Part shown: positions 1 to 64,000 of the stretch, one piece after another
Layout of the letters: each line of letters begins with the position of its first letter
How positions within the stretch are numbered: the stretch's first letter is position 1
Source of the DNA: Natronomonas sp. CBA1123
Lineage (GTDB): Archaea > Halobacteriota > Halobacteria > Halobacteriales > Haloarculaceae
Length of the DNA stretch: 64,000 bases
Reading direction: 5' to 3'
Assembly: GCF_009741925.1 (NCBI RefSeq)
Contig: NZ_WPCC01000008.1
Coordinates: 1 to 64,000 of the forward strand
Notes under the pieces: model-generated
The model's input: the letters and a program-made list of their open reading frames with translations, nothing else
What the model was told of the DNA's origin: nothing
Database searches by the model: none
Program-made: the position numbers and the translations under genes

Positions 1-180
1 GGGGTTGTGTTCGTCCAGCAATGCGGCCATCTCGGCTGCGGCGTCGGCGAAGACGACGGGCAGCACCTCGCCGACGACCTCGTGGCCGGCGACGCGGCGG
101 CCGTCGAAGGTCCCCGCGAGGGTTGCACTCGGGTTGGTGTCGTGGTCGCCGAACGGTTCGTAACCGGTGAAGAGGTACAT
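1..180 (-). CDS. pcp: Pyroglutamyl-peptidase I, N-terminal part only (runs off the window)
   Basis: The reverse strand from the ATG at 180 to the window edge encodes 60 residues that begin MYLFTGYEPFGDHDTNPS. This matches the start of pyrrolidone-carboxylate peptidase (peptidase C15), whose family opens with a (V/L)TGF-PFG---NPS motif. The enzyme removes N-terminal pyroglutamate from peptides in the cytoplasm. The catalytic Glu, Cys and His lie beyond the edge and cannot be checked. It is divergent from the O-methyltransferase gene, with about 105 bases between the two starts. Confidence 0.8.
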   Translation of the reverse strand, partial: MYLFTGYEPFGDHDTNPSATLAGTFDGRRVAGHEVVGEVLPVVFADAAAEMAALLDEHNP

Positions 181-285
181 ATCGGTGAGACGCCGGCCCG
201 CTTTGTAAACACCGTCGTCGAGGCGGGCCACAGCCGCGTGGGGGGTGCCCGCACGCTTTTCGTCTCTCCGGACGACGACGCGGGT

Positions 286-942
286 ATGACCGTTTCCGAC
301 GATGTCGAGACGTTCGCCGCGACTGTCGGCCCAGAACCGGACGACGTACTGCGAGCGATGGACGACCGCGCCGAGGAGACTGGCTTTCCGACCGTCGGCC
401 CCGCCGTCGGCGGCTGGCTCCAGCAACTCGCCGGCCTCGTCGACGCCGAGCGTGTCTTCGAGTTCGGGTCGGGGTACGGTTACTCCGCCTACTGGTTCGC
501 GCGAGCGCTTCCCGACGACGGCGAAATCGTCCTTACCGAAATCGACGTTGACGAACTCGACGACGCACGCGAGAACCTCGCGGCGGGCGGCTTCGAGGAC
601 ATCGCCCGCTTCGAGTTGGGTGATGCCATCGACATCGTCGACGACTACGGGGGCCCCTTCGATTTGGTCCTCATCGACAACGAGAAGGACCGCTACGTCG
701 AGGCCTTCGAAGCCGTCCGCTCGAAGGTGCCGGTCGGCGGCGTCGTCGTCGCCGACAACATGACCGCCGGTCCCTTCGACTTCGAGGAGATACACCGCCT
801 CGTCGTCGAGGGGGGCGAGTCGGACAACGACATGGCGACCGGGGTCGCGGCCTACCTCGAACACGTCGGTTCGGACGACGCCTTCGAGACGACGCTGCTG
901 CCGCTCGGGGAGGGGTTGGCTGTGACGCGCCGCGTCGCGTGA
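286..942 (+). CDS. SAM-dependent O-methyltransferase family protein
   Basis: This 218-residue cytosolic class I methyltransferase resembles the caffeoyl-CoA/catechol O-methyltransferase group (COG4122). The SAM-binding motif EFGSGYGYS is at residues 59-67, the acidic strand-2 end TEID at 84-87, and DLVLIDNEK at 126-134, which carries the Asp that binds metal or substrate in this family. The start at 286 gives the normal family N-terminus. The open frame continues upstream to base 7, but that part is the antisense of the pcp gene. The methyl acceptor is unknown, and nothing next to it indicates the pathway. Confidence 0.85.
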   Translation: MTVSDDVETFAATVGPEPDDVLRAMDDRAEETGFPTVGPAVGGWLQQLAGLVDAERVFEFGSGYGYSAYWFARALPDDGEIVLTEIDVDELDDARENLAAGGFEDIARFELGDAIDIVDDYGGPFDLVLIDNEKDRYVEAFEAVRSKVPVGGVVVADNMTAGPFDFEEIHRLVVEGGESDNDMATGVAAYLEHVGSDDAFETTLLPLGEGLAVTRRVA

Positions 943-1032
943 ACCTCAATCGACACCTCTCGTCTGTTTTTGCCGGTATTGCTATGATTCCACGTGGCAA
1001 GAACCAAGTCACGGTCGTTCGTACTGACGGCT

Positions 1033-2682
1033 ATGCCAGGAGGCACTGACCAGACGCTTCGACCCTTCCTGTGGCGTGCGGCGAACCTGTATCCGGACAA
1101 GGAAATCGTCTCACGGACACACGAAGGCATCGAGCGGTACACGTACAGCGAATACGACGACCGAACGGCGCAACTCGCCAACGCCCTCGAGGCTCACGGC
1201 ATCGAGGAGGGCGACCGCGTAGCGACGTTCTGTTGGAACCACCACCGGCACTTCGAGACGTACTTCGCGGTGCCGACCATCGGCGCCCAACTACACACCA
1301 TCAATCCGCTGTTGCCCGACGAGCACATCCAGTACATCGTCGACAACGCCGACGACCAGCTCATCTTCGTCGACGACTCGCTGGCGCCGAAACTGGCGCA
1401 AGCGGCCGCCGACGCCCCCGAGTTCGAGGGCGTCGACTTCGTCGTGATGTCCTCGACCGAGACGGAGACGCTCGATGCGACTCCCTACGAGGAGTTCGTC
1501 GAGGGTCACTCCACGGAGTACGACTGGCCAATCCTCGACGAGGACCAGCCCGCCGGCATGTGTTACACCTCGGGGACGACGGGCAACCCGAAGGGCGTCG
1601 AGTACACCCACAAGATGTTGTGGAGCCACACGATGGCGACGCTGACGCCGCAGGGCATCCCGATGGCCGACGAGGACGTGGTGATGCCCGTCGTGCCGAT
1701 GTTCCACGTCAACGCGTGGGGGATGCCGTTTACGGCGACGGCGGCCGGCGCGAAGCACGTCTATCCCGGCCCGTCGCCGGACCCCGAGGACATCGTCCAC
1801 CTCATTGAGGAGGAGGGCGTCACGATTTCGGCGGGCGTTCCTACTGTCTGGCTCGGCCTGATGGACTACGCCGAGGACAACGACGTGGACCTCTCGACGC
1901 TGGATACGGTCATCGTCGGCGGCTCCGCGGCACCGGAGTCGATGATTCGGTGGTTCGACGACCGCGACGTGGAACTGCTCCACGCGTGGGGGATGACCGA
2001 GATGTCGCCGCTGGGGTCGGTCTCCCAGCTGAAGGGCGGCCTGCAGGACGCCGACTACGAAACCCAACTGAAACACCGCAAGAAACAGGGGCTGACGGTC
2101 CCCGGCATCGAGTTCAAGGTCATCGACGAGAACGACGAGGAAATCGCCTGGGACGGCGAGGAGTTCGGCGAACTGTGGGTCCGCGGTCCGTGGGTCACCA
2201 AGGAGTACTTCATGCGGCCGGAGGCCAACGAGGAGGACTTCGAGGACGGCTGGCTGAAGACCGGTGACGTGGTCACCGTCGACGAGGAGGGCTACATCCA
2301 AATCGTCGACCGCGCGAAAGACGTCATCAAATCCGGCGGGGAGTGGATTTCCTCCGTCGAGTTGGAGAACGCCATCATGGCCCACGACGACGTGGCCGAA
2401 GCCGCCGTCGTCGGCGTCCCCCACGAGAAGTGGCAGGAGCGACCGGTCGCCTTCGTCGTCGCCGGCGAGGATGCCGACACGGACACCCTCGACGAGGAAA
2501 TTATGGACCTCCTGCGTGAGGACTATCCCAAGTGGTGGCTCCCGGACGCCATCGAGTACATCGACGAGGTGCCGAAAACCGCCACGGGCAAGTTCTCGAA
2601 GAAGGACATCCGCGAGGAGTACACCGATGGGTCGATTGTCGAGGGGAGCGTCCCCGAGGAAGCCGCCCCGGACGACGACTAA
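1033..2682 (+). CDS. Acyl-CoA synthetase (AMP-forming), medium/long-chain fatty acid type
   Basis: This 549-residue ANL-superfamily ligase activates a carboxylic acid to an acyl-adenylate and then to the CoA thioester. The P-loop-like A3 motif [11 protein letters not shown] is at about 178-188, the A5 motif WGMTE at about 319, the WLKTGD motif at about 407 and the C-terminal catalytic-lysine region [11 protein letters not shown] at about 514-524. I chose the ATG at 1033 because the 13 residues before it are not family-like. The next gene downstream is an acyl-CoA dehydrogenase on the same strand, which fits fatty-acid or branched-acid degradation. The exact chain length cannot be read from the sequence. 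Confidence 0.92.
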
Positions 2683-2734
2683 TTGCGGAAACTCTTTCCT
2701 CATCCTTCTTTCCGACAGGCAATAGCCGGCGCTC

Positions 2735-2743
2735 TATATTTAA
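2735..2743 (+). promoter_or_regulatory. TATA box for the acyl-CoA dehydrogenase gene
   Basis: TATATTTAA lies about 32 bases before the ATG at 2771, in an 88-base gap. That is the spacing of an archaeal TATA box driving a transcript with a very short leader. It suggests the dehydrogenase can be transcribed apart from the synthetase upstream. Confidence 0.6.
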
Positions 2744-2770
2744 CGCTGGAAACCGTACTATGTAGGTAGA

Positions 2771-3926
2771 ATGGAACTGTTAGACGAAGCGGTCGTTCCG
2801 GAGCACGCCCGAGCGGTCAAACAGGAGGCCCGGGAGTTCGCCGCCGAGTACATCGAGCCGAACGCGGCCGACTACTACGAGACGGGTGAGTACCCCTGGG
2901 AGGTACTCGAGGCCGGGATGGACGCCGGCCTCGTCGCACAGGACATCGGCGAGGAGTACGGCGGCCGGGGCTTCGACGTCCACGAGATTCTCGCCATCGC
3001 CGAGGAGTTCTACCGCGCTGACGCCGGTATCGCCCTGACGCTGCAGTTGGCGAGTTTCGGGACGAAAATCACCGAGGAGTACGGCACCGAAGAACAAAAG
3101 GAACAGTACCTTCGGCCCGTCGCCGAGAACGACTGGATTTCGGGGCTTGCGGTGTCGGAACCCGAAACCGGCTCCGACCTCGCCGGTATGGAGACCACCG
3201 CCGAGAAGGACGGCGACGAGTGGGTGCTGAACGGCGAGAAGTACTGGGTCGGCAACGGCGTCGAAGCTGACTGGGTAACGGTGTACGCCAGGACCGGCGA
3301 TGACCCCGACGACCCCTACAGCAACTTCTCGCTGTTCATCGTCCCCACCGACACCGACGGCTACGACGCCGAACACATTCCCGAGAAGATGGGGTTCCGT
3401 GCCTCCAAACAGGCCCACATCGAATTCAACGACGCACGTATCCCCGAGGAGAACGTCATCGGCGCCGAGGGCACGGGCTTCTACATGCTCGCGGAGTTCT
3501 TCAACTACGGCCGCGTCGTCGTCGGGGGCCACGGCCTCGGCTTGGCCGCGGCGGCCATCGAAGAGACCGCCGACTTCGTCCACGGCCGGAAAGCCTTCGA
3601 CCGCAACGTCAGCGAGTTCCAGAAGGTCCAACACATCCTCGCGGACATGCTGACGGAGTTCAACGCTGCCCGGACGCTCAACTGGCAGGCCGCCGACCGC
3701 GTTGCCGAGAAGGACAACGCCGGCCTGTGGGCCGCACAGGCGAAGGTCAAATCCACCGAGACGGCGAACATGTGTGCCGAACGCGGGATGCAGCTCCACG
3801 GCGGCCGCTCGGTGTTGGTCGAGAACCGCATCTCCCGAGTGTACCGCGACGTTCGGATTCCCGTCATCTACGAGGGCGCAAACGAGATTCAGCGCAAATC
3901 TCATCTACGGACAGGCCCAGTGGTAA
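2771..3926 (+). CDS. Acyl-CoA dehydrogenase with a frameshift in its last codons
   Basis: This FAD-dependent acyl-CoA dehydrogenase introduces the alpha-beta double bond in acyl-CoA. Family motifs are clear: AVSEPETGSDLAG in the flavin-binding middle domain, QLHGGRSVLVENRISRVYRD, and IYEGANEIQR near the C-terminus. After EIQR the annotated frame runs into unrelated residues and stops at 3964. The neighbouring frame reads N-L-I-Y-G-Q-A-Q-W and stops at 3926, which is the usual haloarchaeal ending. One surplus A in the AAA at 3896-3898 explains this, and removing it gives 384 residues. Only about ten terminal residues change, so the protein may still work; a sequencing error is the likeliest cause. 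Confidence 0.88.
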
Positions 3927-3971
3927 GAGTCTCGCGGCAAGGCTCTTTGATGCGGCGCCCTTAATGGGCGT

Positions 3972-4763
3972 ATGGACATTCACGTCCTCGACCGTGGCCG
4001 CATCCACGCCGATTTGAACTTCGCGCTGGACGGCGAAGTCGCCGCAGTACACAGCGACCAAAATCCCGACCTCCAGTACACCGAGTTCGCCGTCTGGAAC
4101 CTCGTCGTCGACCACCCCGAGGCGACGATTCTGTGGGACACCGGTTCCCACCCCGAGGCGGCCGACGGCTACTGGCCCGCCCCGCTGTATGAGGCCTTCG
4201 CCCACCCCGACGCCGCCGACCGCGACCTCGAAACTGCCCTCTCGGATGTCGGGTACTCCGTCGAGGACATCGACTGTGTGATTCAGTCACACCTGCATCT
4301 CGACCACGCCGGCGGCCTGTATCACTTCGATGGAACGGACGTGCCAATCTACGTCCACCGCCGGGAGCTCGAACACGCTTACCTCTCCGCAAAATCGACG
4401 GCTGGCGGCAACGCCTACCTCGCCTCCGATTTCGACCACGAGTTGAACTGGCAAGTCGTCGACCAGCCCCGATACCAACTCTTCGATGGTGTCGAGTTAC
4501 TGCACCTGCCGGGACACACCCCCGGACTGCTCGGCGCGCTGTTCGAACGCGAAAGCCGGGAGAACGTCCTCGTCGCCGGTGACGAGGCGTTCCTCGCGCC
4601 CAACTACGAGGAGGGTCGGTCGATGGGTGCCAGTCTGCTGTACGATTCCCGCGCCTACGAGGAGAGCCGCGAGTTCCTGAAGGACCTCGAACGCCGCTAC
4701 GACGCCCGCGTCATCTACGGTCACGACCCCGACCAGTTCGAGCGGATTCGCGACGGGCTCTAG
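3972..4763 (+). CDS. N-acyl-homoserine-lactonase-like metallo-beta-lactamase-fold hydrolase
   Basis: This 263-residue metallo-beta-lactamase-fold protein has the dinuclear zinc motif HLHLDHAGG (HxHxDH) at about residues 108-116. It also has a conserved LHLPGHTPG strand, an AGDEAF Asp and a final YGHDPDQF His. This order and spacing match the AiiA-like lactonase group (COG0491), which opens lactone rings. The start six bases after the overrun end of the dehydrogenase reading suggests co-transcription. In this acyl-CoA neighbourhood it may act on a lactone or thioester intermediate rather than a quorum signal. Its last bases overlap the convergent gene at 4760. Confidence 0.75.
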   Translation: MDIHVLDRGRIHADLNFALDGEVAAVHSDQNPDLQYTEFAVWNLVVDHPEATILWDTGSHPEAADGYWPAPLYEAFAHPDAADRDLETALSDVGYSVEDIDCVIQSHLHLDHAGGLYHFDGTDVPIYVHRRELEHAYLSAKSTAGGNAYLASDFDHELNWQVVDQPRYQLFDGVELLHLPGHTPGLLGALFERESRENVLVAGDEAFLAPNYEEGRSMGASLLYDSRAYEESREFLKDLERRYDARVIYGHDPDQFERIRDGL

Positions 4764-5305
4764 CGCGGCTGCCAGCCCTCGGGGGCGTCCGGTGCGTCGA
4801 CTCGGGCGCGCTCGCCGTCGGCATCGAGTTCGATGCGGCCGTCGAACAACTGTTCGAACGTTCGGACGGTCTGTTCGTGGTGGGCGTCGGGCGTCATCGC
4901 GAACACGCCGAGGCCGTCGTTGCGTCGGATGTGGGCCGTCAGCACGCTGAGAAACCGGAATACTGAGGCGTCCTCGGCGTAGTACAACAGCGTCGTCACC
5001 GAATCGATGAAGACGGCCGGGGACGACGAGCGCTTCAGGAACTCCGAGACGGGCATCGAAATCCCCGTCAGGTCACCCGGCGTGCTCACCTCGTCGCTGG
5101 TCGGCGTACAGGAGAGCACCGACGACAGCGACGCCGTCGCCTCGGTCGGCGTCGCGTCGTCGCCGTGTGTCGCCGAGACGAGCAGTGTCTCGCCGGCCCG
5201 GTCGGCGCCGACGGCGTTGCTGAACGCCGTCACGCCGCCCATGGGTGGCGCATACAGAATGTAGCTGTTGGCTTCGCCGGCGAGCCACTCGGAGATAGAT
5301 GCCAC
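4760..5305 (-). CDS. Degenerate RecA/KaiC-like haloarchaeal protein (DUF7504-like)
   Basis: This 181-residue soluble protein resembles the haloarchaeal HTR-like group, which derives from the KaiC/GvpD RecA fold. The strand-loop region ILYAPPMGG sits where a Walker A would be but has no GKT/GKS, so ATP binding is probably lost. A Walker-B-like strand AVFIDSVTTLLYY follows. A longer relative lies at 18952-19866. Its role is unknown; members of this group are often found near signalling genes. It is the last gene of a leftward run that includes the RND exporter. Confidence 0.6.
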   Translation of the reverse strand: MASISEWLAGEANSYILYAPPMGGVTAFSNAVGADRAGETLLVSATHGDDATPTEATASLSSVLSCTPTSDEVSTPGDLTGISMPVSEFLKRSSSPAVFIDSVTTLLYYAEDASVFRFLSVLTAHIRRNDGLGVFAMTPDAHHEQTVRTFEQLFDGRIELDADGERARVDAPDAPEGWQPR

Positions 5306-5368
5306 GTGTTCTCTTCTACGAAGACGCCACGCAAAGTGTTTTCCGCACGTCGAAGTGCCGTCGTTTCT

Positions 5369-7834
5369 TCACAGCGAGGCGTCGTCGAATACCCGCGCCC
5401 AGATGACGAGCACCGACGGCAACACGAACAGCGAGGCGAGATACGAGTAGAACACCGACATCCCGGTGAGGATGCCGAACTGGCCGATGGCGGGGAAGAT
5501 GGACAACACCAGCACGCCGATGCCGAACACCGTCGTGAGCATGCTTCCGGTCAGCGCCCCACCGGTGCCGCGGACGGTCTTCTCGAGTGCCTCGTAGACG
5601 CCGCGGTCGCGTTCCTCGTACTCGTCGGCGAAACGGTGGACGATGTGGACCGAGTAGTCGATGCCGAGGCCGATGGTAATCGCGAGGATGGTCGCGGTGA
5701 AGGCGTTGAACGACAGCCCGAAGAGCCGCATCGACCCGGCGACCATCGCGACGGTCACGACGATGGGGGCGATGTTCGCCAACCCCAGCGAGGCCCGCCC
5801 GAGTAACAGCCAGTAGATGAACACGAGGAAGACGGCGGTTCCACCCAATGCGACGGCGAGGCTCACGACTGCCGACTGGAGGATGATGTCGGAGACGGCC
5901 TGGAAGACGACGGTGTTGCCGGTCGCCGTCGCATCGAAACGCTGGCGGTCCGCGATGGCTCGGGCGTCGTCCGTAATCTCCTGTTGGGTAGCATCGGATT
6001 CCACCGAGTAGACGATTCGGGCACTTCGGCGGTCTTCGGTCATGTACTGGGCGGCCTGTCCGCTCGCCGGGGAGTCGTACAGGTAGTCGTACACGTCGCC
6101 GAGGTTTCGGTCGGGAATCCCGTCGTCGTCGATGTCGTTGCGGTCGACGAGGCGCCGGAACTCGGGGTCGCGCTCGGCGTGGCTATCGATGACGGTGATG
6201 ATGCTCGTCTCGGAGGCGTACCGGCCGTCCCGGACGAAGGCATCGGGTGGGTCCTCGCCGGCACGACGCATCGATTCCAACGCCGCTGGCTGTTCCATCG
6301 GCCCCTCGACGTACACCGTCACCGTGTCGGTCTGCCCGGATTCGAAGTTCTCCTCCAGGAAGTTAATCGTCGCAGTCACCGTGTACTCTCCGGGAGCGAG
6401 GGGTTCGGGCACGTAGTCGTAGTACCCCGGCGAATCCTCCGGCGGGAGGAAGTCCTCGTCCTCGAAGGTAGTGTCGATGCCGGTCGCGTAGCCGGCGGCC
6501 ACACCGCTGACGAGCAACAGCGCGACGAAGAAGGCAATCGGTGCGATTCGGGCGATTTTGACGCCGATGGTCTGGAAGCCGCCGAGTATCGAGCCCTCCG
6601 AACCGAGGGGCGTGGTGGCGAACGTCGGAATCGGGTACCGCTCTCGAGCGTGGTCGAGTTTTACCTTCGCCGCCGGCAGGAATATCCCGAACACCAGGAA
6701 GGTGAACACGATGCCGACGGCGGCGACGATGCCGAACTCCCGTATCGGTGGGAGGTCGCTCGTGAGGTTCGCGAGGAAGCCGATGACGGTCGTCCCCGTC
6801 ACGATGAAGAAGGCGACCAACACCTGGTCGGTCGTCGTCGACATCGACTCGACGATGCCGAACCCCTTGACCTGCTCTTCCCGATAGCGGTTCACCGCGT
6901 GGATGCCGAAGTCGATACCGACCGCCAACAGCAGCGGTGGCACCGAAATCAGTATCTGGCTGAACGGAATGCCGACCAGCCCCATGAACCCGAACGTCCA
7001 AATCAGGGCGATGAGCAGCGAGACCACGCCCAACAGCAGGTCGGCGAGGTCGCGGTAGGCGACGAACAGGAACAGCGTGATGAGCAACACCGCCGCCGGG
7101 ATGACGAGCGCGAGGGTGTCGCCGATGACGGCGCCGAACTCCGCAGCGGTGATACCGGTACCGAAGACGGTGATGTCGCTGCCGACCGAGTTCGCGATAG
7201 TTCGCGCCTCCTGTTGGATGGGCGTCAACGGACTGGAGCCACCCTGTCCCGCGCTGCTGGAGAGCCCCGACGGGATGTCGTGGCTTACGACGCCGATAGT
7301 CGCCGACGCCGATGCCGACTGGCGATTGTAGTCGTTCGACAACAGCCCGGAGAAACGGGGGTTCGTCTCGTCTGCCTGCCGTATCGCCTGCTGTATCTCG
7401 GTGGCGGTTGCCGCCTCGAGGGCCTGCTGTTGTTGTTCGGGGGTCGTCGCTTGGGGGTCGAGTTGCTGGGCGACGATGCTGGCGGCCGAAGACGTACTCG
7501 AGACGCGCAACCCCGGCCGGTCGGCCATCTGCTCTTGGACCTCCAACATCCGGAGCATCGCGTCCCGCGAGAGGACGTTCTCGCTGTCCTGTATCAGTTG
7601 GGTGCTGCCGCTGTCGGCGCCGAACGCCGGCGAGAACTTCTGGTTGACCTCGTCGAGCGCTTCCTGTGCCGGCGTGCTTTCGGCGAACTGCTGGGTGCCA
7701 GCGCTCGTCGAGACGCCACCGAGACCGACCACGAACAGCCCCGTGACCAGCAGGAACGCGAGGATGACCGTCCCCGGCCGTTCGGTGATGTAGTGGTCGA
7801 GCCGGTCGATGTACGGCTGGTAGTCGACCGCCAT
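5369..7834 (-). CDS. RND/MMPL-family exporter
   Basis: This 821-residue membrane protein has the RND layout: one N-terminal membrane helix (about 22-42), a long outside loop, a five-helix bundle, a second outside loop, and a final helix bundle. Two sterol-sensing-domain-like helix sets are visible, with AVGIDFGIHAVNRYREE in the first half and TIGLGIDYSVHIVHRFADE in the second. These GIDF/GIDY helices carry the proton-relay aspartates of MMPL/HpnN-type transporters. It starts directly after the stop of the upstream secreted-protein gene (no gap), so the two are probably translated together. The substrate is unknown; lipids or hydrophobic compounds are typical for the family. Confidence 0.88.
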   Translation of the reverse strand: MAVDYQPYIDRLDHYITERPGTVILAFLLVTGLFVVGLGGVSTSAGTQQFAESTPAQEALDEVNQKFSPAFGADSGSTQLIQDSENVLSRDAMLRMLEVQEQMADRPGLRVSSTSSAASIVAQQLDPQATTPEQQQQALEAATATEIQQAIRQADETNPRFSGLLSNDYNRQSASASATIGVVSHDIPSGLSSSAGQGGSSPLTPIQQEARTIANSVGSDITVFGTGITAAEFGAVIGDTLALVIPAAVLLITLFLFVAYRDLADLLLGVVSLLIALIWTFGFMGLVGIPFSQILISVPPLLLAVGIDFGIHAVNRYREEQVKGFGIVESMSTTTDQVLVAFFIVTGTTVIGFLANLTSDLPPIREFGIVAAVGIVFTFLVFGIFLPAAKVKLDHARERYPIPTFATTPLGSEGSILGGFQTIGVKIARIAPIAFFVALLLVSGVAAGYATGIDTTFEDEDFLPPEDSPGYYDYVPEPLAPGEYTVTATINFLEENFESGQTDTVTVYVEGPMEQPAALESMRRAGEDPPDAFVRDGRYASETSIITVIDSHAERDPEFRRLVDRNDIDDDGIPDRNLGDVYDYLYDSPASGQAAQYMTEDRRSARIVYSVESDATQQEITDDARAIADRQRFDATATGNTVVFQAVSDIILQSAVVSLAVALGGTAVFLVFIYWLLLGRASLGLANIAPIVVTVAMVAGSMRLFGLSFNAFTATILAITIGLGIDYSVHIVHRFADEYEERDRGVYEALEKTVRGTGGALTGSMLTTVFGIGVLVLSIFPAIGQFGILTGMSVFYSYLASLFVLPSVLVIWARVFDDASL

Positions 7835-9976
7835 CTATCGCCGCCGACGGAGCCGCAGTGCCAGCGGTGCAAGCGGGACGAGCAACAGCGGGGCGAACCC
7901 GACTGCGCTCGCGGGTGCGACCGACCCGAACAGCCCGCCGCCCGACTCCTGGACCGAGACCGGTACGCGATAGCTCTCCGAGAGCCGCGTCTCACCGGCG
8001 GCATCGACGTACTGGAAGTCGACGGAGACCGGGTAATCCTTCTGCATCGCCGACCCGGACGCCGACACGCGGAACGGCACCTCGACCGTCTCGCCGGGTT
8101 CGAGTTCGGCGATGTACGCCTCGTCGTCGCTCGTCGACAGCGGCGAGGAGGCGAACAGTTTCGCCGACACGTCGGTGACGGTTTCGTTTCGCTGGTTCGT
8201 CACTGCGAGGACGATACGGCTCTCTTCGCCCGCCGAGACGTTCGTGTTCCGGGCCTCGACGCCGAAGACGTCGCGGCGCGGCTCGACCGACTGGCGGAAC
8301 TGAATCGGGTCGGCCTGCCGTTCGTCGTCGTCGAGGGTCTCGTAGTTCGTCCGCAGCGAGAACTGCCGCGGTCCCGCGCGGGCCGCGCTCGCGACCTCCA
8401 CGTCGAAGGAAACGTCGACGGATTCGCCCGAATCGAGGTCGCCCAACGCGACCTGGGGTTCGAGCACTTCGACGTTCTGGTTCGGCGGGTCCAGCGTCAC
8501 GACGACGTTTTCGACCGCGTTGGGACCCACGTTGGTGAACGTCCCGCGGAGCGTCCCGTCCTGTGAGACCCGGAGCGAGGAGTCGACGTTCTCGAAGGTG
8601 AACGTCTGGTCGTCGTCGGGGACGACACCGACGGTGTTACGCTGGGTCGCACCGGTCGTCTCGTCGGTGTCGTAGCCGATGGCCATATCGACGGCGTACC
8701 CCCGGGTGCGTGCGTTCTCGGCGAACTGCCCGCCGACGGTCACAGTGCGCTGTTCGCCCGGTTCGATGCTACCGATGTAGGCGCTGGCCGAGTTGCTCGC
8801 GGCGCCGAACGTGAGCCCGGCCTCCCGGGAAGTGAGGTCGACGGTTACGTCCTCGAGTGACTCCTCACCGGTGTGTTCGAGCGTGATGCCGATTTCGCCT
8901 TGCTCGCCGGGACCGGCCGTCGAATCGACTTCGGCGACGGCGAGGACGCCGCCGGTGTCGGGGGTGACACCGACCGTCGAACGACTCGTGAACGGCACGT
9001 CGTTGTCGTCGGTGTACTCGACCGACAGCGATGCCGGTAACGCCCGGATGCCGGCGCCGTCGGTGACGCTCCCTGACAGCGTGACGGTTCGGTTCTCGCC
9101 GGGTTCCCAGCGGTCGACGTAGGCCTCACTCGACCCCGTGGCGCCCAACTGGAGGTCGCCGGTGAGCGATTCGAGGCTGACGACCGCGTCGTTGGCCGCT
9201 GCCTCGCCGGCGTTCGTCAGTTCGAGTTCGACGGCCCCGGTGTCGCCCGGGGCGGGGGCGCTGATATCGCGGACCTCGAAATCGGCTTCTTCGTCGACGA
9301 CGACCTTGACGGAGCGTTGGACGATTTCGGTTTCGTCGCGCTGTGAGTTCTGTCCCCGCTCGCCGATGAATGGCGTGTACTCGTAGCTGACCTCTATCGG
9401 AATCCGATAGGTGCCGGGGTCGGCATTCTCGTCGACGGATAACTGGATGCCGACTGGGATGGCGTTGCCGTCGGGGAGATTACCGACTGCCGTTTCGGCG
9501 CTTCGGACGGTAATCGGCCCTTCACTCTCCGGGTTGACAGTCACGCCGCGGGCGGTCGTAACGCGACGTTCGGCATCGACATTCCCCTGTGAACTACCGT
9601 GGGTGACTTCTCCACGGTTGATGACGCTCACTTGGAGTTGCGTCGTCTCTCCAGCGGAGAGGCGATTGTCTCCTGCTGTGAGAGAAATGTTGGGTTCGCC
9701 GGTGACGTTTGCGGCCGCAGGGGCGGCGAAAATCGGTGCGAAAACCGAGGTGAAAAGGGCAATCGAGAGGGCGACGGCAGCAATGCGAGACGCTTCCGGT
9801 GAGGACATACGCTCATAAAGCCCCGCCGTCCACTTAGTTACCCGTCCATCGGCAGAACGGCCCCTGTCAGATAAAGACGCCTTCCGTCTCCGATTGGACC
9901 GCTCGTCCGCCGAATCGTCGGCCTCCGGCGCTTGCCGACTTCGGTTATCGTCCGCTCCGCGACGGATTCCACTCAT
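7835..9976 (-). CDS. Secreted CARDB/COG1361-type S-layer-like protein, partner of the RND exporter
   Basis: From the ATG at 9976 this is 713 residues. A hydrophilic stretch of about 56 residues is followed by a signal-type helix (AAVALSIALFTSVFAPIFA). Several beta-sandwich repeats follow, each with a 'EPGE--TV' turn typical of COG1361/CARDB domains, and then a C-terminal membrane helix ending in RRRR. Most of the protein should therefore sit outside, anchored at the C-terminus. A later ATG at 9808 would start just before the signal helix; the TATA box 26 bases before 9976 supports the longer form. The TAG stop abuts the exporter ATG. I infer that it works as an outside partner of the exporter. 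Confidence 0.75.
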   Translation of the reverse strand: MSGIRRGADDNRSRQAPEADDSADERSNRRRKASLSDRGRSADGRVTKWTAGLYERMSSPEASRIAAVALSIALFTSVFAPIFAAPAAANVTGEPNISLTAGDNRLSAGETTQLQVSVINRGEVTHGSSQGNVDAERRVTTARGVTVNPESEGPITVRSAETAVGNLPDGNAIPVGIQLSVDENADPGTYRIPIEVSYEYTPFIGERGQNSQRDETEIVQRSVKVVVDEEADFEVRDISAPAPGDTGAVELELTNAGEAAANDAVVSLESLTGDLQLGATGSSEAYVDRWEPGENRTVTLSGSVTDGAGIRALPASLSVEYTDDNDVPFTSRSTVGVTPDTGGVLAVAEVDSTAGPGEQGEIGITLEHTGEESLEDVTVDLTSREAGLTFGAASNSASAYIGSIEPGEQRTVTVGGQFAENARTRGYAVDMAIGYDTDETTGATQRNTVGVVPDDDQTFTFENVDSSLRVSQDGTLRGTFTNVGPNAVENVVVTLDPPNQNVEVLEPQVALGDLDSGESVDVSFDVEVASAARAGPRQFSLRTNYETLDDDERQADPIQFRQSVEPRRDVFGVEARNTNVSAGEESRIVLAVTNQRNETVTDVSAKLFASSPLSTSDDEAYIAELEPGETVEVPFRVSASGSAMQKDYPVSVDFQYVDAAGETRLSESYRVPVSVQESGGGLFGSVAPASAVGFAPLLLVPLAPLALRLRRRR

Positions 9977-9980
9977 AAAC

Positions 9981-10000
9981 TACCTACCGTTCGGTAGGTA
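9981..10000. promoter_or_regulatory. TetR-type operator: 9-bp inverted repeat
   Basis: TACCTACCG-TT-CGGTAGGTA is a perfect inverted repeat with a two-base spacer. It lies five bases upstream of the ATG at 9976 and overlaps the TATA box of the secreted-protein/exporter operon. The neighbouring TetR gene ends 85 bases away, so this is its most likely binding site. A bound repressor here would block both TBP binding and transcript start. Confidence 0.75.
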
Positions 10001-10006
10001 AATATG
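9999..10006 (-). promoter_or_regulatory. TATA box of the secreted-protein/RND operon
   Basis: CATATTTA on the reverse strand is centred about 26 bases before the ATG at 9976. This predicts a leaderless transcript and supports that start codon. It overlaps one arm of the operator. Confidence 0.55.
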
Positions 10007-10084
10007 GGTTCTGGTTCCGGTCGACTGTCACCACCGCGGGTCCGGTTCGGTACCTCGGACCGTTCCGGAGACGCGCTCCGCCGA

Positions 10085-10741
10085 CTATGCGGTCGGTTCG
10101 GCCTCGTCGTCGGTTACGAGACGACCGTCGATGTACGCGTCCAGTTCCGTGCGGGCTGCTTCGAGTGCTCCTTCGTCGCTGGTCGCTGCACGGAAGATGA
10201 CGCCCTCGATGTTGTACAGAAGATACTCGGCGACTCCGTGGCTGTCGACCGGTCGGAAGACACCCTCCTCGATACCGCGGTCTACCAGGCCGGCCAGTTG
10301 GGTTTCGATGCGGCGTTCGCTCTCGGTGAAGTGGCGTCGGTACTCCTCGTCGTGTGCCGCCTGGGCTCGAAGTTCGACGTACGCTCGGGCGAAGTCGGGC
10401 GTCATGAACGTGGCCTCCTCGTCGCCGGCAGCATCGGAGACGTTCAGGAAAAACGAATCGAGGGCGGTCCGGAGGTCCTGCTCGGCGTCGCCGTGTTCGC
10501 CCAAGGGGAACACGTCGACCAGCCGTTCCGTCAGGAAGTCGAGAAACGCCTTCAGCAGGTCGTCTTTCCCGTCGTAGTGGTAGTACAGCGACGCCTTCTC
10601 GATGCCGACCCGGTCGGCGACCCGTTGCATGGAGAGGCCGTCGTAGCCCCGTTCACAGAGGATTCCGTACGTCGCCTTCATTATCGACTGGCGGGTGTCT
10701 TCGGGGTCCGACGGGAATATTTCGACTGGTTCGTGGGGCAT
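10085..10741 (-). CDS. TetR/AcrR-family transcriptional repressor
   Basis: This 218-residue regulator has an N-terminal helix-turn-helix: YGILCERGYDGLSMQRVAD, then GIEKASLYYHYDGKDDL at about 48-64, the recognition helix and its TetR hallmark. The C-terminal ligand-binding half resembles TetR_C domains that sense hydrophobic molecules. It is encoded just upstream of, and on the same strand as, the secreted protein and RND exporter, whose promoter carries the 9981-10000 inverted repeat. The likely role is repression of that exporter until an unknown ligand binds. No copy of the repeat is seen upstream of this gene, so self-regulation is not obvious. Confidence 0.88.
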   Translation of the reverse strand: MPHEPVEIFPSDPEDTRQSIMKATYGILCERGYDGLSMQRVADRVGIEKASLYYHYDGKDDLLKAFLDFLTERLVDVFPLGEHGDAEQDLRTALDSFFLNVSDAAGDEEATFMTPDFARAYVELRAQAAHDEEYRRHFTESERRIETQLAGLVDRGIEEGVFRPVDSHGVAEYLLYNIEGVIFRAATSDEGALEAARTELDAYIDGRLVTDDEAEPTA

Positions 10742-10810
10742 GGCTATCTACTGGCTGCCGTCTCGGGAACGGTCTGTTGGTTCGTCTCACCGAGTCCGCT
10801 GGGGGTTCAT

Positions 10811-11533
10811 CTACTGCTCGACGAGGCCGTACGTCGATTCGAGGTGGTCGATAATCCAATCGACCGTGTCGGGGTCGTAGGTCCAGAAGCCGTAGAACGC
10901 ACGCGGTTCCCGCTCCTCGGCGAGCAGCGCACACTTGTTGACGTCGACGCCGGCGCCGTCGTAGACGACGAACCAGGACTGCTCGATTTCGTCGGCGCGT
11001 TCGACGTGAATCGTGAGGTCGGTGTCGTGTTCCGGCACGTCGGTGTCCGGGGCACCGTAGGCGTGGACGTTGAGACTCCCTTTCTCGGCGAGTTGCTCGT
11101 AGATGTCCATCTGGTCTTCGAGGATGGAGAGCTGTTGGAACCCCGAGTGGAGCGTCCCCTTCCCGACGCGCCACGCGCGGTCCTCGATTTCCCGGGAGGC
11201 AGCGACCATCTGCTCGATGTCGTAGGACGTGAACATCGTCTCGTCGAGATGGTCGAGGATGGGGCGGTACGCCTCGCCGTCGAACCCCGGGTCGGTTTCG
11301 CTGTCGTCCGGGTCCAGAACCTCTCCGAGGTTCGCGGCCGTGACGAACGTGTCGTCCTCGGAGAGGACGACGAACGAGGTCGGCTTGCCGCTGGGCGTCC
11401 GCTCGGCTGACACCGAGAGGTTCCGGTCTCGGAACTGCTCCCGGAGCGAGGAAGCGGCGCTGTCGGGTGCGTTGTACACCGTGAGCCGCTTCTCGTGGTC
11501 CTCGACCCCCGTAATAAGCTCGCTGAGAGACAT
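10811..11533 (-). CDS. DICT sensory domain protein
   Basis: This protein of about 240 residues starts MSLSELITGVEDHEKRL and matches the haloarchaeal DICT (diguanylate-cyclase and two-component associated) sensory domain family. Features include the motifs FVVLSEDDTFVTAANL and DETMFTSYDIEQMV. No DNA-binding or enzymatic domain is visible. A GTG at 11551 could add six residues; ATG 11533 is preferred because a TATA-like CTTATTAC lies about 30 bases upstream. It is 69 bases upstream of the TetR gene on the same strand, so the two may be co-transcribed. What it senses is unknown; stress or light responses have been proposed for the family. Confidence 0.75.
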   Translation of the reverse strand: MSLSELITGVEDHEKRLTVYNAPDSAASSLREQFRDRNLSVSAERTPSGKPTSFVVLSEDDTFVTAANLGEVLDPDDSETDPGFDGEAYRPILDHLDETMFTSYDIEQMVAASREIEDRAWRVGKGTLHSGFQQLSILEDQMDIYEQLAEKGSLNVHAYGAPDTDVPEHDTDLTIHVERADEIEQSWFVVYDGAGVDVNKCALLAEEREPRAFYGFWTYDPDTVDWIIDHLESTYGLVEQ

Positions 11534-11648
11534 TCGCTCTAGGTTTACCACGCAATTCCCAGTAATAAGCCTGTGGTCGCGTCGTCACGGACGGTCACGC
11601 TCGGCCACCTCGAGTGTCACGTCCCGACCAAAACCCAACCACTCCGGC

Positions 11649-11662
11649 GGTGTTTAAACACC
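11649..11662. promoter_or_regulatory. Perfect 14-bp palindrome upstream of the 2-oxoacid oxidoreductase genes
   Basis: GGTGTTTAAACACC is a perfect palindrome in the divergent gap between the DICT gene and the oxidoreductase alpha gene, about 100 bases before the ATG at 11759. AT-rich TATA-like sequence (TTTATCATTATTAATC) follows at once. It could be a regulator site; no specific protein is implied. Confidence 0.35.
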
Positions 11663-11758
11663 TTTATCATTATTAATCCATGCTAATACGTAGCAAACGC
11701 TTTAGTCCGCGGCCGACCAACCCACGGTAAGGCGCCCGACGTGGGCGCAGTGATAGAT

Positions 11759-13648
11759 ATGACACAGGAACTCGTCTGGCGAATCGCGGGAGGTTCCGGC
11801 GACGGAATCGACTCGACGAGCCAGAACTTCGCGAAGGCGCTGATGCGGTCGGGACTGGACGTATTCACCCATCGACACTACCCGTCGCGCATCCGCGGCG
11901 GCCACACGTACGTCGAAATCCGTGCCGGTCCCGAACCGGTACGCTCCCGCGGGGACGGCTACAACTTCCTGTTGGCGCTGGGAGACTCCTTCGCCCGCAA
12001 CCCACAGGAAGACGCCTACTACGGCAACGAGGAGGTGAAACCGCTCGCCGAAAACCTCGATGAACTGCGGGAAGGCGGCGTCATCGTCTACGACGAAGGG
12101 CTCGTCGACATCGACGACGTACCCGACTTCGAGCAACGCGTCGAGGAGAACGGCTGGCACGTCTACCCGATGGACCTCCGGGCCATCGCACGGGAACACG
12201 GTCGGGAAGTGATGCGGAACACCGCCGGCGTCGGTGCGACGGCGGCGCTCCTCGAGTACGACATGGAGCACATCCAGGGGCTCATGGAAGACCGGATGAG
12301 TGGCGACGTACTCGAGGCGAACCTCGACATCCTTCAGATGGTGTACGACGAAGTCGAGGAGATGGAGTTCTCCCACGACCTCCGGATGCCAACGGGGAGC
12401 CACGACGAAGAGCAGGTGTTGCTCTCCGGGTCCAACGCCATCGCCTACGGCGCAATCGACGAGGGCTGTCGGTTCATCGCCGGCTACCCGATGACGCCGT
12501 GGACGGAGGTGTTCACACTGATGACCCAACACCTCCCCGAAATCGGCGGCATCTCCGAGCAGGTCGAAGACGAAATCGCCGCCGCGGCGCTGGCGCTCGG
12601 CGCCTCCCACGCCGGCGTGAAGGCCATGTCCGGCTCCTCGGGCGGCGGCTTCGCCCTGATGTCGGAACCGCTCGGCCTCGCCGAGATGACCGAAACGCCC
12701 GTCGTGTTGGTCGAGGCGATGCGGGCCGGCCCCTCGACGGGGATGCCGACGAAACCCGAACAGGCCGACCTCGAACACGTCCTCTACACGAGTCAGGGCG
12801 ACTCCTGTCGGGTCGTCTTCGCGCCCGGCAACGTCGCCGAAGCCTACGACCAGACCCGTGCAGCCTTCCGAATCGCCTACGACTACCAACTGCCGGCTAT
12901 CGTCCTCTACGACCAGAAACTCTCCGGGGAACTCCGGAACGTCGACGAGTCCTTCTTCGACCGGGAACCGAACCCCGACCTCGGGGCGACGCTCACCGAA
13001 GAGGAAATCGCCGAAGCCGCCCACCACGCATCCGGGAAGTTCCAGCGGTTCCAACACGACCCCGACAACGACAAGGGCGTCTCGCCCCGGTCGATACCGG
13101 GCCAGAAGGACGGCCGATTCCTCGCGACCGGTAACGAACACACTCCCGAGGGACACATCAGCGAAGACCCGAACAACCGGGTCGCACAACTCAGTCGACG
13201 GAGACGGAAACTCGAATCCATCCGCGAGGAACTCGACGCCGAGGAATCGAGCCATCAGACGTATCACGGCCCCGACGACGCCGACTACGGCATCGTCACC
13301 TTCGGCAGCCAGCAGGGGACCGTCCTCGAAGCCCTCGACCGGCTGACCGACGCCGGTCACGACGTGCGCGCGATGGGCGTCTCGGACATGATGCCGTTCC
13401 CGGACGCCGAGATGACCGAGTTCCTCGAGTCGGTCGAGCAGGCGATGGTCGTCGAGATGAACGGCTCCGCGCAGTTCCGCGGGCTGATACAGAAGGAGTT
13501 GGGGCGGTTCGGGCCGAAACTGAACAGTCTGCTGAAGTACAACGGTGACCCCTTCGAGCCACACGAGGTCGTCGAAGGGTTCGAAGCGATTATCGAGGGC
13601 GACGAACCCGCGCCGACGACGGAGTTCGTCCCCGCGGCAGGTGATTGA
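11759..13648 (+). CDS. korA: 2-oxoacid:ferredoxin oxidoreductase, alpha subunit (gamma-alpha fusion)
   Basis: This 629-residue subunit combines an N-terminal gamma domain (GGSGDGIDSTSQNF near residues 12-25) with the alpha pyrimidine-binding region (AGYPMTPWTE at about 240) and the C-terminal domain (YGIVTFGSQQGTVLEAL). With the beta subunit it oxidatively decarboxylates a 2-oxoacid to acyl-CoA and reduces ferredoxin. Haloarchaea use it in place of NAD-linked dehydrogenase complexes. I start at ATG 11759; a GTG/ATG at 11741 would add six residues. The beta gene begins two bases after the stop. Substrate (pyruvate, 2-oxoglutarate or branched chain) cannot be settled from sequence alone. Confidence 0.9.
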   Translation: MTQELVWRIAGGSGDGIDSTSQNFAKALMRSGLDVFTHRHYPSRIRGGHTYVEIRAGPEPVRSRGDGYNFLLALGDSFARNPQEDAYYGNEEVKPLAENLDELREGGVIVYDEGLVDIDDVPDFEQRVEENGWHVYPMDLRAIAREHGREVMRNTAGVGATAALLEYDMEHIQGLMEDRMSGDVLEANLDILQMVYDEVEEMEFSHDLRMPTGSHDEEQVLLSGSNAIAYGAIDEGCRFIAGYPMTPWTEVFTLMTQHLPEIGGISEQVEDEIAAAALALGASHAGVKAMSGSSGGGFALMSEPLGLAEMTETPVVLVEAMRAGPSTGMPTKPEQADLEHVLYTSQGDSCRVVFAPGNVAEAYDQTRAAFRIAYDYQLPAIVLYDQKLSGELRNVDESFFDREPNPDLGATLTEEEIAEAAHHASGKFQRFQHDPDNDKGVSPRSIPGQKDGRFLATGNEHTPEGHISEDPNNRVAQLSRRRRKLESIREELDAEESSHQTYHGPDDADYGIVTFGSQQGTVLEALDRLTDAGHDVRAMGVSDMMPFPDAEMTEFLESVEQAMVVEMNGSAQFRGLIQKELGRFGPKLNSLLKYNGDPFEPHEVVEGFEAIIEGDEPAPTTEFVPAAGD

Positions 13649-13650
13649 CC

Positions 13651-14586
13651 ATGAGTGCCTTCAACGCAATCGGAGAGAACCGAGAGGTAGAGCGCGAGGA
13701 GTTCACGCCCGGCATCGAGCCGCAGGCGACGTGGTGTCCCGGTTGTGGTGACTTTGCCGTCCTGAAGTCGCTGAAAGGCGCCATGTCCGACCTCGGCAAG
13801 AGCCCCGACGAGATACTGCTCGCGACGGGCATCGGTTGTTCGGGCAAACTGAGTAGCTACTTCGAGAGTTACGGCTTCCACACCATCCACGGGCGGTCGC
13901 TACCCATCGCACGGGCGGCCAAACTCGCCAATCCCGACCTCGAAGTCGTCGCCGCGGGTGGCGACGGCGACGGCTACGGCATCGGCGGCAACCACTTCAT
14001 GCACACCGCCCGGGAGAACCACGATATGACCTACATCGTGTTCAACAACGAGATTTTCGGGCTGACGAAGGGCCAGACCTCGCCCACCAGCCCGAAGGGT
14101 CACAAATCGAAGACCCAACCCCACGGGTCGGCGAAGGACCCGATTCGCCCGCTGTCGCTGGCGCTCACCTCGGGGGCCTCATACGTCGCCCGGACCGCCG
14201 CCGTCAACCCGAACCAGGCACAGGAAATCCTCACCGAGGCCATCGAACACGACGGCTTCGCACACGTCGACTTCCTCACCCAATGTCCGACGTGGAACAA
14301 GGACGCCAAACAGTACGTTCCATACGTCGACGTCCAGCAGAACGACGACTACGACTTCGACATCTCGGACCGCAAGGAAGCCGCCGAGATGATGTACGAG
14401 ACCGAGTCGGCGCTGTACGAGGGGAAAGTGCTGACTGGTCGGTTCTACCACGACGAGAACCGCCACTCCTACGGCTCGGAGAAGCGCTCGGTCGGCGAGA
14501 TGCCCGAAGAGCCACTGGCGGAACGCTACCACGACGCCGACTACGAGTGGGAGCGCAGCTACGACCTGCTGGACGCCCACAAGTAG
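13651..14586 (+). CDS. korB: 2-oxoacid:ferredoxin oxidoreductase, beta subunit
   Basis: This 311-residue thiamine-diphosphate-binding subunit has cluster-binding cysteines in TWCPGCGDF (about 27-35) and a third Cys in GIGCSGK. The ThDP motif GGDGDGYGIGGNHF is at about 104-117, followed by VFNNEIFGLTKGQ. There is no separate ferredoxin-like delta subunit, as is usual for the two-subunit haloarchaeal enzyme. It follows korA with a two-base gap, so the pair forms an operon. The C-terminal part (after about 230) is the haloarchaeal extension. Confidence 0.92.
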   Translation: MSAFNAIGENREVEREEFTPGIEPQATWCPGCGDFAVLKSLKGAMSDLGKSPDEILLATGIGCSGKLSSYFESYGFHTIHGRSLPIARAAKLANPDLEVVAAGGDGDGYGIGGNHFMHTARENHDMTYIVFNNEIFGLTKGQTSPTSPKGHKSKTQPHGSAKDPIRPLSLALTSGASYVARTAAVNPNQAQEILTEAIEHDGFAHVDFLTQCPTWNKDAKQYVPYVDVQQNDDYDFDISDRKEAAEMMYETESALYEGKVLTGRFYHDENRHSYGSEKRSVGEMPEEPLAERYHDADYEWERSYDLLDAHK

Positions 14587-14655
14587 GCCTGCCTCGAACT
14601 CCCGCAAACCGCCGGGACCCCGACCTTTACACCTCGACCGTTCGACTTCTCGACG

Positions 14656-16043
14656 ATGCGACTGCACTGGCACCGGCGGGACCTCCGGGTCGTCGACAAC
14701 CGCGGGCTCGCCGACCCTTCGGAACCGGCGGCCGGCGTCTTCGTCTTCGACGACGAGGTGCTGGCCCACGCCGCCCCACCGCGGGTGGCGTTCATGCTCG
14801 ACGCCCTCGAGTCGTTGCGCGAGGCCTACCGCGAGAACGGCTCGGAGCTGTTCGTCCGCCACGGCGACCCGTCGGCGGTGCTGCCGGCGTTGGCCGCCGA
14901 CCACGACTCGACGTGGTCTCCTGGAACCGCGATTACTCCGGGCTGGCACAGCGCCGCGACGACCACGTCTCCGAGGAACTGAAGGCAGACGGCGTGACGC
15001 CCCAGAAGTTTCACGACGCCATCTGTCACGAACCCGGTTCCATCACGACCAACGCTGGCGACCCCTACTCGGTGTACACGTACTTCTGGAAGAAGTGGCG
15101 CGACCGCGAGAAGGACGACTCCCGAGCGGTGCCGGCGTTCGCCGAGGCAACCGACGACGAGCCGATTCCGACGCTCGCCGAGTTGGGCTTCGAGGAACCG
15201 AGCGCCGACGTTCCGCCCGCGAGTACCGAAGCGGCCCGTGAACTGCTGGAGGAGTTCCTCACGGACGACGTGTTCCGCTACGACGAGCGCCGCGATTACC
15301 CGGCTGAGGGCTGTACCTCGCGGCTCTCGCCGCATCTGAAGTTCGGCACTATCGGCATCCGGGAGGTCGACGAACGGGTTCGGGCGGTCCGGGATTCCGT
15401 TGCCGGCGAAAAGCGCGAGTCAGTCACCGAGTTCCGTTCGCAGTTGGCCTGGCGGGAGTTCTACACCCACGTCCTCTACTTCAATCCCGAGGTGGTGAGA
15501 GAGAACTACAAGTCCTACGAGAACGCCATCGAGTGGGACGATGACGAGGACCTCCTCGAGGCGTGGAAACGCGGTGAGACGGGATATCCCATAGTCGATG
15601 CGGGGATGCGCCAACTGCAAGAGGAGGCGTACATGCACAACCGCGTACGGATGATAGTGGCGTCCTTCCTGACGAAGGACCTCCTCTGTGATTGGCGCCA
15701 CGGCTACGACCACTTCCGCGAGCAGTTGGTCGACCACGACACCGCAAACGACAACGGCGGCTGGCAGTGGGCCGCCTCGACGGGAACCGACGCCCAACCG
15801 TACTTTCGTATCTTCAACCCGATGACGCAGGGCGAACGCTACGACCCCGACGCCGAGTACATCCGCGAGTACGTGCCCGAACTGCGTGACACCGACTCCG
15901 AAATCGTCCACTCGTGGCACGAGTGCTCGCCGACACAGCGGGCCAACGCCGCCCCCGACTATCCCGAGCCAATCGTCGACCACAGCGAGCGCCGCGAGCA
16001 GGCGCTTTCGATGTTCGAGCGGGCGAGAGGGGAGGACGAGTGA
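14656..16043 (+). pseudogene. phr: Deoxyribodipyrimidine photolyase, split by a one-base deletion
   Basis: The first frame starts MRLHWHRRDLRVVDN, the photolyase antenna domain. At 14907-14912 the frame breaks, and the next frame continues DVVSWNRDYSG into the FAD-binding catalytic half. That half includes CTSRLSPHLKFGTIGIRE, QLAWREFYTHVLYFNP, MRQLQEEAYMHNRVRM and GGWQWAASTGTDAQPYFRIF. A missing G (TCGGAC read as TCGAC) would give one 462-residue class I CPD photolyase, which repairs UV thymine dimers using blue light. Both halves are fully conserved, so a sequencing deletion is more likely than a dead gene. Confidence 0.85.
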
Positions 16044-16176
16044 GCAACGCGAACGAGTCCTCCGGAAAGGCGAGCGGGAGGAGCGAAGCGACGACACGCG
16101 AGCACGGCGAGAGTGACTGACAGGGGGAAAGGAACTCTCGAGGCGGAGCGTGGCGAGGACGAGTGAGCACCGCGAA
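16032..16176 (+). repeat. 22-base direct repeat flanking a low-complexity spacer
   Basis: GAGGACGAGTGAGCAACGCGAA at 16032-16053 recurs with one mismatch at 16155-16176. The bases between are rich in GAGCG/GCGAG words. The first copy contains the photolyase stop codon. Such GAGCGA-rich gene ends are common in haloarchaea; no mobile-element features accompany it. Confidence 0.4.
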
Positions 16177-16204
16177 TTGCCGGTCGTCTCGACGTGGGCC
16201 TCTC

Positions 16205-18085
16205 TCAGCCAGCAATCGGTAGTTCCACGACGAACACGGCGCCTTCGGGCTCGGCGTCTTCGACCCACACGTCGCCACCGTATCGGTCGACGAGCGTCTC
16301 GACGAGATACAGGCCGAGTCCGGTTCCGGCGCTTTCGAGCCCTTTTTCGCCTCGGGCGAAGATTTCGTCTTTCCGTGAATCGGGAATTCCCGGCCCGTTG
16401 TCCGCAATCCGAACCCGTACCGAGTCGTCGGATTCCTCGGCGGTCACGGCAACTTCCGGCACCGCTTTGTCGTTGTGCTGAATCGCGTTCTGCAGCAGGT
16501 TTCGGAAGACCGCTTCGAGCATGTTATCGGCGGTAACGCTGACGTCCGGAATCGCCCCCTCGACGGTTACAATCGCTACGGCGTCTCCCGACCTGCTCTC
16601 TTCGATTTGACTCTCGAGCGTGTGTGCGAGAGACATCCGCTGTTTCTCGGCGTCGGATTGAAGCATCACGTTAGCCAAATCCCGTGCCGTCTTCGTCAGT
16701 CCGATTGCCTCTTCGGCTTTCTGTTGAACGGTTTCGAGCTCCGTTTCACCGCCCTCGTCGATGTGGTCGGTAAGCAAATCGGCGTATCCTTTGATAACCG
16801 TGAGGTCGTTCCGAATGTCGTGGCGGACGACCTCGTTCAGCAGTTGCAGGTTATCTCGCTGTTCTTTGAGCTTTTCTTCGTACTGCTTTCGCTCGCTCGT
16901 GTCTCTGGCGAGGGCGAGATAACGGATACCTTCGGGGAGTTCCAATTTCGTTACCCATACGTCCACTGGAAACGTCGACCCGTCCTTTCGTTGTTGTCTC
17001 CCCTCTTTTTTTACCATCTCTCCCGTCTCCATCCCTCGCCAGGTGTCGTCCAGTTCCTCCCCACGAGTAGCTTCGATATCCTCGACCTGCATCGAACACA
17101 ACTCCTCGTAGCCGTACCCCAGTGACTGGACCGCCTGCGTGTTTACATCCAGAATCGCACCAGTCCCGTCGTGGATGAAAATCGCGTCCGGCGCCTGCTC
17201 GAAGAGCGCCTGCAACCGTCTCCGGCTTCGTTCCAGTTCCCGCTCTCGTTCTTTTCGTTCGGTGATGTCCTGGAACGTCCCTCGAATGCGAACCGCCTCG
17301 CCATCCTCGAGATGGGGGTCGGCCTGAGCGCGAACCCACCGTCGTTCTCCGTTCTCCCCCTCGACACGAAGTTCAAGGTCGTACGGCTCGCCCGTTTCAA
17401 TAGCCCGTTCGAACGCCTCTTCGATGATTGGACGGTCGTCTGGATGGAAGTAGTCGATACCTTCGCCGATGCCGATTTCCTCGTCGGGGGGCAACCCATA
17501 GATTTCGTTTACCTGCTCGGTCGTCCAGGATTCATCCCGACGCAGGTCGGCCTCCCACGCACCGATGTTTGCGATGGTTTGTGCCTTGGCGAGGATATCT
17601 CGATAGCGTTCGAGTTCACGCTCTCGTTCCTTTCGGTCCGTGATATCGCGGGCGACACCGACGATTCGAGTGACTGTCCCATCCTCGGTGATGGGTGTCA
17701 GTTTCGTCTGCCACTCGATGGTTCCGGAGGGGTGTTCCAGTGTCCCCTCGTATTCTATCGTCTCTTTCCGTTCGACACAGGTACGATACTTATCGAGAAC
17801 GTCCACAGCCCGTTCGTCGTCGAAAAGGTCCTGTGGCGTTTGACCGCGGTAGTCCTCCGTTGCCATCCCGGTAATCGATTCGTGGGCCTGGTTGTTCGCT
17901 CGGAACCTGAAGGTCACCTCGGCATCGTCGTGGGCAACGTCGAAGATGAAGACGGCATCTTCGACTGCGTTGAAGATGGTTTCGTACGCAGTCGAATCGA
18001 TGTTCGTCCCGGGGTCGTCATTGGGTGGTGCTCCACCTGCTCTGTCCCCCGGGCTGTGGTTATCTCCTTGAGAATCCTCGGCCAT
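16205..18085 (-). CDS. Soluble sensor histidine kinase with three PAS domains
   Basis: This 626-residue protein has no membrane helix. Three PAS/PAC modules cover about 30-150, 160-280 and 285-395; each ends in a D(I/T)(T/S)(D/E)RK linker. The HisKA phosphoacceptor is NEVVRHDIRNDL with His at about 422. The HATPase domain has the N-box NLLQNAIQHND (about 529-539), G1 DNGPGIPDSR and G2 GTGLGLYLV. It autophosphorylates on His and passes phosphate to an unknown response regulator; none is encoded nearby, so it is an orphan kinase. I start at MAEDS (18085) rather than five residues earlier. Confidence 0.88.
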   Translation of the reverse strand: MAEDSQGDNHSPGDRAGGAPPNDDPGTNIDSTAYETIFNAVEDAVFIFDVAHDDAEVTFRFRANNQAHESITGMATEDYRGQTPQDLFDDERAVDVLDKYRTCVERKETIEYEGTLEHPSGTIEWQTKLTPITEDGTVTRIVGVARDITDRKERERELERYRDILAKAQTIANIGAWEADLRRDESWTTEQVNEIYGLPPDEEIGIGEGIDYFHPDDRPIIEEAFERAIETGEPYDLELRVEGENGERRWVRAQADPHLEDGEAVRIRGTFQDITERKERERELERSRRRLQALFEQAPDAIFIHDGTGAILDVNTQAVQSLGYGYEELCSMQVEDIEATRGEELDDTWRGMETGEMVKKEGRQQRKDGSTFPVDVWVTKLELPEGIRYLALARDTSERKQYEEKLKEQRDNLQLLNEVVRHDIRNDLTVIKGYADLLTDHIDEGGETELETVQQKAEEAIGLTKTARDLANVMLQSDAEKQRMSLAHTLESQIEESRSGDAVAIVTVEGAIPDVSVTADNMLEAVFRNLLQNAIQHNDKAVPEVAVTAEESDDSVRVRIADNGPGIPDSRKDEIFARGEKGLESAGTGLGLYLVETLVDRYGGDVWVEDAEPEGAVFVVELPIAG

Positions 18086-18276
18086 ACAACTGGTTTCCAA
18101 CTGTCTTACTTAATCCCTGTAGTTGAATCACTTTCTCCGACGGGTTCTCCGAGTTCGCGGTACGCGACGCCTCTGACGAGAAACGCCAACCGGCCGCCAT
18201 CTGGCGGTCTCTCTCGTGTGGTGTGGTACCATCCTTCCACGAAGTTTTAACAGCTATCCAGACGACTGGTACATTT

Positions 18277-18282
18277 GGAGGT
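18277..18282 (+). promoter_or_regulatory. Shine-Dalgarno site for superoxide dismutase
   Basis: GGAGGT lies eight bases before the ATG at 18291. It is a strong ribosome-binding site in a genome where many starts look leaderless, and it fixes the start. A TATA-like TTTTAA lies about 45 bases before the ATG. Confidence 0.65.
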
Positions 18283-18290
18283 CGATATAA

Positions 18291-18896
18291 ATGCCCGAAC
18301 ATTCCAATCCCGAACTGCCGCCGCTCCCGTACGACTACGACGCGCTCGAACCGTCCATCTCCGAGCAGGTCCTGACGTGGCATCACGACACCCACCATCA
18401 GGGCTACGTGAACGGTCTCGAGTCGGCCGAGGAGACGCTCGCGGAGAACCGCGAGGCCGGCGACTTCGGTTCGTCCGGCAGCGCCATCCGCAACGTGACT
18501 CACAACGGTAGCGGTCACTATCTCCACACGCTGTTCTGGGAGAACATGGACCCCAACGGCGGTGGGGAGCCCTCGGGCGACCTCGCCGACCGAATCGAGG
18601 AGGACTTCGGCTCCTACGAGGGCTGGAAGGGCGAGTTCAAGGCTGCCGCGGGCGCCGCAGGCGGCTGGGCGCTGCTCGTTTACGACCCGGTTGCCGACCA
18701 ACTGCGCAACCTCGTCGTCGACAAGCACGACCAGGGTGCCCTCTGGGGCAGCCACCCCATCCTCGCGCTCGACGTCTGGGAGCACTCCTACTACTACGAC
18801 TACGGTCCGGACCGCGGAAGCTTCATCGACGCCTTCTTCGACGTCGTCGACTGGGACAACGTCGCAGAGCAGTACGAGAACGCCGTCCAGCAGTAG
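18291..18896 (+). CDS. sod: Superoxide dismutase (Mn/Fe family)
   Basis: This 201-residue cytoplasmic enzyme converts superoxide to oxygen and hydrogen peroxide. The metal ligands are visible: His31 in LTWHHDTHH, the second His in GSGHYLHTLFW, and the Asp and His in LDVWEHSYYYDY. Length and sequence fit the haloarchaeal Mn-type enzyme; Fe cannot be excluded by sequence alone. It is monocistronic: a histidine kinase diverges upstream and a convergent gene follows. Confidence 0.95.
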   Translation: MPEHSNPELPPLPYDYDALEPSISEQVLTWHHDTHHQGYVNGLESAEETLAENREAGDFGSSGSAIRNVTHNGSGHYLHTLFWENMDPNGGGEPSGDLADRIEEDFGSYEGWKGEFKAAAGAAGGWALLVYDPVADQLRNLVVDKHDQGALWGSHPILALDVWEHSYYYDYGPDRGSFIDAFFDVVDWDNVAEQYENAVQQ

Positions 18897-18951
18897 AACC
18901 GTAGTCACACCACAGATATTTCTTCGAACGATACCGCCCGTAGCAGCGGTG

Positions 18952-19866
18952 TTACCAGTGCTTTCGACCGACCTTCTTCGTCGCCTTCGCCCGGAAGCCG
19001 CCGTCGTCGACGATGGAGTCGAACACCTCCTGTCGTTCGGTGTCGAGTGCGCCGCCGAAGGACCCAACTCGGACGGTCCGGTAGGTCGTATAGCCCTCGT
19101 CGTTGGAGTAGAAGTAGACGGAGCCGTGCAGCAGTCCGCTGACTGTGGTGTCCTCTCGGACCAAGCCCGCCCGACGGTCCAACTTGACGTAGGCGACGGT
19201 ACCCCAGTTGACGACCGCCTCTCGCAACCCCAGCAGGAAGGCGAGTTCGTGACCCGTTGGGAGTCCGAACTCCGTGGCCCGCTCGATATCGGAGAGCGAA
19301 TCGACGACGATGAGGCTATCGGAGGCCTCCGCGAGTCGGTCGCTGATGTCGTCGAGGAACTCTTGGAACGTCTCCGGTTCGGGTTCCGACTCCGTGTCCA
19401 TCTCGTGGTGTTTCTCCTCGGATTGCTCGATAGCATCGTCGCGCCGTCTGGCGTCGAACAGCGCCTCGGGTACCGGCAACAGGTCCATGAACCGCTGTGA
19501 GAAGTCGGCGACTGTCGTGTGGTCGGCGAGCACGTCGAACTGCTCGTCGGGAAGGACGGCGTCCATCGCGCTGTAGACGTGTTCGCGGTCGTGTGAGAGA
19601 GTCAGGTACGTCACCGATTCCGGGATGTGTTCGGCACGCTCGCTCAACTGACTGGGGACCTGTTCGGGGGCGTGTTTCGCGGCCATCAATCGCGCGAGAC
19701 TCGTGTACGTGAATGGGTCACCGCCCGCGTCGGGGGCGCCGGCGAGCAACACCGAACTGCCCGTCGGGATGCCCCGAAGCGGCCCGTCGAGTCCACGAAC
19801 CCCGAACGGGATGTACGACACTTCCTCGCTGATGCGGCGGGCTTCCGTCGACGACGATGGGCTCAT
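18952..19866 (-). CDS. Degenerate RecA/KaiC-like haloarchaeal protein (DUF7504/HTR-like)
   Basis: This 304-residue protein begins MSPSSSTEAR and has the KaiC-like opening SYIPFGVRGLDGPLRGIPTG, then SSVLLAGAPDAGGDPF where Walker A should be. The GK(T/S) is missing, so nucleotide binding is doubtful. The Walker-B-like strand SLIVVDSLSDI and a C-terminal strand set follow. An acidic insert (about 150-175) separates the halves. It is a longer relative of the protein at 4760-5305. It may be a non-catalytic signalling or scaffold protein; no function is established. It converges with sod and diverges from the gene at 19959. Confidence 0.65.
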   Translation of the reverse strand: MSPSSSTEARRISEEVSYIPFGVRGLDGPLRGIPTGSSVLLAGAPDAGGDPFTYTSLARLMAAKHAPEQVPSQLSERAEHIPESVTYLTLSHDREHVYSAMDAVLPDEQFDVLADHTTVADFSQRFMDLLPVPEALFDARRRDDAIEQSEEKHHEMDTESEPEPETFQEFLDDISDRLAEASDSLIVVDSLSDIERATEFGLPTGHELAFLLGLREAVVNWGTVAYVKLDRRAGLVREDTTVSGLLHGSVYFYSNDEGYTTYRTVRVGSFGGALDTERQEVFDSIVDDGGFRAKATKKVGRKHW

Positions 19867-19958
19867 ATGCCGACGTAGCATCCGAGATGCAAACGTGTTT
19901 TGGGGCCCCTCGTCGCGGGTAACGAACGCATAAAAGGGCCGGTCACCTACCGGCGGCT

Positions 19959-20222
19959 ATGCCACGACCGCGTGAGGAGTTCGACGACATCCGCGACTTC
20001 GAGTTCTACGACCCTGAGGAGGTACTGGAACCGGACCAGCTCTACACCGTCTACGAAATCGCCCGTCTGTTGCAGGGCGTCGAACCGGACCGTGACCTCG
20101 ACCCCGGAACCGAGGACATCCTGCTCAACTGGGCGATTCCGTGGATGCTCGACCACAGCGAGTCGTTCGTCTTCGCGGAGCCGGAAAGCGACGAGGAACC
20201 GGGACACTACGGGCTGAAATGA
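19959..20222 (+). CDS. Small conserved haloarchaeal protein (DUF5827-like)
   Basis: This acidic 87-residue protein starts MPRPREEFDDIRDFEFYDPE and looks like the haloarchaeal DUF5827 family. It has no membrane helix and no metal-binding motif. Its stop overlaps the next ATG (ATGA), so it is translationally coupled to the P-loop protein downstream. The two may work together, but no function is known. Confidence 0.7.
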   Translation: MPRPREEFDDIRDFEFYDPEEVLEPDQLYTVYEIARLLQGVEPDRDLDPGTEDILLNWAIPWMLDHSESFVFAEPESDEEPGHYGLK

Positions 20223-21028
20223 AACTGCTCGTCGCAGGGAGCGCGGAGGTCGACGCCGGCAAGACGACGTTCACCACGGGGCTCGTCGAACGCACCGGTT
20301 CCCGCGGGTTCAAGCCGCGAGCGGGCAACGGCTACTGGTACGACCACGACGACTATCGACGGGCCGTCGCCGACGGGCGACTGTACGGCAAGGACTCGAA
20401 ACGACTCGCCGCTGCCTCGCCCGGCGACATCGAACCCGAATCAATCAACCCCATCCACCGCCTGTGGATTCCGCGACCGGGCAGCGGAAAGGGCCTGCTC
20501 GGACGGGAGGGACGGGCGTTCGTCGTCGACCGCATCACGACCGAGGACGGGGACCGCTACGTCGTCAACGGCACAATCGAGATACCGCCGGCGGCGAAGC
20601 GACACCTCCCGCTGGAAGACGCCCCGCACGTCGAGTCGTTGCCGGAACTCAACGACCTGATGGCCGAGGTTCACGCGCCGGCACTGGACGCGCTGGACGA
20701 GGAAATCGCGGAACGGGAGTCCGCCGTCGTCGAGTCCTACGCCGACATCGCCCGGCCACTCTCGGAGTTCGTCCCCGACGCCGTCGCGGTGGTCGAACCC
20801 CGCCGCTGTCGAATCTTCGACGGCGAGCGCTACGCGAAAGCCTGCGACGTTGCGAGCGGGAGCGCCCACGAGGGGCGCCTCGAAGAGCGCGTCGAACATG
20901 TCGTCGAGTTGCTCGATCCGCTGTCGACGGCGACGCTGCCGGCGCTGTCCGGCCGGGAGCGCGACGACCCCGGTATCGTCGCCAACGCCTACGCCGACAC
21001 CTACGACGAGCTGCTGGCGGCCGTCTAG
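20219..21028 (+). CDS. P-loop ATPase/GTPase of unknown role
   Basis: This 269-residue protein starts MKLLVAGSAEVDAGKTTFTTG, a deviant Walker A of the SIMIBI type (AxxDAGKTT at residues 9-17). A Walker-B-like strand is not clear. The SIMIBI-like start suggests a switch, chaperone or ligase fold, and similar archaeal proteins are annotated simply as ATPases. The ATG at 20219 overlaps the stop of the DUF5827-like gene by four bases, so the pair is an operon. Its last four bases overlap the convergent hydrolase gene. Confidence 0.72.
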   Translation: MKLLVAGSAEVDAGKTTFTTGLVERTGSRGFKPRAGNGYWYDHDDYRRAVADGRLYGKDSKRLAAASPGDIEPESINPIHRLWIPRPGSGKGLLGREGRAFVVDRITTEDGDRYVVNGTIEIPPAAKRHLPLEDAPHVESLPELNDLMAEVHAPALDALDEEIAERESAVVESYADIARPLSEFVPDAVAVVEPRRCRIFDGERYAKACDVASGSAHEGRLEERVEHVVELLDPLSTATLPALSGRERDDPGIVANAYADTYDELLAAV

Positions 21029-21608
21029 TTCATCCGCGCGGATTGGGCGGCGAGTTCGATGTGGTACAGCGGGTCGGTCTCGACGGCCGGCCCGTGGCCG
21101 ACGTACATCGCTTCGAGGTCGTCGTCGACGGTCTCCAGCAGGTAGTCGATGCTCTCGATGAGCGTCTCGCGGTCGCCCTCGGCGAGGTCGGTTCGTCCGA
21201 ACCCGCCGTTGGCGAAGACGAGGTCGCCGGCGAACAGGATTCCCCCCTCCCGTGAGTACAGACAGAGGTGGTCGTCCTTGTGGCCGGGTGTGTGCAGCGC
21301 GAGGTGGTCGTCGTCGCCGATGACGACGGTGTCACCGTCGGCGATAGCGTGGTCGACGAGTTCGTGTTCGGGGTCGAACCCCCACACGTCGACGTCGAAG
21401 GCGTCGACGACAGCCCCGACGTTGCCGACGTGGTCGGGGTGAGTGTGGGTCAACACGAGGCATCGAGGCCCGTCCCCGCGGCTTCGATTCGCTCGACGGC
21501 GTCGAAGTCGTTGCCCGAATCGACGAGGACGGTCCGCTCGCCGTCGACGAGGAAGGCGTTGCTCGTAAAGGAGCGAACCCCCTGTGCGATGTTCCGTACG
21601 GTGGTCAT
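21025..21608 (-). pseudogene. Metallo-beta-lactamase-fold hydrolase, split by a one-base deletion
   Basis: The first frame (MTTVRNIAQGVRSF to GTGLDAS) breaks at 21459-21460. The next frame continues VLTHTHPDHVGN, the HxHxDH zinc motif, then HTPGHKDDHLCLY, FAGDLVF and YVGHGPAV. Adding one missing C (GCC-CTC read as GCCTC on the reverse strand) gives one 194-residue glyoxalase II-like hydrolase with all metal ligands. The intact motifs on both sides point to a sequencing deletion. The natural substrate is unknown. Confidence 0.82.
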
Positions 21609-21704
21609 TGCCGACGCTTGTCGGCCGCTCGGTTTGTGCCTTTCCACCTATCGTCCCTGCTCCGAAACCGTGAAACCCACACCCGCGTTAGGCTTACATA
21701 GTAG

Positions 21705-22520
21705 ATGACGCTCACCAAGCGGATTATCCCCTGTATCGACGTGGATTTGGACGACGACGGCAACGCCGCCGTCTACACCGGCGTCAACTTCGAGGACCTC
21801 GAGTACACCGGCGACCCCGTCGAACTCGCAAAGAAGTACAACGAGGCCGGCGCCGACGAGTTCGTCTTCCTCGACATCACGGCGTCGGCGGAGGGTCGAG
21901 AGACGATGCTGGAAACCGTCTCGGCGGTCGCCGACGAGTGTTTCATCCCGCTGACCGTCGGCGGCGGCATCCGGACGAAAGCCGACATCAAGGAGACGCT
22001 GCGGGCCGGCGCCGACAAGGTCTCCATCAACACCGGCGCCCTAGAGCGCCCCGAGTTGGTCGAGGAGGGCGCCGAGGCCTTCGGCAGTCAGTGTATCGTC
22101 ATCTCGGTCGACGCACGCCGACGCTACGACGAGGCCGGCGAGTACTACGCCGAGGTCGACGGCGAATCCTGCTGGTTCGAGTGTACGGTCAAGGGGGGCC
22201 GCGAGGGGACCGATATCGACGTCGTGGAGTGGGCTCGGGAGGCTGCGGACCGCGGGGCCGGCGAGCTGTTCGTCAACTCCATCGACGCCGACGGTACGAA
22301 GGACGGCTACGACATCCCGCTGACGAAGGCGGTCTGTGACAACGTCTCGACGCCGGTCATCGCCTCCTCGGGCTGTGGCTCGCCCGTCCACATGGAGGAA
22401 GTGTTCACCGAAGCCAACGCCGACGCGGCGCTTGCGGCCTCTATCTTCCACTTCGAGGAGTACTCCGTCGACGAGGTCAAGCGATACCTCGACGAGCAGG
22501 GCATCCCGATGCGAATCTAA
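21705..22520 (+). CDS. hisF: Imidazole glycerol phosphate synthase, cyclase subunit
   Basis: This 271-residue TIM-barrel protein, with HisH, turns PRFAR and ammonia into imidazole glycerol phosphate and AICAR in histidine synthesis. Catalytic Asp12 is in IIPCIDVDL and the second Asp is in [10 protein letters not shown]. The phosphate-binding loops LTVGGGIRT and ASSGCGSP are present. An insert after VDARR ([14 protein letters not shown]) is typical of archaeal forms. HisH is not in this window, so his genes are scattered, as usual in haloarchaea. The start follows a short AT-rich stretch without an obvious ribosome-binding site. Confidence 0.96.
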
Positions 22521-23276
22521 TTACGGCCCCGTTATCACGCCGGCGGTGAGCTCCGACAGCGGCGCGAGGAGTTCGTACGCCGGGGTTTCGAGTCGGATTT
22601 CGCTGTCCGCGGTGAGTCCGCCGAAGTGCAGCGTCATCTCGTAGCTGCCGTCGTCGTCGACGAAAGCGGCTTCGCGTTGGTCGGTGGGTTCGTGGGCGGC
22701 GTAGACGGTGGCTCCAGCGTGGGCGGGGTCGGTTCGGCCGGCGATGGTGTAGGAGTCGACGCTGTTCTGTATCTCCGAGCCGACTGCGGGGTACTCCCGT
22801 TCGAGCCACTCGAAGAACCCCTCGTCGATGACGTACACGTTCTGGTAGCCGGCTTCGATGAGTGCGGCCGCCCGGAGCGACGAGAGGTGGTGTGGACAGC
22901 CACAGTAACAGACGATGCGGTCCTCCCGCGGCCACGACTCGACGGGGTCGTTCGTTCGGCCTTCTGGTGCGGGACTCCAAGCGGCACCCTCGATGTGGGC
23001 GCGCTCGTATTGACCCTCGCCGCGGGCGTCGGCGAAGCGTGCCTCCCGCCGCCGATACCAGTTGTAGGTCACTTCGATGGGCGCCAGCGGTACCGCAGTG
23101 CCTTCGACGTCGATGCGTTCGAAGGCGTCCGTATCGACGGCCATCGGTTCGGGGGTGTCGTCGGATTCGGGCGGATAGCCGTCGTTGGTCGTTCCACCGT
23201 CGCCGTTGCCGCCGAGACACCCCGCGAGTGCGACCGTTGCGGCTCCGGTCGAGACGAGAAACCTCCGTCGCTGCAT
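22521..23276 (-). CDS. Rhodanese-domain lipoprotein
   Basis: This 251-residue exported protein starts MQRRRFLVSTGAATVALAGC: a twin-arginine-like signal with a lipobox whose Cys is at residue 20. A GGNGDGG linker follows. The rhodanese domain carries the active loop IVCYCGCPHH, with the sulfur-accepting Cys, and continues to VYVIDEGFFEWLEREYP. A C-terminal beta-rich domain follows. It probably works outside the membrane in sulfur transfer or redox sensing. The upstream in-frame ATG at 23303 is rejected because it would hide the signal. It ends immediately next to hisF, convergently. Confidence 0.82.
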   Translation of the reverse strand: MQRRRFLVSTGAATVALAGCLGGNGDGGTTNDGYPPESDDTPEPMAVDTDAFERIDVEGTAVPLAPIEVTYNWYRRREARFADARGEGQYERAHIEGAAWSPAPEGRTNDPVESWPREDRIVCYCGCPHHLSSLRAAALIEAGYQNVYVIDEGFFEWLEREYPAVGSEIQNSVDSYTIAGRTDPAHAGATVYAAHEPTDQREAAFVDDDGSYEMTLHFGGLTADSEIRLETPAYELLAPLSELTAGVITGP

Positions 23277-23327
23277 ACGCGTCGCTCTGCGCGGGAGCGT
23301 CAAAGCGGTTTCGGGGAGAAACAGCAG

Positions 23328-23612
23328 TCAGGCTGCGGATTCGAAGGCGTCGCGGAACGCGGACGTTTTGTCTTTGACGCCGCCGGTGGCCTCTTCGAGC
23401 GCATCGAGGGGCGCAATCGTATCGTCGGTCTTGATGGTGACGACGGGGTCGGTCTGGCCGCCGGACTGCTCGGGGTTCATGTCGTAGGTGGCCGCCGTGA
23501 CGCCCTCGACTTCGAGCAGGGCGCCCTTCAGCACGTTCATGAACGTGTGGTCTTCGCCCTGAATCTCGATGGACAGTTCGTTCTCCAAGTTCTCGATGAC
23601 GCGCAGTTCCAT
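23328..23612 (-). CDS. rpoL: DNA-directed RNA polymerase subunit L
   Basis: This 94-residue protein is the archaeal counterpart of eukaryotic Rpb11/RpoL, which pairs with RpoD in the polymerase assembly platform. Family features include an N-terminal strand [17 protein letters not shown], then [20 protein letters not shown], and a C-terminal amphipathic helix. It lies 51 bases upstream of the rhodanese gene on the same strand. Confidence 0.93.
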
Positions 23613-23703
23613 TGGGTACCCTTAGACGTATCGGGCGTATGAGCGTTACGAAGGCGTTCCCCTCGGTAGGTGGCTTTTTGCTGGCGCCGGACGCGGAGGC
23701 GGT

Positions 23704-24459
23704 ATGGAACTCGACCTCTCGGGGCGAACTGCCGTCGTCACTGGTGGCTCCCGCGGTATCGGCCGGGCAATCGCGTTGGGGTTCGCCGACGCCGGCGCGA
23801 ACGTCGTTCCGCTTTCACGGACCGAAGAGGACGTCGAGGCCGTCGTCGAGGAGGTTCGCGACCGCGGCGTCGAGAGCCGCGTCGAAACGCTCGACGTGGC
23901 CGACACCGACGCCGTCGAGGCCTGCTTCGACCGCATCGCCGAGGACCTCGGCGTCGACATCGTCGTCAACAACGCCGGCATCAACCCCGACGATGCGCTG
24001 GGGACGCCGGACGCCGTCTCCGACGAGGGGTTCGATTCAGTGCTGGACGTGAACCTCGGTGGGGCGTTCGCCTGTGCCCGCGCCGCCGAGTCGTCGCTGA
24101 AGGACGCTGGCGGCACCCTGTTGAACGTCGCTTCGGTCGGCGGAATCGTCGGCCTTCCCCGGCAACACCCCTACGTCGCCTCCAAGCACGGACTGGTCGG
24201 GCTGACGAAGAGCCTCGCACTCGACTGGGCCCCGGACGTGCGGGTGAACTGTCTGGCGCCGGGGTACGTCGCGACGGACCTCACGACCGACCTGCAGGAA
24301 AACGACGACCTGCGTGACTCTATCGAGGCGCGGACGCCGCTGAACCGCTTTGCGGACCCCGAGGAAATCGCCGGGCCGGCGGTGTTTCTCGCCAGCGACC
24401 TCGCCTCGTATGCGACCGGCGAGACGCTGGCGGTCGACGGCGGGTGGACTGCTCGCTGA
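23704..24459 (+). CDS. Short-chain dehydrogenase/reductase (FabG-like)
   Basis: This 251-residue classical SDR has the cofactor motif VVTGGSRGIGRA (about 11-22), NNAGINPD (about 91-98), the catalytic Ser in LLNVASVGG, and YVASK as the YxxxK pair. It ends with YATGETLAVDGGWTAR. It most likely reduces a 3-oxoacyl thioester or a sugar/alcohol using NAD(P)H. It stands alone between rpoL (divergent) and the importer operon, so its pathway is open. Confidence 0.88.
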   Translation: MELDLSGRTAVVTGGSRGIGRAIALGFADAGANVVPLSRTEEDVEAVVEEVRDRGVESRVETLDVADTDAVEACFDRIAEDLGVDIVVNNAGINPDDALGTPDAVSDEGFDSVLDVNLGGAFACARAAESSLKDAGGTLLNVASVGGIVGLPRQHPYVASKHGLVGLTKSLALDWAPDVRVNCLAPGYVATDLTTDLQENDDLRDSIEARTPLNRFADPEEIAGPAVFLASDLASYATGETLAVDGGWTAR

Positions 24460-24637
24460 GCTGTCACGTAGGCCGTTTTCCGAGATATGGGCACGTCCCC
24501 CGGAATGGCTACAGATGTTGACTAAATTTTCCGGAAATTACCATCGGTAGTCTAGAATCGACTTTTCTCTAACAGCGTATCGTCTGGAAACCAGCAGCAC
24601 ATTTATGATGGTTGTCCCATAAGGACGGATAGCGGTA

Positions 24638-25972
24638 ATGGTTAACAATAATAATGGCAGCCGACGGTCGAACGGTTCACGAACAAACAGCGCTCTCGGG
24701 GTCAATCGACGCTCGTTCCTGAGAGCAACGGGTGCAGGGGCCGTGGGGACTGCTTTGGCGGGCTGTCTGGGCGGTGGCAACGGGAACGGCAACGGCGGCG
24801 GCGGTGGCGTTCCGGACACCATCACCATCGGTGCCCTCGGGCCCGCCGACTCGCCGATGGGCGATTCGATTCTGAAAAGTGCCGAGCTCGCCGTCAACGA
24901 AATCAACGAAAACGGCGGCATCGCCGGCGCCGACGTGGAGGTCTCGACGAAGGACACGAAAGACCAGCCGGGGACGACCCGGTCGGTGTATCAGGAGCTG
25001 ACGACCGGCGAGAACGTCGACGCCACGGTCGGTATCTTCGGCTCCGAGCAGCTCCTCTCGATTATGGGCAACATCGCCCAGCAGAGTACGGTCCACCTAA
25101 CGGCGGGTGCGGCGACGCCGGAGGCGCCCGCCCTCGTCGAGGAGGACTACGAGACCAACAAGTACTGGTTCCGTGTCGGTCCCATCAACTCCGTGTTCCT
25201 CGGGGAGTCGCAGGTCCAGTTCGCTGCGGACCGCTTCGAGCAGATGGGCTGGGAGAAAATCGCCTTCCTCGCGGAGGACTACAAGTGGACGGAGCCGATT
25301 ACCAACAATATCAAGTCCCAACTCGAAGAGGAGGTCGGCGTCGAGGTGACCGAGGTCCGTCGTGTCGCGGAGGGCACCGAGGACTTCACGCCGGTGTACG
25401 ACCAGCTCGAAGCGGACGAAGTCGACGGCGCCTACACGGCCCTGGCACACACCGGGACGACGGCGCTCGTCCAGTGGGCCCAACAGCAGCGGCCCTTCGG
25501 GTTCGGTGGCATTCACGTCCCGACGCAGTTGCCGTCGTTCTACGAGGCGACGCAAGGGGCGGCCATCTCGACGTTCTCACAGACGACGGCGACGGCCAAC
25601 TCCGAGGTCACCGAGAAGACGGTTCCCTACGCGAACGCCTACCAGGAGGAGTACGACAGTCTCCCGGTGTACACCGGCTACTCGGCGTACGACGCGGTGT
25701 ACATGATAAAGGAGGCCATCGAGGCCACCGAGAGCGTCGACAGCGACGACCTCGTCTCCGAACTGGAGGGGATGTCCTACACCGGCACCGGTGGGAACAT
25801 CGAGTTCTTCGGCCCAGACGGCCGGTTCCCCCACGACGTTCGGTACGGCGCCGACTACTCACAAGGCGTCTACTTCCAGTGGCAGGCCGACGAGAGCGGC
25901 GAGGGCCACCAGCGCGTTCTCTGGCCCGACGACCTGCAGGAAGTCGACTACCAGTCCCCGCCATGGGCCTAA
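24638..25972 (+). CDS. ABC importer substrate-binding lipoprotein, branched-chain amino-acid type (LivK-like)
   Basis: This 444-residue protein has a Tat signal (NRRSFLRATGAGA) and lipobox LAGC with Cys43, then a Gly/Asn-rich tether. The Leu/Ile/Val-binding fold follows: TITIGALGPADSPMG, then SAELAVNEINENGGIAG, typical of COG0683. It binds substrate outside the membrane and delivers it to the two permeases encoded next. The substrate may be a branched-chain amino acid, amide or short carboxylic acid; the downstream acyl-CoA genes favour something oxidised through CoA esters. A TATA-like CATTTATG lies upstream at about 24599, and a TTTCCGGAAA palindrome is at 24528-24537. Confidence 0.9.
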   Translation: MVNNNNGSRRSNGSRTNSALGVNRRSFLRATGAGAVGTALAGCLGGGNGNGNGGGGGVPDTITIGALGPADSPMGDSILKSAELAVNEINENGGIAGADVEVSTKDTKDQPGTTRSVYQELTTGENVDATVGIFGSEQLLSIMGNIAQQSTVHLTAGAATPEAPALVEEDYETNKYWFRVGPINSVFLGESQVQFAADRFEQMGWEKIAFLAEDYKWTEPITNNIKSQLEEEVGVEVTEVRRVAEGTEDFTPVYDQLEADEVDGAYTALAHTGTTALVQWAQQQRPFGFGGIHVPTQLPSFYEATQGAAISTFSQTTATANSEVTEKTVPYANAYQEEYDSLPVYTGYSAYDAVYMIKEAIEATESVDSDDLVSELEGMSYTGTGGNIEFFGPDGRFPHDVRYGADYSQGVYFQWQADESGEGHQRVLWPDDLQEVDYQSPPWA

Positions 25973-25977
25973 TATAG

Positions 25978-26841
25978 ATGGTAAGCGCCATCACTATCGC
26001 GACGAACGTCCTCATGTTGGGGGCGCTGTACTCGCTGGTAGCCATCGGTTTCACGCTGATATTCGGCGTGGGCGGGGTGTTGAACCTCTCACACGGGGCG
26101 ATAATCACGGTGGGCGCCTACAGCGCCTATGCCGTCGACGCCGCCACGGGCAGTATCGTCCTCGGTGCTATCGCCGCGGCGGTGATCTCCGGGGCGTTCT
26201 CGCTCGCGCTGTACAAGGGGCTCATCAGCAAGGTGCGGCACAACCCGGTTACCGTGCTCATCCTGACGCTGGTCGTCGCCATCGTCGTCGAGCAACTCGC
26301 GCTCGTCGTCTTCGGCGGCGAGGAGTTGCTCGTTCCGCAACTCCTCGGCGGGTCGATTTCCGTCCTCGGCGACAGCATCCAAGCCAACCGCATCCTCGTG
26401 TTCGTGCTGTCGTGGGTGCTCATCGGCGGGCTGTTCTACTTCGTCGACCGGACGCGAACCGGCAAGGCCATCCTCGCGACCTCGATGTCCGATAAGGGCG
26501 CCGCACTCGCCGGCATCGACTCCGAGCAGGTGTACACCTACACGTGGGTGCTGGCGGGTGCCCTCGCCGGCCTCGCGGGGCTGTTCCTCGCGTCGTTCCA
26601 GACGGCGAACCCACTGATGGGTCGCAACCCGCTTCTGCTGTCGTTCGCCATCGTCGTGTTGGGCGGTCTCGGCAGCATCCGCGGCAGCGTCATCGGCGCC
26701 TACCTCATCAGTTTCCTCGACCAGATGACGATTACGTTCCTCAGCGAGCGGCTCGCTGGGGTGTCGGCGCTGGTCGTGTTGGTGCTCGTATTGCTCGTCA
26801 GACCGAAGGGCCTCTTCGGCCGCGAACTCGTGGAGGAGTAA
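25978..26841 (+). CDS. ABC importer permease, LivH type
   Basis: This 287-residue inner-membrane permease has about eight helices. Early motifs are YSLVAIGFTLIFGVGGVLNL and SHGAIITVGAY, typical of LivH, and it has the C-terminal coupling region ending RPKGLFGRE. It starts five bases after the substrate-binding gene, and the LivM gene follows without a gap, so the set is one operon. Confidence 0.9.
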   Translation: MVSAITIATNVLMLGALYSLVAIGFTLIFGVGGVLNLSHGAIITVGAYSAYAVDAATGSIVLGAIAAAVISGAFSLALYKGLISKVRHNPVTVLILTLVVAIVVEQLALVVFGGEELLVPQLLGGSISVLGDSIQANRILVFVLSWVLIGGLFYFVDRTRTGKAILATSMSDKGAALAGIDSEQVYTYTWVLAGALAGLAGLFLASFQTANPLMGRNPLLLSFAIVVLGGLGSIRGSVIGAYLISFLDQMTITFLSERLAGVSALVVLVLVLLVRPKGLFGRELVEE

Positions 26842-27993
26842 ATGTCGGGACAGACCCAATCCGATTTGAAGTCGTGGGGCGACATCCTCAACCCCGTCGA
26901 GATGCAGCGCCACCAGCAGGTCGGCCTGCTCGGCATCGTGGCGCTGTTCGTCCTGCCGCTGGTCATCCCAGCGATTTACGCGATTTACCTCTCGTCGGCG
27001 CTGTTCTTCGCGACGTTCGTGATGAGCTGGGACTTCGTCTCCGGCTACACCGGCGAAATATCGTTCGGGCACGGCCTGTTCTTCGGGGTCGGCGGCTACA
27101 CCTCGGGGATGTTGAACCTGCATATGGGCATCGACCCGTGGATTGCAGCGCCCATCGGCGCCGTCGCCGCCGGCATCGCCGGGTTGCTCATCGGCTTCCC
27201 GTCGCTGCGCGTCCAGGGGCCGTACTTCTCGCTCATCACGCTCGTGACGCCGATTATCCTCATCTCGGTGTTCCGGTTCTTCCCGGACTTGACCGGCGGG
27301 GAACTCGGCCTCGTGAGCGTCGGCACCGTCGAGAAGTTCAGCGCTATCGGGCCGATACCGTCGCCCGGCTTCGACCCCTACTCGGGGTACTACCTCGCGC
27401 TGTTCGTCTTCCTGTTGGCGTTGGTGATTTTCGTCGCCATCACCCGCTCCGACGCAGGGATGGTGCTGACGGCGATTCGTGCCGACGAGATTTCCGTCGC
27501 GGCGACGGGGAAGAACCCCGCGAAGTTCAAACTGTTCGCCTTCGTGCTCTCGGGGCTGGTCGGCGGCCTCGCGGGTGCGATGTACGGTCACAGCGTCGGC
27601 GGCTTCAACGTCTCCGAACTGCTGGCGCTCATCATCAGCATCGAGGTCATCGTCGCCGCCATCCTCGGCGGCATCGGTACGATTACCGGCGCCGCCATCG
27701 GTGGCCTGTTCTTCTATCTGCTGCGGGTGTTCATGCGGAACATCGAGTTCACGATTCCGGTCGTGAACGTGCCGGTGGGAGAAATCTACTTCCTCCTGTT
27801 CGGCATCGTGACGCTCGGGTTCCTGTTTTACCTGCCGGAGGGAATCGTCCCCCGGCTGGTCGGCGAGTGGCGCGCTCGCTCGGAACCACAGGCGGGTGAG
27901 GCGGTCGCCGACGGCGGCAAGAGCCGCGGCGAGCGCATCGTCGAGGAATGGACCGACGACCTCCGCGAGTTGTTCGGAGGTGAGCGCCGATGA
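26842..27993 (+). CDS. ABC importer permease, LivM type
   Basis: This 383-residue membrane protein pairs with the LivH permease. Family motifs include GYTGEISFGHGLFFGVGGYT and the coupling region SVAATGKNPAKFKLFAFVLS. The C-terminal tail of about 45 residues is hydrophilic and acidic/basic mixed, longer than in bacterial LivM. The start abuts the LivH stop, and the end overlaps the ATPase gene by four bases (ATGA). Confidence 0.9.
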   Translation: MSGQTQSDLKSWGDILNPVEMQRHQQVGLLGIVALFVLPLVIPAIYAIYLSSALFFATFVMSWDFVSGYTGEISFGHGLFFGVGGYTSGMLNLHMGIDPWIAAPIGAVAAGIAGLLIGFPSLRVQGPYFSLITLVTPIILISVFRFFPDLTGGELGLVSVGTVEKFSAIGPIPSPGFDPYSGYYLALFVFLLALVIFVAITRSDAGMVLTAIRADEISVAATGKNPAKFKLFAFVLSGLVGGLAGAMYGHSVGGFNVSELLALIISIEVIVAAILGGIGTITGAAIGGLFFYLLRVFMRNIEFTIPVVNVPVGEIYFLLFGIVTLGFLFYLPEGIVPRLVGEWRARSEPQAGEAVADGGKSRGERIVEEWTDDLRELFGGERR

Positions 27994-28796
27994 GCAGCGG
28001 CGCCCAATCCGGCGACGCCGAACCACCGGCCGAGCCGGTCGACGACGCCCGCAATTTCGACCCCGACGACGGCGTGTTGGTCGCGGACGGCCTCACCAAA
28101 CGTTTCGGTGGGCTGACCGCCGTCGACGACCTCTCCTTTGCGGTCGAAGAACAGGAGATACTCGGGTTCATCGGCCCGAACGGCGCCGGGAAGTCGACGA
28201 CGTTCAACTGCATCACCGGCCGCTACCCGCCGACGGATGGGACGGTGTACTACCGCGGTGAGGATGTCACCGGCCTCCCCGCCTACGAGATGGTCGGAAA
28301 AGGACTGGCGCGGACGTTCCAGGAGTTCCGGCCCTTCGAGGACCGAACCATCCTCGCGAACGTCCAGACGGCGCTGGTTCCCGACGAGCTGTTCTCGACG
28401 AGCGGCCTACGCGGGGAGACTCGCGCTGAGGCAATCAAACTGTGCGAACGGGTCGGCTTGGGCGATGAGATGCACCGGATGCCCGACGAACTCCCCCACG
28501 CGGGGATGCTCCGGTTGGAACTCGCCCGTGCGATGGCGACCGACCCCGACATGATGCTCATCGACGAACCCTTCGCGGGGTTGGCAGAGGGTGAAATCGG
28601 ACAGATTTCGAGTCTGCTGACCGAACTCCGCGAGGAGGGAACGACGCTCGTCGTCGTCGACCACAACATGCGCGGGTTGCTCGAACTCATCGACAGGGCC
28701 ATCGTCATCAACTTCGGCGAACTGCTCGCGGAGGGGACGCCCGAGGAAATCCGGGAGAACCCGGACGTCCAAGAGGCGTACCTCGGCAGCGAGTAG
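27990..28796 (+). CDS. ABC importer ATPase, LivG type
   Basis: This 268-residue ATP-binding subunit has Walker A GPNGAGKST (62-70), Walker B MMLIDEPFAG and the H-loop VVDHNM. The signature region is unusual: LPHAGMLRLELARA, where LivG normally has LS-G-Q--RLEIARA. The first about 28 residues are an acidic extension. LivF, the partner ATPase of Liv systems, is not found next to it or elsewhere in the window. The transporter may use a homodimer or a LivF encoded elsewhere. Confidence 0.88.
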   Translation: MSSGAQSGDAEPPAEPVDDARNFDPDDGVLVADGLTKRFGGLTAVDDLSFAVEEQEILGFIGPNGAGKSTTFNCITGRYPPTDGTVYYRGEDVTGLPAYEMVGKGLARTFQEFRPFEDRTILANVQTALVPDELFSTSGLRGETRAEAIKLCERVGLGDEMHRMPDELPHAGMLRLELARAMATDPDMMLIDEPFAGLAEGEIGQISSLLTELREEGTTLVVVDHNMRGLLELIDRAIVINFGELLAEGTPEEIRENPDVQEAYLGSE

Positions 28797-28935
28797 GGAA
28801 CTCCCCTTTCGATGAGCAATCGTAACTGAACAGCGACATTATATTTTCGGCGTTAACTCCAAAACCGAGGTTGGCAAACGCTGGTCAACCCTGTGGCAAC
28901 ACTTTAGCCCGTGGCCTCGCATGTCGAGACGTATC

Positions 28936-29727
28936 ATGAGTGACCCAGTACTCCTCGACATCGAGGAGGGTGTCGCGACGATAACGCTGAACCGACCCGA
29001 CAACCGCAACGCGCTCTCCGAGGAGATGTCCAACGCCATCGTCGACGCCGTCGACGAGGTCGAGGACTCCGACGAGGCCCGTTGTCTCGTCGTCACCGGC
29101 AAGGAGGGGACGTTCTGTGCCGGCGGCGACGTGAACTCCATGGTCGAGTTGATGAGTGGGACGGCCGAACTCCACGAGGCCGTCGAGGGCATCCAACACG
29201 ACACGAGTCGGGCCATCCAGCGCGTCGCGGAGTTCCACCTCCCGACCATCGCCAAAGTCGACGGGACGGCCTACGGCGCGGGCGCGAACCTCGCTATCGC
29301 CGCCGACGTGACGCTCGCCTCCGCCGACGCAAAAATTTCCTTCGGCTTCCGACAGGTCGGTCTCGCAATCGACACCGGCACGTCGTATCTCCTGCCGCGA
29401 CAGGTCGGCGCCAGCAAGGCGAAGGAACTCGTCTTCACCGGTGAACTGCTCGACGCCGAGGAAGCCGGCGAACTCGGCCTGTTCAACCACGTCTACGAGG
29501 AGGATTTCGAGGAGCAAGCCGAGGAGTTCATCGAACCCATCGCCACCGGTCCGACGGTCGCGCTCCGAACTTCGAAGAAACTCATCGAACAGGGGTTCAA
29601 CGCCAGTCTGAAAGACGCCCTCGACAACGAGGCCGCCGCCCAAGCGGCGGTCTTCGCGACCGACGACCACGTCGAGGGCGCAAACGCGTTCATGGAGGGC
29701 CGCAAACCCGAGTTCGAGGGCAAGTAA
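28936..29727 (+). CDS. Enoyl-CoA hydratase/isomerase
   Basis: This 263-residue crotonase-fold protein adds water to trans-2-enoyl-CoA, or works as an isomerase. It has TLNRPDNRNALSEEM, the oxyanion-hole segments TFCAGGDVNSM (about 58-68) and YGAGANLAIAADVTLAS, and ends with a helix set. One of the two glutamates of classical hydratases is not evident at DTGTSYLLPR, so the exact reaction is open. I start at ATG 28936, five residues inside the longest frame. It follows the importer operon after 139 bases with its own promoter-like sequence. Confidence 0.85.
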   Translation: MSDPVLLDIEEGVATITLNRPDNRNALSEEMSNAIVDAVDEVEDSDEARCLVVTGKEGTFCAGGDVNSMVELMSGTAELHEAVEGIQHDTSRAIQRVAEFHLPTIAKVDGTAYGAGANLAIAADVTLASADAKISFGFRQVGLAIDTGTSYLLPRQVGASKAKELVFTGELLDAEEAGELGLFNHVYEEDFEEQAEEFIEPIATGPTVALRTSKKLIEQGFNASLKDALDNEAAAQAAVFATDDHVEGANAFMEGRKPEFEGK

Positions 29728-29822
29728 CTGCTCGACAGGGAGTGTCTGTCATCCAGCAAGGAACTTAACACTGTTGTACCGTTTGGCAAATCTATTTTGC
29801 AACGGGAACCTATAGCTCGGAT

Positions 29823-30968
29823 ATGGCGTTCCAAGTTTCGGCCGAGCACGAAGCGATTCGCGAGGCCGTCCGCGAATTCGGACAAGAAGAAATCAAGCCC
29901 GTCGCCCGCGAGCACGACGAAAACGGGGAGTACCCCGAAGAACTCCGCCGGAAGGCGGCAGAACTCGACTTCGTCGCGCCGCACATCCCGATGGAGTACG
30001 ACGGCGCGGGGATGGACATGCTCTCTCGGTGTATCGTCACCGAGGAACTGTGGCGGGCCGACCCCGGCATCGGGTCGGCGGTGGGGTCGGCGGGCTTCGG
30101 CTCGTCGATGATTCTCGAATACGGCGACGAGTGGATGAAAGAGGAGTGGCTGCCGAAAATCGCCAACGGCGAGTCGGCGTCCTGTTCCTGTATCTCCGAA
30201 CCCGCCCACGGGTCGAACGTGGCGGGCATCGAGACGGTCGCCGAAGAGGACGGCGACGGCTACGTCCTCAACGGCAACAAGATGTGGATTACCAACGGCA
30301 CCGTCGCCGACGTGGCGGTCGTGATGACGAAAACCGCCCCCGACGCCGACCCGGCCCACCGTGGCATCACCGCCTTCCTCGTCCCCACCGACGACCCCGG
30401 ATTCAAGCCCTCGAAAATCGACAACAAACTCGGCATTCGCGCCTCTGACCTCGCCGAGGTCGTCATCGACGACGTGCGCGTCCCCGAGGAGAACATCATC
30501 GGCACGAAGAACGAGGGCTTCTACCAGTTGATGGACTTCTTCGCCTCCGGGCGGACGAGCGTCGCCTCTCAGGCCGTCGGCGCGGCACAGGGCGCACTCG
30601 ACGCGGCCGTCGACTACGCCAACGACCGCGAGCAGTTCGGCCAGAAAATCAAGGAGTTCCAGGCCATCGAACACAAAGTCGCCGAGATGGCGACCGACGT
30701 GGAGGCCGCCCGCTCGCTGACCTACCGTGCGGCCAGCCACGTCGAGGGCGACAAAGACGACACCGCCGTCCGACTGGCGTCGATGGCGAAGCTCTTCGCA
30801 TCCGAACACGCCGTCGATGTCGCCGACGAGGCGATTCAGGTACACGGCGGCGCGGGCTACGTCTCCGACCACCCCGTCGAGCGCATCTACCGCGACGCTC
30901 GTATCACGAAAATATACGAGGGCACCTCGGAAATCCAGAAAAACATCATCTCCGACCGCGTTCTATGA
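29823..30968 (+). CDS. Acyl-CoA dehydrogenase
   Basis: This 381-residue FAD enzyme is complete. It has CISEPAHGSNVAGIET, LNGNKMWITNG, the QVHGGAGYVSDHPVER helix and the ending KIYEGTSEIQKNIISDRVL, as expected for short/branched-chain acyl-CoA dehydrogenases. Electrons would pass to electron-transfer flavoprotein, not encoded here. The next gene overlaps by four bases. With the hydratase and importer it suggests a unit that takes up and oxidises a carboxylic-acid or amino-acid carbon source. Confidence 0.93.
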   Translation: MAFQVSAEHEAIREAVREFGQEEIKPVAREHDENGEYPEELRRKAAELDFVAPHIPMEYDGAGMDMLSRCIVTEELWRADPGIGSAVGSAGFGSSMILEYGDEWMKEEWLPKIANGESASCSCISEPAHGSNVAGIETVAEEDGDGYVLNGNKMWITNGTVADVAVVMTKTAPDADPAHRGITAFLVPTDDPGFKPSKIDNKLGIRASDLAEVVIDDVRVPEENIIGTKNEGFYQLMDFFASGRTSVASQAVGAAQGALDAAVDYANDREQFGQKIKEFQAIEHKVAEMATDVEAARSLTYRAASHVEGDKDDTAVRLASMAKLFASEHAVDVADEAIQVHGGAGYVSDHPVERIYRDARITKIYEGTSEIQKNIISDRVL

Positions 30969-31831
30969 CGGGGCCGGGACACGAGGAGTGGTCCGAGGCC
31001 CAACAGTCGACGACGGTCACCGTCGACGGCCACGACCTCGAAGTCGCCTACCGTGACGAGGGCCCCGAGGACGGCGACCCGCTCGTCTTCCTCCACGGCA
31101 TCCCGACGTGGTCGTTCCTGTGGCGTCACGTCGCCCCCGCTTTCGAGGACGACTACCGCGTCGTCGTCCCCGATATGCTGGGCTACGGTAACTCCGACGC
31201 CCACGACGGTTTCGACCGCTCGATTCGCGCTCAGGAGGCGATGGTCGGCGAACTGCTCGACGACCTCGGCCTCGGTGACGTGACGCTCGTCGCCCACGAC
31301 ATCGGCGGTGGCGTCGCGCTTCGATTCGCCGCCCACACCGACCGCGTGGAGCGCCTCGTCGCCTCGAACATCGTCTGCTACGATTCCTGGCCCGTCGAGT
31401 TCATCAGCAATCTCGGCCTGCCGGCGACGGCCGACCTCGACGACGAGGAGTTCGAAGCGAAACTCGATTTCGCCTTCGCGGAGGGTGCCTACGGCGACGC
31501 CGACCCCACCTTCGTCGAGGGGATGAAGGAACCGTGGCTCCGTGAGGGTGGCAAACGCGCCATCTCGCGGGCGGCGGTGGCGACCAACACCAACCACACG
31601 ACCGAAATCCCCTACGAAGACATCGACGCCGAACTGCTGTGTCTGTGGGCCGAAGACGACGTGATGCAGCCCATCGAGTACGGCGAACGGCTCGCCGACG
31701 AACTCGGTGGCGAGGTGTCGCGACTCCCGGAGGCGTTCCACTGGGTCGTCGAGGACGTTCCCGAGGCGTATCGAGCGGAACTCCGGTCGTTCCTGACCGA
31801 AAACCCCAGTAGCCCGGGCGATGGGGCGTGA
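30965..31831 (+). CDS. Alpha/beta hydrolase, haloalkane-dehalogenase-like
   Basis: This 288-residue alpha/beta hydrolase has the oxyanion motif FLHGIPTWSFLWRHV (about 42-56). The nucleophile elbow is AHDIGGG, so the nucleophile is Asp, as in haloalkane dehalogenases and epoxide hydrolases rather than serine esterases. A final His lies in EAFHWVVED. It overlaps the acyl-CoA dehydrogenase gene by four bases, and the regulator gene overlaps its end. Possible substrates are halogenated or epoxidised acids; a true dehalogenase would also need halide-binding Trp residues, one of which is present in PTWSFLW. Confidence 0.8.
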   Translation: MTGPGHEEWSEAQQSTTVTVDGHDLEVAYRDEGPEDGDPLVFLHGIPTWSFLWRHVAPAFEDDYRVVVPDMLGYGNSDAHDGFDRSIRAQEAMVGELLDDLGLGDVTLVAHDIGGGVALRFAAHTDRVERLVASNIVCYDSWPVEFISNLGLPATADLDDEEFEAKLDFAFAEGAYGDADPTFVEGMKEPWLREGGKRAISRAAVATNTNHTTEIPYEDIDAELLCLWAEDDVMQPIEYGERLADELGGEVSRLPEAFHWVVEDVPEAYRAELRSFLTENPSSPGDGA

Positions 31832-31833
31832 GT

Positions 31834-32352
31834 ATGGAGCGCACATCGCCCGATTGGGAGTTCAAGGAACGCGACGTGTTGGTGCTTCGGGAGCTCTCGC
31901 GGGACCCACAGCTGTCCTCGCGGGACCTCGCGCGCATTCTCGACGAGAAGTACGGCATCGACGTCTCGCACGTCACCGTCTCGGAGTCGATTCGGGGGAT
32001 GCGCGAGGAGGGCGTCTTCCGTGAGGCCATCATCCCCAACGAGGAGTACTTCCACTTCGCGCTGTTCGAGTTCAAGTTCAACCCCGAGAACTTCGCCGAG
32101 GAGTGGCGGTCGGCCATGGAGTTCATCCGCGACTCGCCGAACACGCTGTTTTACTTCCTCTCGGACGGGGAGTACCAGTGGAAGTCGGTTATGATGTTCC
32201 CGACCAGGGACGCCCAATCGCAGTGGATTCACGAGTTCTACAAGCGACACGGCGAGGCCGTCCACAACCTCCGCAACTCCGTCGTGACGAACGTGTTGAA
32301 GTTCCGCACCGACCCCGAGATACTCGAGAGCCTCCACGACGCCGACCGGTAG
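31834..32352 (+). CDS. Winged-helix transcriptional regulator (Lrp-like N-terminus)
   Basis: This 172-residue protein opens MERTSPDWEFKERDVLVLRE. A helix-turn-helix follows: LSSRDLARILDEKYG, then VSHVTVSESIRGMREEGV. The C-terminal half is alpha/beta and could be a ligand-sensing domain. A GTG at 31828 overlaps the preceding stop and could add two residues. As the last regulator-type gene of the acyl-CoA operon, it probably controls that operon or the importer upstream. Confidence 0.75.
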   Translation: MERTSPDWEFKERDVLVLRELSRDPQLSSRDLARILDEKYGIDVSHVTVSESIRGMREEGVFREAIIPNEEYFHFALFEFKFNPENFAEEWRSAMEFIRDSPNTLFYFLSDGEYQWKSVMMFPTRDAQSQWIHEFYKRHGEAVHNLRNSVVTNVLKFRTDPEILESLHDADR

Positions 32353-32356
32353 TCCG

Positions 32357-32536
32357 ATGGACGACGACCCGTTCAGAATCGTCGGCCTCGTCGTCGCAGC
32401 CTTTGCCGTCGTCTTCGTCGCTATCCTGCTGTTGGTGCAGTTCGGCGGCAATGCCAGCGGCGTCGTGACGCTGCCGGCGTTTCTCGCGGTGCCGGTCGTC
32501 GCCGTCGGTATTTACTTGCTGGTCAAAAACCGATAG
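32357..32536 (+). CDS. Small two-helix membrane protein
   Basis: ATG 32357 to TAG 32536 encodes 59 residues: MDDDPFRIVGL, then two hydrophobic helices (about 8-30 and 37-56) split by FGGNASG, ending VKNR. It starts four bases after the regulator stop, which supports translation with it. There is no recognisable family. It converges with the DoxX gene, four bases apart. Confidence 0.6.
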   Translation: MDDDPFRIVGLVVAAFAVVFVAILLLVQFGGNASGVVTLPAFLAVPVVAVGIYLLVKNR

Positions 32537-32539
32537 TCC

Positions 32540-33094
32540 CTAGCCGAGGATGTACGCCATCCACGGGTAGCGCTCGATGAGCGGTTGGCCGTCGACTTCG
32601 TACTGCTCGATGTAGGCGTCGAGGCCGAGAATTCGGCCGGCGCCGAAGGCGGCCACCGACAGGAAGACGAGCATGTACGCGAAGTCGCCGTTGATGTAGC
32701 CGTGACTGATGTCCCAGTTGCCGAGATAGAACATCAGCATCAACACCGCGCCCCAGAACGCCGCCAGCCGCGTCAGGCCGCCGACGATGAGTCCCAGCCC
32801 GATGAGGACCTCGCCCCACGGGACGGCGATGTTCGCGAACTCGACGAGCGCCGGGGTGTTGCCCATGGCAACGAACAGGTCCGCGACGGGGCTGCCGTTC
32901 GCCGGCGGCGCGTTCTGGAGATAGCCCGCGGCGTTGAAATCCCCCGCGAGAACCTTACTGGCGCCGCTCTGGAGGAACGCCACTCCCATCATCAATCGGA
33001 GTGCGAGAATGAACCAGACGCTGAGCGTGTGGAGCCGTCCCTCCGCGGTGAACCCAGCTATTGTGCTTCGAAGTTGTACTTCTTGTGATACCAT
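32540..33094 (-). CDS. DoxX-family membrane protein
   Basis: This 184-residue protein has four membrane helices. The DoxX signature is RLMMGVAFLQSGASKVLAGD, followed by WGEVLIGLGLIVGGLTRLAA. Related proteins are subunits of thiosulfate:quinone oxidoreductase or partners in redox-stress systems; which one applies here is not clear. A TATA box TTAAATATT (33122-33130, read on the reverse strand) and an inverted repeat at 33107-33120 precede the ATG, so its expression is probably repressed by a dedicated regulator. Confidence 0.85.
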   Translation of the reverse strand: MVSQEVQLRSTIAGFTAEGRLHTLSVWFILALRLMMGVAFLQSGASKVLAGDFNAAGYLQNAPPANGSPVADLFVAMGNTPALVEFANIAVPWGEVLIGLGLIVGGLTRLAAFWGAVLMLMFYLGNWDISHGYINGDFAYMLVFLSVAAFGAGRILGLDAYIEQYEVDGQPLIERYPWMAYILG

Positions 33095-33106
33095 ACTAAT
33101 CAGGTT

Positions 33107-33120
33107 TCAGACGCATCTGA
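33107..33120. promoter_or_regulatory. Inverted repeat between TATA box and start of the DoxX gene
   Basis: TCAGACGCATCTGA pairs at 12 of its 14 positions (five-base arms TCAGA/TCTGA). It starts directly after the reverse-strand TATA box and ends 12 bases before the ATG at 33094. A protein bound here would cover the transcript start, the classic position for a repressor. Confidence 0.45.
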
Positions 33121-33292
33121 GTTAAATATTGGTGCGATTGTTGCCTCTTTTTCCCCTGTCGCCGAGAAAAGTAGCAGCTAAATTGTACTTTTTGACGGTG
33201 GTTGGTCGGAACTGTACGCGTTCGATTGAAGAACGGGAAGCTTCCACCGGAGAGTGTGTGGGCTTTTCACCCCACCGACCCTACGGCCGGCA

Positions 33293-34067
33293 ATGGCTCC
33301 ACTCGATAGTTCGTCGGGTCCAATCGATGCGGTCGCCGGTCGGATTCCGTCGCCCGTACTTGCCGTCCTCACCGCCCTCCTCCTCGCTGGTTTGGGCCTC
33401 GGTGGTGGAAGTCTCATCGGGCTCGCCGTCGCGGAGGCGCTCGGCTCAGCCGGCATCGACCTCCCGCTGCTCGCGTCGACGGTCCTCTCGACGGTGTTGT
33501 TACAAGGGCTCACGTTCTTCGGCCTCTCGGCGGTGTATCTCCGGTATCGTGGTTTCGACCTCGAGTACGTCGGGGTCCGGACCCCGGACCTCGAAGGGTG
33601 GATTTACGTCGGCGCGGGGTACGTCCTCGCGTTCGTCACCGCCATCACGATGATTTTCGTCGTCGTGTTCCTGCTCGGGTTGACGCCCGCACAGAATCGG
33701 GCGGGTGAACTCGGTCAGCAGGACCCCCCCCCGAATCTTCCTCGTCCTCATCGTCCTCGCGTTCGTTCTCATCGGTCCCGGGGAGGAGTTGCTGTTCCGG
33801 GGTATCATCCAGAGCCGCCTTCGAGAGACGTTCTCGGCGCCCGTGGGTCTCGCCGTGGCGACGGCCATCTTCGCCGCCGCCCACGCGGGGTCGCTCAGCG
33901 GGCCCACCTCCGGCGTCGCGCTCACGATTACGCTGCTGTTCTTCCCCGGTCTCGTCTTCGCGATTACCTACGAGATGACCGACAACGTCGTCGTTCCGGC
34001 GATTATCCACGGGCTGTACAACGCGACGCTGTTCGCGTTGGCGTACGTCTCGACGGTCGCGGGGTGA
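33293..34067 (+). pseudogene. CPBP intramembrane metalloprotease, frameshifted in a run of nine C
   Basis: The first frame (MAPLDSSSGPIDAVAG on) has several membrane helices and ends in a run of nine C at 33724-33732. The following part, in another frame, carries the catalytic motifs EELLFRG, FAAAHAG and HGLYN of the CAAX/bacteriocin-processing (CPBP) protease family. With eight C the reading continues D-P-P-R-I-F-L-V-L and gives a 257-residue protein. A homopolymer sequencing error is the simplest explanation. These proteases cut membrane-bound substrates; the substrate here is unknown. Confidence 0.85.
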
Positions 34068-34070
34068 GGG

Positions 34071-34655
34071 TTACGGCGAACCCTCCAGCAGTTCATCGGC
34101 GGCCGCTCGGTCGCGGACGAGTCGCCTGTCGCGTTCCGCACAGGCCTCCAACAGCCGCACGACCGATGGAAGCGCCACCGGTCGGTAGTCGAGTAACTCC
34201 GCAGAGACGTTGACGCGCTTCTCGTCGGCTCGGACGAAGGGGTACTCCTCCGGATGGTTGTTGTGGTGATGGCCGTGGAGTACCCACCCATCCCACCACT
34301 CCGGCGTGTCCTCCGGCCGATGAGTACAGTAGAAGCGGTAGTCGCCGGCTTCGAGCACGCAGGCGGAGACGACCGGGTAGTCGACGTTCTCGGGGTCCAG
34401 TGCGGCGTCGTGGTTTCCGCGGACGAGGACGGCGGATTCCGACAGTCGACCGAGCCACTCGCCGGTCTTCTCGCCGTCCCGCATCGCCATCGCCACGTCG
34501 CCGAGGTGATACAGCGTGTCGTCGGGGTCGACGGTCTCGTGAAACCGCGAGAGCAGCACGTCGTGCATCTCGCCGACCGACGTGAACGGGCGGTCGCAGT
34601 AGCCGATGATGTTGTCGTGGTCGAAGTGGTGGTCGGAAATCAGATAGCGCGTCAT
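34071..34655 (-). CDS. Calcineurin-like metallophosphoesterase
   Basis: This 194-residue protein starts MTRYLISDHHFDHDNI. It has the dinuclear-metal motifs of the family in order: D-H (SDHHFDH), GD (YHLGDVAM), GNHD (VRGNHDAAL) and the final VLHGHHHNN. The ATG at 34655 places the first motif at the N-terminus as normal; the longer open frame upstream is not family-like. Relatives act as phosphodiesterases or phosphatases on nucleotides or nucleic acids. It overlaps neither neighbour and converges with the CPBP gene. Confidence 0.88.
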   Translation of the reverse strand: MTRYLISDHHFDHDNIIGYCDRPFTSVGEMHDVLLSRFHETVDPDDTLYHLGDVAMAMRDGEKTGEWLGRLSESAVLVRGNHDAALDPENVDYPVVSACVLEAGDYRFYCTHRPEDTPEWWDGWVLHGHHHNNHPEEYPFVRADEKRVNVSAELLDYRPVALPSVVRLLEACAERDRRLVRDRAAADELLEGSP

Positions 34656-34725
34656 CGAATCCCCCGCCGAGCGGTTCGACGCGGGGAAAATAAGCCTTCC
34701 TCGGGCGTGTGAATCGATACCGTGG

Positions 34726-35994
34726 TCAGGCCAGCGCCGAGCCGGCGCGGATGAGCGTCTCCTCCTCGAAGGCCGGACCGACGAGCTGGAGGCCGACCGG
34801 CCCCTCGTCGGTTTCACCAGCGGGAACGGAGATTGCGGGGAGGTTCGCGAGGTTGACGGGGACGGTGTTGGCGTCGGCGAGGTACATCTGGAGGGGGTCG
34901 TCGAGGCTCTCGCCCATCTCGAACGGCGGGACGGGCATCGTCGGTGATGCCAACACGTCGACGGTCTCGAAGGCCTCGTCGAAGTCCTGTTTCACCCACG
35001 CGCGGGCGTCCTGGGCCTGCTTGTAGTACTTGTCGTGATACCCTGCGGAGAGGGCGTAGGTTCCGAGCAGGATGCGGCGTTTGACCTCCTCGCCGAAGCC
35101 CTCTTCGCGAGCGTTGGCGAAGGATTCGTTCCAGTTGCCCTCGTAGCCCCCCGATTTCCCGTAGCGGACGCCGTCGAAGCGCGCGAGGTTCGAGGATGCT
35201 TCCGACATGGCGATGACGTAGTACGCCTGGACGGCGGTTTCGACGGACGGAAGCGACACTTCCTCGGTCGTCGCGCCCTGCCCGCGGAGGTCATCGAGTG
35301 CCGCCTCGAAGGTCTCCCGAACGCTCTCGTCGGCGCCCTCCAGCAGTTCGGTGGGAACGCCAATGGTGAGACCGTCGACGTCGCCGTCGGCGGCGTCGGC
35401 GTAGTTCGAGTTCGCACCTTCCTCGCGGGTCGTTCCGTCGTTGGGGTCGGGCCCGGCGATGGCGTCGAGCACTGTGGCGGCGTCCTCGACGGTCGGTGCC
35501 AGCGGACCGATTTGTTCAAGCGAGTTGGCGTAGGCGACGAGTCCGTAGCGAGAGACGAGGCCGTAGGTCGGCTTGATGCCGACGACGCCACAGAAGGCGG
35601 CGGGACAGCGGACCGACCCACCGGTGTCGGAGCCGAGTGCGGCGTCGGCCTCGCCCGCAGCGACGGCCGCGGCAGAGCCACCCGAGGACCCACCCGGAAC
35701 ACGGCCCTCGGCGGCGGGGTTTTCCGTCGCTCCGAACGCCGAGGTCTCGGTGGTCGTCCCCATCCCGAACTCGTCCATGTTGGCCTTGCCGACGATGGTC
35801 GCACCGGCGGCTTTCAGTCGCTCGACGACGGTGGCGTCGTACGGTGGCACGTAGTCGTCGAGCATCGACGAGCCACAGGTGGTGCGGACGCCCTCGGTGG
35901 AGATGTTGTCCTTGACGGCGACGGTGACGCCGTCGAGGGGGCCGTCGTCGGTCGGTTCGATGGTCGCTTCGGTGATGAACGCGTTGTAGCTCAT
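34726..35994 (-). CDS. gatA: Glutamyl-tRNA(Gln) amidotransferase subunit A
   Basis: This 422-residue amidase subunit has the Ser-cisSer-Lys triad: VAVKDN for Lys, and the Gly/Ser-rich core VPGGSSGGSAAAVA for the serines, followed by LGSDTGGSVRCPAAF. It releases ammonia from glutamine, which GatB uses to convert Glu-tRNA(Gln) (or Asp-tRNA(Asn)) to the amide. GatC is encoded just upstream with a four-base overlap. GatB is not in this window. It is slightly shorter than bacterial GatA at the C-terminus. Confidence 0.95.
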   Translation of the reverse strand: MSYNAFITEATIEPTDDGPLDGVTVAVKDNISTEGVRTTCGSSMLDDYVPPYDATVVERLKAAGATIVGKANMDEFGMGTTTETSAFGATENPAAEGRVPGGSSGGSAAAVAAGEADAALGSDTGGSVRCPAAFCGVVGIKPTYGLVSRYGLVAYANSLEQIGPLAPTVEDAATVLDAIAGPDPNDGTTREEGANSNYADAADGDVDGLTIGVPTELLEGADESVRETFEAALDDLRGQGATTEEVSLPSVETAVQAYYVIAMSEASSNLARFDGVRYGKSGGYEGNWNESFANAREEGFGEEVKRRILLGTYALSAGYHDKYYKQAQDARAWVKQDFDEAFETVDVLASPTMPVPPFEMGESLDDPLQMYLADANTVPVNLANLPAISVPAGETDEGPVGLQLVGPAFEEETLIRAGSALA

Positions 35995-36260
35995 GAGACC
36001 TTCGGCCCCTTGAAGTAGCCGTCCTCGGTCTCGGGAGCGTTCTCCAGCGCCTCCTCCTGTGAGAGGCTCTCTCGGACCTCGTCGGGTCGCATCACGTTCG
36101 CCAACTCGGCCTCGCGTTCGACTTCGGGCACGTCGTCGAGCGCCTCGAAGTACTCGAGGATGTCGCCGAACTGCTCGACGAACAGTTCGACTTCCTCGTC
36201 GTCGAGGTCGACCCGGGCCAGCGAAGCGACGTGGCGGACCTCCTCGTCGTCGACAGTCAT
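35991..36260 (-). CDS. gatC: Glutamyl-tRNA(Gln) amidotransferase subunit C
   Basis: This 89-residue protein wraps between GatA and GatB. It has the family pattern VRHVASLARVDLDDEEVELF near the N-terminus and ends DGYFKGPKVS, the normal GatC tail. The ATG at 36260 gives the expected N-terminus; upstream residues in the open frame are not family-like. It is first in the gatCA operon and diverges from the tfb gene across 200 bases. Confidence 0.92.
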   Translation of the reverse strand: MTVDDEEVRHVASLARVDLDDEEVELFVEQFGDILEYFEALDDVPEVEREAELANVMRPDEVRESLSQEEALENAPETEDGYFKGPKVS

Positions 36261-36391
36261 GTTCCCGAGTGGGCGTGGGATGTCACTAAGGGTTTCGAAT
36301 GGTTCGCTCCCCGCACTCGCCGTGGCGACTGTCACAAGTGGGGGCGACGAAATCCCTAAAACCTCCGGAGAGACCGCCCGTGGCCCAAATG

Positions 36392-36397
36392 TTTAAG
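36392..36397 (+). promoter_or_regulatory. TATA box of the tfb gene
   Basis: TTTAAG lies 64 bases before the ATG at 36461. With the usual 25-27 base spacing, transcription would begin near 36420 and leave a leader of about 40 bases. Confidence 0.45.
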
Positions 36398-36433
36398 TTG
36401 TAGGCGCAGCAACACAATGTACGGCCGGTTCTT

Positions 36434-36447
36434 TCAGCAACTGCTGA
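36434..36447 (+). promoter_or_regulatory. Small inverted repeat in the tfb leader
   Basis: TCAGCA-AC-TGCTGA has six-base perfect arms with a two-base loop, 13 bases before the start codon. It could be a protein site or a weak RNA hairpin over the ribosome-binding region. A two-base loop disfavours a stable RNA hairpin, so a DNA site is more likely. Confidence 0.3.
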
Positions 36448-36460
36448 CTTCACACCCAAA

Positions 36461-37436
36461 ATGACCGATTCCACCGTCAGACGCTTCCAGGAGGAGAACG
36501 CCCGCGACGAGAACGAACGGGAGGACGAGGAGGAAGACGAACTCGTCTGTCCGGAGTGTGGGGGGGCGACTCGAATCCGACACCGAACGCGGCGAGACAG
36601 TCTGCAGTGAGTGCGGACTGGTCGTCGAGGAGGACGAAATCGACCGCGGGCCGGAGTGGCGCGCCTTCGACTCCGCCGAGAAAGACGAGAAGTCCCGCGT
36701 CGGCGCGCCGACGACGAAGATGATGCACGACGAGGGGCTATCGACGAACATCGGCTGGCAGGACAAAGACGCCTACGGCAACTCCCTGTCGAGTCGTCAG
36801 CGCCAGAAGATGCAGCGCCTGCGGACGTGGAACGAGCGGTTCCGCACCCGTGACTCCAAGGAGCGCAACCTCAAGCAGGCACTCGGCGAAATCGACCGCA
36901 TGGCCTCGGCGCTGGGCCTCCCCGAGAACGTCCGGGAGACCGCCTCCGTCATCTACCGGCGGGCCCTCGACGACGACCTTCTTCCGGGGCGGTCCATCGA
37001 GGGTGTTGCCACGGCGTCGCTGTACGCTGCCGCCCGACAGGCTGGGACGCCCCGCAGCCTCGACGAGGTGGCGAACGTCTCCCGCGTCGGGAAGGACGAA
37101 ATCGCCCGCACTTACCGCTACGTCGCCCGCGAGCTGGGTCTCGAAATCGAACCCGCCGACCCGAAGAGCTACGTCCCGCGGTTCGCGAGCGACCTCGAGC
37201 TCTCCGATGAGGCCGAACGACGCGCGCGCCAACTGCTCGACAGTGCCCAAGAGGCCGGCATTCATTCCGGGAAGTCGCCGGTCGGCCTCGCTGCCGCCGC
37301 GGTGTACGCTGCCTCGCTTCTGACCAACGAGAAGGTCACCCAAAACGAGGTCAGCGAAGTGGCCGACATCTCGGAGGTCACCATCCGCAACCGGTATCAC
37401 GAACTGCTCGAAGCCGAAGAGGAACTGCAATCCTGA
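36461..37436 (+). pseudogene. tfb: Transcription initiation factor IIB (TFB), frameshifted in a run of seven G
   Basis: The N-terminal frame (MTDSTVRRFQEENARDE on) reaches the first zinc-ribbon pair CPECGG, then a G7 run at 36560-36566. The next frame continues GRLESDTERGETVCSECGLV with the second Cys pair, the B-finger region ERDRGPEWRAF-like (DRGPEWRAFDSAE), and two cyclin-like repeats ending GLAAAAVYAASLLTN and VTIRNRYHELLEAEEEL. With six G the protein is 324 residues and complete. TFB recruits RNA polymerase to TBP-bound promoters. The shift is almost certainly a homopolymer indel, because every motif is conserved on both sides; haloarchaea carry several tfb copies, so loss would be tolerable. 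Confidence 0.9.
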
Positions 37437-37495
37437 AGCACTACTGACCGTTTTCGGGCGGAGTATAATGATGGAGGCCTTCGTAGGGCGACTGC

Positions 37496-37891
37496 ATGAC
37501 GGATATCCTACTCGCCGTCGACGACGACGAAGGCCGCGCACAGCTACAAGCCGAAGCGGTCGCTGACCTCGATTGGGCCGACGGCAGCACCACCGTGACC
37601 GTCGCTCACGTCTTCACCGACAACGTCGAAGGCGCCTCGATTAGCCAGTTCGCGCCGGCGCGCGTCGCCCGCGATATCCTCGAAGAGAACGGCATCGACG
37701 TGACGCTCGAAGAGAGCAGCGGCGACCCGGCCGACCAAATCATCACACTCGCCGAGGAATGGGGCGTTGACCTCGTCTGTGTCGCCGGCCGGAAGCGCTC
37801 GCCTGCCGGGAAGGCCGTCTTCGGCAGCGTCTCACAGAACGTGATGCTCGACAGTGATATTCCGGTACTGTTCTGTCCGTTCGAGGAGTAA
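37496..37891 (+). CDS. Universal stress protein (UspA family)
   Basis: This 131-residue single-domain protein starts MTDILLAVDDDEGRAQL. The UspA fold's ATP-type loop is visible as AGRKRSPAGKAVFGSVSQNV, followed by the terminal strand IPVLFCPF. The G-2x-G-9x-G(S/T) spacing is only partly kept, so nucleotide binding is uncertain. A TATA-like GTATAATG lies about 30 bases before the start. It is monocistronic and convergent with the toxin gene. Confidence 0.88.
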   Translation: MTDILLAVDDDEGRAQLQAEAVADLDWADGSTTVTVAHVFTDNVEGASISQFAPARVARDILEENGIDVTLEESSGDPADQIITLAEEWGVDLVCVAGRKRSPAGKAVFGSVSQNVMLDSDIPVLFCPFEE

Positions 37892-37899
37892 GTCGCCTC

Positions 37900-38368
37900 T
37901 CAATTCTCTAAAAATCGGTTCAGTTCGCGGAACTCATCGGGTGAGAGAACGATTTCGGTTTCGAACTCGTCGAACTGTTCGAAGTCGTCGTCGATAGTCA
38001 ACACGGTGTTGACTCCCTCCTCGATAGCGACCTGCGCGTAGTAGCCGTCCCAGCCGTCGATATTCCAGTTAGCTGCTTGCACAAAGCCCCCCCCGGAGGA
38101 GGGCTTCGGACATCTCATCGTACCAGTGAATCCGTTTCGCATCTAAAAAGTTGCTCAGCAGCCGCGATGCCTCCGCGGGCGACTGGCCGTAGTACGTCGT
38201 CATAACGGTGTGTGCTCCGAACAGAGCAGGATAGGGAACGACCGCATCGATGTCGCCTGTAATCGCTGCCCGTACGTACGAAAGCGCCGTATCGCGGACG
38301 GGGTTTTCGGTGTGAGCGAGCGCAATCACCCCTACATCGAACAAATAGGGACTACCTGCCTCACTCAT
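37900..38368 (-). pseudogene. PIN-domain toxin (VapC-like), frameshifted in a run of eight G/C
   Basis: The first frame (MSEAGSPYLFDVGVIAL on) carries the first PIN acidic residue and the middle helices up to EALLRGG. At 38087-38094 a run of eight C (plus strand) breaks the frame. The other frame continues FVQAANWNIDGWDGYYAQVAI, with the conserved DG-D pocket, then VLTIDDDF. With seven bases the protein is 155 residues and complete. PIN proteins are RNases; with the overlapping AbrB-type gene upstream this is a toxin-antitoxin pair. A loss-of-toxin mutation is biologically plausible, but the homopolymer context suggests a read error. Confidence 0.82.
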
Positions 38369-38645
38369 CGCTGTCGCGTTCTGCTCCGTTTCGGACGGCC
38401 TCTCGGTGCTTTCTGGCAATTGGGTCCGTCTCTTGTTCGATTGGTGTCGTCTCTGTCTGCTCGGTGGCCGCTTCCGCGACCAGCTGTTCCATGCGTTCGA
38501 TGACCTGTTCAGGGTCGTCTTCCGGCTCTACTACCACCTTCCCGTTCTCCTCACGAACGTCGACTTCGGTGCCCGGGGCGATACCGAGGCGCTCCCGTAC
38601 CTCCTTTGGGAGGACGATTCTCCCCTTCGAATCCACCGTAGTCAT
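38361..38645 (-). CDS. AbrB/MazE-type antitoxin
   Basis: This 94-residue protein has the swapped-hairpin AbrB DNA-binding fold at its N-terminus: TTVDSKGRIVLPKEVRERLG, then PGTEVDVREENGKVVVEPED. An acidic C-terminal tail probably binds the toxin. The ATG at 38645 is the natural start; the long upstream extension in the open frame is not family-like. It overlaps the PIN gene by eight bases, the order expected for antitoxin then toxin, and probably represses the pair's promoter. Confidence 0.88.
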   Translation of the reverse strand: MTTVDSKGRIVLPKEVRERLGIAPGTEVDVREENGKVVVEPEDDPEQVIERMEQLVAEAATEQTETTPIEQETDPIARKHREAVRNGAERDSDE

Positions 38646-38691
38646 GTTCCCACTTCGAGTGGGACGTGAATAAGGCTGTTGCCGAACCGAC

Positions 38692-39759
38692 TCACTCGAC
38701 GAGCGAGTCGATGTACTGTCCGACGTGGTCGTCCATCCGGCGCTTGAAGCCGGCCTGCCGGGCGAGACGGTCCAACTCCCGAGAGACGAGGCTACCGTAC
38801 TGGACGGCCTTCTTCTCACGCGTCCGGACCGATTCCGGCAGGAAATCCGCAGCCGCTCTGAGCGCGACTTTCCGTTCCTCGTCGTCGACAAGGAGGTGGC
38901 CCGGAAGCCGAAGTGCGGCCGCCACGACGCGGTCGTCCAACAGCGGTGCGATGGGTTCGACGCCGGCCGCCCGGAGGGTCAACACGTCTCGCTCCAACTG
39001 CGCCGGTAGGGAGGCGACGACCTCCCGCGTTGCCCCCCGGACGGTATCGGCATCGACGCGGGGGTCCTCGGGTGCTTTCGCTACCTTCGCGTAGCCGCCG
39101 AACAGTTCGTCGGCACCTTGGCCGACTGCGAGGCGGTCGTGGCCATCGGCGGCGACGCGTTCGGCCACGAGATACAGCGGCAGCGCGATGGCGATATCCA
39201 TCGGGTTCGACCGGCCGGTCGCGGCGACGAGTTCGGGGACCGCCCGTTCGAGGTCCGCGTGGTCGAACTCGACGACAGTGAGTTCGCGACCGAGCGCCTC
39301 TGCGGCCGACCGCGCCGCCTCGACGTCGTGACTTCCCTCGAAGCCGCCGACGTACAGCGGGCCGTCGAGTCGGTCGGCGAGTATCGCGGAATCGAGTCCA
39401 CCCGAGAAGGCGATGGCTGGCGTCGAATCGATGGAATCGACCGACCCTGTCACCGCGGTTCGGACCTCACTCACCGCCCGCTCGTCGTCGGCGTAGGGGT
39501 CGGGATTCGGCAGCGTCCACACCTGCGTGTCGCCGTCGTCGTCACGCAGGTGACCCGCTGGGACTGGGTCGGGGTCGTCGAGGTCGGTCGGGTCGAACGA
39601 CCACGTCGTGTGGTCGTCGGCCTCCGAAAACAGTGGATATCGGCCGAGCACGTCGCGGACGAGCGCGCCGTCGAGTTCGCCGGCGAAGCCTCGCGTTCCC
39701 GGCAGGGGGTCGCGAGCGTCGAGTGCGCGCTGGACGACGGCGGCGTCCGTGCCGTCCAT
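38692..39759 (-). CDS. Asparagine-synthase-like PP-loop protein without the glutaminase nucleophile
   Basis: This protein of 355 residues has a C-terminal asparagine-synthetase domain with the PP-loop AIAFSGGLDSAILADRL and GQGADELFGGYAKV. The N-terminal part is only about 115 residues and resembles the tail of a class II glutaminase domain (LVRDVLGRYPLF); the Cys2 nucleophile is missing. It should therefore use free ammonia or another nucleophile, or make an amide other than asparagine. The ATG overlaps the PHP stop (TGATG), so the two are translationally coupled. An ATG two codons earlier is also possible. Confidence 0.8.
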   Translation of the reverse strand: MDGTDAAVVQRALDARDPLPGTRGFAGELDGALVRDVLGRYPLFSEADDHTTWSFDPTDLDDPDPVPAGHLRDDDGDTQVWTLPNPDPYADDERAVSEVRTAVTGSVDSIDSTPAIAFSGGLDSAILADRLDGPLYVGGFEGSHDVEAARSAAEALGRELTVVEFDHADLERAVPELVAATGRSNPMDIAIALPLYLVAERVAADGHDRLAVGQGADELFGGYAKVAKAPEDPRVDADTVRGATREVVASLPAQLERDVLTLRAAGVEPIAPLLDDRVVAAALRLPGHLLVDDEERKVALRAAADFLPESVRTREKKAVQYGSLVSRELDRLARQAGFKRRMDDHVGQYIDSLVE

Positions 39760-40436
39760 CACCATGGCAGCATCGAGGCGACGCGTCGTTTCACGCCGCC
39801 GCCGAACTGCTGGATGCTGATGAACCATGGCGTCCGCTTGCCGACGACGCTCGTCCGGCCCTCGACGATGGCGTCGAGGATGCTGTCGACGCTCTGATGG
39901 TAGGCGTCGACCTCCGTGACGGCTTGCCCGACCATCTCGGCGATGTGAGCGTCGCTGCCGGCAGTCATCGGCAGGTCGTACTCGCGGGCGAACTGCTCGG
40001 CCTGGCGGTTCGAGCGCCCCGTAAACAGCCGCGAGTTGTACACCTCGATGGCGTCTGCCTCGGCGAGCTGTTCGCGGGTGATGTGTGGTGCGACGCCGTG
40101 TCTGGACTTCTGGAACGGATGGGGGACGACGGCGATACCCTCGGCATCGTGGATGCGGTCGAGTGTCTCGTCGAAGCTCTTGCCCGCTGGAATCAACTCC
40201 TCGACGCCCAACGCGAGGATGTGGCCGGCGGCGCTGGAGACCTCCATCCCCGGAATGCCGACGAGGTCGTACTCCTGGGCCTTGGCCGCGGCTTCGAGGG
40301 AGGCGTCGATTTCGTCGTGGTCGGTAATCGCGAGCGCATCGAGGCCCACGGCTTCGGCCTGCTCTAACAGTAACTCGATGGGGTCCCGCCCATCGTACGA
40401 CAACTCGGAGTGTGAGTGGAGCTCGACCGACAGCAC
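39759..40436 (-). CDS. PHP-domain metal-dependent phosphoesterase
   Basis: This 225-residue PHP protein starts MLSVELHSHSELSYDG, with the first metal motif HxH. It also has ITDHDEID, GIPGMEVSSAAGH, VPHPF and AGSDAHIAEM, covering the trinuclear metal site. Family members hydrolyse nucleotides, histidinol phosphate or phospho-sugars. Its coupling to the asparagine-synthase-like gene points to a shared pathway. It is the first gene of a two-gene leftward operon. Confidence 0.88.
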   Translation of the reverse strand: MLSVELHSHSELSYDGRDPIELLLEQAEAVGLDALAITDHDEIDASLEAAAKAQEYDLVGIPGMEVSSAAGHILALGVEELIPAGKSFDETLDRIHDAEGIAVVPHPFQKSRHGVAPHITREQLAEADAIEVYNSRLFTGRSNRQAEQFAREYDLPMTAGSDAHIAEMVGQAVTEVDAYHQSVDSILDAIVEGRTSVVGKRTPWFISIQQFGGGVKRRVASMLPW

Positions 40437-40902
40437 GGGCGGGGGTTGACGGGCGGGTGAGAAAAGAGCCTCGGTTACTGGTCTGTGAACCGGCCCCCGA
40501 CGAGCGCATCGCTCGCGACCACTGAACGGTCCCGAAACAGTGGAATCCGGCCGGCACTACACCGCAGAGCGGGGGTCAGCAACAGCGCCTACAGCAGTGG
40601 AACACTTCGGCTCGGCCTCAACGACGGTGTCATCTACGCCTTCGGCATCACAATCGAACACGACTGGGTCGAGCAGTTGAAAATACGGGTCGGGAATCGG
40701 CGACCTACGGAACGGTGAAAGACAGCAGCCACCTAATTCACACAACACTGATGCGCAGCGGCTGAGCGACGTTTCCTGCGAGGGCGATTTGTAATACTTC
40801 GAAATCCGGACGTTTCAGTTCGCAAATCCATAGTGGAGATGCTCTCCGAAGCGTGGTATTCTAGGGGCAACTGCATTAGATGACCCCTCCGATGATACAT
40901 CT
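40437..40902. other. 466-base gap without a confident gene
   Basis: Two overlapping short open frames exist: plus 40485-40718 and minus 40557-40748. Neither looks like a known family; the plus frame has GC-rich third positions in LRLGLNDGVIYAFG, so a decayed gene is possible. The last 40 bases hold AGGGG and CCCCT arms (40863-40867, 40884-40888) around a GCATTAGA stretch, which could be the promoter region of the permease gene. I see no RNA gene or transposase fragment. Confidence 0.35.
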
Positions 40903-42297
40903 ATGCAGGCGACGGTATTCGATGGAGTCCTCGAAGCCCTCCGCATCGGGGTCGGATTCCTCTGGACGGCGGCATGGGCAATCATCATGGGCCTCACGGT
41001 TACGAGTCTCGTCCAGGTCTACGTCTCCAAGGAGCGAATGGCGCAGGTCCTCGGTGATGGCGACTTGGGCGGTCTCACCAAAGCGACCGTGTTCGGGGCG
41101 GCAAGCAGTGGGTGTAGTTTCGGTGCCGTCGCTATCGGGAAGGGTCTGTTCAAGAAAGGTGCTCACGCGGTGAACTTTCTGGCGTTCATGTTCGCGTCGA
41201 CGAACCTCATCGTCGAACTCGGGTTGATGATTCTGATTCTGCTGGGCTGGGAGTTCCTCCTCGCCGAACTGCTCGGCGGCCTCATTCTCATTGCCGTCAT
41301 GGCCGTCATCGTCCACCTTACGCTTCCCGAGAACCTCTTCGGTGAGGTCAGACAGACACTCAACGAACGCGACCGCGAGTCAGGTGTCACCGAGGACCCG
41401 ACGTGCGGGATGGAAGGCAAAAAGGAGTACACGCTCACGACTGACGGGGGTGAAACGCTGCAGTTCTGCTCGGAAGGCTGTATGGAGACCTATCTCCAGG
41501 AGACATCGAGCAGCGGCGGGTGGCGCGACGAACTGCTGTCGTGGGGTGGCTGGTACAAGGTCGCAAACCAGTATCGCAAGGAGTGGTCGATGATTTGGAA
41601 GGACGTCATCGCGGGCTTTCTCATCTCCGGGTTCGTTATCGTCTTCGTCCCACAGTGGGTCTGGAACACCCTGTTCATTCAGGGCGACGGCCTGCTCGTG
41701 ACCGCCGAGAACGCGATTATGGGTGTCGCCATCGCCGTCATCAGCTTCGTCGGCAGTATGGGCAACGTCCCCTTCGCCGTTGCGCTGTGGGGTGGCGGAA
41801 TCAGCTTCGCTGGCGTCATCGCGTTCGTCTACGCCGACCTCATCACGATTCCCGTGTTGAACGTCTACCGGAAGTACTACGGCTGGAAAATCATGCTGTA
41901 CATCCTCGGCGTCTTCTTCGTGACGATGGCGTTCACCGGCTTTCTCATGGAGTTGCTGTTCGACGCACTCGGTATCGTTCCCGATTTGGCCGGTGGGGAG
42001 ACGGCGACCGAACAGACGTACTTCGAACTCAACTACACGTTCTACCTCAACCTCATCGCCTTCGGACTCTCCGGGTTTCTCCTGTACGTGTACCGCCGTG
42101 GCCTCGGTGCGCCCGGCCAGTACCGCGACCCCGTCTGTGGAATGCGGACCGACGACGATGGGCCGAGCGCGTCTCACGAGGGAACGACGTACTACTTCTG
42201 CTCTAGTGCCTGCAAGCGACGGTTCGAGGAGAATCCGACGGCGTTTGCCGGTCAAAGCCCACAGGTGACTACCCACGACCATGACCACGACCAATGA
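40903..42297 (+). CDS. COG0701-type permease with two YHS-like metal-binding inserts
   Basis: This 464-residue membrane protein has two permease halves (COG0701, YraQ/ArsP-like). They contain the repeated pair VFGAASSGCSFGAVAIGKGLF and SFVGSMGNVPFAVALWGGG. A YHS/TRASH-like domain sits between them (DPTCGME, then LQFCSEGCMETYL, about 164-195), and a second one at the C-terminus (DPVCGM, then TYYFCSSACKRRF), followed by a DHDHDHDQ tail. The cysteines and histidines suggest handling of copper or another thiophilic metal. The neighbouring halocyanin supports a copper link, but the transported species is not shown. Confidence 0.85.
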   Translation: MQATVFDGVLEALRIGVGFLWTAAWAIIMGLTVTSLVQVYVSKERMAQVLGDGDLGGLTKATVFGAASSGCSFGAVAIGKGLFKKGAHAVNFLAFMFASTNLIVELGLMILILLGWEFLLAELLGGLILIAVMAVIVHLTLPENLFGEVRQTLNERDRESGVTEDPTCGMEGKKEYTLTTDGGETLQFCSEGCMETYLQETSSSGGWRDELLSWGGWYKVANQYRKEWSMIWKDVIAGFLISGFVIVFVPQWVWNTLFIQGDGLLVTAENAIMGVAIAVISFVGSMGNVPFAVALWGGGISFAGVIAFVYADLITIPVLNVYRKYYGWKIMLYILGVFFVTMAFTGFLMELLFDALGIVPDLAGGETATEQTYFELNYTFYLNLIAFGLSGFLLYVYRRGLGAPGQYRDPVCGMRTDDDGPSASHEGTTYYFCSSACKRRFEENPTAFAGQSPQVTTHDHDHDQ

Positions 42298-42513
42298 ATG
42301 CGAATCGGAACCCACTCTGGGGATATCGTGATTTCAGGTGCTACCATCGCGATTGACACGCCGGTCGCGCCCAAAACGACCGTCTGAGCAGTCAGGGCTC
42401 TCGACCTATCGGTTCTCCGCGAGCGCGACGCCCGCGGCGACCTCACCGACGAAGAATCGAAGCCCGACGCGAGAAGTTCCAGCGATGGGAGTGAGCACCG
42501 CTTGGCCCACTGA
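42298..42513 (+). pseudogene. Remnant of a SHOCT-domain gene
   Basis: An ATG directly after the permease stop opens a short frame that ends at TGA 42385-42387. The same frame then resumes and reads LSVLRERDARGDLTDEES (about 42406-42460), clearly like a SHOCT domain (L-ERYARGEI-DEEY), before a stop at 42511. The normal upstream membrane helix is absent. It looks like a decayed gene related to the SHOCT tail on the halocyanin downstream. The 217 bases after it (to 42730) hold no gene; an AT-rich stretch around 42620-42670 may be the halocyanin promoter. Confidence 0.45.
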
Positions 42514-42730
42514 GGACCTTCCTGGATAGATTATCAACAAACGAGGGGTGACAAATAGAGACACCTGGTCGGAAGCGGCCTTGGAATCAAAGAAACAACC
42601 CCCATCTTAGCCTCTGATTGTGAGTAGTAATGGGGATAAAAAGCAAGCACGTAGTGTTTACTATGTTGGGAATCACCCTTTCGCGCCGATACGACGTGTC
42701 GCTACCCACTGCTAAAACGACTCACCCACC

Positions 42731-43480
42731 ATGACACACCACAGTCGACGACAGTTCCTGGGCCTCGTCGGTGCCGGCGCTGTCGCCAGCACGGGCTTCG
42801 CTCAACCAGCGGACGCACAGGAGACGCCCGTCGTGGAGATGGGGAACAACTACTTCGACCCAATCGGTCTGCGAGTCGATCCCGGAACGACCGTCCGATT
42901 TGAACTTGCGGCCGGGGCACATTCCGCCACGGCGTACCCGAATCGCATTCCGGACGGCGCATCCGCCTTCGACAGCGAGACGATTTCGCAGGGAAGTTTC
43001 GAACACACGTTCGAAACGCCGGGGACGTACGATTACTACTGCATCCCCCACAAGTCGATTGGCATGGTCGGACGAATCGTCGTTGGTACGCCTGGTGGGC
43101 CGGCGGAGGAGAGTCCGATTCCGGATGGAGAGGTCCCCGCAAGTGAGACGATTGTCGAGCAGGGAGCGGTGCCCTACGGCTCGAGCAGCGATGGAAGCGG
43201 ACCTACTGGCGGTGGCATGATGCGACAGGGCGACCACGGGATGATGAACGGCCGCAATGACGGCGGAATCGGGGGCATTCCCTTCGTTGGCGGGGCGCTC
43301 GGAGTGCTGGGTGTTCTCGGCGGCGCACTCTACTGGCTTGGAAACCGAAGCAGCACTCCCTCGAAAACCCACGATTCGGCGAGAGAAGTCCTCCAGAACC
43401 GTTATGAGAGAGGGGAAATCGATGAAGAGGAGTATAATCGTCGCCGCAAGCGGCTAGATGCCACTGATGAGGTGGAGTAA
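42731..43480 (+). CDS. Halocyanin-like blue copper protein with membrane helix and SHOCT tail
   Basis: This 249-residue protein has a Tat signal (SRRQFLGLVGAGA), then a plastocyanin-type domain. Type-1 copper ligands are visible: His64 in AGAHSATAY, and Cys104, His107 and Met112 in YYCIPHKSIGM. A Gly/Met-rich linker (GGGMMRQGDHGMMNG) leads to one membrane helix (about 180-203). The cytoplasmic end carries a SHOCT domain (LQNRYERGEIDEEEYNRRR). Normal halocyanins are lipid-anchored and lack this tail. It probably moves electrons or copper at the outer face, with the tail making an inside contact. Confidence 0.85.
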   Translation: MTHHSRRQFLGLVGAGAVASTGFAQPADAQETPVVEMGNNYFDPIGLRVDPGTTVRFELAAGAHSATAYPNRIPDGASAFDSETISQGSFEHTFETPGTYDYYCIPHKSIGMVGRIVVGTPGGPAEESPIPDGEVPASETIVEQGAVPYGSSSDGSGPTGGGMMRQGDHGMMNGRNDGGIGGIPFVGGALGVLGVLGGALYWLGNRSSTPSKTHDSAREVLQNRYERGEIDEEEYNRRRKRLDATDEVE

Positions 43481-43486
43481 CTGGAA

Positions 43487-43960
43487 TCACTCCTCGCGTT
43501 TGCCGTACGTTTCCTCACCCCACCCATAGTCGGACGCCTCGTCGTTCCGTTCGAGGTAGTCCTCCAGTATCTCCTGTACCGCTCGGCCGAGGTCCGTTAA
43601 CTCACCGTTAATCATTGAAACCGTGCTCGAATCGAGCGACACGGTCGCGTCTTGCTCCCGCCAGTCGTCCGAAATCGTTGGGGCGTCGAACCGAAGGCGG
43701 TCTTCGGTCGGGTCCCAGTAAAAGTCGAACGCTTGGAACAGGCCGAGGTCGCTGATAATTCGAACGTGCTCTTCATCGAGATTCGTGTACTCGGCCCACT
43801 CGTTGAATCCCTCCTTCCATGCACCCATTTGGAGCAAATCTTCGATGTCCTCGCGGTAGAAGTCCTCCGATCCGAGCGTCTCTTCTTGCCACTCGAACTC
43901 GCGTGGCATTCCTCGGTTGGACAGGTCTGGTGGTTCCGGGACCTCTATATCGAGCGCCAT
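43487..43960 (-). CDS. Hypothetical acidic protein
   Basis: ATG 43960 starts a 157-residue protein, MALDIEVPEPPDLSNRG on, with no signal, membrane helix or metal motif. The middle (NEWAEYTNLDEEHVRIISDLGLF) could be a helical domain, and the end is rich in Glu. I do not recognise a family. It lies 157 bases downstream of dabA on the same strand, so read-through from the Dab operon is possible. The frame upstream of the chosen ATG looks non-coding. Confidence 0.55.
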   Translation of the reverse strand: MALDIEVPEPPDLSNRGMPREFEWQEETLGSEDFYREDIEDLLQMGAWKEGFNEWAEYTNLDEEHVRIISDLGLFQAFDFYWDPTEDRLRFDAPTISDDWREQDATVSLDSSTVSMINGELTDLGRAVQEILEDYLERNDEASDYGWGEETYGKREE

Positions 43961-44117
43961 ACCAGTGGTTTCACTGGCAACACAATAAAGCCCATAGCGG
44001 TTCCCAACGAGACGCCTCTCCAAGGGACACCTTGTTCCGACCACCGGAATCAGATACCGATAGCGACCGATTCCCGGGGCCGTTCCGTTCGGCCCCAGTT
44101 TCGTCCCGAGGCCACCG

Positions 44118-46523
44118 TTAGTCGTCCGCGACGGCGGCAGCGTTCGGCATCTCCGAGGGGGCTTCGGGCTGTTCGGCCATCGGCATCCACTCCAAATCCT
44201 CCTCGTAGTGGAAGGCGCGGTGATTCTGCGTCGGGTCGACGACCGTCAGCGAGAGCCAGTCGTTGTCCAGCAGTTCGGTCAACTCCTCGTTGGCGGCCAA
44301 GACGCCGGTAACGCGCTCGACCGGCGCGTGGACGACCGTCGAGAGGCGAAGCGGCTGGTGGTACGGTTCGTCGTCGGCGGCCATCACCGATTGGAGCGGA
44401 AGCCCGGTCATCAAATCACCGCCATTGCCCTGATAGACGCCGACGTTCCCGACTGGGTTGTGGGTCACTTTCGACCCACTCCCGTACACCGAATTGTCGA
44501 CCGTCGAGAAGTAGTACTGGGTGTTGATCCACTGTGTGACGACCATCGGGCCGGTGAGAATCGCTTCGAGCGCCTCACCGTCGGGGTCGGTCGACCAGTC
44601 GTAGGAGTGGAGGAAGGCGCGGCCGTCGAGGTCGAGGTCGCTCGTCAGTTCGCGGGGGCCGATGACGAAGCCGGCGTTGCCGGCCAGTCCCCACTCGGGG
44701 CGCGTTTCGGCCCAGTCGGCGGCACGACGCTCCACCTCACTGACTGACATCGAGCCGTCGGCGCCCATCGACTCGGTGCGCTCGGCGGTCGCGCTCTCGC
44801 GGGCGGTGGCGAGGTCCGCACGCAACTGCTCGATGTCGTCCACGTGGCTCTCGGGGACGCCGTCGGCGAACAGTTCCACTTCGTCGGTCGTCGTGTTGTG
44901 TTCGCCGGCGAGGAAGACGGTGTCGTCGGGGATGTCGAAGCCGCGTTCGCAAAGCGCCGTCTTGACTTCGGCGTCGTTACAAATCGCCGCGAGGACGCGG
45001 GCGTTCGGCCCCCCGGGGTTGCCGGCGCAGGCCCCACAGTCCAGACTCGAGTCGTAGGGGTTGTTGGTCGTCTCGCCGGCGTGGCCGGTGAAAACGACGA
45101 GTCGGCTGAACTCTTCCCAGCCCATCAACTCGAAGGCTGTCGCGGCGTATTCGACTTTCTCCTCGTGGGTCAGTCCGACCGGGAGGTCTCCGGCGTAGGT
45201 GTGCTGGTGGTGGACGATTTGGTCACAGAACTCGTGGCTGTCGGGTGCAGCGCCGTCGGTGGTTTCGAGCAGGTCGTAGACGCGGCCGGGGACGAGCGTG
45301 CGGGCTGCAAGCGCCAGTCCGTATCCACTTCCGGCGCTTTCGACGAAGCCGAACGCGGTGGCTGGGTTCGTCTTCAACGTCTCGATGACTTCGCTGGTGG
45401 CCTCGCGGAGACGCGACCAGCGGTCGTGAGTCGCCTGGGTGTCCCCATCGGCCGGAATCTCGGTGATGTGGTGCTGGGAATCGAGGATGGGGGGACAGGC
45501 ATCGACCGACACCTCGGAATCGTATCCCTGGTACTCCATCGGAATGCCGAAGAAGCCAGCGTAGCCGTGGGTCTCGTAATCGCCAGTCGCTTCGATGTGA
45601 CGGCGGATAATCTCGGAACGCGTATCGATACAGAACACCAGTTGTGCGTCCGGGCGGCCGGAGGGGCCGCTGTCGGCGAGGGCCTCGCTCTCGGTGGCGA
45701 CGCTCTCGACGACTTCGGTGCGGTAACTCGCCTCCCACGCACTCAGGAACGCTTCGGCGAGTTCGTCGGCTGGCTCGACCTCGGCGCGGTCGGGGCCGGT
45801 CGAGGGCCCGACACTAACACCGAACGCCTCCAGCAGCGCGAGACGAACCGCGAGATACCCTTCGAGCGTGATGGGGTGTGTGGACTGCCACGCGCCGTCG
45901 TCGGCAACGCGTTGTTTGAGAAAGCCACTCCACCCGGGGAGTGCGGCGAACTGCTCCTCGAAGATGGGCACCCACTGGCTCTCGGGGTACGGCTCTAACA
46001 GGGTCTCGATGGCTTCGAGCGGTGACTCCGGAAGGTCGGCGACGACACCGTCGTCGGGTATCTGTCCGTCGTATGCGGCCACCGAACGGAAGGCGCTGTA
46101 GAACCCGTCCTCGCGGTTCGGCATCGGCCACTGTGCCTGCCCTTCGTCGAGGAACGCCGACAGCCACTTCGTCAGCACGTGGTCGACCCGCTCGGTGTCG
46201 GTGTTCGGAGGCTCCGTCTCGACGCTGGTGTCCATCCGCTCCAGCAGGGTCTCGGGGTCTTCCTCGTAGCCGCGCTCGGCCAGTTCCGACGCGAGTATCT
46301 CGCGGTCGATTTGGCCGTCGTCGAGGGCCGCCTGGAACGTCTCCGGGCTTGGATACCCGCGGCCGCCCAGCAGGTCCGCAGCCTGGGTGACGGCCTCGCT
46401 GAACGGGATGTCCTCGAACCCCGAGAGTGGGTTGGCCGTCACGAAGGAGTGAATCGGCCAGACCGACCCGACGGTGGTCGCTGCTTTGTCGATGCTGTCC
46501 TCGATAGTGTGTTCAGTATTCAT
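44118..46523 (-). CDS. dabA: Inorganic carbon transporter subunit DabA (DUF2309)
   Basis: This 801-residue soluble protein is the beta-carbonic-anhydrase-like half of a Dab bicarbonate/CO2 accumulation system. Expected zinc residues are present: Cys and Asp in LVFCIDTRSE (about 296-300), His in TGHAGETTNNPY (about 478) and Cys in CGACAGNPGG (about 495). It is thought to convert CO2 to bicarbonate vectorially, driven by the ion flow through DabB. The start overlaps the dabB end by 11 bases. The opening PIHSFVTANPLSGFEDIPF is typical of DUF2309. Confidence 0.92.
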   Translation of the reverse strand: MNTEHTIEDSIDKAATTVGSVWPIHSFVTANPLSGFEDIPFSEAVTQAADLLGGRGYPSPETFQAALDDGQIDREILASELAERGYEEDPETLLERMDTSVETEPPNTDTERVDHVLTKWLSAFLDEGQAQWPMPNREDGFYSAFRSVAAYDGQIPDDGVVADLPESPLEAIETLLEPYPESQWVPIFEEQFAALPGWSGFLKQRVADDGAWQSTHPITLEGYLAVRLALLEAFGVSVGPSTGPDRAEVEPADELAEAFLSAWEASYRTEVVESVATESEALADSGPSGRPDAQLVFCIDTRSEIIRRHIEATGDYETHGYAGFFGIPMEYQGYDSEVSVDACPPILDSQHHITEIPADGDTQATHDRWSRLREATSEVIETLKTNPATAFGFVESAGSGYGLALAARTLVPGRVYDLLETTDGAAPDSHEFCDQIVHHQHTYAGDLPVGLTHEEKVEYAATAFELMGWEEFSRLVVFTGHAGETTNNPYDSSLDCGACAGNPGGPNARVLAAICNDAEVKTALCERGFDIPDDTVFLAGEHNTTTDEVELFADGVPESHVDDIEQLRADLATARESATAERTESMGADGSMSVSEVERRAADWAETRPEWGLAGNAGFVIGPRELTSDLDLDGRAFLHSYDWSTDPDGEALEAILTGPMVVTQWINTQYYFSTVDNSVYGSGSKVTHNPVGNVGVYQGNGGDLMTGLPLQSVMAADDEPYHQPLRLSTVVHAPVERVTGVLAANEELTELLDNDWLSLTVVDPTQNHRAFHYEEDLEWMPMAEQPEAPSEMPNAAAVADD

Positions 46524-48000
46524 TGTAATCCTCCGTGGCGGTCAGCACGGTGCTGGAAGTGGGTTGACTCGTATTCAACAACGTGACGTAGAGGCGCTGG
46601 CTGCGCTCGTGGACGCCGGTCTCGATGGCGACGTAGACGGCGAGGAAGACGACGGCGACGAGCGCGTGGAGCACGCTCAGTTCGGTCGGGGCCGAGACGA
46701 GCGGAAGCCCCGAGAGGACACTCGAGATAGCCATGTAGACGAGTGCGTAGACGGCGATGGCCGGGATGAACACCAGCGGGACCGCGCCGTAGCGAGCCGT
46801 CGCCGACAGAGCGGTGTGCTGGACGGCGCTGCGGGCCGCGTGCAGCGTCGTGAGCACGACGAACAACACGAGCAGCAGTCCGCTGTCGACGCTCGTGCCC
46901 TTCCCCGTGAGGAGGGCGAACAATCCACCACCTACGAGCCCGGTCACCAAGACGACGGCTGTGCCTGCGACGTTCATCCCGGTGGAGTCACGCTCAGTCG
47001 GGCTGGTGTGTTCGACCTGTCCGCCCGAACTGAGGAAGTGATACGCCTTGTAGAAGCCGTGCAGGATGAGGTGGGTGATGGCGGCGCCGAAGAAGCCGAG
47101 ACCGGCCTGCATAATCATGAAGCCCATCTGTCCGACCGTCGAGCAGCCCAGTTCGCTCTTGACGTCCGACTGGACGGCCTTGAGCAACTTTCCGAGCAGG
47201 GCACTCGCCGCGCCGATGGCCACGATACCGAGCATGAGTGTGGTGTCGACGGTGACGACTGGTGCGAAACGGGCCAACAGGATGCCGCCCGCGTTGACGA
47301 ACCCGGCGTGCATAAGCGCCGAGGCGGGCGTCGGAGCGGTCATCGAGGAGAGGAGCCAGCCGTGAAACGGGACGAGAGCGGACTGAATCATCGCCGCGAG
47401 GACGAGTGCGGCCGCGGCGACGAGCCACACCGGCCCACCGAGGCTGTCGGCGGCCGCGGCGATACCGGAGGCCGTCGTCGCACCGGTCGCCCACCACAGC
47501 GCAGACAGTGCGACGCCGAGGAGCGCGCTGCTGGCGAGGAAGTACTTGCGGGCGACGCTCGCGGCGGCCTGGGCCTGCTTCCAACCGTCGACGGTGCCGA
47601 CGAGTCTCGCCATCAGCAGGCCCATCGTCAGCCAGAGCAGCCAGAACAGCCCGAGGTGGTCGGCCGCGACGAGGCCTCCCACGGCAACCGTGAAACCGAA
47701 CATGGTGAGGAAGAAGTCGGTCTCGTGGGCGCTCCCAGCCATGTAGCGGCGGGAGTAGCTGTGGACGATGCCGCTGAAGAAGGTGACTACCACCCACATG
47801 AGAACGGTCAGGCCGTCGATGGCGACCACGCCGGGAATCTCCCAGGTCCCACCGAATCGGATTCGGGCGATGAGGACGGCGACACTCGCGGCGAACAGCG
47901 ACCACACGAGCCACGTTAGTGCAGCGGACACGGACGGCGATTCAACCGTCGTGTCCGGGAGCGCTCCAACCGTCGATTCTGAGGTGCGTCCTGACATCAT
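46513..48000 (-). CDS. dabB: Ion-conducting membrane subunit DabB (NuoL/MrpA-like)
   Basis: This 495-residue multi-helix protein is related to the antiporter-like subunits of complex I and Mrp. Key motifs are GLFWLLWLTMGLLMARL, FHGWLLSSMTAPTPASALMHA, LLKAVQSDVKSELGCSTVGQMG and HLILHGFYKAYHFLSSG. Next to a DUF2309 gene this identifies DabB, which couples proton or sodium flow to DabA. ATG 48000 or the next codon can be the start. The promoter region carries an inverted repeat (48076-48118). Confidence 0.9.
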   Translation of the reverse strand: MMSGRTSESTVGALPDTTVESPSVSAALTWLVWSLFAASVAVLIARIRFGGTWEIPGVVAIDGLTVLMWVVVTFFSGIVHSYSRRYMAGSAHETDFFLTMFGFTVAVGGLVAADHLGLFWLLWLTMGLLMARLVGTVDGWKQAQAAASVARKYFLASSALLGVALSALWWATGATTASGIAAAADSLGGPVWLVAAAALVLAAMIQSALVPFHGWLLSSMTAPTPASALMHAGFVNAGGILLARFAPVVTVDTTLMLGIVAIGAASALLGKLLKAVQSDVKSELGCSTVGQMGFMIMQAGLGFFGAAITHLILHGFYKAYHFLSSGGQVEHTSPTERDSTGMNVAGTAVVLVTGLVGGGLFALLTGKGTSVDSGLLLVLFVVLTTLHAARSAVQHTALSATARYGAVPLVFIPAIAVYALVYMAISSVLSGLPLVSAPTELSVLHALVAVVFLAVYVAIETGVHERSQRLYVTLLNTSQPTSSTVLTATEDYNEY

Positions 48001-48395
48001 TCAGCTCGTCGTACGACCTACTCCGGCACTCGAGAGGTGCTAGAGTCCGTTTTTGGTCGTCTCTGTCCAAGAGAAGAACAGTTTGACTATTAAATCTATC
48101 TATATTCACGAACTGTTCGTAAATCAGTAATTATAGAACATTATGGTTTGCAGAATTTGCGGTAACATTGCCATAGTGGGGGGTCCCATCGTTCGTACAC
48201 GTAGCCGCCCACGAGACCATCGAGACGGTGTCCAAGCACCTCCGAACAGCCGCTCCATCGGTGCACTTTCCTCGAACCCCGGACCAGTCCGGAGCCGCTC
48301 TCATAACAGATTCGAACTCAAACCGGGAAAAATTACTTCAGCGTTCGATATTCTGGTTTGGAAAACCATATCGGTATCAGATTCGGAGTGCCGAC
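48001..48395. other. 395-base divergent gap
   Basis: This gap separates dabBA (leftward) from the amidohydrolase (rightward). The left half is AT-rich (48076-48145) and holds the inverted repeat and TATA-like sequences. The right half has open frames in register with the amidohydrolase, but these are not family-like. No RNA gene is recognisable. Confidence 0.4.
48076..48118. promoter_or_regulatory. Inverted repeat around the dabBA TATA region
   Basis: GAACAGTT at 48076-48083 and AACTGTTC at 48111-48118 are perfect inverted copies, 27 bases apart. The AT-rich stretch between them reads GATTTAATAG on the reverse strand, a plausible TATA box for dabBA about 90 bases before its ATG. Such spacing suits a dimer of dimers or a looped repressor/activator. 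Confidence 0.4.
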
Positions 48396-49412
48396 ATGGA
48401 AGAACTCACAGGGACCGTCCTCGTCGGGGAGTCGTTCGAGCCGATTCGAGGACGTGTCGTCGTCGAGGACGGTCGGATAGCGACTGTCGAGGAGACAGAA
48501 ACGGCATCGACCGACATCATCTGTCCAGCGTTCGTCAACGCGCACACGCATCTGGGGGATTCCGTCGCGAAAGAAGCGGCTGTTGGGCTCTCCCTCGAGG
48601 AGGCCGTGGCACCGCCCGACAGCCTGAAACACCGACGCCTGAACGCGGCCGACCGCTCCGAACTCGTGTCGGCGATGCGGCGCACGCTCCGATTCATGCA
48701 GCGAACCGGCACCGCCTCCTGTCTCGATTTCCGGGAGTTCGGGACTGCCGGGGCACGCGCACTTCGGGAGGCAGCAGCGCCCCTCGACATCGACCCGTTC
48801 ATCTTCGGGAGTGACGACGAATCCGTCCTCGACGTTGCCGATGGCTACGGCGCCTCCGGTGCGAACGACAACGATTTCACCGAACAGCGTGCCGCCTGCG
48901 AGCGACGCGACCGTCCCTTCGCGATTCACGCCGGCGAACCGGATGCGACCGACATCTACCCGGCGCTCGATTTGGAACCGAACTTGCTCGTCCACATGGT
49001 ACACGCCGAAGGCGAGCATCTGGAACGAGTCGCAGACCAGTCGGTTCCGATTGCGGTCTGTCCGCGCGCGAACACCGTTCTCGACGTTGGAACGCCGCCA
49101 ATACGGGAGTTACTCGACCACACGACAGTCGCCCTCGGGACCGACAACGTGATGTTGAATCCCCCGTCGATGCTCCGGGAGATGGCCTACACGGCGAAAC
49201 GCTTCGACGTGACTGCTCGAGAAGCGTTACGGATGGCCACCACGGCCGGTGCTGAGATTGCCGGTCTCGACTGCGGTGTCATCGCCCCCGGACGGCCGGG
49301 GGCGCTCGTCGTCTTCGATGGCGACTCGGATAATCTGGCCGGCTCGGTCGACCCGGTATCTGCCGTCGTCCGGCGGGCGACCGAACTGGACATCAAACAG
49401 ACCCTGATTTAA
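48396..49412 (+). CDS. Amidohydrolase, cytosine/guanine-deaminase or chlorohydrolase-like
   Basis: This 338-residue enzyme has the metal-dependent amidohydrolase motifs: AFVNAHTHLGDS (HxH), FAIHAGE, HMVHAEGEHLE (His), and ALGTDNVML (Asp). It ends with the usual composite beta domain APGRPGALVVFDGDSD. Relatives deaminate nucleobases, adenosines or chlorinated triazines; the substrate cannot be read here. The ATG at 48396 fits the family start MEELTGTVLVGESFEPIRG. It converges with the Lrp regulator, overlapping by four bases. Confidence 0.82.
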   Translation: MEELTGTVLVGESFEPIRGRVVVEDGRIATVEETETASTDIICPAFVNAHTHLGDSVAKEAAVGLSLEEAVAPPDSLKHRRLNAADRSELVSAMRRTLRFMQRTGTASCLDFREFGTAGARALREAAAPLDIDPFIFGSDDESVLDVADGYGASGANDNDFTEQRAACERRDRPFAIHAGEPDATDIYPALDLEPNLLVHMVHAEGEHLERVADQSVPIAVCPRANTVLDVGTPPIRELLDHTTVALGTDNVMLNPPSMLREMAYTAKRFDVTAREALRMATTAGAEIAGLDCGVIAPGRPGALVVFDGDSDNLAGSVDPVSAVVRRATELDIKQTLI

Positions 49413-49882
49413 TCGTCGTTCTTGGAATCGAACTTGCCGAACGGCGTCGTCTCGTGGGTCCGCACGAGTACCTCGTCGGCGACGGTGAGACCCATATCGA
49501 GGAGTTCCTGTGCCACGGGCGTGATGTCACTGTCCGACTCGCCGACGGCAGTTACGAGGAGGTTCTGTTCACCGGTGACCAACTCCTGGACCGATATGAC
49601 GCCGTCGATGTCCAGGATGTCGGGGACGATTTCACCACGCTCGGGTATCGAAGCGGTGCAGTAGAGCAACATCCTGAGCGGATAGCCGGATTTCCCATAA
49701 TCGACGCTGGCGCTGTAGCCCTTGATTATCCCGTCGGATTCCAGACGCTGGATGCGCTTACGGACCGTACTGTCCGAGGTACCGGTCCGCTCTGCGATGT
49801 CTCCGGACGACATGTTTCGTGCGTCCTCCTGTAATGCGTACAGAATCGCTCTGTCGACGTCGTCGATGTCCTCCTCGGCCAT
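49409..49882 (-). CDS. Lrp/AsnC-family transcriptional regulator
   Basis: This 157-residue regulator has the N-terminal helix-turn-helix IDDVDRAILYALQEDARNM, then IAERTGTSDSTVRKRIQRLE. A RAM-type ligand-binding domain follows (GVISVQELVTGEQNLLVTAVG). I start at MAEEDIDD (49882), which fits the family; eight extra residues upstream are possible. Such proteins sense amino acids and control metabolism genes. Targets are unknown, but the ABC-2 exporter ends only 66 bases upstream. Confidence 0.9.
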   Translation of the reverse strand: MAEEDIDDVDRAILYALQEDARNMSSGDIAERTGTSDSTVRKRIQRLESDGIIKGYSASVDYGKSGYPLRMLLYCTASIPERGEIVPDILDIDGVISVQELVTGEQNLLVTAVGESDSDITPVAQELLDMGLTVADEVLVRTHETTPFGKFDSKNDD

Positions 49883-49948
49883 ACCCCTTATCCACGACAA
49901 AGACACTTACCTTTGTACCTTGCTCGGGGGCTTCATCCCCCGACGAAC

Positions 49949-50752
49949 TCAGTAGTCCCCGAGGACGCCAAGCCGTCGTGCACGCCGCGTCGACGCCTGG
50001 AACACTGCGTAGCCGAGGCCGAGGTAGCCGACAGCGACCGCCACCAGCAGCGCCACGTCGGCCGGCGGGAACTCCCAGAGTCGGACGCCATCGACCATCG
50101 TCCGCTGGAGGAGGTCGCTTCCGTGTGCCAGCGGTAGTACCTTCAGCCACGGCACTCCCAGAGCAGGTGCCGAAATCAGCACGACGAAGCCGAACTGCAG
50201 CAGATTCAGCCAGTTACCGATTCGTTTGTACAGGACGGTGATGCCACCGGCCGCAAAGCCCAATCCCAGCACCGAGAGGATGCTGAGCGACGCGACGACG
50301 ACGATGGTTCCGACGTGTAACTCGAGTCGAGTCCCGGTAATCAGCAACATCGCCCCGAGAATAATCGACGAGATGAGGAACGTCCGCACCACCTTTGCGG
50401 CGCCCTTCAGCAACGCGACGGGTGCGAACCCGAACGGGGTCATCACGTGGCGTTCGAGCGTCCCCCACTGGACCTCACTGCCGATGTCGTTCGATATCGA
50501 CGAGTAGGCACCGACCGACAGCGTCCACAGGAAGTAGCCGACGATGATACCTTCGATGGAGTCGGTGAGCGCCTGTCCTGCGAGCATCCGCCCGCCGTAG
50601 AACAGCACCCCGAAGAAGAACAGCGAGATGACGATACCCCCGATAGCGTTGGCCGGATACCGGACGAACAGCAGGAACTCCCGGTAGAGGACGGCGCGTG
50701 CGAGGTGGTAGTAGCCCGCTTTTTGTGGTCCGGAGGCTTCGTCTGCGCTCAT
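49949..50752 (-). CDS. ABC-2-type exporter permease
   Basis: This 267-residue permease has six predicted helices and the ABC-2 layout: N-terminal YREFLLFVRYPANAIGG, then WGTLERHVMTPFGFAPVALL in the coupling region. It starts within the last four bases of the ATPase gene (ATGA overlap), so the two form an exporter. Such pairs export drugs, lipids or polysaccharides; none can be chosen here. Confidence 0.88.
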   Translation of the reverse strand: MSADEASGPQKAGYYHLARAVLYREFLLFVRYPANAIGGIVISLFFFGVLFYGGRMLAGQALTDSIEGIIVGYFLWTLSVGAYSSISNDIGSEVQWGTLERHVMTPFGFAPVALLKGAAKVVRTFLISSIILGAMLLITGTRLELHVGTIVVVASLSILSVLGLGFAAGGITVLYKRIGNWLNLLQFGFVVLISAPALGVPWLKVLPLAHGSDLLQRTMVDGVRLWEFPPADVALLVAVAVGYLGLGYAVFQASTRRARRLGVLGDY

Positions 50753-51852
50753 CGGTCCTCCTCCCGGGTCAGGCCGACGAAGATATCTTCGAGGTCGGGT
50801 TCGACCGTCCGGATTCGCTCCGGTGTCACGCCGGCTCTCGATAGCACATCCATCAGTGCGTACAGGTCGTCACCGGCCGCCACGACCTCGATTCGCGCTC
50901 CCCGCTCTAACTCCTCGATGTCGGTGATGTCGAACCGCTCCCGGATGGCCGCTATCGCGTCACTGTCGAGGTCCGAACTCTCGACGACGACTGTCCCGCT
51001 GGCGGCACCGCGGAGCAGCGAGTCAACGGAATCGTCGGCGATGATACGACCCTCGGACATGACGAGCACCCGGTCACAGACCGTTTCGATAACGCCCATG
51101 TCGTGGCTGCTGATGAGAACGGTCAAACCTTCCTCCTCGGCGAGCCGTCGCAGCTCGCGCTGGAGCGTCCGGGAACTCTCGACGTCGAGTCCGAGCGTCG
51201 GTTCGTCGAGGAAGACGACCTCGGCGCCACCGGCCAGCACGCTCGCCAGCGAGACTTTCTGTTTCATGCCCCGCGAGAGCTTCCGGACGGGCGTGTCGGC
51301 CCACTCGGCCAAATCGAGCCGTTCGAGCAGGCGGTCGTGGCGGTCGGTAACCGAATCGGGGTCGACGCCGCTCACCGTCGCGAAGTATCGAAGGTTCTCG
51401 CGGACGGTCAGCCGCCAGTAGTCGTTTCGTGCTCCCTCCAGCATCGCGTCGACGTTCGCGTACGCCGCCTTCGGTCGCTCGGCAACGTCGACACCGGCTA
51501 TCCGAACCGAGCCCTCGTCCGGAACGACCATCCCGAGAACTGATTTGATGAGCGTCGTCTTCCCGGCACCGTTGGGCCCGAGCAGCCCGACGACCGACCC
51601 GGCTTCGACCTCGAAACTCACGTCGTCGACCGCCAGCACCGAGTCGGTCCCCGTGCCGAAGCGTTTCGTCAACCCCTCGACCGCGATTGCTGTCTCTCGT
51701 GATACCGCTCGTTCCGAAACCCCGTTCCTGGAGTCAGTTCCCGTCGGAAACTCCTCGGTCTCCGCAACCGCAGCATCTGCCGACCGCGGGGGCTGGCCGT
51801 TCCGGTCTGCCGTCCGGTGGCGTTCGCCGCCGGTCCCGTCCGGCTTTGTCAT
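50749..51852 (-). CDS. ABC-2-type exporter ATPase
   Basis: From ATG 51852 this is 367 residues. A disordered hydrophilic N-terminus (about 50 residues) precedes the ATPase domain with Walker A GLLGPNGAGKTTL (about 89-101), signature KLSRGMKQKVSLA, Walker B EVVFLDEPTLGLD and H-loop ISSHDMGVIE. The C-terminal about 80 residues form an extra domain like DrrA-type exporters. Longer upstream starts are possible but that sequence overlaps the promoter side of purL and looks non-coding. Confidence 0.85.
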   Translation of the reverse strand: MTKPDGTGGERHRTADRNGQPPRSADAAVAETEEFPTGTDSRNGVSERAVSRETAIAVEGLTKRFGTGTDSVLAVDDVSFEVEAGSVVGLLGPNGAGKTTLIKSVLGMVVPDEGSVRIAGVDVAERPKAAYANVDAMLEGARNDYWRLTVRENLRYFATVSGVDPDSVTDRHDRLLERLDLAEWADTPVRKLSRGMKQKVSLASVLAGGAEVVFLDEPTLGLDVESSRTLQRELRRLAEEEGLTVLISSHDMGVIETVCDRVLVMSEGRIIADDSVDSLLRGAASGTVVVESSDLDSDAIAAIRERFDITDIEELERGARIEVVAAGDDLYALMDVLSRAGVTPERIRTVEPDLEDIFVGLTREEDR

Positions 51853-52053
51853 TGCTCCCCGTAGGAGTGCCAGTCGGATAACCCGGTCGGCACAGGCCGC
51901 CTTCGCCGGAGCGACCGTCGCCGCGAACGTTGGGATGCCGACGAGAATACGCAGGCTTTGGCTACCGGTAACGATTAGCGATAGCGTTCGGCCGGAATAC
52001 ACGAACGTGCACATGAAAAGCGATTTATCCACCCGAAAGAAGCATACGGATGA

Positions 52054-54195
52054 ATGCCACTCGCGCCGTCGGACCGCGAACTCGTCGTCGAGGAACTGGG
52101 CCGAGACCCAACGCCCGCTGAGGAAACGCTGTTCGAGAACCTCTGGAGCGAACACTGTGCGTATCGCTCCTCGCGGCCGCTGCTGTCGGCGTTCGACAGC
52201 GAAGGCGACCAGGTCGTCGTGGGGCCGGGTGACGACGCCGCCGTCGTCGCGCTCCCAGACCCAGAAACCGGCGAGAACAGCGAGACGTACATCACGATGG
52301 GTATCGAGAGCCACAACCACCCTTCCTACGTCGACCCGTTCGACGGCGCCGCGACGGGCGTCGGCGGCATCGTCCGCGACACGCTGTCGATGGGCGCTTA
52401 CCCCATCGCGCTCGCCGACAGCCTCTACTTCGGTGACTTCGACCGCGAACACTCCCGGTATCTCTTCGAGGGCGTCGTCGAGGGAATCTCCCACTACGGC
52501 AACTGTATCGGCGTCCCGACGGTGACCGGGTCGGTCGCCTTCCACGACGACTACGAGGGCAACCCGCTCGTCAACGTCGCCTGTATCGGTCTGACCAACG
52601 AGGAACGACTCGTCACGGCCGAAGCCCAGACGCCGGGCAACAAACTCGTCCTCGTCGGCAACGCCACCGGGCGAGACGGCCTCGGCGGCGCTTCATTCGC
52701 CAGCGAGGACCTCGCGGAGGACGCCGAAACCGAGGACCGCCCGGCGGTCCAGGTCGGTGACCCCTACGCCGAAAAGCGACTCATCGAGGCCAACGAGGAG
52801 TTGGTCGACGAGGGACTACTGCGGGCCGCACGCGACTTGGGTGCAGCGGGGCTCGGCGGCGCTTCCTCCGAACTCGTCGCCAAAGGCGGTCTCGGCGCTC
52901 ACATCGACCTCGAGGCGGTCCACCAGCGCGAACCGAATATGAACGCGCTGGAAATCCTGCTTGCGGAATCCCAAGAGCGGATGTGTTACGAGGTCCGTCC
53001 GGAGGACGTCGACCGCGTCGCCGAAATCGCCGCAAAGTACGACCTCGGCTGTTCGGTCATCGGCGAGGTGACCGAGGGCAACTACGTCTGTGAGTTCGAC
53101 GGCGAGGTCGTCGTCGACGTCGACGCGGACTATCTGGCGGAGGGCGCGCCGATGAACGACCTGCCGCACACCGAACCCAGCCAGCCGGAACGGGACCTGC
53201 CCGACGTGGACCTCTCCGAGGCCTTCGAGGCCGTCGTCGCCTCGCCGAACACCGCCTCGAAGGAGTGGGTGTACCGCCAGTACGACCACGAGGTCGGCAC
53301 GCGGACGGCGATGAAACCCGGCGACGATGCGGCGCTGATGGCCATCCGAGAGAACGGCACCGGCCTCGGGTTCACGTCGGGTGCCGACCCCAACTGGACC
53401 GACACGGCCCCCTACGAGGGCGCTCGTGCAATCGCCCTGGAGAACGCCACGAACCTCGCGTCGAAGGGGGCGACGCCGCTTGCGGCCGTCGACTGTCTCA
53501 ACGGCGGCAACCCCGAGAAACCCGACGTGTACGGCGGCTTCCGTGGCATCGTCGACGGCCTCGCCGACATGTGTAGCGACCTCGACGTGCCGGTCGTCGG
53601 CGGCAACGTCTCGCTGTACAACGACTCCCCGTCCGGTCCGATTCCGCCGACGCCGACGCTCGCGATGGCGGGCACGAAGGTCGGCTACGAAGCGCCGAGT
53701 GCCGCCCTCGACGGCGAGGGAACGCTCTTGGTCGTCGGTGGCTCCGACGACCGCTCGCTGGGCGGGTCGGAACTGCTATCGCAGTTCGACGGCACCGACC
53801 GGTTCCCGGCAGTGCCAGAAAATGCGGCAGAGGTCGTCGCGGCCATCGTGGAGGTAGCCGACTACGAAACCACACACTCCACCCACGACGTGAGCCACGG
53901 CGGCCTCGCGGTCACGCTCGCCGAAATGGTCGGCGAGGCTGGTGCCGACGTGACTCTGCCGGACGAAGGTTCACCGCTCGAGGCGCTGTTCTCGGAGGCC
54001 GTCGGCCGCGTCGTCGTCGAGACGACCGACCCCGAATCGGTTCGGAAGCGCTTCGACGGCGTCGCACCTGTCGAGAAACTCGGTGAAGCGACGGAGACGG
54101 GCCGACTCGAACTCGCCGTCGGCGATGTCGAACTCGACTACGCTGCCGACGCCATCGCGGACCTCCGAGACGTCATTTCGCGCGAGTTGGCATGA
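52054..54195 (+). CDS. purL: Phosphoribosylformylglycinamidine synthase, large subunit
   Basis: This 713-residue enzyme, with PurS and PurQ, turns FGAR, ATP and glutamine-derived ammonia into FGAM in purine synthesis. It has [11 protein letters not shown], the ATP region [13 protein letters not shown], then [30 protein letters not shown] and [12 protein letters not shown], all typical of the small-type PurL. PurS and PurQ are not nearby. Its last 23 bases overlap the convergent PAP2 gene. Confidence 0.96.
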
Positions 54196-55064
54196 GGTTC
54201 TGAAGGCTTCGACTCCACCGCCGAAGCCGGGGGAATTCCGGTGGGTCCTCCTCCATCTGCTGTCCGATTTTGACGCTCACGACGCCGAGGAGGATGCCGA
54301 AGATGACGTCCGTCGCCCAGTGAATCCCGAGATACATCGTCGCTACCACGACGCTCGACGCGAGGAGGGCGGCGACGGGCGTCCACCGCGGGTACTCGTC
54401 GTGTGTCGTCCACGCGAGGACCAGTGCGGTGACCGCCATCGAGGTGTGCAGCGAGGGGAACACGTTCGTTTCGGAGTTGACGACCTTCGTGAGGAACTGA
54501 TACTGTGAGTGGTGGCTGAACATCAGTCCCTCGACGGCCCCCGACAGCAAGTTTCGGGGGCCGTAGGCGATGAAGATGACGTAGCAGGTGACGCCGATGA
54601 TGTAGTTCGCACCGTAGGCGACGATGGTCCGTCGGAGCGGCCGCGGGTCCGGGAGCGCGAAGTACGCGACCACCGGGAAGGCCAGCAGGAACACGTAGCC
54701 GTACACGTAGATGGACGTGAAGTACAGCGTCAGTTCCGGTGTCGCCATCGACTGTAGCCAGACGACGACCTGCGGGGCCTGTCCCCCGATAGAACGGCGC
54801 CAACAGCATCCCGTCGAGTTTGTGGATGTACGGCGTGATGTTCCAGCCGATAATCCACGAGATGTCCGGGCCGATGTCACGTGCGACCTTGTTCGCCACG
54901 AGGACGATGCCGAACAGCCCCATATACGGCGCAATCGACGTGAGCCGTGTGCGGTACTCCATGCGCGTCTCCCGCAACCGGTCACGGCCGATGAACAGCG
55001 CCGCCCCCGCGGCGAGTAACAGGGTCACGACGAGCAACAGCTGTGTGAGGACGATGCCGAGCAT
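54173..55064 (-). pseudogene. PAP2-family membrane phosphatase, frameshifted in a run of five G/C
   Basis: The first frame (MLGIVLTQLLLVVTLLL on) has helices down to LDGMLLAPFYRG. At 54783-54787 (five C on the plus strand) the frame shifts, and the other frame continues QAPQVVVWLQSMATPEL. It then carries the PAP2 motifs: FPSLHTSMAVTAL and the final YLGIHWATDVIFG. With four bases instead of five, the protein is 296 residues and complete. It probably dephosphorylates a lipid phosphate such as a polyprenyl carrier. It starts within the stop of the solute-binding gene (TAATG), so the two are coupled. Confidence 0.84.
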
Positions 55065-56827
55065 TACGCTGCACCCCGTCTGACGAGTCGGTCGTTGTCG
55101 TCGTACTGGTAGCCGGCCTCACGGAACGCATCCCGTGCCGCCGGCACGTCGAGTTCACCGTCCTCGCCGAGGAACGGTAGCGATGCCGTGCCGGACCACT
55201 CCAGTTCGGACGGTTGCCACGTCCCTCCTAACGGTGTCTCCGATGGGCTGGCGTACCCCTCGAAGGTGTCTCTGACGATGTGGCCGCGGTCGAGCAGGCG
55301 GGCGACGGTGCGGCGGAACCGCGGGTTCGACAACGGGGCATGCCGACAATTGTAGCCGACGTGGTGGAACGTCTTCGAGCGGTCCACGGTGAGGCCGATG
55401 TCGTCGTTCCGGCCGATTCGCGGCACGACCGAGGCGCCGACGCCACTCACCGTCCCGTCGGCATCGTTCGATTCCAGCAGTTCGACGGCCGCGTCGTCGG
55501 ATGGAACGACCGTGATGCGGAGTCGGCTGAAGGGAACGCCGTCGGCGAATCTGTCCGGGATTCCCGTCGAATCGCCATCGTGCAGGAAGTGCTGCGGGAA
55601 GGCGTCGAGTGTGAGGTAACTATCGACGCTCGCGTCGTTGAACTGTACCGGTCCACTCCCGACGGGCGATTCGTTTGGCCAGACCAGCGCCTCGGTCGTC
55701 TGACCCGCGATGTCGATGCCAGCGATGTCGACGGTGTCGCTCCGTTCCCGCCAGACGTGTTCCGGGAGGACGGGCACCTCGAGCGCTCGCCGTGCGGGTT
55801 CGATTTCCGAAGCCGTGAACGTGATGTGTACGTCCGTGTCGTTTCTGGCACGGACGGATTCGACGAGCGAGAGCCGCCCCCGGTGCCGCGGCGTCGGAAC
55901 GGCCGTCTCGGAGTTGCCGAGCGACGTGTCGGTCAGGAACTCGTAGGTGAAGGCCACGTCGTTTGCGGTCACCGTCTCGCCGTCGTGCCACGGCGTCTCC
56001 CGGAGCGTGAGGGTCGCCGTGAGTCGGTCGCCATCGTTCCACTCGATGTCGCGTGCGAGCCACGGTATCGACTCCCCGTCTATCGTTCGAGCCAGCGGTT
56101 CGTACAGCAGGCCAGTCACGATACCGCTGTCGCGGTACTCGACGGCTATCGGATTCCGGTTTTCGGTCACACGTGGGTCCCGGATGAGAAGGTGTAAGCG
56201 GTCGGTCTCACCGGTGCGCACCAGCGGAAGGTAGTCCGTCGGACGGTGGATGCCGCCGTTGGGCCACCCCCGATACCGGTCGGTTCGGACGCCGGCGATT
56301 CGGTCCGGAAACGCGACGACGCTGAACGGTTGCTTCTTGACGACATCCCGTTGAATCTCACGAACTACTTCCGCTCTGTCCGCCCCGGAGAGGTGTCGCT
56401 GCTGGTCCAAAATCTCGTCCATCTCGAGGTCGCTGAAGCCGAAGGGGTTCTGCCACCCTGCCTCCTCGCCGTAACTGGAGTACAACAGCGACCGGAGTTC
56501 GTCGGGGTTCCCCTGTGCCGGATAGCGAGTGACGTATATGTCGAAATCGAGATTGATGAGGACGTTCTGGAAGAGCTCGCTCGACTCCATCGGGCTGACC
56601 GTGGTGTCGATGCCGGCTCGAGTGAGGTTGGTTGCGAGGCGGTTGGCGATACGGACCGCGTAGGGGTCCTCGGATGCGGGGACCGTCGAGATAGAGAGCG
56701 ACAGCTGTTCGGAGGCTTCCCGACCGGCGATACTCCGGAGCTCGCTGACACAGCCACTCGTGGCCGTGAGTGCTCCGAGACCGCCCGCGAGTACCGCACG
56801 GCGGCGGAGGGCTGAGTCGGGCGCCAT
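55064..56827 (-). CDS. Circularly permuted family 5 solute-binding lipoprotein
   Basis: This 587-residue protein has a signal ALRRRAVLAGGLGAL with a likely lipobox Cys26. Its two lobes are in swapped order. Residues about 42-205 match the C-terminal part of DppA/OppA-like binding proteins (LTRAGIDTTVSPMESSELF, DFDIYVTRYPAQGNPDEL, REIQRDVVKKQPFSVVA). Residues about 206-587 match the N-terminal and middle parts (LLYEPLARTIDGESIPWLA, TPWHDGETVTANDVAFTY, PRFRRTVARLLDRGHI), ending at DNDRLVRRG where the normal protein would go on. No permease or ATPase genes are next to it. It is translationally coupled to the PAP2 gene. Confidence 0.85.
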   Translation of the reverse strand: MAPDSALRRRAVLAGGLGALTATSGCVSELRSIAGREASEQLSLSISTVPASEDPYAVRIANRLATNLTRAGIDTTVSPMESSELFQNVLINLDFDIYVTRYPAQGNPDELRSLLYSSYGEEAGWQNPFGFSDLEMDEILDQQRHLSGADRAEVVREIQRDVVKKQPFSVVAFPDRIAGVRTDRYRGWPNGGIHRPTDYLPLVRTGETDRLHLLIRDPRVTENRNPIAVEYRDSGIVTGLLYEPLARTIDGESIPWLARDIEWNDGDRLTATLTLRETPWHDGETVTANDVAFTYEFLTDTSLGNSETAVPTPRHRGRLSLVESVRARNDTDVHITFTASEIEPARRALEVPVLPEHVWRERSDTVDIAGIDIAGQTTEALVWPNESPVGSGPVQFNDASVDSYLTLDAFPQHFLHDGDSTGIPDRFADGVPFSRLRITVVPSDDAAVELLESNDADGTVSGVGASVVPRIGRNDDIGLTVDRSKTFHHVGYNCRHAPLSNPRFRRTVARLLDRGHIVRDTFEGYASPSETPLGGTWQPSELEWSGTASLPFLGEDGELDVPAARDAFREAGYQYDDNDRLVRRGAA

Positions 56828-56855
56828 GCGTATCTCTATGTTCTCGTACGAATAC

Positions 56856-56863
56856 GTATAAAG
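56856..56863 (-). promoter_or_regulatory. TATA box of the binding-protein/PAP2 operon
   Basis: CTTTATAC on the reverse strand lies about 32 bases before the ATG at 56827, inside the 56-base gap after the upstream membrane-protein gene. It supports the start at 56827 and a separate short-leader transcript. Confidence 0.5.
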
Positions 56864-56883
56864 TTCTCCGTCGATGTCGGGTG

Positions 56884-58146
56884 TTACAAGTATCCTAACA
56901 GTGGTGCACCGAGGGTAAACAGCCAGCCGAGGGCCCCGACGACGAGCGAATCGGGTCGGCTTTCGCCCGATTCGCGCATGGCTGCTCCGACGGCGACGAG
57001 GCCGACCGCGAGCAGTACCGCCCCGCGGTGTAACACCACGCGCAGCGGCAGCACCGAGACGCCCATCGCGGCGAAATCGACGACGAAGGCAGCCCCGAGT
57101 CCCACCGCGGCGAAGGCGAACGCCCACACGCGGTCGGAGCCCCTCCCCAGCAGGTACGCAATCGCGGGTGTCCCGACCGCGAGTGCGATGTACAGCGGCG
57201 CGGCGATGGCCTTCGGTGGGAGTGCCGGAAACGTGGTCTCGAGGAGGATGCCGACGTGGCGCACGGCCGTATACAGCGCGAACAGTGCCCCGCCGAGGCC
57301 GAGTTCGCGGCGGTGCTGCCGGAAGAACTGCACGGTCTCACGTTTCATGCGCCGGCTCCGACCGACGACACCGAACAGCGCCAACGGCAGGAGCGCGCCG
57401 ACGAGTCGAACCCCGGTTACCCACCCGTCGGCGTCCATCGTACCGTTGTCGTACGGCATCCGGACGACCTCCTCGACGTAGGGTTTGTCCATGAAGTCGC
57501 GTTCGATGGCCCGTTGGGAGTCGCTGATTCCGGTCACGGTGTGTCGGAGCCGAAACCAGTCCCAGTGTTCCTCGTGGCTCTGGATGGCGGTCCACTCCTC
57601 GTTCGGGTCCTCGTAGGCGCGAATGTGGCTCCGTGACCCGAGGTACGTCCCCGAGTGGAGTTGGTAGGATTCGCCGAGCCACCGGCCACCGCCGTCCGTT
57701 TCGACGTAGACGTATCGGTTCGCGCCGGTCGCCGGCGCCCACTGGATGATTTCGGTGAGGTTGGTCGCGTTCGTGTCGATATCGACGCGGTCGGCCGACA
57801 CCGTATCGCTGTCGGCTTCATAGTCGGCGTCCGGGTCCGACTCCCACTCCAGGGCCGACTGCTCGGTGAGCGCCGTGCGGATGTCGCGAGGGTTCCCGTA
57901 GAAGACGATGTTGATGCCGAGGGTTCGACTGCTGTGGTCCGGGCGCCTCGCGGTGTAGGGCCACAGCTTGGTGCCGTTGTCCGTCGGTTCGACCAGCTGC
58001 GGCTCCGAGGGCTGCTCGGTGGGAACGCCCCACAGCGGCCACTCCGCGAGGACGATGGCGCCGCCGAGACTCGCGACGAGGACGAGCGCGGCGGCGACCC
58101 ACGCCGCCTCGTCCCCGATATCGAATTCGCCTTCCGAGTTGCCCAT
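56884..58146 (-). CDS. Membrane protein with LssY-like outside domain
   Basis: This 420-residue protein has an N-terminal helix (about 15-35). A large outside domain (about 45-240) follows, and then five to six C-terminal helices. The outside part contains LGINIVFYGNPRDIRTALTE and SHEEHWDWFRLRHTVTG, which loosely resemble the LssY C-terminal domain found fused to PAP2 phosphatases. The PAP2 gene two positions downstream makes that link interesting, but the match is weak. It is divergent from the dolichol-kinase-like gene. Confidence 0.6.
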   Translation of the reverse strand: MGNSEGEFDIGDEAAWVAAALVLVASLGGAIVLAEWPLWGVPTEQPSEPQLVEPTDNGTKLWPYTARRPDHSSRTLGINIVFYGNPRDIRTALTEQSALEWESDPDADYEADSDTVSADRVDIDTNATNLTEIIQWAPATGANRYVYVETDGGGRWLGESYQLHSGTYLGSRSHIRAYEDPNEEWTAIQSHEEHWDWFRLRHTVTGISDSQRAIERDFMDKPYVEEVVRMPYDNGTMDADGWVTGVRLVGALLPLALFGVVGRSRRMKRETVQFFRQHRRELGLGGALFALYTAVRHVGILLETTFPALPPKAIAAPLYIALAVGTPAIAYLLGRGSDRVWAFAFAAVGLGAAFVVDFAAMGVSVLPLRVVLHRGAVLLAVGLVAVGAAMRESGESRPDSLVVGALGWLFTLGAPLLGYL

Positions 58147-58232
58147 TCACGTCCCGTACGGACCGACGCGTACAAAAGTCCACGGCAGTCGCGGAAAGTT
58201 GGACCTAAGTCCCCCCATACCGACGGACGGGT

Positions 58233-58820
58233 ATGTCGCTCGAGTTGGGTCGACGCCTCGTCCACGCTTCCGGTGCCGTGGTCCCCGGTGCGTATCTGCT
58301 GGACGAACACGTCCTGGAGGTCGGTGTCGTCACGTGGCCACTCATCCAAGCGGTGGCTATCGCGGGCCTCGTCCTGACTGGCGTTCTCGAATTCGCCCGC
58401 CTCTACGGCGGTCTCGAGCACACCTTCTACGACCGCCTCACCCGCGAGTACGAGCAGGACAGCATCGCCGGCTACGCGCTGTACGTCCTCAGCGGCACCG
58501 TCGTCGTCCTCCTGTTCGAACCGCGAATCGCGGTGCCCGCGCTGTTCATGCTGACACTCGGAGACCCGGTCAGCGGGATGCTCTCGTCGGGAGAACTGCG
58601 AACCGTGAAACGTCCCCGCGTCCTCGTCGGGATGTTCACCGTCAGCCTCCTGTTGGCTCTCCCGTTCGTCCCCGTCGTCGCTGCCGTCGCGGGGGCGGCG
58701 GGGGCGACGGTCGCCGACGGCGTCAAACCCATCGTTCGCGGGTTCGTCGTCGACGACAACCTCACTATCCCCATCGTCGCGGCCGTCGCGATGTGGGCCG
58801 CCATCTATTTGCTTCCGTAG
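58233..58820 (+). CDS. Dolichol-kinase/cytidylyltransferase-like membrane protein
   Basis: This 195-residue protein has about six helices. It starts MSLELGRRLVHASGAVVPG and has LTLGDPVSGMLSSG (about 108-121), the GDP-(S/G)G-type signature shared by CDP-diglyceride synthase, phytol kinase and dolichol kinase families. It probably uses CTP on a lipid alcohol or phosphate. Together with the PAP2 gene it suggests lipid-carrier metabolism in this stretch. Confidence 0.75.
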   Translation: MSLELGRRLVHASGAVVPGAYLLDEHVLEVGVVTWPLIQAVAIAGLVLTGVLEFARLYGGLEHTFYDRLTREYEQDSIAGYALYVLSGTVVVLLFEPRIAVPALFMLTLGDPVSGMLSSGELRTVKRPRVLVGMFTVSLLLALPFVPVVAAVAGAAGATVADGVKPIVRGFVVDDNLTIPIVAAVAMWAAIYLLP

Positions 58821-58885
58821 TGGGCCGTCCCGACCACTGAGATTGGCTGGATGATATATGTGATATCGGGGAAAAACGCCCACAC

Positions 58886-59212
58886 ATGAGCTTCGATTGG
58901 GAAGACGTGACTGGCGTGGTTGTCGTCGGTCTGCTGCTCATCGCACTTGGATTGACCGTCGCGGGCATCGAGACGCTAGCTGGGTTCGACGTGCTCGCCG
59001 CTGGTGACTCCGCGGTCGGATACCTCGCAGCCGGGAACTTCAGCGTGGGCGTCCTTTCGGCAGGCGTCTTCTCGGTCGGCATCTTCGCGGCCGGGATTTT
59101 CTCGGTTGGCGTTTTCGCTATCGGTATCTTCTCGATAGGTATCTTCTCGTTCGGCATCTACGCTGCCGGCTTTTACGCCGTCCGACGGTACGTCAAATCG
59201 GCCGAAAACTGA
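58886..59212 (+). CDS. Small membrane protein built from five-residue repeats
   Basis: This 108-residue protein has one N-terminal helix (about 8-32). From about residue 45 to 98 it repeats a five-residue unit close to G-(I/V)-F-(S/A)-(V/A/I), for example FSVGVLSAGVFSVGIFAAG. It ends in a basic tail VRRYVKSAEN. The repeat could form a membrane-buried solenoid or a pair of helices with glycine faces. No family is recognised. A separate TATA-like sequence (TGATATATGTGATATC) lies about 30 bases before the ATG. Confidence 0.75.
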   Translation: MSFDWEDVTGVVVVGLLLIALGLTVAGIETLAGFDVLAAGDSAVGYLAAGNFSVGVLSAGVFSVGIFAAGIFSVGVFAIGIFSIGIFSFGIYAAGFYAVRRYVKSAEN

Positions 59213-59232
59213 GGGGTGGAGAACGTGGCGAC

Positions 59233-59397
59233 TTAACCCAAAAGGAGCGGCACACCGAAGACGACGGCCATCCCGACGAGCGCGACGACGAAGCCGACAG
59301 CCACGTCACGGGCAGTGTAGTCGCTCTGCGGTGCGGTGGTTCGCTCCTCGGACGATTCGTGCGGGTGGTGTTCGTGGTCAGCGTGGTCGTCGCTCAT
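59233..59397 (-). CDS. Small His-rich single-helix membrane protein (DUF7550-like)
   Basis: ATG 59397 to TAA 59233 encodes 54 residues: a His/Asp-rich start MSDDHADHEHHPHE, then a Ser/Thr linker, then one membrane helix (about 31-53) ending LLLG. Its form fits a haloarchaeal family of tiny membrane proteins (DUF7550-like). It lies 32 bases upstream of the creatininase-family stop on the minus strand's far side, and converges with the repeat protein. Confidence 0.65.
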   Translation of the reverse strand: MSDDHADHEHHPHESSEERTTAPQSDYTARDVAVGFVVALVGMAVVFGVPLLLG

Positions 59398-59428
59398 ACC
59401 CATCGCTGGGACCGGCCGGTACTTTGGC

Positions 59429-60217
59429 CTATCGTTCCTCGGTCCGCTCGCGGACGTGGTCTCGCGGGCCGAGCGTCTCCCAGGGCTGGGCGTCCAGCCA
59501 CGTACACAACTCGATTAGCTGCTCGCAGGCGGCCTCGAACAGCTGCTGGCCCTTCTCGGCGGAGGCGTCGGTCGGGTCGCCGAAAGCGCCGTTGTCGGCG
59601 TTCTCGATGGAGTCGTAGAACAGTCTCGCACCGTTTCGATGGGTGGCCGCGGATTCGATATCGGTCAACCCGCCGTCTCGGGCGGCTTCGAGTTCGCCCT
59701 CCCGAACGAGGTCGGCGATGTGCCACACCATCGAGGTCTCCTTCGGACCCGCGTGAGGGCCGTTCTGTTCGAAGAGGTCGTCGACCAACTCCGGGATGGA
59801 CTCGTCCCACATCCACTCGACGGCGTAGGCGGCGGCGTCCTCGTGGAGTCGTCGACCGACCTCCTGAAGATGTTCGACGTTGCCGCCGTGGGCGTTGACG
59901 TAGACGATGCGGTCGATGCCCTGATAGACGAGGCTCCGGGATAACGACTCCATGTAATCGCGGAAGACGGGCGCGTCGACCGACATCGTCCCGTGGAACT
60001 GGCGGTGGTGGGGACTGACGCCGATGTTCACGGTGGGCGTACACAGCAGGTCGGCGCGGTCGGCGGCCGCCCGCGCCAATCCCTCCGCGATGACGTGGTC
60101 GGTCGAGAGCGGTAGATGCGGTCCGTGCTGTTCCGTCGAGCCGACGGGGACGACTGCGAGAGATTCCTCGGCGAGATGGTCGCCGGCTTCCGGCCACGTC
60201 GCGTCTCCGAGATACAT
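59429..60217 (-). CDS. Creatininase-family amidohydrolase, possibly ArfB
   Basis: This 262-residue enzyme has the family motifs VVPVGSTEQHGPHLPLSTD (metal-binding Glu, His, Asp), then VNAHGGNVEHL, AGPKETSMVWHI and the C-terminal Glu helix. In archaea, members include the ArfB deformylase of riboflavin and F420 synthesis, as well as uncharacterised amidohydrolases. ArfB is a fair guess, but no riboflavin gene is nearby. It is followed by the ABC1 kinase gene upstream in the same direction, with 38 bases between. Confidence 0.8.
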   Translation of the reverse strand: MYLGDATWPEAGDHLAEESLAVVPVGSTEQHGPHLPLSTDHVIAEGLARAAADRADLLCTPTVNIGVSPHHRQFHGTMSVDAPVFRDYMESLSRSLVYQGIDRIVYVNAHGGNVEHLQEVGRRLHEDAAAYAVEWMWDESIPELVDDLFEQNGPHAGPKETSMVWHIADLVREGELEAARDGGLTDIESAATHRNGARLFYDSIENADNGAFGDPTDASAEKGQQLFEAACEQLIELCTWLDAQPWETLGPRDHVRERTEER

Positions 60218-60255
60218 GTTCGGGTAGTCGAGACCGGGGACAAAGAAGGGTGTCC

Positions 60256-61809
60256 CTACGCGGCTCTATAAAACAGGAACAGAAAGACTGCCCCCGCGGC
60301 CACGCCGAGGAACTCGTAGGGCTGGCTGTGAAACGCCAACACCGAACTGGCGACGAACAGCGCACCCGCAATCACCGCATAGCCGACGGCCCGGCCCGTC
60401 GAATCGTCCTGTCGGTCGGTTTTGACTCGTAGTTCGTTCCGCTCGATGCGGTCCAACAGCCTGTCGGCCCGCGTCGGCAGGCGAGCAAGCGCCGGGACCG
60501 AAGTCCGAACGTCCGAGGTAATCTCCCCGGCGACGTTTCGGACTTCCCGCTGGAAGAGGCCGTGTTCGAGGAGGAACGACCGGACGAAGGCGACGAAGTC
60601 GAACTCGGGGTCGAGTTGCCGGCAGACCCCCTCGGCGACGGTCCCCACCCGGATGAGCAACATCACGTTCGGCGGAATCCGGAACGGGAAGTCGTGAAGC
60701 ATCTCGAACAGTTCCGTGAAGATGTCCCGCCAGTCGATGTCCGAGCGGCCTTCGAGGTTCTCCATCGCGAGTTCGACGACGTGGCGGACCTCCGTTCGGT
60801 CGACCGTCGGCGAGAGCACGTCGAGGGCGACGAGGGCGTCGATGATGCCGTCGGCGTCGCGACGCGCCAGCGACTGATAGAGGTCGACGATTCGCGCCTG
60901 CGTCTCCGGGGCGAGCCGCTCGCTCATCCCGTAGTCGAAGATGAGCAGTCGGCCGTCGTCGAGAACGGCGAGGTTACCGGGGTGGGGGTCGGCGTGGAAG
61001 ACGCCGTGTTCTAGCCCCATCGTGAGATACACGTCGGCGATACGGCGGGCCATCTCCTCGGGGTCGACGCCGACGCGGTCGAGTGCGCCCTCGTCGGTCA
61101 CCTTCCGACCGGTGACGTACTCCATGACCAACACCCGTTCTGTCGTCCGCGCTTCGTCGACCTCGGGGATGTACACCCGGTCGTCGTCGGCGAAGTTCTC
61201 GCCGATGTCCCGCATCATCCCCGCCTCCCGCTGGAAGTCCAGTTCCTCGAGGATGATGCGCTCGAAGTCGTCGGCAATGTTCCGAACCGAGTACTCTTGG
61301 CGCTCGCTGGCGAAAAACCCGACGACGGGGACGAGTCGCCTGATGACCCGGAGGTCGCGCTCGATTCGGGGTTTCAACCCCGGCCGCCGGACCTTCAGTG
61401 CGACCGTCTCGCCGTCGACGACCGCGGTGTAGACGTAGGCCAACGACCCGCCAGCGACCGGGTCGAGCGTCTCGGCGTCGACCGCATCACCGAGGTCTGC
61501 CGCGACTAGTTCGGCCGGGTCCTGTCCGGTCTCCTCCGGCACCTCGTCCTGCAGCGTCGCGAGCGCCTCGGCGTACACCGGCGGAACGATGTCGGGACGG
61601 GTCGACAGCACCTGTCCGGCCTTGATGAACGCCGCGCCCAACTCCAAGAGCGTCTCGACCAACCGCTCGGCGCGCCGACGGTGGGTCTCTTCGGGGACGT
61701 GACGGGACCCGCCGAAGAGGATGAACCGCCGCCGGTCGCGGAGCAACGCGACCGCAAACGGCAGCAGGCGCACGGTGACCTGCAGGAACCGCCGATTGAA
61801 TCCCCTCAT
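60256..61809 (-). CDS. ABC1/UbiB/AarF-family atypical kinase
   Basis: This 517-residue protein starts MRGFNRRFLQVTVRLL and has the ABC1 core: KAGQVLSTRPDIVP (KxGQ motif), ALKVRRPGLKPRIERDL, FHADPHPGNLAVL and IFDYGMSERL. It ends in one or two membrane helices. Family members bind ATP with unusual kinase features and act in quinone synthesis or membrane lipid homeostasis. The start at 61809 is preferred; the 49 residues upstream are Arg-rich and look non-coding. Confidence 0.9.
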   Translation of the reverse strand: MRGFNRRFLQVTVRLLPFAVALLRDRRRFILFGGSRHVPEETHRRRAERLVETLLELGAAFIKAGQVLSTRPDIVPPVYAEALATLQDEVPEETGQDPAELVAADLGDAVDAETLDPVAGGSLAYVYTAVVDGETVALKVRRPGLKPRIERDLRVIRRLVPVVGFFASERQEYSVRNIADDFERIILEELDFQREAGMMRDIGENFADDDRVYIPEVDEARTTERVLVMEYVTGRKVTDEGALDRVGVDPEEMARRIADVYLTMGLEHGVFHADPHPGNLAVLDDGRLLIFDYGMSERLAPETQARIVDLYQSLARRDADGIIDALVALDVLSPTVDRTEVRHVVELAMENLEGRSDIDWRDIFTELFEMLHDFPFRIPPNVMLLIRVGTVAEGVCRQLDPEFDFVAFVRSFLLEHGLFQREVRNVAGEITSDVRTSVPALARLPTRADRLLDRIERNELRVKTDRQDDSTGRAVGYAVIAGALFVASSVLAFHSQPYEFLGVAAGAVFLFLFYRAA

Positions 61810-61892
61810 TTCGCCACCGACCGGGCATCGATGGAGTGCCCTGACATACGCCCCGTTTGAATGGCCCGCGTGAAATACGTACCCGACGCCGA

Positions 61893-62249
61893 TTAGGGTG
61901 CGCCGGCGACGACGACCCGGAGCCGTTCGTCGCCGTGGTTGTGCAGTTGCCGCCACGTCTCGCTCCCGACGCGAATCGCCTCCCCCGAGGAGAGCGTCGC
62001 CTCAGTCTCGGGCGGTTCGTCCTCGCTCCCGCCCAACTGGACGGTAAGTTCGCCGTCGACGACGAGGTACACCTCTTCTTGGCCGTCGCCCGCGTGGTCG
62101 TGGGGCTTCCCCTTCGCCTCGGGTTCGAGTTCAAGTAGCGTCACGCCGAGGTTCTCACAGTCCAGTGGCTCCCGGAAGAACCACATCCCGCCGTACTCCT
62201 CCGGAACGACGCTGTCGATGTCGCCGGTGCTCGCCGTCTCGTAGTCCAT
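61893..62249 (-). CDS. Cupin-domain protein
   Basis: This 118-residue protein is a single cupin. Metal-type motifs are visible as KPHDHAGDGQEEVYLVVDG and RVGSETWRQLHNHGDERL, so a metal site is likely. It could be a small enzyme or a binding protein. It is about 84 bases upstream of the ABC1 kinase gene on the same strand. Confidence 0.82.
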   Translation of the reverse strand: MDYETASTGDIDSVVPEEYGGMWFFREPLDCENLGVTLLELEPEAKGKPHDHAGDGQEEVYLVVDGELTVQLGGSEDEPPETEATLSSGEAIRVGSETWRQLHNHGDERLRVVVAGAP

Positions 62250-62321
62250 ACCGTCTTTTCGCCCGGTCGGATGTTAAACGTGGGCCAAAGCGTATATTCG
62301 ACCACGGATAGCAGTCCGGGT

Positions 62322-63002
62322 ATGGAAACCTACTCGACGCCCGGTCGAACCGCCTACCCACGGTTCCGCAGCGTCGCGGTGCCCGCGGCGGCGCTCGTCG
62401 CGGTCAACATCGCCCTGATGTACGTCGTCGCCGCGACGCCGCTGTCGGCGGTCAACGATGTGCTGTTTTCGGTGCCGATACTCGGCCTCATCGTCTATGG
62501 CGCCGCTCTGACCGGCGGGAACATCGCGGCCGAACGCGGACTCCAATCCGGTTCGATGGCGCTGGCGGCGTTCGGTACCCTCCTCCTGCAGGTCGCATAC
62601 GGCCTGTTCGGCGGCGGCGTCCTCGGTCGAGCGCCCGCGGACCTCCGTGGGACGCTGTTGGCCGTCACGCTCGCCGTCACCGTCGCGATGACCGTCGCCA
62701 TCGCGGCCTACGTCTACCTGCGGGACGCCGAGTTCGACCACTGGAGCACGTGGTCCTTCGGCGCGTTCATCGTCGGCGCCGTCCTCGTGTTGGTCGGGTC
62801 GTTCGTCACCGTCGTTCTCGCCGTCGGCTTCCTGTTCATCTTCCTCGGGTTCGCGTTGCGACTCGGCTACGAAATCTGGCATGTTAAGGCGAACTACGAC
62901 CCGAACTCCGCGTTGGTGCACGCACTCGGCATCTACGTCGCCTTTACCGGTGTGTTCGTTCACGTCCTCCAGATTGCGCTCCGGATGTTCGCCGAGCGGT
63001 GA
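62322..63002 (+). CDS. Multi-helix membrane protein (Bax-inhibitor-1-like)
   Basis: This 226-residue protein has about seven helices. The last part, HALGIYVAFTGVFVHVLQIAL, resembles the C-terminal helix of BI-1/YccA proteins (…LYLDFINLFL…). The match is loose, and earlier BI-1 features are unclear. The ATG at 62322 is preferred over one 17 residues earlier. It may be an ion or stress-related channel; I am unsure. Confidence 0.6.
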   Translation: METYSTPGRTAYPRFRSVAVPAAALVAVNIALMYVVAATPLSAVNDVLFSVPILGLIVYGAALTGGNIAAERGLQSGSMALAAFGTLLLQVAYGLFGGGVLGRAPADLRGTLLAVTLAVTVAMTVAIAAYVYLRDAEFDHWSTWSFGAFIVGAVLVLVGSFVTVVLAVGFLFIFLGFALRLGYEIWHVKANYDPNSALVHALGIYVAFTGVFVHVLQIALRMFAER

Positions 63003-63007
63003 ACGCG

Positions 63008-63217
63008 CTACTCGTCGTGCTCTACGGCGTCGGCGATTCGCTCGGTGGCGCGGACGAGTCGCCAGAGGAGATAGACGACGAAGACGAGAGCGACGGCAAC
63101 GGCCCCAAACAGTAGCTGTTGGGCGATGAGGAGGCTGTACAGCAGTGCGATAGCGGCGACGACGGCGACGATGGCGGGGCCGGCTTTGATACGGTCCCGC
63201 GGTTCCAGGGAGGGCAT
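63008..63217 (-). CDS. Small two-helix membrane protein
   Basis: This 69-residue protein starts MPSLEPRDRIKAGPAIV and has two helices (about 13-32 and 35-52) separated by a short turn, then an acidic tail. It diverges from thyA, and the 12-bp inverted repeat lies between the two starts. The function is unknown. Confidence 0.6.
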   Translation of the reverse strand: MPSLEPRDRIKAGPAIVAVVAAIALLYSLLIAQQLLFGAVAVALVFVVYLLWRLVRATERIADAVEHDE

Positions 63218-63242
63218 GACTTCGACCTCGCTCGGCCGGGAG

Positions 63243-63267
63243 AAAACGGTTCGGACCGAACCGTTTT
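63243..63267. promoter_or_regulatory. Perfect 12-bp inverted repeat between divergent promoters
   Basis: AAAACGGTTCGG-A-CCGAACCGTTTT is a perfect inverted repeat with a one-base centre. It lies 25 bases from the small membrane gene start and 31 bases from thyA, where TATA boxes of both leaderless transcripts would fall. A dimeric regulator bound here would affect both genes. Confidence 0.65.
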
Positions 63268-63298
63268 ACCCCCTCGGTGCGCCACCAACGGATAGTAA

Positions 63299-64000
63299 AT
63301 GCGCCAGTATCTCGACCTCGTCTCGGACGTACTCGCCGAGGGGACGTACAAACCCAACCGGACCGGTGTCGACACGGTCGCCTCGTTCAGCCACCACTAC
63401 GAGGTCGACCTCGCCGAGGGGTTTCCCCTGTTGACGACGAAGAAGATGGACGGCTACCGCTGGAACTCGCTCATCCACGAACTCATGTGGTATCTCTCGG
63501 GGGAGGAACACATCCGAAACCTCCGCGAGGAGACGAAAATCTGGGACGCGTGGGCCGACGAGGACGGTCATCTCGACACAGCCTACGGCCGCTTTTGGCG
63601 GCGGTTCCCGGTTCCGGAGGGAACGAACCGACTCCCGGGCGAGAGTTGGCCCGACGATAGCCACCGCTGGACGACCACGGAAACGGCCCCCGACGGCACC
63701 GAACGGCAGGTCTTCGACCAACTCCAGTACGTCCTCGACACGCTCGAAGAGAACCCCCACTCCCGACGATTGGTCATCAATGCGTGGCACCCGGCGAACG
63801 CCGCCGTCTCGACGCTGCCGCCGTGTCACTACACCTACGTGTTCAACGTCCAGGGCGACCGTCTGAACGTCCACCTCACCCAGCGCTCGGGGGACATCGC
63901 GCTGGGCGTGCCGTTCAACCTCGCGGCGTACTCGCTTTTGGCTCACGCCGTCGCCAACCGAACCGACTTCGAGGTCGGCTCGTTCGGCCACACCATCGTC
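63299..64000 (+). CDS. thyA: Thymidylate synthase (runs off the window)
   Basis: The 234 visible residues have the folate/dUMP enzyme's features: MRQYLDLVSDVLAEGTYKPN, then RTG at 21-23, the catalytic Cys176 in LPPCHYTYVF, and QRSGDIALGVPFNLAAYSLL. Residues about 104-136 form an insert longer than in the E. coli enzyme. It methylates dUMP to dTMP with methylene-tetrahydrofolate. Only the C-terminal part is missing. Expression probably depends on the inverted repeat upstream. Confidence 0.95.
   Translation, partial: MRQYLDLVSDVLAEGTYKPNRTGVDTVASFSHHYEVDLAEGFPLLTTKKMDGYRWNSLIHELMWYLSGEEHIRNLREETKIWDAWADEDGHLDTAYGRFWRRFPVPEGTNRLPGESWPDDSHRWTTTETAPDGTERQVFDQLQYVLDTLEENPHSRRLVINAWHPANAAVSTLPPCHYTYVFNVQGDRLNVHLTQRSGDIALGVPFNLAAYSLLAHAVANRTDFEVGSFGHTIV

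What the first reader, a model, noticed from the sequence alone, without database searches (positions are those of the whole stretch)
5369..10741. TetR-operator-secreted adaptor-RND exporter module
A TetR gene, a near-perfect inverted repeat overlapping the TATA box, a C-terminally anchored multi-repeat surface protein, and an RND/MMPL exporter lie in order, the last two with no gap. The CARDB-type protein could replace the periplasmic adaptor of bacterial RND pumps in a single-membrane archaeon. This would be a self-contained, ligand-controlled efflux or lipid-transport system.
Basis: partly seen in the sequence, partly recalled or inferred. Interest (0 to 1): 0.6.

Follow-up and report, generated by a model that had tools for sequence, protein, structure and literature searches.

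The report
TetR-controlled archaeal drug-pump operon
A salt-loving archaeon carries an operon for a toxin-expelling membrane pump and its outside partner protein, and comparison of some 200 related genomes shows that its switch protein and switch site belong to a family that controls several different kinds of drug pump.

Summary
In a Natronomonas genome, on the minus strand, lie a TetR gene, a perfect 20-bp palindrome against a TATA-like box, a signal-peptide/Ig-repeat/C-terminal-TM (CARDB) protein, and a 12-TM RND/MMPL exporter starting right after the CARDB stop codon. Comparative genomics supports most of the interpretation. (1) CARDB adjoins the exporter in 66 of 70 close relatives and in 27 of 30 strong HAE3 loci elsewhere in the phylum, in either gene order. 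(2) Most relatives have a related TetR, often divergent, with a palindrome of the same geometry. A whole-genome scan of 195 haloarchaeal genomes for TGANTGAANNTTCANTCA gave 57 genomes, no reversed-pattern hit, and 54 of 58 loci beside an exporter: CARDB-RND 27, MATE 12, ABC-2 9, lone RND 3, MFS 3. (3) The window's ACC-type operator and its paralog's TGA-type operator change together with the TetR recognition helix. So the module is most likely a TetR-repressed efflux pump for toxic compounds. The working analogue is mycobacterial MmpS5-MmpL5-Rv0678, whose structures are among the top fold hits for the exporter. A physical adaptor role for CARDB remains inferred: modelled docking was not confident, and CARDB is not a membrane-fusion protein. 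New variant of a known kind.

The parts
10811..11551 (-). DICT-domain (sensory) protein gene upstream of tetR; possibly part of the same transcription unit
   Evidence: Pfam DICT 5e-17; a homolog lies just upstream of CARDB in L010, L012, L022 and L029, where no tetR was found in between
10085..10741 (-). TetR-family regulator, 218 aa; recognition helix KASLYYHY
   Evidence: TetR_N 9e-13, TetR_C_6 3e-12; clade B of the exporter-associated TetR tree
9981..10000 (.). Palindrome TACCTACCGTTCGGTAGGTA, proposed TetR operator (triplets ACC-n-ACC in each half-site)
   Evidence: same register as TGA-n-TGA and CGA-c-CGA operators of relatives
9998..10005 (-). TATA-like promoter element abutting and overlapping the distal arm of the operator
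   Evidence: Sequence; about 26 nt upstream of the ATG at 9976, compatible with a leaderless transcript (inference)
7835..9976 (-). CARDB/NPCBM_assoc ectodomain protein, 713 aa: disordered pre-sequence 1-62, signal helix 62-79, five Ig-like domains (about 91-227, 233-335, 345-451, 459-565, 571-676), C-terminal TM about 690-709 with RRRR tail
   Evidence: conserved partner of the exporter
5369..7834 (-). RND/MMPL exporter, 821 aa, 12 TM, two roughly 185-aa outer loops, acidic relay residues D308 (TM4) and D726 (TM10)
   Evidence: MMPL 3e-36; AF2 helices; relay conservation; top fold hits MmpL5/MmpS5 and MmpL4

Best explanation
This is a TetR-repressed two-component efflux operon. Without ligand, a TetR dimer (possibly two, given the tandem triplets in each half-site) binds the palindrome at 9981-10000, which overlaps the TATA element, and blocks initiation of a leaderless CARDB-RND transcript. 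A toxic hydrophobic or amphipathic compound binds the TetR C-terminal pocket, releases it, and both proteins are made from one message. The 12-TM RND protein uses its conserved TM4/TM10 acidic residues to couple ion influx to extrusion. The CARDB protein, anchored next to it by its C-terminal TM with a chain of Ig-like domains outside, acts as its dedicated accessory, stabilising the assembly and/or receiving substrate in the space under or through the S-layer, much as the single-TM Ig-like MmpS5 does for MmpL5. Shown here by sequence: gene order, conservation of the pair, operator family and helix-operator covariation, fold class. Inferred: repression, ligand, substrate, ion coupling, physical contact.
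For: Pair conservation: 66 of 70 haloarchaeal relatives at 43% identity or more, including 3 copies in this genome; 27 of 30 HAE3 loci elsewhere in the phylum, CARDB upstream in one group and downstream in another. Operator: TGANTGAANNTTCANTCA found blind in 57 of 195 genomes with 0 reversed-control hits; 58 loci: CARDB-RND 27, MATE 12, ABC-2 9, lone RND 3, MFS 3, other 4, with a family TetR within 3 kb in 53 (Pfam checks). CGA-type sites lie beside STFYHHF-group TetR plus CARDB in 12 loci. The TetR tree separates helix classes that match operator triplets: SL(L/V/I)YHH-TGA, STFYHH-CGA, ASLYYH-ACC. The only TGA-type site in this genome is at its paralogous TetR/CARDB-RND locus. Palindrome conserved exactly in N. 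gomsonensis. Fold: MmpL5/MmpS5, MmpL4, HpnN top hits. Haloarchaeal MATE pumps are implicated in antibiotic resistance (PMC11721430). MmpS5 is a single-TM Ig-like protein required for MmpL5 drug efflux, under the repressor Rv0678 (PMC12501195, PMC6463170).
Against: No experiment. The ACC-type operator next to such a module was seen only in the window genome and N. gomsonensis, so it rests on covariation with two sequences. AF2 of the stop-readthrough CARDB-RND chain gave pTM 0.58, no confident docking. CARDB is absent next to three otherwise close exporters (L011, L023, L041) and from the 36%-identical subfamily, so it is not obligatory for all members. The exporter fold also matches lipid and sterol carriers (HpnN, MmpL3, NPC1L1).
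Confidence: 0.62

Rival explanations
1. Lipid or envelope-precursor transporter: the RND protein moves an archaeal lipid or isoprenoid, TetR senses a lipid-like metabolite, and CARDB is an envelope acceptor.
For: Fold is shared with MmpL3, HpnN and NPC1L1; Patched and sterol-sensing Pfam matches; mycobacterial TetR regulators of mmpL genes respond to palmitate (PMC6463170).
Against: The same TetR/operator family sits on MATE, ABC-2 and MFS exporters in other genomes; several paralogous modules with separate operators in one genome and patchy TetR presence suggest a facultative system.
Confidence: 0.22
2. CARDB is a co-regulated surface protein (S-layer reinforcement or a scavenger) that never touches the pump; linkage only reflects a shared envelope-stress response.
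For: Generic Ig-like repeats with no specific PDB sequence match; docking not confidently predicted; exporters without CARDB exist.
Against: Adjacency persists from haloarchaea to other archaeal families in either gene order although regulators differ (TetR versus MarR); it is not kept when the operator controls MATE, ABC or MFS pumps, so it follows the RND protein and not the stress regulon.
Confidence: 0.25
3. The palindrome is not the TetR site: it binds another regulator or is a chance dyad, and TetR acts elsewhere.
For: TetR is co-directional here, unlike most relatives; a 9-bp arm arises in 0.2% of shuffles.
Against: Exact conservation in N. gomsonensis; register identical to the family operators and helix-triplet covariation.
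Confidence: 0.1

Closest known systems
Mycobacterial MmpS5-MmpL5 with repressor Rv0678 (MarR)
   Same: RND/MMPL pump plus a single-TM protein with an Ig-like outer domain, translationally coupled genes, local drug-responsive repressor; MmpL5/MmpS5 is the top fold hit for the exporter (PMC12346298, PMC12501195)
   Different: MmpS has an N-terminal TM and one Ig-like domain, while CARDB has a C-terminal TM and five; no Pfam MmpS match; TetR instead of MarR here; single-membrane archaeon; the two outer loops (about 185 aa) show no long coiled-coil hairpin
HAE3 (TIGR00921) archaeal RND transporters
   Same: Best NCBIfam match, 3e-64; CARDB is also the neighbour of these proteins
   Different: 217 bits against a curated cut-off of 351.9, so not filed as a member; their nearby regulators include MarR
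Gram-negative tripartite RND pumps (AcrAB-TolC with AcrR)
   Same: TetR-type repressor next to an adaptor-like gene and an RND gene in one operon
   Different: No membrane-fusion protein, no outer-membrane channel, small outer loops of MmpL type
TetR-controlled MATE, DrrAB-like ABC and MFS exporters of haloarchaea
   Same: Same TetR subfamily and operator
   Different: Unrelated transporter folds, no CARDB partner

Membership tests
TetR family regulator | TetR_N helix-turn-helix domain | tested here: met
   PF00440 9.1e-13
TetR family regulator | Palindromic operator near the controlled promoter | tested here: met
   Comparative only:
TetR family regulator | Ligand-induced release from DNA | not testable with these tools
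   Needs protein and ligand assays
RND superfamily (MMPL type, PF03176) | MMPL domain, 12 TM as 2x6 with two outer loops | tested here: met
   PF03176 3.4e-36; helices in model; fold hits
RND superfamily (MMPL type, PF03176) | Acidic relay residues in TM4 and TM10 | tested here: met
   D308 and D726
HAE3 subfamily (TIGR00921) | Score above curated cut-off | tested here: not met
   217.2 against 351.9 bits
CARDB / NPCBM_assoc domain proteins | Pfam match above gathering score | tested here: met
   PF10633 66.3 and PF07705 41.7 bits
Membrane fusion protein / periplasmic adaptor (HlyD, AcrA type) | Alpha-helical hairpin, lipoyl and beta-barrel domains | tested here: not met
   No Pfam match; all-beta Ig-like model
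MmpS family | N-terminal TM plus one Ig-like domain, MmpS Pfam match | tested here: not met
   C-terminal TM, five domains, no match; works like, not member
MmpS family | Physical contact with the cognate RND pump | tested here: inconclusive
   Readthrough-chain model pTM 0.58

The most novel reading that the evidence does not exclude
Multi-Ig CARDB proteins are the dedicated accessory subunits of RND exporters across Archaea: an independent counterpart of MmpS and of bacterial adaptors suited to a single membrane under an S-layer. In haloarchaea this pump is one of at least four interchangeable exporter types plugged into one TetR/operator switch whose specificity diverges between paralogs.
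Probability: 0.45. Interest if true: 0.7.

Novelty: new variant of a known kind. Interest (0 to 1): 0.56.

Why it matters
Active drug efflux by RND pumps in archaea is poorly characterised, and how such a pump works without an outer membrane is open. A conserved two-gene pump with a defined switch site gives a direct test in genetically tractable haloarchaea. The exporter-swapping TetR/operator family offers a predicted efflux regulon for the group, and the two paralogous, separately tuned switches in one genome would be natural orthogonal regulators.

Tried and rejected
CARDB-RND gene fusion: the L036 candidate appears to be only a long open frame, and no true fusion was found. AF2 of the natural stop-readthrough chain as a docking test: not confident. 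Fold search with CARDB: generic Ig/MG-repeat proteins, uninformative. Sequence search of CARDB in PDB: no match. Near-match site C14:76414 in the own genome and ACC-type matches L119/L120: no TetR, CARDB or MMPL of these families beside them, taken as chance. CGA-type pattern: 17 of 30 loci show no TetR or CARDB and most look like background in GC-rich DNA. Literature: no held paper found that links CARDB/COG1361 proteins to archaeal RND pumps or describes this TetR/operator; the library is partial.

Full report
WHAT IS THERE. The window lies in a Natronomonas genome close to N. gomsonensis (exporter 97% identical). On the minus strand, in order, are a DICT-domain gene (11551-10811), tetR (10741-10085), a 108-bp intergenic stretch with the palindrome TACCTACCGTTCGGTAGGTA (9981-10000), the CARDB/NPCBM_assoc gene (9976-7835) and the RND/MMPL gene (7834-5369), the last two with zero gap and in one reading frame. 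The 18-bp core is unique in the 3.45-Mb genome. It is unchanged in N. gomsonensis although much of the surrounding intergenic sequence has drifted. A 9-bp arm arises in 11 of 5000 shuffles of that stretch. A TATA-like ATATTT abuts it, about 26 nt from the ATG, compatible with a leaderless transcript (inference).

THE PROTEINS. The exporter model has 12 TM helices in two groups of six and two outer loops of about 185 residues. Acidic relay residues D308 and D726 are present in TM4 and TM10 and conserved in most relatives. The closest solved folds are MmpL5/MmpS5, MmpL4, HpnN, NPC1L1 and MmpL3. The CARDB protein is a signal helix, five Ig-like domains and a C-terminal TM with a basic tail, preceded by about 60 disordered residues if the start at 9976 is used. 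It is not a membrane-fusion protein.

LINKAGE. Of 70 haloarchaeal relatives with at least 43% identity, 66 have CARDB on the same strand just upstream, usually within 0-30 nt; three do not (L011, L023, L041) and one ends at a contig edge. A more distant subfamily (34-40% identity, 14 loci) has none. Outside the haloarchaea, 27 of the 30 best TIGR00921 loci of the phylum have a CARDB hit directly beside the exporter: upstream in one family, downstream with a short overlap in another. In some of these the upstream regulator is MarR. Conservation with inversion of gene order argues for a functional partnership and not a frozen order.

THE SWITCH. In many relatives tetR is divergent and the shared intergenic stretch carries TGANTGAACGTTCANTCA. 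A blind scan of 195 genomes of the order gave 35 genomes for that pattern and 57 genomes for TGANTGAANNTTCANTCA, with no hit of the reversed control. Fetching and classifying 58 loci gave: CARDB-RND 27, MATE 12, ABC-2 DrrAB-like 9, lone RND 3, MFS 3, other 4; a TetR of the family lies within 3 kb in 53 (Pfam confirmation of exporters). The motif was derived from RND loci, so its recovery beside MATE, ABC and MFS genes is independent evidence. A second class, CGA-type, lies between a TetR of the STFYHHF-helix group and CARDB in 12 loci of the window's own family. The TetR tree places the window protein with the STFYHH group (support 0.97), and the helix classes track the operator triplets: SL(L/V/I)YHH with TGA-n-TGA, STFYHH with CGA-c-CGA, ASLYYH with ACC-t-ACC, all at the same distance from the dyad centre. 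In the window genome the only TGA-type site lies between the divergent tetR and the CARDB-RND paralog on contig C11. One genome therefore carries two modules with two separately tuned switches. A third module on C9 has a TetR of another subfamily.

MECHANISM. The best reading is a TetR-repressed efflux pump for toxic hydrophobic compounds with a dedicated outer accessory subunit. Efflux is preferred over lipid export because the same regulator family is attached to MATE, ABC and MFS exporters; inhibitor and dye-accumulation work implicates haloarchaeal MATE pumps in antibiotic resistance (PMC11721430). The analogue is MmpS5-MmpL5-Rv0678, where a single-TM Ig-like protein is needed for trimer assembly and drug efflux (PMC12346298, PMC12501195, PMC6463170). 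Shown: anatomy, linkage, operator family, covariation, fold. Inferred: repression, ligand, substrate, ion coupling, CARDB-RND contact; the docking model was not confident (pTM 0.58).

VERDICT. The adaptor idea survives as a functional analogy, not as family membership. New variant of a known kind.

Noticed in passing
window 7834-7838 and loci: CARDB and RND genes are in the same reading frame in 48 of 66 haloarchaeal loci (12 and 6 in the other frames), without fusion. Shared ancestry may explain it; not corrected for phylogeny.
   Followed up: partly
window 10811-11551: DICT-domain gene upstream of tetR; in L010, L012, L022 and L029 its homolog lies directly upstream of CARDB with no tetR found, suggesting tetR entered between DICT and CARDB in the Natronomonas lineage.
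   Followed up: partly
window 9808-9976: A 56-residue poorly conserved, hydrophilic pre-sequence precedes the signal helix if translation starts at 9976; a second start at 9808 would remove it.
   Followed up: partly
L123, L159, L160: TGA-type operator and family TetR with no recognised exporter within 3 kb; in L123 the facing gene is a 438-aa protein that looks like a GARS/ATP-grasp enzyme (by eye).
   Followed up: no
L073-L088 (most) and L008: A second haloarchaeal RND/MMPL subfamily (34-40% identical) with no CARDB partner; 17 sequences of the broader alignment have Ala in place of the TM10 acidic residue. Two related loci (L177, L178) carry the TGA-type operator.
   Followed up: partly
L124, L125, L157, L158: TGA-type site at the promoter of an ABC-2 or MFS exporter with no TetR nearby, so the TetR may act from a distance.
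   Followed up: no
L027, L033: CARDB partner about twice as long (about 1400 aa) as usual.
   Followed up: no

Follow-up and report, generated by a model that had tools for sequence, protein, structure and literature searches.

Results

The analysed stretch of DNA (the window; 64,000 nucleotides of Natronomonas sp. CBA1123) contains a gene for a family 5 solute-binding protein (SBP), P0001, and, directly behind it, a gene for a PAP2 phosphatase. An earlier note on this DNA had set the boundaries of the SBP gene at 55064-56827. These are right, and the gene is read from the minus strand. The features of the locus are collected in Table 1.

Table 1. Features of the SBP-PAP2 locus, in positions of the window.
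Feature	Position	Strand	Basis or remark
PAP2 (PAP2_3) membrane lipid phosphatase gene	54173..55064	-	Pfam; start overlaps SBP stop (TAATG)
Permuted SBP_bac_5 Tat lipoprotein P0001, 587 aa	55064..56827	-	open frame, Pfam, module order of relatives
Twin-arginine signal and lipobox RRRAVLAGGLGALTATSGC, aa 1-26	56750..56827	-	sequence; C26 invariant (81-row alignment)
Canonically C-terminal family 5 module, here N-terminal, aa 43-205	56213..56701	-	profile and folded-segment comparison
Canonically N-terminal plus middle module, here C-terminal, aa 208-587	55067..56206	-	profile and structure comparison
Membrane-like protein, 420 aa	56884..58146	-	upstream of SBP; membership in the unit uncertain

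The only Pfam family matched by P0001 is PF00496, with 145 bits on the whole protein against a curated cut-off of 32.4. With hmmscan, residues 254-579 were aligned with profile positions 3-284, and residues 38-206, when searched alone, with positions 290-364 (E 2.4e-4; at 20.8 bits this match lies below the whole-protein cut-off of 32.4). When the genome was searched with the same profile, nucleotides 56698-56471 were placed at profile positions 288-364 and nucleotides 56068-55088 at positions 3-285. The separate search of the two segments, which the earlier note had proposed as a check, hence gives match coordinates in reversed order. A canonical profile of 514 positions, built from nine haloarchaeal proteins, furnished 26.5 bits on the N-terminal and 59.5 bits on the C-terminal piece, and after doubling this profile end to end we saw both pieces as one continuous match of 91.2 bits. 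An improved canonical profile (495 positions, 40 proteins) places the pieces at h356-494 and then h52-354. No part of the profile is seen twice in P0001, and we therefore have one permuted domain in front of us and not two full domains; the continuous match to the doubled profile agrees with the initial idea of one whole fold that was cut and rejoined.

An AlphaFold2 model of P0001, computed from the 81-row alignment (30 invariant columns), gave a pLDDT of 87.8 and a pTM of 0.85. We compared it segment by segment with Foldseek's best 1000 PDB chains, using a sequential aligner. Residues 209-584 of the model correspond to DppA (1dpp) 1-346 (Z 19.7) and residues 201-586 to AppA 18-358 (Z 21.9). 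Residues 38-206, folded alone (pLDDT 78.1, pTM 0.62), correspond to DppA 336-479 (Z 10.7) and AppA 356-490 (Z 11.3). Together the two parts cover most of the fold (DppA 1-346 and 336-479 of 507), with their order reversed, so that the suggested comparison with DppA placed both parts, although the aligner was sequential and not topology-independent. In the predicted structure the complete bilobed fold is present. We take DppA 336-346 to belong to the second lobe, domain III; this would put the new N-terminus, and with it the lipid anchor, on the lobe opposite to the usual one.

Pfam, the doubled canonical profile and the structure comparison concur on the swapped order of the C-part and the N-part, as read initially from the sequence. 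In P0001 the binding-protein fold of cluster C (family 5) is circularly permuted. Its lipoprotein signal is unmoved and still stands in front; behind it, the original ends of the mature chain have been joined, and new ones lie in the loop that follows the 'AGYxxDDDGRL' stretch. This cut point we call T1.

A scan of named genomes gave 203 relatives. The best 80 were kept and come from Natronomonas, Halorubrum, Halorussus, Haladaptatus, Haloarcula, Natrialbaceae and others; the nearest among the named relatives listed is that of Natronomonas gomsonensis (L045; 93%). Orthologues with the same swapped order, for which the earlier note had advised to look, are found throughout these best 80 of 203: the C-type module precedes the N-type module in 80/80 and in 8 second copies beside them, and the canonical profile also ranks the C-type piece first in 80/80. 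All 88 P0001-like frames in the 80 named loci show the Tat-lipobox pattern. Among 40 genomes, the own genome included, 29 encode a P0001-like protein (E<=1e-40).

The coupling of the SBP gene to PAP2 by a TAATG overlap exists as the earlier note had described it; in the own genome, however, the PAP2 frame is broken between about 54772 and 54798 and split over two frames, while it is intact in relatives. The SBP-PAP2 pair may have lost its function in this isolate, or an assembly error may have produced the break. The 80 best named loci have a median length of 17.7 kb and a minimum of 6.1 kb. In 78 of them a PAP2 frame begins on the same strand at most 200 bp downstream. The exceptions are L116, where PAP2 is 2.3 kb away, and L075, where none was found. 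We took as the PAP2 start the first ATG/GTG from 40 nt before the SBP stop, a convention from which the true start may differ. This codon overlaps the SBP stop in 59 of 79 loci, by one base (TAATG) in 23, by four bases in 35 and by eight bases in 1; it lies between 8 nt before and 20 nt after the stop in 70 of the 79. In the 40 genomes, counted by hand with E<=1e-40 for the SBP and E<=1e-20 for PAP2, both genes occur in 28 (adjacent and on the same strand in 28/28) and both are absent from 10. Two genomes are discordant: G037, which is 76% complete, has the SBP without a detected PAP2, and G039 has a weak PAP2 match only. Additionally, a second P0001-like permuted SBP with its own PAP2 is present in 8 of the 80 named loci, and there the genes alternate.

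Of 87 PAP2 frames, 82 retain the motif PSLHTS and 81 the motif GIHWxxD, and the catalytic residues H208, H250 and D254 (L045 numbering) are invariant in all 16 aligned PAP2 rows. The PAP2 profile (A4) matches the solved relatives PgpB (E 7.8e-7), YodM (1.6e-4), LpxE (0.019) and AUR1 (0.024), with which the partner has the His-His-Asp motifs in common. Against the NCBIfam equivalogs it stays far below the cut-offs, with at best 31.3 of 261 bits. A search of open-access papers yielded nothing on the function of haloarchaeal PAP2 proteins.

A phmmer search with one reference each for DppB and DppC (E<=1e-5; permeases only) detected no relative in 80/80 best named loci. The 420-residue protein upstream of the SBP matches no Pfam or NCBIfam entry, and a relative of it lies just upstream in 31 of the 80 named loci. 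A DrrA-like ABC ATPase frame is seen at 50749-52545. The initial statement that no ATPase is nearby consequently holds for Dpp-type genes and fails for this frame.

In the own genome (97% complete, 89 contigs) three SBP_bac_5 genes were found. All three are permuted, at three different cut points. The C44 protein (L002) consists of the pieces h346-495 and then h19-323; this cut, T2, lies about 10-30 profile positions earlier than that of P0001, and the gene precedes dppB, dppC and two oligopeptide-type ATPase genes (L002/L044). In the C47 protein (L001) the cut lies close to the end (T3), with h455-494 followed by h35-453. Pfam shows it as one normal match; compared with the canonical L152, it has 41% identity plus a displaced 51-residue piece at 55%. 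By eye, a permease gene was recognised at the L001 locus.

We then have a census, listed by hand, of 83 genes behind 94 rows in 21 genomes, 20 of them with genes. It comprises 39 canonical genes, 38 permuted ones (27 T1 including T1b, 4 T2, 7 T3) and 6 unclear cases. Five genomes (G000, G001, G009, G015 and G016) hold permuted copies only. The permuted L164 (minus strand) and L160 are of opposite order and align with 62% identity over residues 243-665 = 66-493 and with 65% over 64-245 = 498-679 (E 5e-85); the signal regions that precede them match as well. Each of the two genes adjoins DppB/C genes, as does L174, and L220 adjoins PAP2. The T3 proteins L153 and L161 score low on the profile over their swapped piece (3.7 and 2.6 bits), which is clear against the canonical L162 (E 1e-13 and 1e-12); L131 showed no such piece against L162. 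Of the 24 haloarchaeal T1 proteins that are not linked to PAP2, 18 by hand count are encoded close to DppB or DppC. At the other 6 of the 24 loci, some of which are short, no DppB/C was found.

As a control of the doubling test, the gain on doubling was determined for rows labelled canonical or T1/T2. For the 73 rows labelled canonical it ranges from -2.3 to +2.4 bits, with the exception of L135, which gains +33.8 bits and consists of two pieces in normal order. The 128 rows labelled T1/T2 gain +6.5 to +83.6 bits, except L037 (-0.6). By the better profile, 13 of the 73 'canonical' rows are permuted (nine named relatives, the minus-strand L164, L174, L177 and L220), and the doubling test therefore misses weak pieces. 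The bacterial L228 appears on the doubled profile as two separate pieces in swapped order.

For an 85-row tree the permuted proteins were re-ordered before alignment. T3 branches off within a canonical clade (100/100), T3' (L153, L161) and the canonical L162 are sisters (100/100), and T2 and T1b (L164, L174) are in a clade with the canonical L160 and L167 (100/100). Topology tests were performed on 36 of the 85 rows and with groups named after the tree had been seen, so that all the following p-values are optimistic. They are given for both modules and, second, for roughly 300 residues at the start of the re-ordered chains, which are mostly the N-terminal plus middle module. A single origin of all permuted forms was rejected (p-AU 5.9e-62; 0.0027), and so were a single origin of T3 (p-AU 4e-76; 4e-43) and T2 plus T1b as one clade (p 1.7e-12; 0.011). 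T1 plus T1c as one clade withstands the test (p 0.106; 0.111), as does T1b as one clade (p 0.18, both modules). Provided that the canonical order came first and was never re-established, at least five permutation events (T1, T1b, T2, T3 and T3') are needed. For T2/T1b, a tree would also be compatible with one gain followed by two reversals.

The main T1 group forms one clade in 8% of the bootstrap trees of the 85 rows, where three T1 subclades and the long canonical branches L212 and L217 meet at a weak fork. We ascribe the low value to these two long branches. The main T1 rows stand together in an 80-row quick tree (support 80) and in the 36-row tree without L212 and L217 (100/99). The 12 PAP2-linked rows are one clade in the 85-row tree (100/99).

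Permuted forms are present in bacteria as well. A tblastn search of plasmids with a T1 protein gave 43 records in which a single place reaches a coverage of at least 80%, and Alphaproteobacteria are among the records listed. Seven bacterial loci were examined: six encode permuted T1 proteins (Nitratireductor, Ketogulonicigenium, Neorhizobium, Roseomonas, Maritalea and Microvirga) and one, a Rhizobium, a canonical protein. The six rows lie inside a T1 subclade with haloarchaeal rows in the 85-row tree. Four annotated permuted alphaproteobacterial loci adjoin ABC permease and ATPase genes, and the plasmid annotation calls the permuted proteins plainly 'ABC transporter substrate-binding protein'. 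We thus dropped the idea that a permuted protein is for this reason no importer part, because permuted forms stand beside DppB/C in haloarchaea and beside permease and ATPase genes in Alphaproteobacteria. The suspicion in the earlier note that P0001 may not be an ordinary importer part keeps its force through the PAP2 linkage and loses it as a consequence of the permutation. In the bacterial T1 proteins L224, L225, L227 and L228 no obvious lipobox was seen by eye, which weakens the notion that permutation serves lipid tethering in general.

Discussion

P0001 is permuted, and its gene is linked to PAP2; from this we infer a joint function of the two proteins. Tat lipoproteins are exported and the active sites of PAP2 enzymes of this kind face outward, so that both proteins would act outside the membrane. 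On balance we believe that a permuted importer protein was re-used here as the outside ligand-binding partner of a PAP2 enzyme, a reading that we hold to be somewhat more probable than not. The lipoprotein would hang outside the cell by a former internal edge of lobe 2 and would still close on a ligand. Instead of docking on DppBC, it would dock on the outward-facing PAP2 enzyme, and there it could present a phosphorylated lipid or polyprenyl-type substrate or report its presence. The pair would form a binding-protein-dependent lipid phosphatase or phosphotransferase. In E. coli, a motif of DppB enters the gap between the two DppA lobes (PMC12136057), and one may therefore speculate that it matters for docking which lobe is tethered. 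Operon linkage alone is no proof of an SBP-PAP2 complex.

The permuted topology was probably inherited from importer ancestors and not made for the PAP2 role. The clade of P0001 has the T1 cut point in common with many proteins encoded beside DppB/C permeases. Since, in addition, the 12 PAP2-linked rows are one clade, the PAP2 link seems to have been acquired once, from a permuted importer stock. The descent from permuted importers is argued from the common cut point, and the weak T1 fork counts against it. As for the origin of the permutation itself, an in-frame tandem duplication with subsequent trimming of both ends appears likely.

A wider claim is that the two genes form a new two-gene machine, a binding-protein-dependent membrane lipid phosphatase in which the SBP lipoprotein works for PAP2 in the way its ancestors worked for an ABC permease, and that the at least five lobe-2 permutations moved the tether to the other lobe in lipoprotein species, convergently and because selection acted on the way the protein is suspended over its partner. 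This we put forward tentatively, as possible rather than probable. That the new termini lie in lobe 2 is our assumption from the profile positions and the domain borders of DppA.

P0001 might instead be an orphan importer component which feeds a DppBC permease encoded elsewhere, with PAP2 merely co-expressed. The two other SBP_bac_5 loci of the own genome do have permease genes (L002/L044; L001), and DppB or DppC is near 18 of the 24 non-PAP2 haloarchaeal T1 proteins. Both of these other loci have an SBP of their own, however, and no DppB/C relative was found in 80/80 named loci, yet PAP2 stands beside the SBP in 78. We judge this explanation unlikely.

Quite unlikely, in our view, is a regulator of the LpqW type, in which ligand binding was lost and the SBP fold would steer PAP2 or a glycolipid pathway as a scaffold. 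An Asp of the dipeptide binder 4qfk, which we take to bind the amine of the peptide, is aligned with a non-acidic residue position. Moreover, the N-terminal module of P0001 matches LpqW 408-482 (E 9.5e-7), and LpqW reportedly directs PIM intermediates into lipomannan synthesis (PMC3229680). This match, however, covers one stretch of LpqW and sits there in the canonical position. The 30 invariant columns in the 81 rows may also speak against the loss of binding, if they line the cleft. That a misassembly or a wrong gene call mimics the permutation, as the 89-contig assembly and the broken neighbouring PAP2 frame could suggest, is extremely improbable, given that the swapped order is found in 80/80 named loci, also in genomes that consist of a single contig (G001 and G018, for example), and that P0001 is one open frame with its own signal.

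Nature has permuted family 5 repeatedly and at different points, which provides a natural experiment in how the fold works. Pairs such as L160/L164, 62-65% identical and of opposite order, allow the cost and the benefit of a permutation to be measured directly. Annotation is blind to these events: T3 looks continuous in Pfam, and plasmid records name a plain binding protein.

Compared with known systems, the fold and the type of rearrangement are familiar; new here are the family, for which we found no report, the repetition and the PAP2 partner. P0001 is homologous to DppA, OppA, AppA and NikA (PF00496) in sequence and fold over both modules and differs from them in that the two modules are swapped. 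Among the 60 of 118 matched PDB sequences that were listed, no best stretch spans both modules. Circular permutation of large binding proteins is better known as a laboratory trick. The earlier note knew of no described case, and for family 5 no permuted protein was found among the literature matches listed (open-access papers). A case from another cluster does exist, TpMglB-2 (Tp0684) of Treponema pallidum, a natural circularly permuted binding protein proposed as 'Type Ic / Cluster Bc' (PMC4990184). Like P0001 it is lipid-anchored and permuted, with new termini inside a lobe and the bilobed fold kept, and its authors consider that the permutation may have to do with tethering. TpMglB-2 has a cluster B sugar-binding fold, is encoded with its ABC transporter and is cut in the N lobe, whereas P0001 belongs to cluster C family 5 and is presumably cut in the other lobe. 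Family 5 further differs by several separate permutation events and in that no DppB/C relative was found near the PAP2-linked clade. The 23 matched PDB names of P0001 are peptide, nickel, opine, oligosaccharide or family 5 binding proteins, or uninformative, and no MglB is among these 23 sequences.

LpqW (PDB 2grv) is one of four PDB sequences that match the N-terminal module at E<=1e-5. This mycobacterial envelope lipoprotein is reported to be involved not in transport but in lipoglycan synthesis (PMC3229680). It differs from P0001 in that its matched stretch (408-482 of 621) is in the canonical position and in that it acts in PIM/LAM synthesis. The LpqW match and role suggest that an SBP fold can serve envelope lipid chemistry. 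The pairing with PAP2, for its part, points to a component of transport that was taken over for lipid chemistry on the surface of archaeal cells.

Results and Discussion

The genome that carries the window holds two further SBP_bac_5 genes, C44 and C47, and we found that both encode permuted proteins, joined at two cut points that each differ from the one in the permuted lipoprotein of the window. The T3 member of this pair, encoded by C47, has a normal appearance in Pfam.

Relatives of the membrane-like protein encoded next to the permuted gene of the window lie directly upstream in 31 of the 80 named loci (the best 80 of 203 relatives found by scan) and anywhere in the locus in 39. The PAP2 frame of the window is split by a frameshift at 54772-54798 and is intact in close relatives; this is either an assembly error or a recent pseudogene. 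In the DrrA-like open frame, a long segment precedes the ATPase domain.

Coordinates of the genes discussed
Location	Feature	Remarks
50749-52545	DrrA-like ABC ATPase frame	minus strand; beyond purL
56884-58146	membrane-like protein, family without assignment	just upstream of the permuted SBP gene
58886-59212	small hydrophobic protein, many short glycine repeats	Pfam matches to GLTT and pentapeptide, both weak
L002:1450-3204	C44	
L001:1432-3078	C47	
L164:3380-5377	binding protein, permuted	minus strand
L160:2941-4977	binding protein, canonical	

Outside the haloarchaeal set, alphaproteobacterial plasmids carry permuted binding proteins with the cut point of the window's protein, type T1 (L224, L225, L226, L227, L228 and L230), and ABC permease and ATPase genes adjoin them in all four annotated loci of these six. 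M28 peptidase genes are also adjacent in two of these four, L225 and L227. Another family of the phylum to which the genome of the window belongs, f20, contributes permuted binding proteins at L204, L205 and L206, which dppB and dppC adjoin on the opposite strand; these proteins may share a common origin with T1. Finally, the binding proteins of L164 and L160 are 62-65% identical with opposite module order, and DppB/C genes adjoin both the permuted and the canonical form.
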